Under the pieces are notes generated by a model that made no database searches, was not told the origin of the DNA, and saw nothing but the letters and a program-made list of their open reading frames with translations. Positions 1-23,591 of a DNA stretch of 23,591 nucleotides are shown here, piece by piece (within the stretch, counting starts at the first letter, position 1; each line of letters opens with the position of its first letter). The position numbers were made by a program, and so were the translations under genes. Origin of the DNA: a virus; the IMG/VR virus record IMGVR_UViG_3300037189_001020, positions 1 through 23,591 of that record; one strand, given 5' to 3'.

Positions 1-1044
1 CAGTTGTCATCAACATCAACACTCTATGCAACAATGTTGATGGAAGAACGCATGATGCTTATGGCTCGCGGAACAGCAAGCGGATACTCAGGCGCACTTT
101 CAGCACCTACATTCGCACTTGCTTCTCCAGTAGCAGGAGCAGGACAGACAGCAGTCGCAGCCGCTACATACTATGTAAACGTAACAACAGATGCAGGTAT
201 TTCTGTAAACGGCTTCGGTGAGTCAATCCTTGGAACAGAGGCTTCAACAGCCGTTGCTTCAGGCGATGTTTTGACAGTAACAGTTTCAACACCTGTAACA
301 GGCGCACTTGGTTACAACATTTATGTTGGAACAGCAACAGGCGCAGCAAACTTGAAGTATCAGGGAACTCTAAAGGGAACTGGCACATTCACAATTCAGG
401 GTGCAGGTACTCAGGGTCTATACGGTAACAACGCCGCATTAAACACAACAGGAGCAGCCGCATCACGCGCATCATCAGATACATCTGCTTACTCAACTGG
501 TTATGACGGAATCTTGCCTACTGTTCTTGGACCAAACACAGGTTACAACAACGCAATCAACGGCAACTTCTCTACCTCTAATCCGGGTGCAGAATTCCAA
601 ACAGTATTTGCTGAGTTGTACCAATCAGTAAAGGCTGACCCAGATGTAGTATTGCTAAACGGAAATGACCGCAAGCAACTCTCTGACGCAATCAAGTCAG
701 GCTCAACTGCTAACTATCGTTTGATGATTGAAAATCCGGGTTCAGGTGGAACAACTTATGGTTCCGTTGTAACCGGACTTCAGAACGAAGTTACAGGTAA
801 AGCACTAGACCTAATGGTTCACCCTTGGCTTAACCCGGGTGTAGCACCTGTTCTATCATTTACTTTGCCAATTCCTGATACTGAGGTATCAGATGTTTGG
901 GCAAACTTCTTGGTTCAGGACTACATGGGTATCCAATGGCCTGTAACTCAATTCCAGTATGAATTCTCTACATACTTCCGTGGAACATTCTTCTGCACCG
1001 CTCCAGCATGGAACGGCGCAGTTTCAGGAATCGTATCTGCGTAA
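1..1044 (+). CDS. Major capsid protein, 5'-truncated, with inserted Ig-like domain
   Basis: Shell-forming major head protein, probably HK97 fold. The frame is open to base 1, so the N-terminus lies outside the window; the TTG at 4 is not a convincing start. Visible order: a segment with LMEERMMLMARG, then about 120 residues (roughly bases 91-465) rich in Thr, Val and Gly with YYVNVTTDAG and GYNIYVGTATGA, which looks like an Ig/FN3-type beta domain of the kind inserted in phage virion proteins. The capsid core then resumes with ADPDVVLLNG, a mixed alpha/beta stretch and a typical C-terminal beta run. It lies directly upstream of connector and tail genes, the usual place for a capsid gene. The assignment rests on these patterns and on gene order; the inserted domain is inferred from composition. 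Confidence 0.85.
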   Translation, partial: QLSSTSTLYATMLMEERMMLMARGTASGYSGALSAPTFALASPVAGAGQTAVAAATYYVNVTTDAGISVNGFGESILGTEASTAVASGDVLTVTVSTPVTGALGYNIYVGTATGAANLKYQGTLKGTGTFTIQGAGTQGLYGNNAALNTTGAAASRASSDTSAYSTGYDGILPTVLGPNTGYNNAINGNFSTSNPGAEFQTVFAELYQSVKADPDVVLLNGNDRKQLSDAIKSGSTANYRLMIENPGSGGTTYGSVVTGLQNEVTGKALDLMVHPWLNPGVAPVLSFTLPIPDTEVSDVWANFLVQDYMGIQWPVTQFQYEFSTYFRGTFFCTAPAWNGAVSGIVSA

Positions 1045-1160
1045 TGTGTTTAGAATGTGGTTGTAATCAACCGAGTAATAGTCATGGTGGGGGTTCTACA
1101 GTTTTACCTGATGGAACAACAACCGCACACATGAGTATTGCTGAAATCATTACTAACTAA
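1044..1160 (+). CDS. Tiny cysteine-rich protein MCLECGC (38 aa)
   Basis: The 38-residue reading frame starts on the last base of the capsid stop codon (TAATG overlap), so it should be translationally coupled to capsid synthesis. It begins MCLECGCNQPSNSHGG and ends MSIAEIITN. Three Cys in the first seven residues plus a His at position 15 could bind a metal. Very short proteins with an MCxxCGC start occur in actinobacterial phages and hosts, but I know of no function for them. The tight coupling and the intact Cys cluster argue for a real gene. It could be a minor virion component or a metal-binding accessory. Confidence 0.65.
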   Translation: MCLECGCNQPSNSHGGGSTVLPDGTTTAHMSIAEIITN

Positions 1161-1173
1161 ATAGGCGGTGAGG

Positions 1174-1197
1174 GGGTGCGTCTTAACCGGCGCACCC
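1174..1197 (+). promoter_or_regulatory. GC-rich hairpin behind the capsid gene unit
   Basis: GGGTGCG (1174-1180) pairs with CGCACCC (1191-1197) around a 10-base loop, and two G-T pairs may extend the stem. No run of T follows, so it is not a canonical intrinsic terminator. Its place between the capsid unit and the next ribosome binding site suggests protection of the capsid mRNA 3' end, or partial attenuation. Confidence 0.5.
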
Positions 1198-1220
1198 TTC
1201 TCATTAAGAAAGGTGAGGCT

Positions 1221-1496
1221 ATGACTAGAATTGTTGCACCAGATAGAGGCGTAAAAGAAACTGTAATTGGCGGTAAAACCTATGGAGTTAATAGGCAAGG
1301 CGTTTACAATGTAGAAAATGCTTCTCATATTAAGGCTATGAAAGCAGAAGGATTTTTTGAGGCTTCTCTTAACCCGCATAGTAAAGGCGATGCACAAAGA
1401 GGATATACTTGTATTGAATGTGGATTTAATGGTTGGTTTATTAAGTGTGGTCGTTGCGGTCACGAAAATAAAGTCATTCAGACAGACGGAGATTAA
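1221..1496 (+). CDS. Zinc-ribbon protein of the head-gene cluster (91 aa)
   Basis: Unrecognised small protein. The C-terminal third carries CIECGFNGWFIKCGRCGHEN, two CxxCG knuckles spaced as in a zinc ribbon. The N-terminal part has DRGVKETVIGGKTYGVNRQG and a helical stretch (NASHIKAMKAEGFFE). ATG 1221 is chosen because AAAGGTGAG lies just upstream. The in-frame GTG at 1176 would lie inside the hairpin and lacks a ribosome binding site. The stop codon directly abuts the next start. Its position between capsid and connector genes suggests a virion or head-completion accessory, but the sequence does not prove this. Confidence 0.8.
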   Translation: MTRIVAPDRGVKETVIGGKTYGVNRQGVYNVENASHIKAMKAEGFFEASLNPHSKGDAQRGYTCIECGFNGWFIKCGRCGHENKVIQTDGD

Positions 1497-2381
1497 ATGC
1501 CTACGGGAACAACATACGACACCTTCCTTGAGAACGCTTATATAACAGTTCCCGAATATAAGAACGCTCCGACCTCAATAGATTACGATAACTTAGTAGT
1601 TGGCGGCAACGCTAATGCTCAAGATGCCGAATTAGCCCGCGTTATTATGCGCGCTTCTTCTTATATGAACGAATATCTCAACCAAAATCTAGTAGCAGAC
1701 CGCATTACAGAAACCCAACGCGCGCGCGTAACTGGACAAGGTTGGATTGCTCTACACCCTGATAACTCAAATGTTGTAAGCCTAGAAGCATTTCAATACG
1801 GCGCATACCCTACGCAACTCTCTACGCTCAATGATTGCTCGCAGGTTTGGTTTGAGAAGCAACAAATTATTATTCCGTTAGCGGGAAATACCCTTACTTA
1901 CTCATCAGCCGGTCCGTTAAGTTTTGGTGCGGCTTCGGCATCTCCGTATGTTCAAATGTTCTGCAAATACACCTATGTAGCCGGATTTGTGCAGACTCTA
2001 GGCACAGGCACAGCCGCCGCAAGCACTTTAACTGTAACTAATGGCACAGGTATCTTAGCCGGTGCAGTATTAGATATTTATGATGGCGCGCAAAGCGAGC
2101 GCGTAACTGTCGCATCTACATACACATACGGCTCTACAACTGTGCCTCTTACTGCCCCTCTTGTTTATAGTCATGCGGCAGTATCGGTAAGCAATTTACC
2201 TACCTCAATTAAGCAAGCCTGTATCCTTCTTACTACCGCATTTATCAAGATGCGCGGCGATAACTCTTTAACTATGAACATTACAACCGCACCTACAGCA
2301 AACATTTCAGGAGATATGCGTTATTCCTCTGAAATCCGTCTTGCACTAGATATGGTTGATAAATACCGCAGGATTCGATAA
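1497..2381 (+). CDS. Head-tail connector / adaptor protein
   Basis: Probable head-completion adaptor that binds below the portal. The N-terminal half (ELARVIMRASSYMNEYLNQNLVADR) and C-terminal half (SIKQACILLTTAFIKMRGD, then RLALDMVDKYRRIR) have the helical pattern of gp6/gp15-type connectors. The middle (about residues 155-235) is a Thr/Ala/Gly-rich beta insertion with LTVTNGTGILAGAVLDIYDG. The length of 294 is longer than small adaptors of about 100-200 residues because of this insertion. Its position between head and tail genes fits. The ATG immediately follows the previous stop and its own stop overlaps the next start. The exact connector class is uncertain. Confidence 0.7.
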   Translation: MPTGTTYDTFLENAYITVPEYKNAPTSIDYDNLVVGGNANAQDAELARVIMRASSYMNEYLNQNLVADRITETQRARVTGQGWIALHPDNSNVVSLEAFQYGAYPTQLSTLNDCSQVWFEKQQIIIPLAGNTLTYSSAGPLSFGAASASPYVQMFCKYTYVAGFVQTLGTGTAAASTLTVTNGTGILAGAVLDIYDGAQSERVTVASTYTYGSTTVPLTAPLVYSHAAVSVSNLPTSIKQACILLTTAFIKMRGDNSLTMNITTAPTANISGDMRYSSEIRLALDMVDKYRRIR

Positions 2382-2869
2382 TGGCAGGGCGCACAGGGGT
2401 TCGCGCTACGCTATCAGCGTTTATATCCAATCCACCTATACCTACGCTTAATCAGACTTTTACTTCCTTTCCTAAGCGCATTAACTACCAAGTTAATTCA
2501 ACGCCGGGTGAACTATCGCGAGCCGCTGTAGTTGTATTTATTGCGGCAGAAACCGAAACGCGTTTAGCAATCGGCGGCGCAACTAACGGGTGGAAGCGCG
2601 TAGATTACACAGTAATTCTTCAGGTCTATCAGCACTCTCTTGTGCGTAATGCCGAAGATGCCATGATTGCATTTGATACGCTCATAGATAACATAAAAAC
2701 TAGACTTCGCTCTGACCATAATTTCGGTGACTCAACAGGGAACCTTGTATGGCAGGGCGCAGAACCAATAATCAACGCTAGATACGGCGAACCGGCTACC
2801 TCTAAAGAAGGCGCAACAGAAACCTTTGCTGAGATAGAATTCGTTGTAACTGAAATGATACAAGCATAA
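2381..2869 (+). CDS. Tail terminator / tail-completion protein
   Basis: A 162-residue protein in the position where siphoviruses encode the protein that closes the top of the tail tube. Visible features are an alternating beta pattern (AAVVVFIAAETETRLAIGG, then VDYTVILQVYQHS), a helix AEDAMIAFDTLIDNIKTRL, and a final strand FAEIEFVVTEMIQA. This is the beta-alpha-beta arrangement usual for tail terminators and minor tail-completion proteins. The start overlaps the upstream stop by one base (TAATG). No catalytic motif is expected. It could instead be a head-closure protein. Confidence 0.6.
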   Translation: MAGRTGVRATLSAFISNPPIPTLNQTFTSFPKRINYQVNSTPGELSRAAVVVFIAAETETRLAIGGATNGWKRVDYTVILQVYQHSLVRNAEDAMIAFDTLIDNIKTRLRSDHNFGDSTGNLVWQGAEPIINARYGEPATSKEGATETFAEIEFVVTEMIQA

Positions 2870-2877
2870 GGAGCAAG

Positions 2878-3081
2878 ATGAAACTGACCTATAAAGGAAC
2901 TGATGAGCGAGTGTTCCCTACGCTTGGCATCACAGTAAAACCCGGTGACGAGTTTGACGCACCTGATGACTTTACACACCCTGACTGCGAAGCAGGACAT
3001 AAATCTCATCACGCAAAACCAACCGAAGAAGTAAAAACCCCGTCTGCCGCGTCAGACCTAACCAATAAAGAGGTGAAGTAA
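2878..3081 (+). CDS. Small hypothetical protein between tail terminator and tail tube
   Basis: A 67-residue protein with a good ribosome binding site (AAGGAG about 7 bases before the ATG). The N-terminal half has a small beta pattern (VFPTLGITVKPGDEFDAP) and the C-terminal half is hydrophilic and probably disordered (HHAKPTEEVKTPSAAS). Small proteins with a similar F-G-V-PGD-F core occur in this part of actinophage genomes, but I can assign no function. The stop overlaps the next start by one base, so it is coupled to tail tube translation. It could be a small virion or assembly protein. Confidence 0.7.
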   Translation: MKLTYKGTDERVFPTLGITVKPGDEFDAPDDFTHPDCEAGHKSHHAKPTEEVKTPSAASDLTNKEVK

Positions 3082-4067
3082 TGTCCGTAATTGCATCCGT
3101 ACGCAGTTACCTTGGTATCGCTAAAGAAGTGACTAAGGGAACAATCGTAGCCCCAACAGATTTTATCCCAGTCATGAAAGACACTCTAAAGCCGGTTGAT
3201 ATTATTGACCCGCTCTATGACCAAGGACTTCGTGGCTCAAATGTATTGAACTACAACTACATTCCGGGTCGCGAACACTCAACAGTTGATTACGGCGGCG
3301 CAGTATTTGCCGACACAATCGGCTATTCAATCGCAGGACTTCTTGGAAGCGTAGCAACATCAGGCGCATCTGCACCATATACGCACACTATTTCGCTTAA
3401 GAACAGCAATAGCGCAGGAACAGATGACCAGCCAATCTCATACACACTTACAGACTTCTACGGAGTAGAAACTCGTTCGTATCCGGGTTGCCAGTTCTCT
3501 GATTTCTCACTTAAGTTTAATGCTGATGGAATGCTAGAACATGACAGTAAGACTATGGGCTTTGCATCTTCAACTGTATCGGTTCCAACACCTACATTCT
3601 CAACTGTATTGCCAACTCCGGTATGGCAGGGAACTGTCTCAATCGGTGGAAGCACAGTTGCAAATGCTATGAGCGGTAATATTGATATGAAGCGACCAGC
3701 GACACCTGTTTATGGTATTTCACAGACACAGAATCCATACAATGTATTCCTTGGACCACTAGAAGTTACTGGCAAGATTACATTTATTATGGAAACTGAC
3801 GCAGAACTTACTCGCTTCCTCACAAATACACAGCCAGCCATTGTTCTTAACTGGGCATACGGCGCAGGAGCGGCGGCAGTTCAGATTCGCGCCACAATTA
3901 CTAAGGGTGCTTATACTGCGGCGGCTATTGAGCGCGGTCAAGACTATGTACAAATCACCATTGACCTAAATGGTCAAGCAAATACAACTGACGCTGGCGC
4001 AACTGGCGGCTTCTCACCAATTAAGTGGCAACTTCAGAACGCAAAAGCATCTGGAACATACGCTTAA
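3081..4067 (+). CDS. Major tail tube protein
   Basis: Forms the stacked rings of the non-contractile tail tube. Evidence is the 328-residue length, the position just before the frameshifted chaperones, and a tube-protein pattern: N-terminal YLGIAKEVTKGTIVAPTDFI, a long beta-rich middle, ITFIMETDAELTRFL, and C-terminal strand YVQITIDLNGQANTTDAGAT. Residues 170-200 (VPTPTFSTVLPTPVWQG) may link two beta domains. Codon choice is richer in C-ending codons than in the tail-fibre genes, as expected for abundant proteins. A hairpin follows immediately. Confidence 0.85.
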   Translation: MSVIASVRSYLGIAKEVTKGTIVAPTDFIPVMKDTLKPVDIIDPLYDQGLRGSNVLNYNYIPGREHSTVDYGGAVFADTIGYSIAGLLGSVATSGASAPYTHTISLKNSNSAGTDDQPISYTLTDFYGVETRSYPGCQFSDFSLKFNADGMLEHDSKTMGFASSTVSVPTPTFSTVLPTPVWQGTVSIGGSTVANAMSGNIDMKRPATPVYGISQTQNPYNVFLGPLEVTGKITFIMETDAELTRFLTNTQPAIVLNWAYGAGAAAVQIRATITKGAYTAAAIERGQDYVQITIDLNGQANTTDAGATGGFSPIKWQLQNAKASGTYA

Positions 4068-4076
4068 ATAGGTTCA

Positions 4077-4127
4077 GCAGGTGAGTGGGTTGAGGGCGTA
4101 CGCCTTCCCGCTCTCCCCCTCACCTGC
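4077..4127 (+). promoter_or_regulatory. Large hairpin behind the tail tube gene
   Basis: GCAGGTGAG (4077-4085) pairs exactly with CTCACCTGC (4119-4127). Three further G-C pairs follow after one mismatch, and the loop holds the 10-base palindrome GGCGTACGCC (4095-4104). No T-tract follows, so read-through is likely. It may trim expression between tail tube and chaperone genes or protect the upstream mRNA end. The second-largest non-coding gap of the structural region (4068-4170) holds this hairpin and the ribosome binding site of the next gene. Confidence 0.6.
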
Positions 4128-4170
4128 CCATATAGGATAAGATAATTGGAAGGCTAACGAAAGGCACAAT

Positions 4171-4524
4171 ATGTCAAAGAAGGTAACGCTTCCATCGGGA
4201 GCAACAGTCACACTAAAAGACCCAACAATGTTACGCGTTAAAGACCGCAAAAAAGTCCTAAGAAGTGCAGAAGTTGAGGGCGGGGATTTATCAAAGGCTC
4301 TTGCTCTTGGTGATGCTCTTATTTCTATGCTAATTGAGGAATGGTCATTTGACCTTATAATTCCATCAGTCAAGACAGATACACTTGACGAACTTACAAT
4401 GGCAGATTATGACGCACTTGTAGAACACACTAAAGAAGCACAGAAATACTTATTCCCTTCTATTGCGGAAACGGAAGAAAACGAAAAAGACCCAAAAGCG
4501 GATACCGCAAACTCCAACGCCTAA
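4171..4524 (+). CDS. Tail assembly chaperone, short form (gpG-like)
   Basis: Chaperone that coats the tape measure protein during tail assembly. The 117-residue protein starts MSKKVTLPSGATVTLKDPTMLRVKDRKKV, has a helical middle, and ends in a charged tail (EENEKDPKADTANSNA). It lies between tail tube and tape measure, the conserved place for gpG/gpGT pairs. GAAAGG precedes the ATG. A CCCAAAA slippery heptamer in the correct phase lies nine codons before the stop and leads into the downstream frame. Confidence 0.85.
   Translation: MSKKVTLPSGATVTLKDPTMLRVKDRKKVLRSAEVEGGDLSKALALGDALISMLIEEWSFDLIIPSVKTDTLDELTMADYDALVEHTKEAQKYLFPSIAETEENEKDPKADTANSNA
4491..4497 (+). promoter_or_regulatory. Programmed -1 ribosomal frameshift site CCCAAAA
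   Basis: In the chaperone reading frame the bases read C CCA AAA, a classical X XXY YYZ heptamer. A one-base slip back enters a frame that stays open to the TAG at 4721. The shifted frame reads SGYRKLQRLKWLLEGGERRG and continues into the chaperone extension. Dual-frame tail chaperones are a general rule in siphoviruses. Confidence 0.85.
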
Positions 4525-4721
4525 AATGGTTGTTGGAAGGTGGTGAGCGGCGCGGGGATTTAGAGTATCCTGATGAGGAATGGTTATATTTTCAGATGGC
4601 AGATAGATTTGGTTGGACACCTAGCCAAGTAGATAATCTGCCAGCCGGAACAGCCGATTACTTACTAGCAATTGCGGCAACCGTAGAACAGGTTAAAGCA
4701 GATAGGTTGCATAATGGGTAG
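4497..4721 (+). CDS. Tail assembly chaperone, frameshift extension (gpT part of gpGT)
   Basis: This frame has no good start of its own (only TTG codons at 4530 and 4533, without a ribosome binding site). It is best read as the C-terminal part of a fusion entered by the -1 slip at 4491-4497: 109 residues from the upstream frame plus 74 here, 183 in total. It contains EEWLYFQMADRFGWTPSQVDNLP and DYLLAIAATVEQVK, which resemble the extension domain that binds tail tube protein in other siphoviruses. It overlaps the next gene by eight bases. Confidence 0.85.
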   Translation, partial: SGYRKLQRLKWLLEGGERRGDLEYPDEEWLYFQMADRFGWTPSQVDNLPAGTADYLLAIAATVEQVKADRLHNG

Positions 4722-5157
4722 TATAAAAATTACCAACCTGCAAGAAGTCCTCAAAGGCTTTGACCTGACCGAAAAGAAAATAGATTTAGCCGCATACCAA
4801 GCCATCTCCCAAGCCGCATTAAAGGTTGAAGAACTTGCGCGCCGTAATGCTAATACAGGTGTTCACGGACCCGGACAAGGACATATACCGGGAACGGGAC
4901 CCGGACCAAATGTTGTGACCGGAAACTTGGTTAGCAAGATTGTTGCCGAGAAACCAACTAAAGGTTTTCGCGGTTATCAGGTTGATATTAATTCTTCTGC
5001 AATATACGCGCGCGCGGTAGAACAAGGACACCCTAAGTGGAAATCAGGAGTAAAATATCCTTATCTTGAACCGGCAGGACAGACATTATTAAACAACGGA
5101 ACGCTCCGTACAGTATTTGTAGGTGCGTTTGTTATGGCGATTAGGGGGATAAATTGA
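4714..5157 (+). CDS. HK97 gp10-like tail/head-tail completion protein
   Basis: A 147-residue protein resembling the HK97 gp10 family: a helical N-terminus (AAYQAISQAALKVEELARRNA), a Gly/Pro-rich loop (HGPGQGHIPGTGPGPN), then YARAVEQGHPKW and KYPYLEPAG. Family members act at the head-tail joint or tail completion and usually lie upstream of the tail tube gene. Here the gene sits between chaperones and tape measure, which is less common. It overlaps the chaperone extension by eight bases and the tape measure start by four. Confidence 0.7.
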   Translation: MGSIKITNLQEVLKGFDLTEKKIDLAAYQAISQAALKVEELARRNANTGVHGPGQGHIPGTGPGPNVVTGNLVSKIVAEKPTKGFRGYQVDINSSAIYARAVEQGHPKWKSGVKYPYLEPAGQTLLNNGTLRTVFVGAFVMAIRGIN

Positions 5158-8012
5158 GTACGATTCCCCCAATTAAAGTCCAAATTGAAGCGGATACAAC
5201 CAAACTAAATCAAGGGTTAAAAACCGCTACTGAAGGAATTAAGAATGTAAATAACAGCGTCAAAACCGCTTCAACCGGTATGTCTGCATTTGCTACGCAA
5301 CTAAAAAGCGTTGGCGCGGCTATGGGTATTGCTTTTGCTGGCGCACAGATAGTTAATTTTGCTAAAAGTTCGGTTATGGCAGCAAGTAATATGGCAGAGT
5401 CTTTGTCTAAAGTGCAAGTTGTTTTTGAGGATACAGCCGGTTCGGTTGTTGAATGGTCAAAGACTTCCGCAGACAGTATGGGTATTTCATCACAGAAAGC
5501 ACTTGAAGCCGCAGGAACATACGGAAATTTATTTCAAGCATTAGGCGTAACCAAAGATGCGTCACAAGAGATGTCTGTAAATCTTGTGCAGTTAGCGGCT
5601 GATTTAGGTTCGTTTAACAATATGACTGTTGATGATTCGCTTAATGCTCTGCGTTCTGGTCTTTCAGGCGAAACAGAGCCATTAAAACGCTTTGGTATTT
5701 CGCTTAATGATGTAACTCTCAAGGCTAAGGCTATGGAGATGGGCTTTGGTCAAATTAAGGGAGTAATGGACCCGGCAATTAAAGCCCAAGTTACTTATGC
5801 ATTAGTGTTAGAACAAACTAAAAAAGCGCAAGGTGACTATGCGCGCACCGCAGATGGCACAGCGAACACAATGAAAACACTTCAAGCACGACTAGAAGAT
5901 GCCAAGGTTGCTCTTGGCGATGCTCTTATGCCTGTATTTAGAGCATTGTTAGGCTTGCTTAATTTAATAATTCCCGTGCTTACAACTGTTGGTAAGTTCT
6001 TTAAGGAAAATAAAGATGCAATTAAGGTGCTTGCTATTTATGTAGGAACGCTAACTGCCGCTTTTTATGCTTACCGAGCCGCTTTAATTGTGACTAAAGC
6101 AACACAGCAAGCATTTATAATTATACAGACGCTTATGAAAGGTGCGACACTTGCATCTATTGCATCTACTAATGGATTAGCGGCATCAATGCTCGTTCTA
6201 AATGCGGCGATAAGAGCCAACCCAATCGGTTTAATTGTTACTGCATTAACCCTTGTTGGTGTGGCTTTTGTAATGGCTTGGAAAAAGAGCGAAACATTTA
6301 GAGCGGTTGTAATCAAGGGCGCGCAGATAATTCTTAACGGATTTGCTTTGCTCGTTGGGGGTATTGGCAAAATGGTTGGCGCATTTGCAAAGTTACCCGG
6401 TATGGGTTGGGCAAAAGGTTTAGCCGATGGCGCAAAGAAAGCCGCAGACTCTATTCGCTCAACCTCTGATGGTCTATCTAAATTAAAAGATATTGCAGTT
6501 GAAACCGATAAAGCCATTACAGGTAAAGGCGGTAAGAGTGGTTCAACGGGGGGCGGTGGAACAACGGGTGGCGCAGGTGCGGGCAAAGAAACTGCCGACA
6601 AGGTAAAGAAATACTCTGCTGATGTAAAGTCTATTTACAAAGATATGCAGGAAACGATTATTGAGGCTAAAGAGAAAGCCGCCGAAGCATTAGCGCGCCG
6701 TGATGAGCGTATTTACGAAGCCAATATTGCGGCACAAGAAGCGACAGCCGAAGCCAATGCACGATTTAGCGAAGCGATGGCTAATGCTCAAGTCAATTTT
6801 GATGAGAATAATCTTTCTATAAACAAAGACTATAACGAGAAAAAGGCTGACCTAGAAAAGACTTTACAAAAGAAATTACTTGATATTCGGGAATCAGCAG
6901 CAAAGAAAACTTCTGACCTTAATAAGAAAGCCGTCGAAGACCAACTTAAGATTGTTCAGCAATCTATGGATAGGCTTCGTTCTGCATTTGCATCTAAGAC
7001 TGGCGTTAGCCTTGCTGATGACTTTGGCGGTTCGGCTAGTTCATTTATAGCAAACTTGAAGAATAAATTGACCGGTGCCAAGAAATTACAGGAGAATGCG
7101 GCGGAACTTGCAGGGCTTGGTTACTCACAGGTATTTATTGAGGAAGTTGTAAAGAACGGACCGGAAGCCGGTAACAAGATTGCGGAAGCCCTTAAAGCCG
7201 CATCTCCAGAAGCGACCAAAGAATTACAGGGTTTATACAACCAAGTTGAAACTGTATCAAATCGTGGGCTAGATGCTTTAGCCGCCACAATGAACGCTGG
7301 TGGGCAATTAGCGACTCAAGAATTAATGACTGCATACTCACAGGTGGCTATTGACCTTAAGGAGTCCCTAGCGGGCGTAGATGCTGATTTGCGGGCAAGT
7401 ATGGCAGACGCAAACGCTGAATACCTAGAGGTTGTAACCCAAGCCGCTAAGACTCGCGATGAAAAACTAGCAGAAAACCTAGCAGCATTTACTAAGGCTA
7501 AAAATGATGCTCAAAAGACACTTAATGAGTCTTTGGCTGAAATTCAGAAAACATTACAAAAGGCTCTGCTTGATGCGCAGAAAGATTACGAAAAAGCCAT
7601 TGACGAGATTAACAAATCTACTCAAAAGAAACTTGACGAACTAAGAATTAAGTTAGAAGAAACCGCTAGATTACTTGCCGAACTTGGGGCAAAACAAGCG
7701 GCGGCACAAGCCTTGGCTAATATGCCAACTTATTCTTCTTACACAGCAAACACTCCGTATATCCCGCCAAAAAATACCGGACCACAATACAATCCATTGA
7801 CCGGTGCTGTAATTAACACAACTGTAAACACTACAAATTTGACTACTCCTAACGCGGTGGCTAAATCAGTAACAGATGCAATTAAATACAGTCTTCCAGT
7901 TACAGTAAACACAACAACGCTTGCGGGAATTGCGGCGGCTAGTGCAAATGTTAGAGAGTCCCGCGTATCTACTCCTGTACGCGGAGCCTCTAATTTGAGA
8001 GAGGATAGATAA
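5154..8012 (+). CDS. Tape measure protein
   Basis: Sets tail length and is ejected ahead of the DNA. At 952 residues it is the longest gene of the window. It starts with TTG (TTGA overlap with the preceding stop), preceded by TAGGGGGAT; no better start is seen. N-terminus IKVQIEADTTKLNQGLKTA is typical of the family. Hydrophobic helices span about residues 258-420 (LLGLLNLIIPVLTTVGKFF and GLIVTALTLVGVAFVMAW), probably for membrane passage. A Gly linker lies near 457-480. Long charged coiled-coil stretches cover about 490-600 and 720-855. The C-terminus is Thr/Asn-rich. No peptidase or lytic domain was recognised. Confidence 0.95.
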   Translation: MSTIPPIKVQIEADTTKLNQGLKTATEGIKNVNNSVKTASTGMSAFATQLKSVGAAMGIAFAGAQIVNFAKSSVMAASNMAESLSKVQVVFEDTAGSVVEWSKTSADSMGISSQKALEAAGTYGNLFQALGVTKDASQEMSVNLVQLAADLGSFNNMTVDDSLNALRSGLSGETEPLKRFGISLNDVTLKAKAMEMGFGQIKGVMDPAIKAQVTYALVLEQTKKAQGDYARTADGTANTMKTLQARLEDAKVALGDALMPVFRALLGLLNLIIPVLTTVGKFFKENKDAIKVLAIYVGTLTAAFYAYRAALIVTKATQQAFIIIQTLMKGATLASIASTNGLAASMLVLNAAIRANPIGLIVTALTLVGVAFVMAWKKSETFRAVVIKGAQIILNGFALLVGGIGKMVGAFAKLPGMGWAKGLADGAKKAADSIRSTSDGLSKLKDIAVETDKAITGKGGKSGSTGGGGTTGGAGAGKETADKVKKYSADVKSIYKDMQETIIEAKEKAAEALARRDERIYEANIAAQEATAEANARFSEAMANAQVNFDENNLSINKDYNEKKADLEKTLQKKLLDIRESAAKKTSDLNKKAVEDQLKIVQQSMDRLRSAFASKTGVSLADDFGGSASSFIANLKNKLTGAKKLQENAAELAGLGYSQVFIEEVVKNGPEAGNKIAEALKAASPEATKELQGLYNQVETVSNRGLDALAATMNAGGQLATQELMTAYSQVAIDLKESLAGVDADLRASMADANAEYLEVVTQAAKTRDEKLAENLAAFTKAKNDAQKTLNESLAEIQKTLQKALLDAQKDYEKAIDEINKSTQKKLDELRIKLEETARLLAELGAKQAAAQALANMPTYSSYTANTPYIPPKNTGPQYNPLTGAVINTTVNTTNLTTPNAVAKSVTDAIKYSLPVTVNTTTLAGIAAASANVRESRVSTPVRGASNLREDR

Positions 8013-8875
8013 TGCCACAAGTAATTGCCAATTATTCGTTCTCATTTAATGGTCAAGTCTTTGGTGGCACAGGGTCGCAATATCAGATACAGAGCGTTGA
8101 TGGTCTTGAGAGCCTACCGGGAATCCGTAACCAAGACGATAATCGCGGTTATGCAGATGGTATGTTTTCGGGTCGCGATTTCTTGGGCGGGCGTTATATC
8201 AGCATTATTTTTAATACATTTGCCAGCACTAATGCTTCGGCTCAAGCAAATTACAACTTAATTCAGCAAGCCTTATTGCCACAATCTAGCGGCACAACGC
8301 CTCTTTACTTTATTCTTTCTAATGCGGGTGTAGAACAAGTAGTATATGCGCGCGTGCGTGGATTAAATACAATCGTTGACCCCAACTACACCTATGGATA
8401 CATTACATCTCAAGTGCAGTTCTTTTGCCCCGACCCTAATTATTACAACTCAAATACACAGACCGCGACTTTGGCTTACAGTAATCCAACGGGTCGTATT
8501 TACAACCGCGTTTATAACCTTGTTTATGGCGGCGGTTCAGCAACACTTACAACAAGCGTTGATAACAATGGGTGGGCTACGACCTACCCTTTAATTACAC
8601 TTTACGGACCGATAACTAATCCGGTCTTAGGTAACTCTACCCAAAACGCTCAATTAAACTTTAATGTTGCTATGTCTAGTGCTGATGTGTTGGTGGTAGA
8701 TTTACAGAATAAATTGGTTACACTTAATGGTAATCCCGCCCGAAATACCCTTATTTCAGGCACTTGGTTCTCTGCGTCACCGGGTAACAATCAGTTCTAC
8801 CTATCCGGCAACGCAGGTAGTACGCTTGTCGGAGTGACGGAAGCCGTAGTAACATGGCAGTCTGCGTTTATTTAG
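8012..8875 (+). CDS. Distal tail protein (Dit-like)
   Basis: A 287-residue protein directly after the tape measure, the standard place for the distal tail hub protein. The N-terminal domain has YSFSFNGQVFGG and GMFSGRDFLGGRYISIIFNTF, a strand-loop-strand pattern typical of Dit proteins. VQFFCPDPNYY near residue 147 marks the junction to a C-terminal beta-rich domain, as in two-domain Dit or galectin-like versions. The start overlaps the tape measure stop by one base. The hub role is inferred from family and order. Confidence 0.75.
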   Translation: MPQVIANYSFSFNGQVFGGTGSQYQIQSVDGLESLPGIRNQDDNRGYADGMFSGRDFLGGRYISIIFNTFASTNASAQANYNLIQQALLPQSSGTTPLYFILSNAGVEQVVYARVRGLNTIVDPNYTYGYITSQVQFFCPDPNYYNSNTQTATLAYSNPTGRIYNRVYNLVYGGGSATLTTSVDNNGWATTYPLITLYGPITNPVLGNSTQNAQLNFNVAMSSADVLVVDLQNKLVTLNGNPARNTLISGTWFSASPGNNQFYLSGNAGSTLVGVTEAVVTWQSAFI

Positions 8876-8883
8876 GAGCATAA

Positions 8884-9792
8884 ATGGCTATTAGAACACC
8901 ACCGAGTTGGTTGCAGAATGGTTCACATCCTGCGGAAAATGACCGATTAACTACACAGGCGTTGTGGGCTACAACAGGCATTATTAAAAGTAACTCAATG
9001 GCGGTATCACAAAATACGCCACCCGGTATGTCTGTTGTTGTAGCAAGTGGGTGGGCGGCAATCGTTGGAACTACACAAGCCAATATGGGAACTTATGTCG
9101 CATACAATGATGCAAACAATGTTCTTACTATTAACACAGCGAACCCAACAAATCCTAGAATTGATATTGTCTGCGCGACAGTCCAAGACGCTTATTACAC
9201 AGGTTCACTTAATGATGTAATTTTGCAGGTTGTTGCAGGAACTCCGGCAGGTTCTCCGGTTGCACCTACACTTCCTGCTAACTCAATCACATTAGCGCAG
9301 GTTGCAGTAGGCGCGGGCGTTACATCTATTACAAATGCAAACATTACAGATACACGCGTTTTAGTAACTACTAATATCCCTGAATCTGGTGATATTTCTG
9401 CCGTTGTAGCCGGCACAGGATTATCAGGTGGTGGCACAAGCGGTTCAGTAACTTTATCTTTAGATAAAACGGCGGCATCTACATTTGACATAAATGCTCA
9501 AACAGGCACAACTTACACATTAGTTTTAGCAGATGCGGCTACAAAACTTGTTACTTTATCTAATGCTAGTTCTATTGCTTTAACCGTGCCGTTAAACTCA
9601 TCAGTAGCATTTCCAGTTGGTTGCACAATCACTTTGGCGCAATTTGGAGTAGGACAAGTTACAGTTGCTGGTGCAGTTGGAGTGACAGTAAATGGAACTC
9701 CGGGTCTAAAACTTAGAACACGATATTCAACTGCAACATTAATTCAAACTGCTACAGATAATTGGCTATTGGCAGGAGATATTAGCGCATGA
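8884..9792 (+). CDS. Minor tail / tail fibre protein with duplicated C-terminal domain
   Basis: A 302-residue baseplate or fibre protein with a clear ribosome binding site (TTTAGGAG before the ATG). Residues 1-170 form an N-terminal unit (WLQNGSHPAENDRLTTQALW, then MSVVVASGWAAIVG) resembling fibre attachment or baseplate-linking domains. Residues about 170-200 are a Gly/Ser linker (GTGLSGGGTSGSVTLSLD). Residues 204-302 are a beta domain that recurs in the protein at 10046-10579, with shared TVPLNSSVAF, NGTPGLKLR and a final GD-SA. The stop overlaps the next start (ATGA). Confidence 0.75.
   Translation: MAIRTPPSWLQNGSHPAENDRLTTQALWATTGIIKSNSMAVSQNTPPGMSVVVASGWAAIVGTTQANMGTYVAYNDANNVLTINTANPTNPRIDIVCATVQDAYYTGSLNDVILQVVAGTPAGSPVAPTLPANSITLAQVAVGAGVTSITNANITDTRVLVTTNIPESGDISAVVAGTGLSGGGTSGSVTLSLDKTAASTFDINAQTGTTYTLVLADAATKLVTLSNASSIALTVPLNSSVAFPVGCTITLAQFGVGQVTVAGAVGVTVNGTPGLKLRTRYSTATLIQTATDNWLLAGDISA
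9493..9792 (+). repeat. Fibre beta-domain module, copy 1
   Basis: Codes for about 99 residues from NAQTGTTYTLVL to GDISA. It matches the module at 10286-10579 residue for residue at many places (TVPLNSSVAF, NGTPGLKLR, SATLI/TATLI). Both copies end with AGCGCATGA, where the next gene starts. Confidence 0.85.
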
Positions 9793-10046
9793 GCCGTCTA
9801 GCCTTAACACCTACAAATGTGCCGTCAAGCGCAACAGATATTGCTATTCCAACCTTACGCGCGGGCGACCTTTATTACAATACAAGCCTTGGTCTTATGG
9901 TTTATACGGGTTCGGCTTGGACAGTAGTAGGCACAGCAAGCGGTGTAACCGAGATAGATGGCGGCGTATTTGATAGTATTGCACCATATCAAGGCGGGTT
10001 TCCTGCTGATACTGCAACACAGACTTTTAACGGGGGTACACCATAA
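9789..10046 (+). CDS. Small tail fibre-associated protein
   Basis: An 85-residue protein starting in an ATGA overlap with the preceding fibre gene and ending one base into the next. The centre reads RAGDLYYNTSLGLMVYTGSAWTVV, a small beta motif (GD, aromatic, T, then YxGSxW) widespread in phage tail fibre proteins and also seen here in the protein at 13312-13539. The C-terminus is Gly/Pro-rich (FDSIAPYQGGFPADTATQ). It probably decorates or extends the fibre; the exact role is unknown. Confidence 0.65.
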   Translation: MSRLALTPTNVPSSATDIAIPTLRAGDLYYNTSLGLMVYTGSAWTVVGTASGVTEIDGGVFDSIAPYQGGFPADTATQTFNGGTP

Positions 10047-10579
10047 TGCCAGTTGTAACGCAAATACAGATACGCAGAGGAACTGCGTCTCAGTGGACTT
10101 CTACTAATCCAACACTTGCAAGCGGCGAACAAGGATTTGAAACCGACACAGGCAAAATGAAGATTGGTAATGGCGCAACGGCTTGGACTTCATTATCTTA
10201 TATTGGTGCTGGTGATGTAACTTTAACTGGCACGCAAACTCTCACAAACAAAACTTTAACTGCGCCAGTAATTACTTTAGCGACTAATGCGCAAACTGCT
10301 AGTTATACTTTAGTGCTTACTGATGCTAGTGATATTGTTGAAATGAATGTTGCTTCTGCTAATACTTTAACAGTTCCTCTTAATTCATCTGTTGCATTTG
10401 CAATTGGAACAACAATTACTATTTTACAAACAGGGGCAGGACAAACAACTTTAACTGCTACTGGTGGAGTAACAATCAACGGAACTCCGGGATTAAAACT
10501 GCGCGCCCAATGGTCATCAGCAACATTAATTAAAAGAGCAACAGATACTTGGGTTGCAATAGGAGATTTAAGCGCATGA
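10046..10579 (+). CDS. Tail fibre protein with tropism-determinant-like N-terminus
   Basis: A 177-residue protein with two modules. The N-terminus (TQIQIRRGTASQWTSTNPTL, then GEQGFETDTGKMKIGNGATAW) is the motif found at the start of many phage receptor-binding and major-tropism-determinant-like fibres. Residues 81-177 are the second copy of the beta domain seen in the protein at 8884-9792. The base composition is more T-rich than that of the capsid and tail tube genes. It probably builds the adsorption apparatus. The stop overlaps the next start (ATGA). Confidence 0.75.
   Translation: MPVVTQIQIRRGTASQWTSTNPTLASGEQGFETDTGKMKIGNGATAWTSLSYIGAGDVTLTGTQTLTNKTLTAPVITLATNAQTASYTLVLTDASDIVEMNVASANTLTVPLNSSVAFAIGTTITILQTGAGQTTLTATGGVTINGTPGLKLRAQWSSATLIKRATDTWVAIGDLSA
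10286..10579 (+). repeat. Fibre beta-domain module, copy 2
   Basis: Codes for about 97 residues from NAQTASYTLVL to GDLSA. It is diverged from copy 1 at DNA level but clearly the same domain. The strongest conservation is in TVPLNSSVAF and NGTPGLKLR. Confidence 0.85.
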
Positions 10580-11757
10580 TTATTCTTGGTGCAGGAGCAG
10601 GAGGCATGCAACCTTCTGCTCCAACAATAGGAACAGCAACAGGTGGTAATACAACAGCCTCAGTTGCATTTACTGCTTCATCATATATTGGTAAAGGCAC
10701 AATTACCTATACTGCAACTTCAAGCCCTGGTGGTCTTACTGGCACAAGTGCAACTTCACCGATTACAGTTTCAGGTTTAACTAATGGAACAGCCTACACA
10801 TTTACAGTAGTTGGTAATACTAATTATGGTGTAGCAAGTAATGCAAGTGCCGCTTCTAATTCAGTAACTCCTGCTAACCCTATTATTCCTTTACTTGGTG
10901 CATGGACAACTGCGGCAAGCACCACACCATCTTCTGCTGGAGATGGTTATTATGGTCAAAGTTTAGTTAGCAGTGAGCCAAGAGTATTTAATTTCGGTGG
11001 CGGTCGTAGTCCTACAAACTATTACAATGACGGAAAAGGTGGCACTTGGTTTACATCGGGTGCAGATAGACCTGTTGGTCAAGGTTTAGGTTGTTCATCT
11101 AAAGCAATGACTAACTCAGGACTATTTTATACCTACGGTGGAGATACTGGTAATCAAACACTTGTTTATTCAACTTCAACTGGTGGTTCTTGGACAGCAC
11201 AGTCAGGTATCCCTTACAACGCAGGTTGGGGCGATGGAACTTATTTTGAACAGTCAGGCAATAAGTATTTAATTGCTTGCGGTGAGTATCCAACTGGTAA
11301 TACTGCGGCAAGAGCAACTGTTGCTGTCGGTGGAACTTTATCTTGGACTAGCATTACAAGTTATCCTATTTACGCCTCTGCTCCAAGATTTGCTCGTTTG
11401 ACTAGTGTTGCTGTTGGTATGGGTGGATTTAATTCTCCTTCATTATCAGCAACAAATACTAACGTTTATTCCTATAGTGCCTCAGCAAACTCTTGGACAT
11501 CTGAAACTGCTTTACCATTTACACCTAGCGGTGGTTATATCCCTGCCGCCTCTCTTGTTGGTCCTGCTGATACTAGAATTTATGTAAGTAATGGCGGCAC
11601 GAGTTTGTGGTCAAGAGGCGATTCGTCAGGCACTTGGAGAAGTGAAACTGCAACTCCAAATACTTGGGCTCAAGGTTGGGGTATCACAACTTCAACTGGT
11701 ACCATGTATCTACAATTATCTAATGCTGGTAATACTTTTTACCAGATAGTCAGTTAG
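10576..11757 (+). CDS. Putative receptor-binding protein: FN3-like domain plus Kelch-like propeller
   Basis: A 393-residue protein. ATG 10576 (ATGA overlap) is preferred over the in-frame TTG 27 bases upstream because the overlap pattern matches the neighbouring genes. Residues about 12-100 look like a fibronectin type III domain (ITYTATSSPGGLTGT, then VSGLTNGTAYTFTVVGN). The rest has Kelch-like blades: RVFNFGGGRS, FYTYGGDTGN, NVYSYSASANSWTSETALP and RIYVSNGGTSLWSRGD. Such propellers bind surface glycans or proteins, so a host-recognition role is likely but inferred. T-rich codon use suggests separate exchange of this gene. Confidence 0.7.
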   Translation: MIILGAGAGGMQPSAPTIGTATGGNTTASVAFTASSYIGKGTITYTATSSPGGLTGTSATSPITVSGLTNGTAYTFTVVGNTNYGVASNASAASNSVTPANPIIPLLGAWTTAASTTPSSAGDGYYGQSLVSSEPRVFNFGGGRSPTNYYNDGKGGTWFTSGADRPVGQGLGCSSKAMTNSGLFYTYGGDTGNQTLVYSTSTGGSWTAQSGIPYNAGWGDGTYFEQSGNKYLIACGEYPTGNTAARATVAVGGTLSWTSITSYPIYASAPRFARLTSVAVGMGGFNSPSLSATNTNVYSYSASANSWTSETALPFTPSGGYIPAASLVGPADTRIYVSNGGTSLWSRGDSSGTWRSETATPNTWAQGWGITTSTGTMYLQLSNAGNTFYQIVS

Positions 11758-11766
11758 GAGAAAACA

Positions 11767-12099
11767 ATGGCAATAGCAACATACACAGCAAGAGTAACTA
11801 CTACCAATGGCAAAATTACAGCGTGGGTAGATAAAGATGGTTCACTTTGCATTGAACAACCAAACGCTCCTGAGAAATTAAGCACAGGTGATACTTGGGC
11901 TTCTGTTGCAGAGGCGCAAGCATGGGCAGACAAGCATGCCGCTGACTTAACTCAAATAGCAATAGAAACTGAGGCAGAACTAATTGCTAAAGCAGAAGCA
12001 GAGGCATTAGAAAATGCGGCTCGCCAAGCAATTTTAGACAACGCTTCTAAGGTAGATGAAATTCATGCCATGCTAACTGCATTGACTAACAAAGGGTAA
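11767..12099 (+). CDS. Hypothetical tail-region protein with helical C-terminus
   Basis: A 110-residue protein with a good ribosome binding site (TTAGGAG before the ATG). The N-terminal half has beta strands (YTARVTTTNGKITAWVDKDG) and WASVAEAQAWADKHAADL. The C-terminal half is an Ala/Glu-rich helix (ETEAELIAKAEAEALENAA, then ASKVDEIHAMLTAL) that could form a coiled coil. Its place behind the receptor-binding candidate suggests a fibre chaperone or trimerising protein, by position only. Confidence 0.65.
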   Translation: MAIATYTARVTTTNGKITAWVDKDGSLCIEQPNAPEKLSTGDTWASVAEAQAWADKHAADLTQIAIETEAELIAKAEAEALENAARQAILDNASKVDEIHAMLTALTNKG

Positions 12100-12180
12100 T
12101 GATGACTACACCAACAGCAATCTAAACTTGCCGCACTTGGTGTAACAGAAGATGAAGCAAAGCAATCGCTGGCTAATTAA
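12099..12180 (+). pseudogene. Broken small ORF behind the fibre cassette
   Basis: ATG ATG at 12099 opens MMTTPTAI and then stops. The other frame from 12112 reads QQQSKLAALGVTEDEAKQSL and ends at 12180 without any start codon. Together they look like one short protein of about 27 residues split by a one-base shift. It may be a decayed gene, an assembly error or a +1 frameshift. The rest of 12181-12198 holds the ribosome binding site of the next gene. Confidence 0.45.
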
Positions 12181-12198
12181 TTTTATTTAGGAGAGCAA

Positions 12199-13308
12199 AT
12201 GGCTACCACTTATCGGTATTTATTTGCTGACCTACAAACTAATACAATAATTGCAGAACTCCCATTAACCGGAGTTTCTTTTACACAGCAATTAAATCAG
12301 TCCGGCAGTTTTCAGGGGCATCTGCTTTTGTCTGGAATCAATGCGGCGGCGTTTAATATTGACGCATCAACTATTCCGGGTCGTAATGCTATTTATGTAG
12401 ATAGAAATGGCGTATTGGTATGGGGCGGCGTTATTTGGGGGCGTAGTTACAATAGCACCGACCAAACCTTAAGCCTATCTGCCCTTGAGTTTATGTCTTA
12501 CTTTACGCATAGAAGAATTACAGAAACTACAGCATTTACAAATATTGACCAGTTAGTAATTGCTAAAACTCTTGTAGAAGATGCGCAGACAGTTCCGTAT
12601 GGTGATATTGGAGTTTTATACAATACGGCAGGACAAACAACTTCCGGTGTGCTTGTAGATAGAGTTTATTATGATTACGAATTAAAGACAGTATTTAATG
12701 CTATTCAGGATTTATCTCGTCAGCGTGATGGTTTTGATTTTGATATAGATGTTTATTACGACACCATAACTGGGCTACCCGATAAAGCATTTAATACCTT
12801 TTATCCAAAATTAGGAAGCACTTACTCGTCATCAAATCCGTATGGGCTAGTATTTAACTTCCCTGCGGGCAACATTATTGAATACGAGTATCCGGAAGAT
12901 GGCTCTATTGTTGCTAACCGAATCTATGCCCTAGGAGCAGGGTCAAACGAGGGTAAATTAATCTCGGTAGCCGAAGATGTAACTAAATTTGCAGAGGGTT
13001 GGGCGTTGTTAGAGGAACAATCAAATTACTCTGATGTAACTGACCAAACTGTTCTTGACGAACTAGCGGTTGGGCAGGTTAATGCTCAGTCATATCCACC
13101 TACAACTGTTAAGGTAGTTGTGCCGCCATTTATTGACCCAATATATGGCACTTATCAGATAGGAGATGAGGTGCGTCTAATGATTATAGATAACCGATTC
13201 CCCGAAGGCTTAGATGAGATTTATCGGCTTGTAGGACTAAGCGTTCAACCGGGCGAGGACGGTCCGGAGCGGGCAACTCTGACCCTTACACAAGGCACTT
13301 GGGGGTAA
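12199..13308 (+). CDS. Minor tail / baseplate protein (Tal-like)
   Basis: A 369-residue protein with TTAGGAG before the ATG. The N-terminus (YRYLFADLQTNTIIAELPLT, then FTQQLNQSGSFQGHLLL) and VDRNGVLVWGGVIWGRSY are typical of the hub domains of actinophage minor tail proteins related to siphovirus Gp37-like and Tal proteins. Beta structure continues to the end (YQIGDEVRLMIIDNRFPEG, then RATLTLTQGTWG). No lytic domain is attached. It probably closes the tail tip. The gene lies behind the fibre cassette rather than directly after the distal tail protein, so that cassette may be an insertion. Confidence 0.7.
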   Translation: MATTYRYLFADLQTNTIIAELPLTGVSFTQQLNQSGSFQGHLLLSGINAAAFNIDASTIPGRNAIYVDRNGVLVWGGVIWGRSYNSTDQTLSLSALEFMSYFTHRRITETTAFTNIDQLVIAKTLVEDAQTVPYGDIGVLYNTAGQTTSGVLVDRVYYDYELKTVFNAIQDLSRQRDGFDFDIDVYYDTITGLPDKAFNTFYPKLGSTYSSSNPYGLVFNFPAGNIIEYEYPEDGSIVANRIYALGAGSNEGKLISVAEDVTKFAEGWALLEEQSNYSDVTDQTVLDELAVGQVNAQSYPPTTVKVVVPPFIDPIYGTYQIGDEVRLMIIDNRFPEGLDEIYRLVGLSVQPGEDGPERATLTLTQGTWG

Positions 13309-13311
13309 CAC

Positions 13312-13539
13312 ATGGGCTACATAAACCAACCGCCGGATTTACACGTTTTCTTCTCGGACATAGAAGCCCGCCTACGCAAACTAGAGACGGCACAAAGATT
13401 TACTGCGCCGGTTGTTAATTTTTCTACGGCTACGCCTAGCAACCCACGCCAAGGTGACATTTTTTACGATACTAATTCTCAACGCTTGGTTTATTGGAAC
13501 GGCTCCGGCTGGTATAAATTAACACAGACGGCTTTATAG
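13312..13539 (+). CDS. Small tail-tip protein with fibre-type beta motif
   Basis: A 75-residue protein four bases after the minor tail gene. A helix (LHVFFSDIEARLRKLETAQR) is followed by RQGDIFYDTNSQRLVYWNGSGWYKL, the same beta motif as in the protein at 9789-10046. The helix-plus-motif layout suggests a trimerising anchor carrying a small fibre head. The 3' end of the gene contains the candidate promoter of the lysis cassette. Confidence 0.65.
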   Translation: MGYINQPPDLHVFFSDIEARLRKLETAQRFTAPVVNFSTATPSNPRQGDIFYDTNSQRLVYWNGSGWYKLTQTAL

Positions 13540-13547
13540 GTTACAAT
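13519..13547 (+). promoter_or_regulatory. Candidate promoter of the lysis cassette, leaderless
   Basis: TTAACA (13519-13524), 17 bases, TACAAT (13542-13547). Counting about seven bases from the -10 end puts the transcription start at 13554, the A of the next ATG. No ribosome binding site precedes that ATG. Leaderless mRNAs are common in actinobacteria. Confidence 0.55.
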
Positions 13548-13553
13548 TTTGCC

Positions 13554-13790
13554 ATGACCGCATTAGATTGGGCTGCTTTAGCCGTAAGTATTATGACCAT
13601 ATTGGGTGGATTTGCTGCCGCCGTGCGCTGGCTAGTAAAACATTACCTAGCAGAGTTAAAACCCAATGGTGGAACTTCGCTTCGTGACGAACAAAATAGG
13701 CAGGGCGATACAATTAAACGATTGGAAAGTCGCGTAGATGAAATTTATCGTCTGTTAATAAATAGGGAAGGGAAATATGAGCGTCAATAA
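13554..13790 (+). CDS. Membrane-anchored coiled-coil protein of the lysis cassette
   Basis: A 78-residue protein: residues about 4-27 are one hydrophobic segment (LDWAALAVSIMTILGGFAAA), followed by KHYLAELKPNGGTSLRDEQN and a helix DTIKRLESRVDEIYRLL. The ELKPNGG-SLRD stretch is common in actinophage proteins next to endolysins (DUF2746-like). It probably sits in the inner membrane with the helix in the cytoplasm, as a holin or holin partner. It overlaps the endolysin gene by 14 bases. The lysis role rests on neighbours and topology. Confidence 0.7.
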   Translation: MTALDWAALAVSIMTILGGFAAAVRWLVKHYLAELKPNGGTSLRDEQNRQGDTIKRLESRVDEIYRLLINREGKYERQ

Positions 13791-14244
13791 AGTAATTGAA
13801 TTATGTAAGGTTTCCGTAGGTTATACCGAAGGCACTAATAACGACACTACATTTGGTAAATGGTTTGGGCTAAACAATCAGCCTTGGTGCGCTATGGCGG
13901 CATCTAAAATGTATTTTGATGCTGGCATTATCGCTTCGGTAGCAGATACCAAGAAGGGATTTGCGTCATGCAATCTATGGCTTAAATACCTAGCCAAGAG
14001 CAATCAATTAGTGCCTATTGGACAGGCTAAAAGAGGCGATTTGGTCTTCTTCCAATTTGATGCAGATGCCGAGCCTGACCATGTAGGCATTGTGAAATAC
14101 CACAACACCGCCCTTAAATACCTACAAGTCTATGAGGGCAACACTTCTTCGGGCAAAACAGGGAGCCAGTCAAATGGCGATGGGTTTTACCTTAAGAAGC
14201 GTAACTACAAAACAATCATGGCGGTAGCCCGCCCAAAGGAGTAA
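13777..14244 (+). CDS. Endolysin, CHAP-type peptidoglycan hydrolase
   Basis: A 155-residue single-domain enzyme expected to cleave host peptidoglycan at the end of infection. CHAP hallmarks: NNQPWCAMAASKMYFDAG with Cys38 as nucleophile, RGDLVFFQFD at about 86-95, His102 in PDHVGIV as the general base, and YEGNTSSG (Glu120/Asn122) as third polar site. There is no signal peptide and no separate cell wall binding domain, so it probably needs a holin for export. GGGAAGGG precedes the ATG. It lies between two small membrane proteins. Confidence 0.85.
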   Translation: MSVNKVIELCKVSVGYTEGTNNDTTFGKWFGLNNQPWCAMAASKMYFDAGIIASVADTKKGFASCNLWLKYLAKSNQLVPIGQAKRGDLVFFQFDADAEPDHVGIVKYHNTALKYLQVYEGNTSSGKTGSQSNGDGFYLKKRNYKTIMAVARPKE

Positions 14245-14246
14245 TC

Positions 14247-14492
14247 ATGGACAAGAAACACCTAGAAATGTTAAAGTCGGCTTTGCGCCATTTTGCTTTA
14301 ACGGCAATTGCTTTATACGGCGCAGGGGTAACAGACCTAAAGGCACTTGCATTTGCTACAGCGGCGGCTATTGTTGGACCCGCTATCCGCGGAATTGACA
14401 AGACTGACCCTGCGTTTGGGCTTGTTGCAGATGTTGTTACAAAAGAAATTAACAAACTAGCCAAGGCAGATAAAAAGAAAACGGCTAAGTAA
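14247..14492 (+). CDS. Holin-like small membrane protein
   Basis: An 81-residue protein two bases after the endolysin stop, with AAGGAG upstream. Two hydrophobic stretches (about residues 14-26, and 31-50 with LKALAFATAAAIVGPAI) precede a charged C-terminus (INKLAKADKKKTAK). Size, topology and position fit a holin. The protein at 13554-13790 is the other candidate, and the two may act together. The gene is followed directly by a terminator. Confidence 0.7.
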   Translation: MDKKHLEMLKSALRHFALTAIALYGAGVTDLKALAFATAAAIVGPAIRGIDKTDPAFGLVADVVTKEINKLAKADKKKTAK

Positions 14493-14499
14493 TAAAAAG

Positions 14500-14524
14500 C
14501 CCCGCTTCGGCGGGGTTTTCTTTT
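14500..14524 (+). terminator. Strong intrinsic terminator after the lysis cassette
   Basis: CCCCGC (14500-14505), loop TTCG, GCGGGG (14510-14515), then TTTTCTTTT. A run of A precedes the stem, so it may also work leftward. It ends the late (virion and lysis) transcript. Confidence 0.95.
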
Positions 14525-14561
14525 GCCTAGATGTAAGGTAATCTTTTACTTGGAGGTGAGT

Positions 14562-14807
14562 ATGTCTTTATCTGACCGCATAGAAGAAATGTCAAAGAAA
14601 TCAAGCAAGATGCCTAGTCCATATTGTGTCTATCAATCACTTTATAACCGATTGCCAGTCGCAGACCAAAAAGCAATTGACGAAGCAGTTGCAAAGAACT
14701 TTCCAACAAGTTTATTGGTTCAAGCAATTCGCGCTGAAGGACACAAAACAAGTAGCGATGCAGTCCGCTTACATTTTAAGGGTCAATGTAAATGCCAAAA
14801 GAATTAA
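14562..14807 (+). CDS. Small HTH-like protein with C-terminal CxC
   Basis: An 81-residue protein, first gene of the DNA-metabolism region. ATG 14562 has GGAGGTGAG just upstream; the longer frame from the TTG at 14523 would overlap the terminator. A helical region (VADQKAIDEAVAKNFPTS, then LLVQAIRAEGHKTSSDAVRL) is followed by HFKGQCKC. Similar small actinophage proteins with AEGH, S-V-RH and a terminal C-C are annotated as helix-turn-helix DNA-binding proteins. The target is unknown. Confidence 0.6.
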   Translation: MSLSDRIEEMSKKSSKMPSPYCVYQSLYNRLPVADQKAIDEAVAKNFPTSLLVQAIRAEGHKTSSDAVRLHFKGQCKCQKN

Positions 14808-15046
14808 ACGATATTCTTGACGAACGACAAATAGAGTATGGCGATGCGCTAAGTAACTTTACGACCATTGGAATTGTATGGGGTGCGCTCTTAGGTATTA
14901 AAGAAATACCGGCATATCAAGTAGCCTTAATGATGGACACCCTCAAAACTGTGCGGCTATTTAATAACCCTAGTCACGAAGACAGTTGGTTGGATAAACA
15001 AGGTTATATCCAACACGGAAAAGAGATAGCAAAATATGAGCATTAA
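14792..15046 (+). CDS. DUF6378-like phage protein
   Basis: An 84-residue protein with the conserved order LDERQIEYGDALSNFTTIG, IWGALLG-type helix, AYQVALMMDTLKTVRLFNNP and DSWLDKQGYIQHG. This matches the small DUF6378 family, widespread in phages and of unknown biochemical role. The acidic and His positions (YGDA, SHEDSW) resemble those of small nucleotide-handling helical proteins, but that link is a guess. It overlaps the upstream gene by 16 bases and the phosphoesterase by 11. Confidence 0.7.
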   Translation: MPKELNDILDERQIEYGDALSNFTTIGIVWGALLGIKEIPAYQVALMMDTLKTVRLFNNPSHEDSWLDKQGYIQHGKEIAKYEH

Positions 15047-16070
15047 AGACCGATTTGACGAATTACCTGAAGGCATTGAGTCTTCAGATGTAGTTGAATT
15101 GCGCAATGCTCTTATCCGGACACAGAAACAATTACAAAAAACCAAACAACGAACTGACGAATTAGTAGAAGTTACACAGACAGCCGCTTATGACGCAATG
15201 TTATCTATGGGCAGAATCCCACCGGTGCGAGATGTCGTACCAGATAAAAGAAAAGGTAAGCCAGAGGTTGCGTTATGGCACATGACGGATTGGCAGGGCG
15301 CAAAACACACGACTTCTTATAACAGCAAGGTTATGCGCGAGCGCGTATTAGATTTTGCTATTAAGGCTGTGCGCATTACAGAAATTCAAAGAGCCAACCA
15401 CCCAGTAAAAGATTGCACCATAATGTTTGGTGGCGATATGGTTGAAGGATTATTTAACTTTCCAAGCCAAGCCTTTGAGATTGACTCTACGCTATTTGAG
15501 CAATATGTAAATGTGTCGCGGCTCTGCGTTGATGTAGTTCGGTATGCCCTCTCTAACTATGAAAAGGTAACAGTAGTGCCGGAGTGGGGCAACCACGGGC
15601 GTATAGGTAGCAAGCGTGACAATGTGCCGCGCTCGGATAACTTTGACCGAATGTGCTATGAACTTGCCCGCCAACTACTTCAAGGAGAAAAGCGGTTGGT
15701 GTGGCAAGAATGCCCCGAAGATATACAAAGAGTGCAGATAGGCAATTACAAAGCGTTGCTAATTCATGGTGATGAAGTAGGGCGAAATGGCTTTGCTAGT
15801 CCGGGTGCAATAGTCCAACACGCAAATCGTTGGAGAAGCGGTGCATACCCTTGGGATTTCCGAGATGTATATATTGGTCACTATCACACCCACGCAGAAT
15901 GGGCTATGGCTAATGGACAAGGTTCTGTTTATCAAACCGGTAGCACAGAGAGTGATAATAGATATGCCGGAGTGATGTTAGCGGCAAGTGCTACACCATC
16001 ACAACGACTACATTTTATTGACCCCGATAAAGGCAGAGTAACGGCGGCATACAAGATTTGGCTTGATTAA
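15036..16070 (+). CDS. Calcineurin-like metallophosphoesterase
   Basis: A 344-residue enzyme with the dimetal phosphoesterase motifs in order: Asp85 in HMTDWQGAKH (Gln at the usual His position), Asp134 in FGGDMVEG, Asn186-His187 in WGNHGR, His244 in IHGDEVG, and His282/His284 in GHYHTH. An N-terminal coiled-coil (residues 20-50) precedes the domain. Phage members are probably nucleases or phosphatases in DNA processing. The substrate cannot be told from sequence. It ends the first group of the right half; a promoter module starts four bases after its stop. Confidence 0.85.
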   Translation: MSIKDRFDELPEGIESSDVVELRNALIRTQKQLQKTKQRTDELVEVTQTAAYDAMLSMGRIPPVRDVVPDKRKGKPEVALWHMTDWQGAKHTTSYNSKVMRERVLDFAIKAVRITEIQRANHPVKDCTIMFGGDMVEGLFNFPSQAFEIDSTLFEQYVNVSRLCVDVVRYALSNYEKVTVVPEWGNHGRIGSKRDNVPRSDNFDRMCYELARQLLQGEKRLVWQECPEDIQRVQIGNYKALLIHGDEVGRNGFASPGAIVQHANRWRSGAYPWDFRDVYIGHYHTHAEWAMANGQGSVYQTGSTESDNRYAGVMLAASATPSQRLHFIDPDKGRVTAAYKIWLD

Positions 16071-16074
16071 GGTG

Positions 16075-16155
16075 TGAGCAAGGTTACAAAAAAAAGTTAA
16101 AAAAAGTTTGCAAAGGTTCTTGACAAGCGTAATTTACGCGTTGTATCTTATTCCC
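16075..16155 (+). promoter_or_regulatory. Repeated promoter module, copy 1
   Basis: Order: TGAGCAAGGTTAC (from 16075), A-tracts to about 16110, TTGACA (16120-16125), 18-base spacer, TATCTT (16144-16149), predicted start at about 16156. The spacer holds the perfect inverted repeat GCGTAATTTACGC (16127-16139), a likely operator. Related copies lie at 17105, 21785 and 23504. Confidence 0.85.
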
Positions 16156-16174
16156 AACAGGCAGAAAATGCCCC
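16156..16174 (+). promoter_or_regulatory. Conserved 5' leader hairpin, copy 1
   Basis: AACAGGCAGAAAATGCCCC: stem GGCA (16160-16163) with TGCC (16169-16172), loop GAAAA. It begins at the predicted transcript start and ends 20 bases before the ATG at 16195. An ATG inside the hairpin (16168) is in frame with the gene. Confidence 0.7.
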
Positions 16175-16194
16175 AAACGGAAGGAACACGCAAA

Positions 16195-16566
16195 ATGACA
16201 ACACTAAGACAAACAGTTACAGTTGCAGAAATTGCAGAGATGGCACACCGCGCAGGTATGGAAGCGGGTAACCGCGTTATACCTACACCAATGGTAGTTG
16301 TAGATGGCAAAACCGAGCAGGTAGTAGATGTTGTAGATGACGGACTTTGTGGATTTGCTTGGGTCACAATTCGCCCAGCACGAGGCGCATTTGTCAATTA
16401 TCTCAAGGCTCGCGAGTGGGGTAGCCCCGGTTATAACGGCGGGTGGGAAATTTGGGTTAGCAACTTTAATCAGTCAATGACCCGCAAAGAGGCTTACGCA
16501 AGAGCATTTGCATCAGTCTTACAAAATTATGGCATCAACGCTACCGCAGGGTCAAGGTTGGACTAA
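16195..16566 (+). CDS. Conserved phage protein of unknown function
   Basis: A 123-residue protein; ATG 16195 follows GGAAGGAA and the leader hairpin. The N-terminal helix (VAEIAEMAHRAGMEAGNRV) is followed by DDGLCGFAWVTIRPARGAFV, GYNGGWEIWVSNFNQSMTRK and EAYARAFASVLQNYGINATA. The CGFAWVTIRPA and QSMTRKEA stretches recur in many phage proteins I know only as hypothetical. It is the first gene of a separately promoted unit, so probably early. An in-frame ATG at 16168 could add nine residues but has no ribosome binding site. Confidence 0.8.
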   Translation: MTTLRQTVTVAEIAEMAHRAGMEAGNRVIPTPMVVVDGKTEQVVDVVDDGLCGFAWVTIRPARGAFVNYLKAREWGSPGYNGGWEIWVSNFNQSMTRKEAYARAFASVLQNYGINATAGSRLD

Positions 16567-16568
16567 TC

Positions 16569-16769
16569 ATGGCTATCGTTGCCAAGAATTATAAATGCTG
16601 GAGATGCGGTAGAAAAGAACTTATGTTCCCATTATGGGTTGATATGTATGGCAAAACTTGTATGGATTGTATGGATAAATTAGAACGATACAATGACCAA
16701 TCATTCGAAAATAAAATCCGTTTTGCCGAAATGGATAAAATGGCAAATATTGACCGAGGCGATTTTTAG
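16569..16769 (+). CDS. Small zinc-finger-like protein
   Basis: A 66-residue protein two bases after the previous stop. Two Cys pairs (CWRCGRK near residue 10, CMDCMDK near residue 31) fit a zinc-binding treble-clef or ribbon fold, followed by a charged helix (NDQSFENKIRFAEMDKMAN). The partner is unknown; nucleic acid or protein binding is possible. Its 3' end overlaps by four bases the 3' end of a leftward gene. Confidence 0.7.
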   Translation: MAIVAKNYKCWRCGRKELMFPLWVDMYGKTCMDCMDKLERYNDQSFENKIRFAEMDKMANIDRGDF

Positions 16770-16852
16770 ATTGGATTATCTAAAACGGCATCAACAGCAT
16801 CATCTATTGACCAAGAATGCTCTTGAGAGCAAGACCCACAATCCTTACACAT
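16766..16852 (-). CDS. Leftward 28-residue Cys protein MCKDCGSC
   Basis: On the minus strand ATG at 16852 lies within the last eight bases of the gene at 16845-17087, and the frame runs to a TAA at 16766: MCKDCGSCSQEHSWSIDDAV and a short tail ending DNPI. Three Cys in the first eight residues plus a His resemble the MCLECGC start of the rightward 38-residue protein at 1044. The overlapping start suggests translational coupling. Function is unknown and so small a gene needs experimental support. Confidence 0.5.
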   Translation of the reverse strand: MCKDCGSCSQEHSWSIDDAVDAVLDNPI

Positions 16853-17087
16853 CTTCTTCTTCATCATCATCACCGGCATCAACCTCACAGTCGCAGAAAT
16901 CCATAGAGCGAATATCTACGCCCTGCTCTTTTGCGATAACCATTGAGGTTGCTAATAATTCCTTGGCGCGATTAGATAAATCGGTTAATTGGTCAGGGTA
17001 TGACGCCTCTTGTTCTATCTCTACATACAAGCGGTGCAAAGAAATAACGACTCTACCTATAGGTAGTGCTTTTGGTGGTTGGCTCAT
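16845..17087 (-). CDS. Leftward protein with acidic C-terminal tail
   Basis: An 80-residue minus-strand frame: KALPIGRVVISLHRLYVEIE, a helix LTDLSNRAKELLATSMVIAK, DIRSMDFCDCEVDAG and an acidic end DDDEEEDV. It reads like a folded protein, while the rightward frame through the same bases is a low-complexity Ser run made by the acidic codons. The ribosome binding site is weak (GGCAGA region before the ATG). It is divergent from the gene at 17215 across a 127-base gap. Function is unknown; the acidic tail could bind a basic protein or mimic DNA. Confidence 0.6.
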   Translation of the reverse strand: MSQPPKALPIGRVVISLHRLYVEIEQEASYPDQLTDLSNRAKELLATSMVIAKEQGVDIRSMDFCDCEVDAGDDDEEEDV

Positions 17088-17104
17088 AGATAGATTCTGC
17101 CATC

Positions 17105-17177
17105 AATTACAAAACTTTTTCGCGCCACGCCGATTAAGTTCCCAAAATTATGTAATTAGTGTGGCAAGGTAATACCC
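17105..17177 (+). promoter_or_regulatory. Divergent intergenic region with degenerate promoter module (copy 3)
   Basis: The rightward side keeps GTAATT (17152-17157), 20 bases before AACAGG at 17178, plus AAGGTAAT near the -10 place, but no clear TTGACA. AATTAC (17105-17110) puts the same hexamer on the other strand toward the leftward pair. Both sets of genes (17087 leftward, 17215 rightward) must start here. No convincing leftward promoter was found. Confidence 0.5.
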
Positions 17178-17196
17178 AACAGGCTCACAAAGCCCC
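17178..17196 (+). promoter_or_regulatory. Conserved 5' leader hairpin, copy 3 (compensatory change)
   Basis: AACAGGCTCACAAAGCCCC: stem GGCT (17182-17185) with AGCC (17191-17194), loop CACAA. Compared with copies 1 and 2 the closing pair changes from A-T to T-A on both sides, which supports a paired RNA structure. Confidence 0.7.
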
Positions 17197-17214
17197 AAAC
17201 AGGAAGGCAGTAAA

Positions 17215-17787
17215 ATGGCAGGTAGTAATTTTGACCTAGAATCCTATGAGACAGTTGACGAAAGACTCCGTAGGCTTTATACCCAGTTCCCTGATGCAAG
17301 AGTTATTACGGACTTAGTATTCCAAGACGAGCGCAGGTTCGTTATGAAAGCGGAACTGTATCTTGACCGCAACGACATGACCCCAGTTGCTACAGGTTGG
17401 GCAGAAGAAATTGTAGGCGTTGGATTTATCAACAAAAATAACGCCCTTGAGAACTGCGAAACCTCATCAATTGGTCGTTGCATAGCCAACTCGGTTTTAG
17501 TTCTTGGAGTGCCGGAAGGCAAACGCCCATCACGACAAGAGATGGAAAAGCAAGACCGATACAAAGACACACCACGCAAAGCCCCAGCAACTCCAAAGGC
17601 AAAGATTGAATACACGCAAGACCAAATAGACAAAGCCACAGCAATTATTAGCACTATTGCATCTATTGACGATGTAGAAGAACTGCGCCGTATTTGGGCT
17701 ACCGAAACCGAGATACTAGATATTCCGGTCAATAAATCTACACTCAAAGATGTAATTAACACTCGCGCAAAGGCACTTGTTAAGTGA
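17215..17787 (+). CDS. Erf/Rad52-like single-strand annealing protein candidate
   Basis: A 190-residue protein; ATG 17215 follows CAGGAAGG. The N-terminal domain (ETVDERLRRLYTQFPDARVI, then RRFVMKAELYLD and MTPVATGWAEE) leads to NALENCETSSIGRCIANSVL at about 76-94. That resembles the ENxETSAxGRAL motif of Erf, DUF1071 and Sak-type annealing proteins. The C-terminal part (residues 125-190) is a helical domain after a Pro/Lys linker. Expected role is recombination or ssDNA handling during replication. The RusA and nuclease genes of the same unit fit this. Confidence 0.6.
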   Translation: MAGSNFDLESYETVDERLRRLYTQFPDARVITDLVFQDERRFVMKAELYLDRNDMTPVATGWAEEIVGVGFINKNNALENCETSSIGRCIANSVLVLGVPEGKRPSRQEMEKQDRYKDTPRKAPATPKAKIEYTQDQIDKATAIISTIASIDDVEELRRIWATETEILDIPVNKSTLKDVINTRAKALVK

Positions 17788-18149
17788 CGCAGTTGCCATT
17801 AACCCCTTATGCCGGAACTTCAGGTTGGTCAGGGTCAGATACATCACGCGAGCGCGCTAAACAGCAGGATAGCGATGGCACAACAGGCAGACGGCAAAGA
17901 CAGACATTAGTTCATGTAAGACATCAAGAAGAACGAGGTCTTACTTGGAAAGAATTGTCCGAAATTACCAACTGGCATCACGGCTCATCATCAGGAGCGT
18001 TATCGGTATTACACAAAGCAGGAGTATTAGTCCGATTAACCGAACGCAGAAATAAATGTGCCGTTTATGTATCTCCGGAATTTATAAACAACAGAGAAAC
18101 ATCTCAAAGAAAAGTCAAAACTTGCAAACATTGTGGGGGAGAGTTATGA
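17784..18149 (+). CDS. Winged helix-turn-helix protein with C-terminal CxxC
   Basis: A 121-residue protein starting with GTG in a GTGA overlap. Residues 1-40 are polar (SGWSGSDTSRERAKQQDSDG), a start seen in actinophage HTH proteins. GLTWKELSEITNWHHGSSSG and ALSVLHKAGVLVRLTERRNK form a winged HTH with wing strands. It ends KTCKHCGGEL, a single zinc knuckle half. Probable DNA-binding regulator or replication accessory; the target is unknown. Confidence 0.7.
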   Translation: MTQLPLTPYAGTSGWSGSDTSRERAKQQDSDGTTGRRQRQTLVHVRHQEERGLTWKELSEITNWHHGSSSGALSVLHKAGVLVRLTERRNKCAVYVSPEFINNRETSQRKVKTCKHCGGEL

Positions 18150-18439
18150 GCAAAAATAAACCATTTGAGCCTGACCTTGGTTGGGTAGTCAAAGTGCATC
18201 AGATTGTTGCATCAACACGACTTGCCGCTGACAAACTTGATATACCGGCATCTGTTTTATCCGAAGCATTAGAAAATTCAGGGGTTTACCTTGAAGCCGA
18301 CATAATGAGATTACAGGGTGATTCAACCAAAGTAATTATTTTACAAGAAAAAAATCAAGGACTTAAGGTGGTGAAAAATGAGCAACCAAATACTGACTCC
18401 GCAACTAGTGGAGAGCAGATTGAGGGAGTTGAGTCATGA
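18146..18439 (+). CDS. Hypothetical protein (97 aa)
   Basis: Unrecognised. ATG 18146 overlaps the upstream stop (ATGA) with GGGGGAGAG just before it, so it is preferred to the longer in-frame version from 18056. Visible are PDLGWVVKVHQIVASTRLAA, LDIPASVLSEALENSGVYLE, KVIILQEKNQGLKVVKN, and a polar tail. The pattern suggests a small alpha/beta protein with a disordered end. It overlaps the next gene by 62 bases. Confidence 0.65.
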   Translation: MSKNKPFEPDLGWVVKVHQIVASTRLAADKLDIPASVLSEALENSGVYLEADIMRLQGDSTKVIILQEKNQGLKVVKNEQPNTDSATSGEQIEGVES

Positions 18440-18749
18440 AATTGACGACTCACACTCACAACTTATAGAGGCAGAAAGTCATTATTACTCAATAAAAGCA
18501 CAGTATGAGATTGCGCTTGCAAGAACTCGGCTCTCATTTGCAAAACGCACTACACCGACTGGTAAGAATTACACAGTTGGCGAGCGTGAGGATTTGGCAA
18601 TCTTAGAGAACGAGGACTTGCATTTAAGGCTTGCAAGTGCAGAGGCTTTAGTCCGAGGTGCAAGAGCCAATGCACAACGCATACGCACGCAGGTAGATAT
18701 TGCTCGTAGCGTTGGAACAAGTGTCCGAACTAGTATGGATTTATCATGA
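18378..18749 (+). CDS. Coiled-coil phage protein
   Basis: A 123-residue, nearly all-helical protein (VESRLRELSHEIDDSHSQLI, YEIALARTRLSF, LRLASAEALVRGARANAQRI). Proteins with the YEIA-AR and LR-A-A-V pattern and a final QVDI-RSxG are common in actinophage early regions, all of unknown function. AAGGTGGTG precedes the ATG, supporting this start in spite of the 62-base overlap with the gene before. It could be a structural adaptor or regulator. Confidence 0.7.
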   Translation: MSNQILTPQLVESRLRELSHEIDDSHSQLIEAESHYYSIKAQYEIALARTRLSFAKRTTPTGKNYTVGEREDLAILENEDLHLRLASAEALVRGARANAQRIRTQVDIARSVGTSVRTSMDLS

Positions 18750-18880
18750 TAGGAATACGAAATCCGTTTTACCGCAAAGAACAAAAAACAGCATGGGTTA
18801 CCTGCAATCACTGCAGTAGGTCATTTTGTGTTTTTATAGAAAACATACGAGTTGATAATTATTGTTTGAGTTGTAAATGA
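18746..18880 (+). CDS. Tiny zinc-ribbon protein (44 aa)
   Basis: A 44-residue frame in ATGA overlap with both neighbours. It starts MIGIRNPFYRKEQKTAW and holds Cys20-x2-Cys23 and Cys40-x2-Cys43, the four ligands of a zinc ribbon with about 16 residues between pairs. The intact Cys pairs and the two tight overlaps support a real gene. Function unknown. Confidence 0.65.
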   Translation: MIGIRNPFYRKEQKTAWVTCNHCSRSFCVFIENIRVDNYCLSCK

Positions 18881-19047
18881 GCGATATAACAAAAGTTGTA
18901 AATAAACTTATGGAGTTTGGATACACAGATACACAGGCACTTAAAATAGCCAAAGAGATAGAGTCAAATCTTAATGGATACACAAGACAATTAACAAAAA
19001 TAGAAGAAATAAGAAAGGTTGTAACCCGTGTCCGAACAAGAAATTAA
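18877..19047 (+). CDS. Small helical hypothetical protein (56 aa)
   Basis: Starts in an ATGA overlap. It has MSDITKVVNKLMEFGYTDTQ and ALKIAKEIESNLNGYTRQL, followed by a basic end (KVVTRVRTRN). The first 35 residues resemble a small UBA- or HTH-like helical bundle, but no family is recognised. It overlaps the next gene by 20 bases in another frame. Confidence 0.55.
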   Translation: MSDITKVVNKLMEFGYTDTQALKIAKEIESNLNGYTRQLTKIEEIRKVVTRVRTRN

Positions 19048-19186
19048 CCCTGCTATTGGTGAGGCATTTTGGCGAGCCATTTTTACTGGAGAATTACTCA
19101 AAGAAAAAGCAAGCCTTCAACCATTAACTACTGAACAAGAACTTATATTTGACCGAGCCATTACAGTTGTGAGAGGAATCAAATGA
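19028..19186 (+). CDS. Small hypothetical protein, GTG start (52 aa)
   Basis: GTG 19028 follows AGAAAGG at a suitable distance. The 52 residues (MSEQEINPAIGEAFWRAIFT, GELLKEKASLQPLTTEQELI, then FDRAITVVRGIK) are helical and amphipathic. The stop overlaps the next ATG (ATGA). It fills the gap between two better-supported genes, with coding-like composition. Function unknown. Confidence 0.6.
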   Translation: MSEQEINPAIGEAFWRAIFTGELLKEKASLQPLTTEQELIFDRAITVVRGIK

Positions 19187-19389
19187 GCAAAGCACAGAAA
19201 GTATTAGACGATTTACGCATGAGCCTAGAAGAAGAACGCTATTTATTAACCGAAAAATACTGGCGCACTTTAATTGCATCAGAGATTACATCAGGTTTTA
19301 TGCCGAAATGCGTATGCGAGAACTGCGGAACAATCCGCGAGGGTGAACTAATTGCTCGTATTATAGAAAGAGTTACTAATGGTCGTTGA
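19183..19389 (+). CDS. Small Cys-containing hypothetical protein (68 aa)
   Basis: A long helix (KVLDDLRMSLEEERYLLTEK, YWRTLIASEI) is followed by KCVCENCGTIREGELIARII. The close-set CVCENC could bind a metal or an Fe-S cluster with a partner. The ATG lies in an ATGA overlap after GAGAGGAA. It overlaps the nuclease gene by 11 bases. Function unknown. Confidence 0.65.
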   Translation: MSKAQKVLDDLRMSLEEERYLLTEKYWRTLIASEITSGFMPKCVCENCGTIREGELIARIIERVTNGR

Positions 19390-20056
19390 TATTAAAGAGA
19401 TGTTAGCCAAAGCCGTTACGGCTTATGACGGACAGCGTGACCGCTCTAAGCAGGTCAAGATTGGACCAAGTGCTATTGGCGGTTGCAGACGGCGCGTGTA
19501 TCACAACATTATGCGCACCCCAACAACCAACGATACGAGCATGAACTCGTTGCCAGCCATTATGGGAACTTATATTCATGCCGGTATTGCAGAAGCAATT
19601 ACTCGCGAAGACCCATTCGGCGATAATTTTCTTATCGAACAACAGTTTGAAACAGAAAAGATTACAGGCAACATTGACTTATTTATCAAAGACATTGGAT
19701 TAGTTATTGATTGGAAAACAACTAAGGTAAAGTCAATGCGTTACTCACCAAGCAAATCTAATATCTACCAAGTGCAGGTATATGGTTGGATTCTTGAGCA
19801 AAATGGTCACAAGGTCAATGAGGTTGCGCTTTGTTATATTCCGCGTGACGGAGATATTGCAGACATTAGGGTTCACCGAGAGGCTTATTCAGAAGAAATT
19901 GCTCTTGAAGGACTTAAGTGGCTTGACGAAATTTACAATATCGTGGATGCTAGCGCGCAACCCCCAGCACCCGAAGAAAAAGTATTTTTTTGTTCTAGAT
20001 ATTGCTCATATTACGACCCGTCAGGAGAGATTGGATGCCCAAGTATCACCAAGTAG
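19379..20056 (+). CDS. PD-(D/E)XK exonuclease with Fe-S cluster cysteines (Cas4/RecB-like)
   Basis: A 225-residue nuclease. Motifs in order: IGPSAIGGCRRRVYH with Cys36, His67 in GTYIHAG, Asp100 in GNIDLF, Asp111 and Lys113 in VIDWKTTK (the D-xK core), and Gln131/Tyr135 in YQVQVY (QxxxY motif). Cys205, Cys209 and Cys220 near the end pair with Cys36 as four likely 4Fe-4S ligands, as in Cas4 and AddB. There are no Cas neighbours and no repeat array, so it is a phage recombination or replication exonuclease, not CRISPR adaptation. The start has a weak ribosome binding site; coupling by overlap is likely. Confidence 0.85.
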   Translation: MVVDIKEMLAKAVTAYDGQRDRSKQVKIGPSAIGGCRRRVYHNIMRTPTTNDTSMNSLPAIMGTYIHAGIAEAITREDPFGDNFLIEQQFETEKITGNIDLFIKDIGLVIDWKTTKVKSMRYSPSKSNIYQVQVYGWILEQNGHKVNEVALCYIPRDGDIADIRVHREAYSEEIALEGLKWLDEIYNIVDASAQPPAPEEKVFFCSRYCSYYDPSGEIGCPSITK

Positions 20057-20445
20057 ATTGGGATAAGGCAGAGTGCCTAGGTGTCTACACCGATTTGTTC
20101 TTTTCCGTAGAAGAAGAACGAAGCACACAGGCATATATGTATATCAATGCTGTCCGGAGCATGTGTGCGAGATGCCCTATCCAATTTGCGTGTTTATCTT
20201 ATGCATTTGCGCATGAGGGTTATGGTGTATGGGGCGGGCTTACTAGTCCGGAAAGATTATCTATTCACGACAAAGACAAGTATCCATTACAAAGAGCCAG
20301 AGCATTAAAGGCATTAGAGATTTATGGAATCACACTAGACAGAATTAGGGAGGCTTATGAGCATTCGCGTAATGACGGAAGTTTGGAAAACGAATCTGCC
20401 AACTACAGAAAAAATGGTGTTATTGGTAATAGCAGACCACGCTAG
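20035..20445 (+). CDS. WhiB-family Fe-S transcription regulator
   Basis: A 136-residue protein. Four cluster Cys are present: Cys14, Cys44, Cys47 and Cys53 (CARCPIQFAC), followed by the family signature G-VWGG at 64-68. WhiB proteins bind a 4Fe-4S cluster and the principal sigma factor and occur only in actinobacteria and their phages. ATG 20035 follows AGGAGA, so the longer frame from 20002 is not used. It probably steers host or phage transcription. It overlaps the nuclease gene by 22 bases and the replication gene by 89. The C-terminal part beyond about residue 105 is polar and shares its bases with the next gene. Confidence 0.9.
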   Translation: MPKYHQVDWDKAECLGVYTDLFFSVEEERSTQAYMYINAVRSMCARCPIQFACLSYAFAHEGYGVWGGLTSPERLSIHDKDKYPLQRARALKALEIYGITLDRIREAYEHSRNDGSLENESANYRKNGVIGNSRPR

Positions 20446-21163
20446 CGACGATGGCACTAATGCCTACCCTAGCCAAAGGACTATTGCTACCAAGGCAAGC
20501 ATTTCAATTCGGACAGTCCAAAGGTGTGTCAACAACCTCGTAGCCAGCAAGTATTTACAAATGGACAAACACGCTGGCGGGTCAGCAAAATGCAGAGATG
20601 ACCGAAGACCACATTTATACACAATTAACCTAGATAGATTACGGGTGGACAGCGTGACACCTCGTATGCGGGGCGACATTGACGACATAGACGGGGCGAC
20701 AATCACGACAACTACGGGTGGACAATCACGCCCCAAGAACCATACTAATGAACCTTCCTTAGAACCACTCCAGCACTTTGATACTTTTTGGAAAATCTAT
20801 CCTCTCAAAGTCGGCAAAAAACCTGCACAAGCGGCATTTGCCAAGGCAATTAAGGTTGCGACCCTTGCAGTAATCCTAGAGGGGGCAACACGCTACGCCA
20901 GCGACCCAAACAGACACCCTTCATACACCGCCCACCCCTCAACATGGCTTAATCAAGAAAGGTGGGCAGATGCCCCGCTACCGCCCCGAGAGGTAACACC
21001 GCAAGAACGGAAAGAACAAGAATTACAGAAATCTAGGGAGCGAGATGCCCGCGACAGGGCAGACCGAGAGGTATGGCAGAGGGAACTTGAGGAACAAAGA
21101 GCCAAAGCCGTACCACCACCACCAGAAATTATCCAGATGCTTGCCAGAACATTACGAAAATAA
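20357..21163 (+). CDS. Replication initiator-like protein (O/DnaD type) with winged HTH
   Basis: A 268-residue protein. N-terminal winged helix domain (TTEKMVLLVIADHASDDGTN, YPSQRTIATKASISIRTVQR), a polar linker (residues 100-135), then FDTFWKIYPLKVGKKPAQAA and HPSTWLNQERWAD, a C-terminal domain common in phage replication proteins. A charged helix ends it. GGGAGG precedes ATG 20357; the in-frame ATG at 20372 lacks such a site. It probably binds the origin and recruits helicase, though no origin repeats were noticed inside the gene. Confidence 0.7.
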   Translation: MSIRVMTEVWKTNLPTTEKMVLLVIADHASDDGTNAYPSQRTIATKASISIRTVQRCVNNLVASKYLQMDKHAGGSAKCRDDRRPHLYTINLDRLRVDSVTPRMRGDIDDIDGATITTTTGGQSRPKNHTNEPSLEPLQHFDTFWKIYPLKVGKKPAQAAFAKAIKVATLAVILEGATRYASDPNRHPSYTAHPSTWLNQERWADAPLPPREVTPQERKEQELQKSRERDARDRADREVWQRELEEQRAKAVPPPPEIIQMLARTLRK

Positions 21164-21193
21164 TTGCGGAATTTATAACAAAAGGGTTACAAT
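21164..21193 (+). promoter_or_regulatory. Candidate internal promoter
   Basis: TTGCGG (21164-21169), 18 bases, TACAAT (21188-21193). The transcript would start near 21200 and carry GAAAGGAA before ATG 21225. The -10 is the same hexamer as in the lysis promoter. No supporting repeat. Confidence 0.4.
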
Positions 21194-21224
21194 TATGAGT
21201 AATGGTTACGAAAGGAATCGTGCG

Positions 21225-21416
21225 ATGACCAAAGCAATTATCGTGCAACCTAAGAATCTCCAATGCGGAGATACTGTGGTAGTGCGTAATGCTGATTATA
21301 CAGTCGTGGACATTACTGGACCTGACAGAATCGGCACATACGATGTAACAATTATGGATAATTCCGGAGCAAAGCATCTCGAATTACTAATGGATACAGT
21401 TACAATTAAAATGTGA
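21225..21416 (+). CDS. Small beta-rich hypothetical protein (63 aa)
   Basis: ATG 21225 is preceded by GAAAGGAA; the longer in-frame starts (21045, 21195) lack a site or overlap the previous gene. The 63 residues form a small barrel-like pattern: LQCGDTVVVRNADYTVVDIT, GTYDVTIMDNSGAKHLELLM and a final TVTIK strand. It resembles KOW/SH3-like barrels, without a recognised family. It is coupled to RusA (stop overlaps GTG). Confidence 0.6.
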   Translation: MTKAIIVQPKNLQCGDTVVVRNADYTVVDITGPDRIGTYDVTIMDNSGAKHLELLMDTVTIKM

Positions 21417-21787
21417 TTGAATTCAGAGTAGAAGGACAACCAATACCACAAGGCTCAATGAAAGTCTTTAATGGTCATGTTGTTCATAGTCAGGGTAGCG
21501 CGCTCGCCGTGTGGCGTAGTGCTATTGCATACTCGGCTCGTAAGGCTGGTGCATTTCCAAAGAAAGATGCTATTACTATTACTATGGCATTTATTATGCA
21601 GAAACCTAAAACTGTAAAACGCGATTACCCAACTGTGCCACCGGATTTAGATAAATTAATTCGTGCTGTTCTTGATGCGCTAACTGCAATTGCTTATGTA
21701 GATGATTCTCAAGTTTGTGAAATATATGCAACCAAAGGTTATGGATTAGTGCCGGGTGTAAGAATACAAATTGCAGAAAAGGTGTGA
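21413..21787 (+). CDS. rusA: RusA-family Holliday junction resolvase
   Basis: A 124-residue enzyme that resolves four-way DNA junctions. N-terminus VEGQPIPQGSMKVFNG is typical, and PPDLDKLIRAVLDAL (Asp78, Asp80, Asp88) followed by AYVDDSQV (Asp97, Asp98) forms the metal-binding acidic set of RusA. GTG 21413 overlaps the preceding stop (GTGA). The TGA stop is part of the next promoter module (TGAGCAAGG). Works with the annealing protein and nuclease candidates of the same unit. Confidence 0.88.
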   Translation: MIEFRVEGQPIPQGSMKVFNGHVVHSQGSALAVWRSAIAYSARKAGAFPKKDAITITMAFIMQKPKTVKRDYPTVPPDLDKLIRAVLDALTAIAYVDDSQVCEIYATKGYGLVPGVRIQIAEKV

Positions 21788-21865
21788 GCAAGGTTACAAA
21801 AAAAGTTATAAAAACTTTGCCAAATATGCTTGACACGCGTAATTGTTTTGTTGTAGGTTGTAACT
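21785..21865 (+). promoter_or_regulatory. Repeated promoter module, copy 2
   Basis: TGAGCAAGGTTAC starts on the RusA stop codon. Then AAAGTT-AACTTT A-tract region, TTGACA (21830-21835), 18-base spacer with GCGTAATT (21837-21844), TAGGTT (21854-21859), start at about 21866. The spacer has only one arm of the copy 1 inverted repeat. Confidence 0.85.
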
Positions 21866-21884
21866 AACAGGCAGAAAATGCCCC
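21866..21884 (+). promoter_or_regulatory. Conserved 5' leader hairpin, copy 2
   Basis: AACAGGCAGAAAATGCCCC, identical over 19 bases to copy 1: stem GGCA (21870-21873) with TGCC (21879-21882). ATG at 21878 is again in frame with the downstream gene, 30 bases before its likely start. Confidence 0.75.
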
Positions 21885-21907
21885 CAACAAACGAAAGAAG
21901 GCGCAAG

Positions 21908-22237
21908 ATGACAAAGATTATAGTAATAGAACGCGAACGCGATGGAGTGGTTTTAGATAACGACCGCCAAGTTCACGCAGAAGGTTGCGGAGATATACAA
22001 AAGTATCTAAACAAGCCAAATTGGAAAATTACACACACAAGCAATTCAATTATTGAAATTGCAAAAAATGATTACAGCGATTTAGCAAGTGATTACACAA
22101 GCCCTCAAGATGGCGAAGATTATTGGACAAAGGCTTGCCTTAACGAGGCATTTGCTTATCTTTCAGTCAAAACTTGTATTAAACAAATTGTAAATGAGCA
22201 AGTAAAACCATACGCAAAGATTGAGGTAGAAATCTAA
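21908..22237 (+). CDS. Hypothetical protein, first gene of a separate unit
   Basis: A 109-residue protein; ATG 21908 follows GAAAGAAGG and the leader hairpin. MTKIIVIERERDGVVLDNDR starts a beta hairpin, then GDIQKYLNKPNWKITHTSNS, an acidic helix-rich middle (DYSDLASDYTSPQDGEDYW) and a final strand (AKIEVEI). No family recognised. The separate promoter module suggests early expression, perhaps host takeover or DNA metabolism with the glycosylase of the same unit. Confidence 0.75.
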   Translation: MTKIIVIERERDGVVLDNDRQVHAEGCGDIQKYLNKPNWKITHTSNSIIEIAKNDYSDLASDYTSPQDGEDYWTKACLNEAFAYLSVKTCIKQIVNEQVKPYAKIEVEI

Positions 22238-22521
22238 TGGCAAGAGTTAAAGTTAAATTAGCAATAAACCTGCAAGACCTAGAAGATGCAATTCAATCAG
22301 CATTAGAAAATGCTTCAGCCGAAGGCATTGGACCTGATAGTGCTAGTAATTACGAGATTGATAGCGTTGATGTCACAATTAACGACAAAGGCGAAATTGA
22401 AGCAACAATAGGTTGCCAACACCTTGAAGGCAAATGGGCTACAGCAGATGAGGTTGCTGACGAAATTATTAACACAATGGACACAGACATTCAAATTTCA
22501 CTAGAGGCGGTGCAAGCATAA
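22237..22521 (+). CDS. Hypothetical acidic protein (94 aa)
   Basis: Overlaps the previous stop by one base. The N-terminus VKVKLAINLQDLEDAIQSAL is followed by NYEIDSVDVTINDKGEIEAT and a helix ATADEVADEIINTMD. The start (MAR, alternating charge, DLE-A) resembles the start of the next protein, so the two may be distant paralogues. Overall acidic. Function unknown. Confidence 0.7.
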   Translation: MARVKVKLAINLQDLEDAIQSALENASAEGIGPDSASNYEIDSVDVTINDKGEIEATIGCQHLEGKWATADEVADEIINTMDTDIQISLEAVQA

Positions 22522-22853
22522 TGGCAAAAATAGAAATGGAAATTGACGACTTAGAATTATGGGAAGCAGTATTTGGTTCTAGCCCATTTTCTTTTGGGCA
22601 TGGTGAGTGGTTCCCAGAAGCAGAATATCTTGATGACGCAGAATGGGATAAACCCGGCAAGATTAAAATTACAGGCATTGACGATGACGACAACAAAATT
22701 ACAAAAATTCTTACAGTTGAGGATTTAGCAAAAGCGTTACCTATTGCAAACAAATTAGTCAATATGGATTTATTTAATTTTGAGGAATACGATTGCATTT
22801 GCGGTGACGCAGTTTTGCAGGTCGCTATGTTTGGCAAGGTAATTTACGGGTAA
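22521..22853 (+). CDS. Hypothetical strongly acidic protein (110 aa)
   Basis: Begins MAKIEMEIDDLELWEAVFG, then HGEWFPEAEYLDDAEWDKPG, a run IDDDDNK, and a helix VEDLAKALPIANKLVNMDLF. Acidic residues outnumber basic ones by more than two to one by my count. It overlaps the glycosylase start by one base. Acidic small phage proteins can mimic DNA, and its glycosylase neighbour makes that worth testing, but the sequence shows no inhibitor signature. Confidence 0.7.
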   Translation: MAKIEMEIDDLELWEAVFGSSPFSFGHGEWFPEAEYLDDAEWDKPGKIKITGIDDDDNKITKILTVEDLAKALPIANKLVNMDLFNFEEYDCICGDAVLQVAMFGKVIYG

Positions 22854-23506
22854 TGTCGTTATTTTTAGACTTGCCCCCATATTGGCAAGCGGAATTAGCC
22901 GACCTACAATTTAAGGTAGATGCCATAGAAAGCACACTTACCAACGAGGCAAATGCCGGCATCAGAGTTTTGCCTAATTACAATCAAGTATTCCGAGCCT
23001 TAGAGGTTATGCCTTGGGAGTCAAAAGTAGTTATAGTAGGTCAAGACCCATATCCAAACCTTGACCATGCTTGCGGATTGTCTTTTTCAGTTCCGGCACA
23101 TACAAAACCAATAGCAGGTTCGTTACGAAATATCTTTGCAGAGATTAAAAATGATACTGGCAGATACAGCGTTGCATCTAATGGCGATTTGACTCCTTGG
23201 GTCAAGCAAGGTGTAGTGCTTATTAACCGAGTATTAACTGTGCGCCAAGGCGAAAGCGGTTCGCATTTTAATCTTGGTTGGCAAGAAATTACAGAACGCG
23301 TTATTAAAAAGTATGCAGAATTTTCTGTCGGATTATTATTTGGTGGCACAGCAAAACAAATCAAACATTTATTTTGGGATGACCAAGTTGTAACAACAGT
23401 TCACCCGAGTCCGTTATCTGCTCACAAAGGTTTTCTTGGCTCAAAACCATTTACACGCACAAATGCAATTCTTAAAAGTATGGGAAAAGATGTAATTCAA
23501 TGGTGA
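22853..23506 (+). CDS. ung: Uracil-DNA glycosylase, family 1 (Ung)
   Basis: A 217-residue enzyme that removes uracil from DNA. Motifs: GQDPYPN at 63-69 (Asp65, Tyr67; the usual His after Tyr is Pro), GLSFSVP with Phe78, INRVLTVRQGESGSHFNLGW with Asn125, LLFGGTAKQ, and HPSPLSAHKGFLGSKPF with His184. All catalytic positions are kept, so it should be active; the Pro68 change is in the loop next to the water-activating Asp. Last gene of its unit; the stop lies inside the next promoter module. An active Ung argues against uracil-containing phage DNA. Confidence 0.92.
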   Translation: MSLFLDLPPYWQAELADLQFKVDAIESTLTNEANAGIRVLPNYNQVFRALEVMPWESKVVIVGQDPYPNLDHACGLSFSVPAHTKPIAGSLRNIFAEIKNDTGRYSVASNGDLTPWVKQGVVLINRVLTVRQGESGSHFNLGWQEITERVIKKYAEFSVGLLFGGTAKQIKHLFWDDQVVTTVHPSPLSAHKGFLGSKPFTRTNAILKSMGKDVIQW

Positions 23507-23583
23507 GCAAGGTCACAAAAAAAGTTGTAAAAACTTTGCAAATATTCTTGACCGAGCGTAATTTATAAGGTAATGTATTACGA
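23504..23583 (+). promoter_or_regulatory. Repeated promoter module, copy 4
   Basis: TGAGCAAGGTCAC starts on the Ung stop codon. A-tracts with AAAGTT and AACTTT, TTGACC (23548-23553), 17-base spacer with GCGTAATT (23556-23563), TAATGT (23571-23576), start near 23584. The downstream gene is beyond the window. Confidence 0.8.
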
Positions 23584-23591
23584 AACAGGGC
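23584..23591 (+). promoter_or_regulatory. 5' leader, copy 4, cut by the window end
   Basis: AACAGGGC at the last bases matches the start of the other leaders (AACAGGC), so the same hairpin probably continues outside the window. Confidence 0.5.

Follow-up and report, generated by a model that had tools for sequence, protein, structure and literature searches.

Introduction

Repeated short sites at phage promoters are familiar from the cluster A stoperators and from phage operator sets, and 5'-terminal stabilising hairpins from the phage T7 gene 10 leader and from ompA. In E. coli, a hairpin at the 5' end impedes both RppH and RNase E (PMC3997798). Cluster K mycobacteriophages carry start-associated repeats (SAS/ESAS), in which a conserved 13-bp sequence, GGGATAGGAGCCC, stands 3-7 bp ahead of the start codon; roughly half are accompanied by an inverted repeat further upstream, and they are kept with particular genes (PMC3203893). 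The site consensus of actinobacterial Crp/GlxR (Rv3676) is TGTGANNTANNTCACA (PMC4254451), and in the E. coli phage T1 cAMP-CRP represses a few promoters (PMC6737242). Among the openly accessible papers searched, none named host Crp/GlxR at actinophage promoters.

Here we analyse a 23.6 kb fragment of a freshwater actinobacteria phage (the window). Since the window is the entire record, further copies from the wider genome could be sought only in relatives. Like SAS, it has short repeats before a subset of early or non-structural genes of an actinobacterial phage; unlike SAS, its cassette brings along a complete promoter together with a Crp-type site. The likeness to start-associated repeats suggested in the sequence-only reading holds in outline only, as here the stem varies and sits upstream of the Shine-Dalgarno sequence. 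GGGATAGGAGCCC was not found near the start codon at any of the four copies, and stems differ between loci.

Results

The repeated module proposed earlier was recovered mechanically at 16074, 21784 and 23503 (copies 1, 2 and 3, all on the plus strand). In the mechanical repeat search, 110 nt are shared by copies 1 and 2 at 78% identity and 40 nt by all three at 80-93%; blastn matched module copies with E values of 1e-27 and 6e-15. The parts said to be shared, TGAGCAAGGT-AC, A-tracts, TTGAC, GCGTAATT and AACAGG, are all in place, and the modules resolve into four components: a dyad, A-tracts with a core promoter, a GTAAT element and a hairpin leader. The fourth copy at 17105 is indeed degenerate. 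It retains GTAAT (17152-17156), AACAGG, the hairpin, CCAAAC and the Shine-Dalgarno sequence, has a CG-rich box (CGCGCCACGCCG, 17121-17132), and lacks both TTGAC and the dyad. Copy 3 ends with the record, two bases past AACAGG. Two copies do start on the stop codon of the preceding gene: the TGA of rusA (21785-21787) and that of ung (23504-23506) lie within the dyad half-site, which reads TGTGA in copy 2 and GGTGA in copy 3. In copy 1 the same half-site TGA lies 5 nt past the TAA of the exonuclease gene. As a known phage repeat, the module had no convincing DNA relative among 50,697 phage records.

TGAGCAAGGT-AC corresponds to the dyad TGTGA-N6-TCACA, the site type of actinobacterial Crp/GlxR. 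It reads TGTGA-GCAAGG-TTACA in copies 1 (16073-16088) and 2 (21783-21798) and GGTGA-GCAAGG-TCACA in copy 3 (23502-23517), where a 23-mer, GTGAGCAAGGTCACAAAAAAAGT, is common to L035. Eight modules (three in the window, two in L024 and one each in L036, L037 and L118) all match at 9/10 positions. Each has a single departure, these fall at five different positions overall, and the majority sequence of the eight is exactly TGTGAGCAAGGTCACA, 10/10. The distance between dyad centre and -35 is 39.5 bp in all modules but one, where it is 38.5 bp, and L036 retains TGTGG-CAGACT-TCACA despite a rewritten centre. Arms and 6-bp gap are those of Crp/GlxR sites; the consensus centre, however, is TA, whereas that of the window is mostly AA/TT (GCAAGG), and unlike the consensus these sites lie on phage genomes, the window's matching at 9/10. 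Counts of 9/10 dyads over the exonuclease-family loci as a whole show no enrichment (31 vs 26 expected), so the case for the dyad rests on position, conservation and separate site-rich phages. No perfect dyad occurs in the window, in L024 or L118, or in nine more exonuclease-family records, so the Crp part is lineage-specific.

Unrelated phages (G006/L035, G007, G028, G029 and G035) contain the exact 16-mer TGTGAGCAAGGTCACA, and unrelated actinophages that carry it have 3-8 perfect sites apiece. The 73 non-redundant phage loci that were fetched by means of such sites hold 211 perfect dyads, of which 135 are additional to the fetching sites, against 0.8 expected. The excess is confined to the 6-bp gap (other gaps give 0-2, scrambled arms 0-3), and in 45 site-rich loci 177 of 202 perfect dyads are not within any ORF of 80 aa or more. 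WhiB is encoded in 12 of 24 whole records tested from the site-rich group, which identifies this group as actinophages. Since unrelated actinophages share the dyad, its reader is probably a regulator of the host; of the phage-specific regulon that had been suggested, the repeated cassette at unit borders stands, whereas the dyad looks host-read.

A search of 50 phage records gave no match to a Crp-family protein. One MAG was found to carry this phage exonuclease; its Crp gene, at L243:1432-2109, adjoins nth, and the product matches M. tuberculosis Crp with an E value of 1e-77, the stretch LVGASRETVNKALADFA being unchanged, so that the recognition-helix region is shared. Crp is present in 56 of 60 genomes of the MAG's order, through which, as a candidate for the window's host, the protein would be available to the phage. 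Counting against a Crp reading, the MAG, a candidate host type, holds one perfect site in 1.5 Mb. The Crp-type identity of the dyad is well supported by these sequence comparisons, and we infer from it that Crp would activate the modules. In E. coli class I promoters Crp is centred at -61.5, -71.5 or -82.5. The dyad centre, at about -75 relative to the predicted start, appears to be out of helical phase with these E. coli positions; activation may work differently here, or Crp may repress as in T1.

Behind the copy 1 dyad follow A-tracts, a possible UP element (16089-16119), with ACAAAAATAGTTGnAAAAA common to L036, L037, L024 and L118. The core promoters fit the sigma-70 type (TTGACA, 16-18 nt, TAnnnT): TTGACA-18-TATCTT in copy 1 (16120-16149, predicted start A16156), TTGACA-18-TAGGTT in copy 2 (21830-21859, predicted start A21866) and TTGACC-17-TAATGT in copy 3 (23548-23589 with AAACAGG, the leader being cut at the record end). 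Copy 4 does not match this type, and a clear TTGAC is missing from many promoters of gene-17215 orthologues. Of these promoters, 31 of 38 have the CG-rich box, against 1.3 in shuffles. GCGTAATT, at 21837-21844 in copy 2 and within the copy 3 promoter at 23556-23563, fails as a stand-alone signal (three in the window vs 1.3 expected, a number reached by 13 of 100 shuffles); the whole module, unlike GCGTAATT alone, is above chance in the window. As a spacer element it was partly upheld. Its core, GTAAT, is family-wide, occurring at -31 from the hairpin in 20 of 38 promoters of gene-17215 orthologues vs 0.28 expected, but is missing from about half of them.

This enrichment would also fit a phage-coded regulator that acts through GTAAT and, bound in the spacer, blocks or remodels RNA polymerase, much as an operator/stoperator set would, the upstream dyad being secondary. 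The element lies 29-31 nt ahead of the hairpin in all four window copies; it sits in a 13-bp palindrome, GCGTAATTTACGC (16127-16139), that is perfect in copy 1 and L036 and near-perfect in L024; more than 12 relatives repeat GTAAT at 12-bp spacing beside a divergent gene; and the window encodes WhiB and a weakly MarR-like protein. However, only copy 1 and L036 preserve the palindrome, the other copies having one half, and promoters such as those of L070 and L079 do without GTAAT. No regulator could be linked to the element, and GTAATCT could be an overlapping -10 (TAATCT, as in L118 and L049). Cluster A stoperators resemble the window modules as repeated short sites at promoters, but GTAAT is degenerate and half-site-like, and no immunity repressor was found in the window. 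We regard such a regulator as possible, if rather doubtful.

Core promoters near consensus, strongly shared A-tracts and the lack of a dyad at hairpin-leader promoters in most of the exonuclease family could alternatively point to strong promoters of an ordinary host type, provided with an A-rich UP element and spread by recombination, in which only the hairpin is selected and the dyad is an ancestral by-product with no dedicated regulator. We consider this unlikely: the dyad is present at 9/10 in 8/8 modules with fixed spacing and differing departures, its arms survive around the rewritten centre of L036, and the same 16-mer recurs in unrelated site-rich actinophages.

About 4 nt past the predicted start lies a hairpin, followed by the Shine-Dalgarno sequence and ATG. 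In copy 1 it reads GGCA-GAAAA-TGCC (16160-16172; predicted fold -5 to -6 kcal/mol), with GGAAGG and spacer (16179-16194) leading to ATG 16195; copy 2 has the same hairpin (21870-21882), then GAAGG (21897-21901) and ATG 21908. The copy 4 stem, GGCT-CACAA-AGCC (17182-17194, ahead of gene 17215), is a compensatory change relative to copies 1 and 2. The stems of these three copies are only 4 bp long, which counts against the hairpin; the family displays covariation. Gene-17215 orthologues gave 44 non-redundant leaders, most of which have a hairpin directly ahead of the Shine-Dalgarno sequence, and 82% reach a stem score of at least 12, vs 27% of other gene starts and 19% of shuffled sequences. Among 36 leaders, a set that was hand-picked while the 44 were not, there are 28 different arms with pairing retained, and swapping halves between leaders lowered the mean stem score from 14.4 to 4.4. 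A MAFFT alignment contained double compensatory changes in three of four consensus pairs. AACAGG, put forward as the constant, gave way to the position and pairing of the leader hairpin, which are what the family keeps.

These comparisons leave the reality of the hairpin well supported. As in known 5' stabilising hairpins, the stem lies a few nucleotides from the 5' end, as measured from the predicted start, with an open ribosome site next to it; unlike them, it is family-wide, occurs at several loci and has been repeatedly rewritten, and its role in protecting the mRNA would be a stabilising one. An intrinsic terminator or attenuator was rejected, because the stem is followed by CCCAAAC and the Shine-Dalgarno sequence with no U-run, and the hairpins are absent from the predicted-terminator list. 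Instead of passively stabilising the 5' end, the hairpin might bind a translational regulator or act as an attenuator; in favour are its constant position directly ahead of the Shine-Dalgarno sequence and loops that are often A-rich (GAAA, AAAA, AAAAC). We think this unlikely, since the stem changes freely in sequence and in length (4-8), as does the loop (3-8 nt, with many sequences), while pairing persists. Such variation is better explained by a structural role than by recognition of a sequence, and neither a U-run nor a competing antiterminator was seen.

Modules follow the exonuclease gene, rusA and ung and precede gene 17215, dividing the early region into units as had been claimed. Further copies of the composite promoter/leader cassette occur, as proposed, in related actinophages: two in L024 (a 29.6 kb record), two in L037 and one each in L036 and L118. 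A loose pattern gave 31 matches in viral contigs, mostly chance, only L006/L036 and L024 being true. Ung used as bait found no relatives. Arthrobacter phage Kepler shares rep and RusA, but its rusA overlaps rep and leaves no such gap. After rusA, relatives retain promoter and hairpin leader while the gene behind differs; this, and identical stems within a genome that suggest homogenisation (GGCA/TGCC in window copies 1 and 2, GGGC/GCCC in both of L024), might mark the modules as mainly recombination targets for early-gene cassette exchange at gene borders, but stems differ between genomes, so that long identical stretches are lacking, and compensatory pairing reveals selection on RNA structure, making this very unlikely.

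Discussion

We favour, as on balance probable, the interpretation that the modules are early promoters that recruit host Crp, with each mRNA capped by a 5' stabilising hairpin. Each copy would be a self-contained expression cassette at the head of an early-gene unit. Host Crp (a GlxR/Rv3676-type, cAMP-binding dimer) would bind TGTGA-N6-TCACA, whose centre lies some 75 bp ahead of the start, and together with the A-tract DNA would bring host RNA polymerase with its main sigma factor to TTGACA-17/18-TAnnnT. Transcription is predicted to begin at or near the A of AACAGG, giving an RNA that would open with about four unpaired bases, continue with the small hairpin and lead straight into the Shine-Dalgarno sequence and start codon. 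This hairpin would guard the 5' end against the decay machinery and leave the ribosome site open, so that every unit would receive an mRNA leader independent of the gene behind it. Early timing is likewise presumed. The likeness to T1 that we propose lies in host Crp acting on phage promoters and linking expression to the metabolic state of the host; unlike in T1, the sites here lie upstream of promoters, there are several per genome, and activation is proposed.

More tentatively, and with some doubt, the early promoters of freshwater actinophages may form a host cAMP-Crp regulon to which the window lineage adds a modular, rewritten hairpin leader. If so, the early phage programme would be tied to host energy and cAMP state, and the hairpin leader of the window lineage would free expression from the identity of the following gene. 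The leader family itself offers a small collection of 5' hairpins that share one architecture and vary by nature. Freshwater actinobacteria are among the most abundant bacteria of fresh water, and the first cultured phages of Ca. Nanopelagicales were reported in 2023 (PMC10202952). In metagenomes, clusters of sites could point to early regions and to probable actinobacterial hosts. If host Crp reads this promoter set, as it appears to, host nutrition would be linked with phage expression in lakes in a way that can be tested.

Module anatomy

The window spans the whole of a viral record, a linear fragment of 23,591 bases. Its genes from position 15036 on include a phosphoesterase/exonuclease, a gene of unknown function at 17215, a PD-(D/E)XK nuclease, WhiB, a replication initiator, RusA and a uracil-DNA glycosylase, all on the plus strand except a small divergent ORF (16845-17087). 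WhiB and the relatives lead us to infer an actinobacterial host. A strong intrinsic-terminator-like hairpin (AAAGCCCCGCTTCGGCGGGGTTTT, 14496-14519) lies well upstream of the first module.

The three promoter/leader modules of the sequence-only reading, at about 16075, 21785 and 23504 (copies 1 to 3), and its degenerate fourth at about 17105, were all found in the window. GCGTAATT by itself is not unusual there, whereas the combined module is, and we have almost no doubt that it is real. It comprises, from 5′ to 3′, a TGTGA-N6-TCACA-like dyad, A-tracts, TTGACA/C, a GTAAT-bearing spacer, TAnnnT, AACAGG, a small hairpin, CCAAAC or similar, a Shine-Dalgarno sequence and ATG. In copies 2 and 3, which had been noted to start on the upstream gene's stop, that stop codon is the TGA within the dyad, so the cassette takes no extra room.

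GTAAT was found in all four copies, in copy 1 inside a perfect palindrome (GCGTAATTTACGC). Of 38 promoters of gene-17215 orthologues, 20 carry it 27-32 nt 5′ of the hairpin, where 0.28 would be expected. It may act as an operator half-site or, in some promoters, serve as an overlapping -10. A CG-rich box (CGCGACTCGCC / CCGCCGCGCC / CGACACGCC) occurs at 17121-17132, in loci L049, L089, L090, L115 and others, and in L123-L241; it stands about 60 nt 5′ of the hairpin in 31 of the 38 promoters, compared with 1.3 in shuffles. Upstream of gene-17215 orthologues, a 12-bp direct repeat (CCTGTAATcccgCCTGTAAT) lies next to where the small divergent gene starts (L038, L044, L056-L071).

Relatives

The pattern scan gave two true relatives, L006 (the same locus as L036) and L024, the remaining matches being chance; the exonuclease as query yielded 80 loci of a larger family. 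The further copies that the sequence-only reading proposed to seek in relatives were found in L006/L036, L037, L024 and L118. L037 has one module after the exonuclease and one before the gene-17215 orthologue, and L118 a single one after rusA. L024 has one after rusA and another 1.5 kb beyond it, a separation similar to that of window copies 2 and 3 (1.7 kb), with no others in its entire 29.6-kb record. A structure-based scan of 1.63 Mb, on both strands, for the series TTGAC, 16-19, -10, hairpin, Shine-Dalgarno and start returned 15 hits against 2.7 in shuffles.

Among rusA orthologues with enough downstream sequence, a promoter-like gap follows the rusA stop, nearly all carry a hairpin leader within it, and the genes behind it differ. 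The idea that the parts move as a unit is partly right: the place is kept while downstream genes change. Copies within one genome share the same stem (window copies 1 and 2; both L024 copies), which fits duplication or homogenisation. Several relatives (L047, L048, L056, L057, L059, L070, L071) have a DnaA-box-like sequence (TGTGGATAA) adjoining the post-rusA promoter.

The leader hairpin

Most of 44 non-redundant leaders of gene-17215 orthologues have a hairpin immediately 5′ of the Shine-Dalgarno sequence, and 82% reach a stem score of 12, against 27% of other gene starts and 19% of shuffles. Stems include GGGC/GCCC, GAGCAG/CTGCTC, GGTTCC/GGAACC, GATCCG/CGGATC, GAGCC/GGCTC, GGCT/AGCC and GCGC/GCGC. 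In 36 hand-collected leaders from three gene positions, with 28 different 5′ arms, the mean score fell from 14.4 to 4.4 when halves were swapped between leaders. When 30 orthologous leaders were aligned with MAFFT in the ordinary way, RNAalifold recovered the same 4-pair stem, three pairs showing double changes. Together, these comparisons are strong evidence for RNA structure, and the hairpin is very probably selected as such. No U-run was found 3′ of it; we consider the chances of its working as a 5′ stabiliser about even.

The upstream dyad

The eight modules have the majority sequence TGTGAGCAAGGTCACA, with one departure in each; the dyad centre lies 39.5 bp from the -35 in seven and 38.5 bp in one. 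In L036 the arms are retained around a different centre. Window dyads match at 9/10 positions; in the wider exonuclease family, perfect dyads are absent from L024, L118 and nine further records, and 9/10 dyads show no overall excess.

Scanning with TGTGANNAANNTCACAAAAA gave at least 120 matching stretches, many from actinophages with several perfect dyads. Among the matches listed, 73 non-redundant loci hold 211 perfect dyads; as this is a pattern-chosen sample, only the 135 beyond the bait sites count as evidence, against 0.8 expected. The excess in these loci is confined to a gap of 6. Of 202 perfect dyads in 45 site-rich loci, 177 do not fall in any ORF of 80 aa or more. WhiB is present in 12/24 whole site-rich records tested among these matches. 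The modules' exact majority 16-mer occurs in at least five site-rich phages; in L035, where this was checked, none of the window genes tested is shared.

In larger site-rich records the sites concentrate in one region, as in record G010 (8 in 9 kb of 117 kb). Such actinophages, with 3-8 clustered perfect TGTGA-N6-TCACA sites (L123-L241, L035; for example G010:C1:94980-103583), apparently lack prior description in the literature searched. Many have the CG-rich box between dyad and -35, and some dyads are immediately followed by a repeated element (GAGCCTAGCAAATAA / GAGCCTAGCGAATAA; L123, L129, L134, L144, L146, L148). DnaA-box-like sequences adjoin TGTGATnAATnTCACA in L126-L240; regions with such sequences are possible origin regions.

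A candidate reader

The dyad is likely a Crp-type site. None of 50 phage records encodes a Crp-family protein. A bacterial genome (MAG) with a relative of the window's exonuclease encodes Crp beside a gene that we take, from gene order and our own reading, to be nth. The best match of this Crp is M. tuberculosis Crp, and the two are identical over the stretch LVGASRETVNKALADFA; such a Crp is encoded by 56/60 genomes of the MAG's order. Only one perfect dyad occurs in the MAG itself. GlxR, with the consensus TGTGANNTANNTCACA, is mostly an activator (PMC4254451). The dyad centre, at about -75 from the predicted start, does not fall in phase with the class I positions of E. coli. We rate activation by Crp at these promoters as an even prospect or slightly better. 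The mechanism we favour is that host Crp assists a main-sigma promoter, feeding an mRNA whose predicted 5′ end would be a protective hairpin followed by an open ribosome site.

Follow-up and report, generated by a model that had tools for sequence, protein, structure and literature searches.

Small genes lying on the opposite strand beside a divergent region are a known kind of arrangement. ArdA and Ocr are acidic DNA-mimic proteins with an anti-defence function. In cluster K mycobacteriophages, start-associated sequences form an element that is repeated just upstream of phage start codons. T7 Gp2 is described in the available parts of two reports as a small phage protein (7 kDa) that acts on host RNA polymerase (PMC5569994, PMC3709561), and the available part of a survey of phage proteasome-like proteins (PPH and AAH) reports that no Actinobacteria-specific phages with the AAH type were found (PMC8665760). 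Freshwater actinobacteria have abundant phages, of which very few are in culture; an ardA homolog has been reported in Planktophila phage E7, and the hosts of isolated 'Ca. Nanopelagicales' phages encode restriction enzymes and lack CRISPR (PMC10202952).

The locus described here lies in a viral DNA of 23,591 nucleotides (IMG/VR record IMGVR_UViG_3300037189_001020; this whole stretch is called the window) and consists of two minus-strand genes, m80 and m28, named after the lengths of their products. As far as the available descriptions of T7 Gp2 go, m80 resembles it in size, in being the product of a phage that looks lytic and in a candidate mode of action, the binding of a host machine; it differs in that no sequence relation was found and in that T7 Gp2 is not encoded by an opposite-strand gene. 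Like ArdA and Ocr, m80 is small and strongly acidic (net charge -7 to -15 in all members of its family); unlike them, it carries its charge mainly in a predicted disordered tail and matches no family. New here are the m80 family, the fact that it is near-core and keeps its orientation, the microprotein that accompanies it and its alternation with a proteasome-like gene.

The leftward gene pair

The features of the locus, in window coordinates, are:
15036..16070, plus strand: left flank, a calcineurin-like nuclease (phrog_284 exonuclease), used to find relatives
16195..16769, plus strand: two extra genes (123 and 66 amino acids) between the left flank and the pair
16766..16852, minus strand: m28, 28 amino acids, beginning MCKDCGSC; its start codon overlaps the end of m80
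16845..17087, minus strand: m80, 80 amino acids, acidic (pI about 4.1), with a predicted beta-beta-alpha core at residues 10-54 and a predicted disordered, D/E-rich tail
17088..17214, no strand: divergent control region, 127 bases between m80 and the rightward gene, its plan conserved in relatives
17215..17787, plus strand: right flank, a phrog_11717 protein with an ENCETSSIGR motif, the first gene of the rightward unit

The coordinates, strand, lengths and eight-base overlap of the pair (16845-16852), the MCKDCGSC start of m28 and the acidic tail of m80 (GDDDEEEDV in the window copy) are all as given in the initial annotation, which had also described the pair as isolated in a rightward genome and facing a divergent control region. 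A codon-usage gene caller gave 41 rightward genes and one leftward gene, m80 (m28 was not kept); homologs in relatives are likewise on the minus strand, and the control region is conserved there. The ~39 kb relatives that were examined, each in two halves, have 60 to 75 genes, of which m80 alone or almost alone lies on the opposite strand. One relative (G005, C1 about 18887-19878; L188) has another two such genes, of 92 and 170 amino acids, and short, low-scoring opposite-strand calls were seen in a few relative pieces.

Spurious minus-strand frames in the window reach 176 amino acids, so that the length of m80, which they exceed, is not significant in itself, and relatives were therefore compared. 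Pairwise dN/dS of m80 has a median of 0.07 (pooled, 0.08), and 2468 of 3239 differences fall at third codon positions. Stop codons in the minus frames of relatives had been named as grounds for dismissing the pair; the m80 frame is open, each of the other five frames across it has a stop in 94 to 96 of 96 unique coding sequences, and the pair stands. For m28, dN/dS is about 0.14 (45 loci). Both m80 and m28 are real protein-coding genes under strong purifying selection. Long spurious frames do occur on the minus strand of this window, but the probability that the pair is among them, or that the rightward frame 16693-17172 (159 amino acids) is the real gene, is vanishingly small, being already refuted by the dN/dS, the third-position bias and the closed alternative frames; since this comparative evidence favours m80 and m28, the 16693-17172 frame was rejected as spurious.

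The m80 family and its microprotein partner

Searched alone against IMG/VR, as a single protein by short exact peptides, m80 found nothing. Relatives were found through the calcineurin-like nuclease of the left flank, which recovered hundreds of IMG/VR contigs; in the best 80, which were kept (80-96% identity), an m80 homolog occurs at the same place, on the strand opposite to the nuclease, in 59. A 17-member m80 alignment matched 203 stretches in IMG/VR, of which 80 were kept. The collected set comprises 140 m80 loci and 84 distinct sequences, some contigs having been fetched by both searches, and its members are metagenome contigs of unproven completeness. The gene is single-copy in all 16 long relatives.

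Family members are 59-81 amino acids long and share the core V-x-I-S-L-x2-L-x-V-E-V-E...Y-P-D-Q...D...N-R-A...D-I, followed by the acidic tail. M1, P31, D32, D36 and R40 are invariant in 52 diverse members, and the acidic tail is kept in all 84 distinct sequences (net charge -7 to -15, pI 4.05-4.43).

No m80 match was found in 50,697 named phages searched with three family members. Bacterial genomes searched with one member or a sub-alignment gave no relative, and hence no prophage or host copy was found. PADLOC (a defence library) and NCBIfam yielded no significant family across 52 members, nor did PHROGs and Pfam across 17, and no helix-turn-helix or other DNA-binding family in Pfam, PHROG or NCBIfam matched above cut-off. 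Weak matches of single members, such as that to HPr (E 0.003 in two of 52 members), were disregarded. Solved structures searched by sequence gave nothing below E 0.03, the best being a designed protein. The initial statement that no known family could be recognised thus holds for curated models, named phages and structures, none of which returned a homolog of known function. Judged by sequence, m80 is the founding member of an undescribed protein family, present in more than 100 related viruses and without a curated family.

AlphaFold2 with family alignments gave a beta-hairpin followed by a long helix in two diverged members (mean pLDDT 78 for the window m80 and 89 for that of L028), with a low-confidence tail; the predicted protein is a beta-beta-alpha unit whose acidic tail is disordered. 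Such units, when they stand alone and are of this size, often form dimers through the sheet. Foldseek against PDB and viral models found no match below E 0.001. With VIA-align the best hit was Gon7-Pcc1 (Z 4.5), followed by ribosome hibernation factors, all within the chance range, and the second, more confident model had no structural match at Z 2 or more. Lsr2, found in actinobacteria and actinophages, was considered for its beta-beta-alpha domain; one weak Foldseek match was to its dimerisation domain. Although both contain a short beta-beta-alpha stretch, m80 lacks the C-terminal DNA-binding domain that follows a basic linker in Lsr2, and its tail is acidic; the comparison with the Lsr2 N-terminal dimerisation profile gave no sign of a relation (hhalign probability 0.2%, 15 columns), and kinship is unlikely.

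The second gene, m28, is present at 45 of the collected loci, always behind m80 and never without it. In 42 of 44 measured relatives its ATG and the m80 stop share one base (TAATG or TGATG), and the eight-base overlap of the window is therefore the exception. The geometry is one of coupling, and translation of m28 is probably coupled to that of m80. Across 14 aligned members C2, C5, G6, C8, H12, D17 and D21 are invariant; C2, C5, C8 and H12 make up a ligand-type pattern, C-x2-C-x2-C-x3-H, which suggests metal binding. Variant members in L021 and L133 begin MAYNDGDC and are without the C-C-C-H pattern. In L006 and L011 a different 27-amino-acid frame (MSEAGYSDTWLETDDLRIVAVQSNQIL-like) follows m80 in the place of m28, which suggests that this second position is exchangeable.

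Occupancy of the leftward slot

Both flanks are present at 68 of the 80 nuclease loci. At 42 of these the slot holds m80 alone, at 14 a leftward m80 with a rightward HslV-like gene, and at 12 a leftward HslV-like gene without m80. A leftward gene is therefore found in 68 of 68 and m80 in 56 of 68; with these counts and no empty slot, m80 belongs to the near-core genes of this group. The initial annotation had taken the pair for accessory genes, of the kind serving superinfection exclusion, anti-defence or host takeover. Such roles may be considered for m80, but the label accessory is only partly apt and suits m28 better than it does m80. Of the relatives, only L002 was found to have both of the extra genes at 16195-16769, and only L003 to have just the first; the 66-amino-acid product has two CxxC pairs, and its gene overlaps the m28 stop tail to tail. 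The right-flank phrog_11717 protein is, on our own reading only, an ERF/Rad52-like recombinase.

The HslV-like protein matches phrog_1040 (E 1e-18 to 2e-27, five members) and PF00227 (E 8e-12 for L060, weaker for others). It has about 175-200 amino acids and an N-terminal TT(I/L), with T1 and D17 aligned to those of proteasome beta subunits. In its phrog_1040 and PF00227 matches, its N-terminal TT(I/L) and its size it resembles the phage proteasome-like proteins PPH and AAH, whereas a leftward position next to a control region is not described in the available part of the survey of those proteins (PMC8665760).

Where both are present, m80 and the HslV-like gene are tail-to-tail neighbours. Among 35 non-redundant HslV-like genes, all 24 with m80 run with the nuclease and all 11 without m80 run against it. 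Their tree, in which there are long branches, requires at least two orientation changes, a single leftward clade being rejected (AU p = 0.0005). Where a long m80 genome lacks the neighbouring HslV-like gene, the rest of the genome has no copy either; the records with no m80 in the slot, many of them short, likewise yielded none at another place. Searching with the HslV-like protein brought in two new contigs of the same synteny (L209 and L210), in both of which the gene is leftward and m80 is missing, as predicted. In a different phage group the HslV-like gene follows the portal gene, lies among head genes in the direction of its neighbours and is not accompanied by m80. As a general rule, 'HslV-like rightward only with m80' fails in that second group, and the orientation rule is therefore local to the m80 synteny.

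The control region and possible roles of m80

Three elements of the control region are referred to below:
17094..17099, minus strand: CAGAAT, a candidate -10 read by eye and not statistical, ending 6 nt before the m80 ATG
17123..17131, minus strand: GGCGTGGCG motif upstream of m80, the only copy in the window
17182..17194, plus strand: hairpin GGCT-CACAA-AGCC in the rightward leader; CCCAAACAGGAAGGC (17194-17208) and the ATG at 17215 come after it

Of 45 non-redundant regions upstream of m80, 25 contain GGCGNGKC[GT], where 0.5 would be expected and 200 shuffles gave three at most. Further copies of TTGGCGAGTCG, tandem doublets included, were seen in two relatives (L194:9743-9763, 14815 and 16598; L191:5233-5243), and the repeated copies are possibly an operator-like element. 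As a -10, CAGAAT would give a leaderless m80 transcript; its case is one of conservation and position, because a consensus scan found promoters no more numerous than in shuffles. 'TTGTAAyynrTGGC' is not claimed as a mark of both divergent promoters, since its spacing differs between clades.

The rightward leader hairpin ends about 15-20 nt before the start codon of the first gene of the rightward unit, and its stem sequence varies between relatives with pairing kept. Over 55 non-redundant leaders, with many stem sequences and A-rich loops, the best stems exceed dinucleotide shuffles by z = 10.6, a value that speaks for hairpins in general, as the search was free to choose the best stem per leader. 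The shared position of the different stems points to one conserved leader element. Two plus-strand copies of the pattern (short hairpin, CC(C)CAAAC-GGAAGG, start codon) are found in the window, at 16160-16184 and 17182-17208; the former precedes the gene at 16195 and has TTGACA-18-TATCTT upstream. Rfam gave nothing in the window. The element is like the start-associated sequences of cluster K in being repeated just upstream of start codons, and unlike them in that the stem sequence varies with pairing kept and that no shared consensus has been established. An almost perfect inverted repeat flanked by T runs (14496-14519), after a rightward gene ending at 14492, is a candidate bidirectional terminator.

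A WhiB-family gene (20002-20445; PF02467, E 5e-13) makes an actinobacterial host likely, probably among the freshwater actinobacteria. The 'Ca. Nanopelagicales' phages in culture share the genome size and WhiB, and their G+C content is similar (PMC10202952); the link to them is circumstantial, and their genomes are not in the searched collections. No integrase (PF00589 tyrosine, PF00239 serine) was found in 16 records, the window among them; these records may be incomplete, and controls matched. The m80 phages thus look lytic, lysogenic immunity is unlikely, and so is a role of the pair as a lysogeny repressor module.

The reading that we favour, with a probability of about 0.42, is that m80 is a separately promoted, early-acting small protein that binds a host or phage factor. 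The pair would be its own leftward transcription unit in a probably lytic phage, and m80 would bind a protein of the host or the phage early in infection, its acidic tail perhaps contacting a surface that is basic or binds nucleic acids. In this way it may modulate host transcription, defence or proteolysis while the divergent rightward replication and recombination genes are expressed. Only part of the family has m28; its product, probably a metal-binding microprotein, would be translated from the m80 message, coupled to m80. This reading draws on the selection on both frames, the single copy, the strand isolation, the conserved GGCGNGKC[GT] region, the universal acidic tail, the beta-beta-alpha models, the lack of an integrase and the always-occupied leftward slot. 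Against it, m80 has no homolog of known function by sequence or fold. Phages have small acidic proteins of many sorts, and 'host modulator' is therefore a generic description. That a single-copy gene has stayed reversed across deep divergence strongly suggests a control function; should the family bind a host machine, it would represent a new phage inhibitor, and if it does not, the case shows orientation selected apart from the protein.

The acidity of every m80 member, and its place in a small gene that seems to be separately promoted, would also suit an anti-defence DNA mimic, expressed from a promoter of its own immediately on entry and blocking a restriction enzyme or similar host nuclease, the more so as the hosts of 'Ca. 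Nanopelagicales' phages encode restriction enzymes and lack CRISPR (PMC10202952). Such a role is possible but unlikely: no PADLOC, PHROG, Pfam or NCBIfam model matches, the acidity is predicted to sit in a disordered tail rather than being spread over a folded surface, and a gene directed against a single defence system would not usually be present in nearly all members of a group. We also doubt that m80 switches the rightward replication genes on or off, perhaps jointly with m28 or the WhiB-like protein, as a timer of the lytic cycle rather than as a lysogeny repressor. Its position directly beside the divergent promoters, the conserved motifs of the control region and the WhiB-like gene at 20002-20445 are consistent with this, but m80 contains no helix-turn-helix or other DNA-binding family, its net charge of -7 to -15 speaks against direct contact with DNA, and in m80-less relatives the leader hairpin and promoter-like motifs remain although the slot holds a proteasome-like protein.

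The alternation of m80 with a proteasome-like gene is a concrete, falsifiable lead on the role of the slot. The leftward transcript or promoter may itself be selected, for instance because divergent supercoiling keeps the rightward promoter active or because read-through from the genes on the left is opposed, with the protein interchangeable, since all 68 relatives with both flanks have a leftward gene, be it m80 or the unrelated HslV-like gene, and the latter is leftward only where m80 is missing, after at least two independent switches. This is improbable, as both proteins are under selection as proteins, the HslV-like gene of other phages runs with its neighbours without m80, and the switches are few. 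Alternatively, both proteins may serve host or phage proteolysis, m80 by inhibiting or redirecting a host protease and the HslV-like ring protein likewise where m80 is absent; sharing of one slot, tail-to-tail neighbourhood and the proteasome-type N-terminal TT(I/L) and D17, kept by alignment, point this way. We regard it as highly improbable, because 14 loci carry both genes, no protein link between the two is known, and the HslV-like gene of the other group, between the portal and the next head gene, suggests a head protease. A broader form, in which the slot is a dedicated, never-empty early locus where m80 (with or without m28) and the proteasome-like protein substitute for one another, m80 being a proteolysis modulator or leftward transcription the selected function, is distinctly unlikely.

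The place after the portal is the usual site of the head maturation protease, and the HslV-like protein of the portal-adjacent group might serve as one. In this group, phages of ~39 kb, the gene stands right after the portal gene, which follows the terminase gene (L231:2201-4986 and similar loci in L213-L235). Proteasome-like genes were also seen in WhiB-type phage relatives, at L028:1269-1796, L012:3059-3589 and L060:1959-2558.
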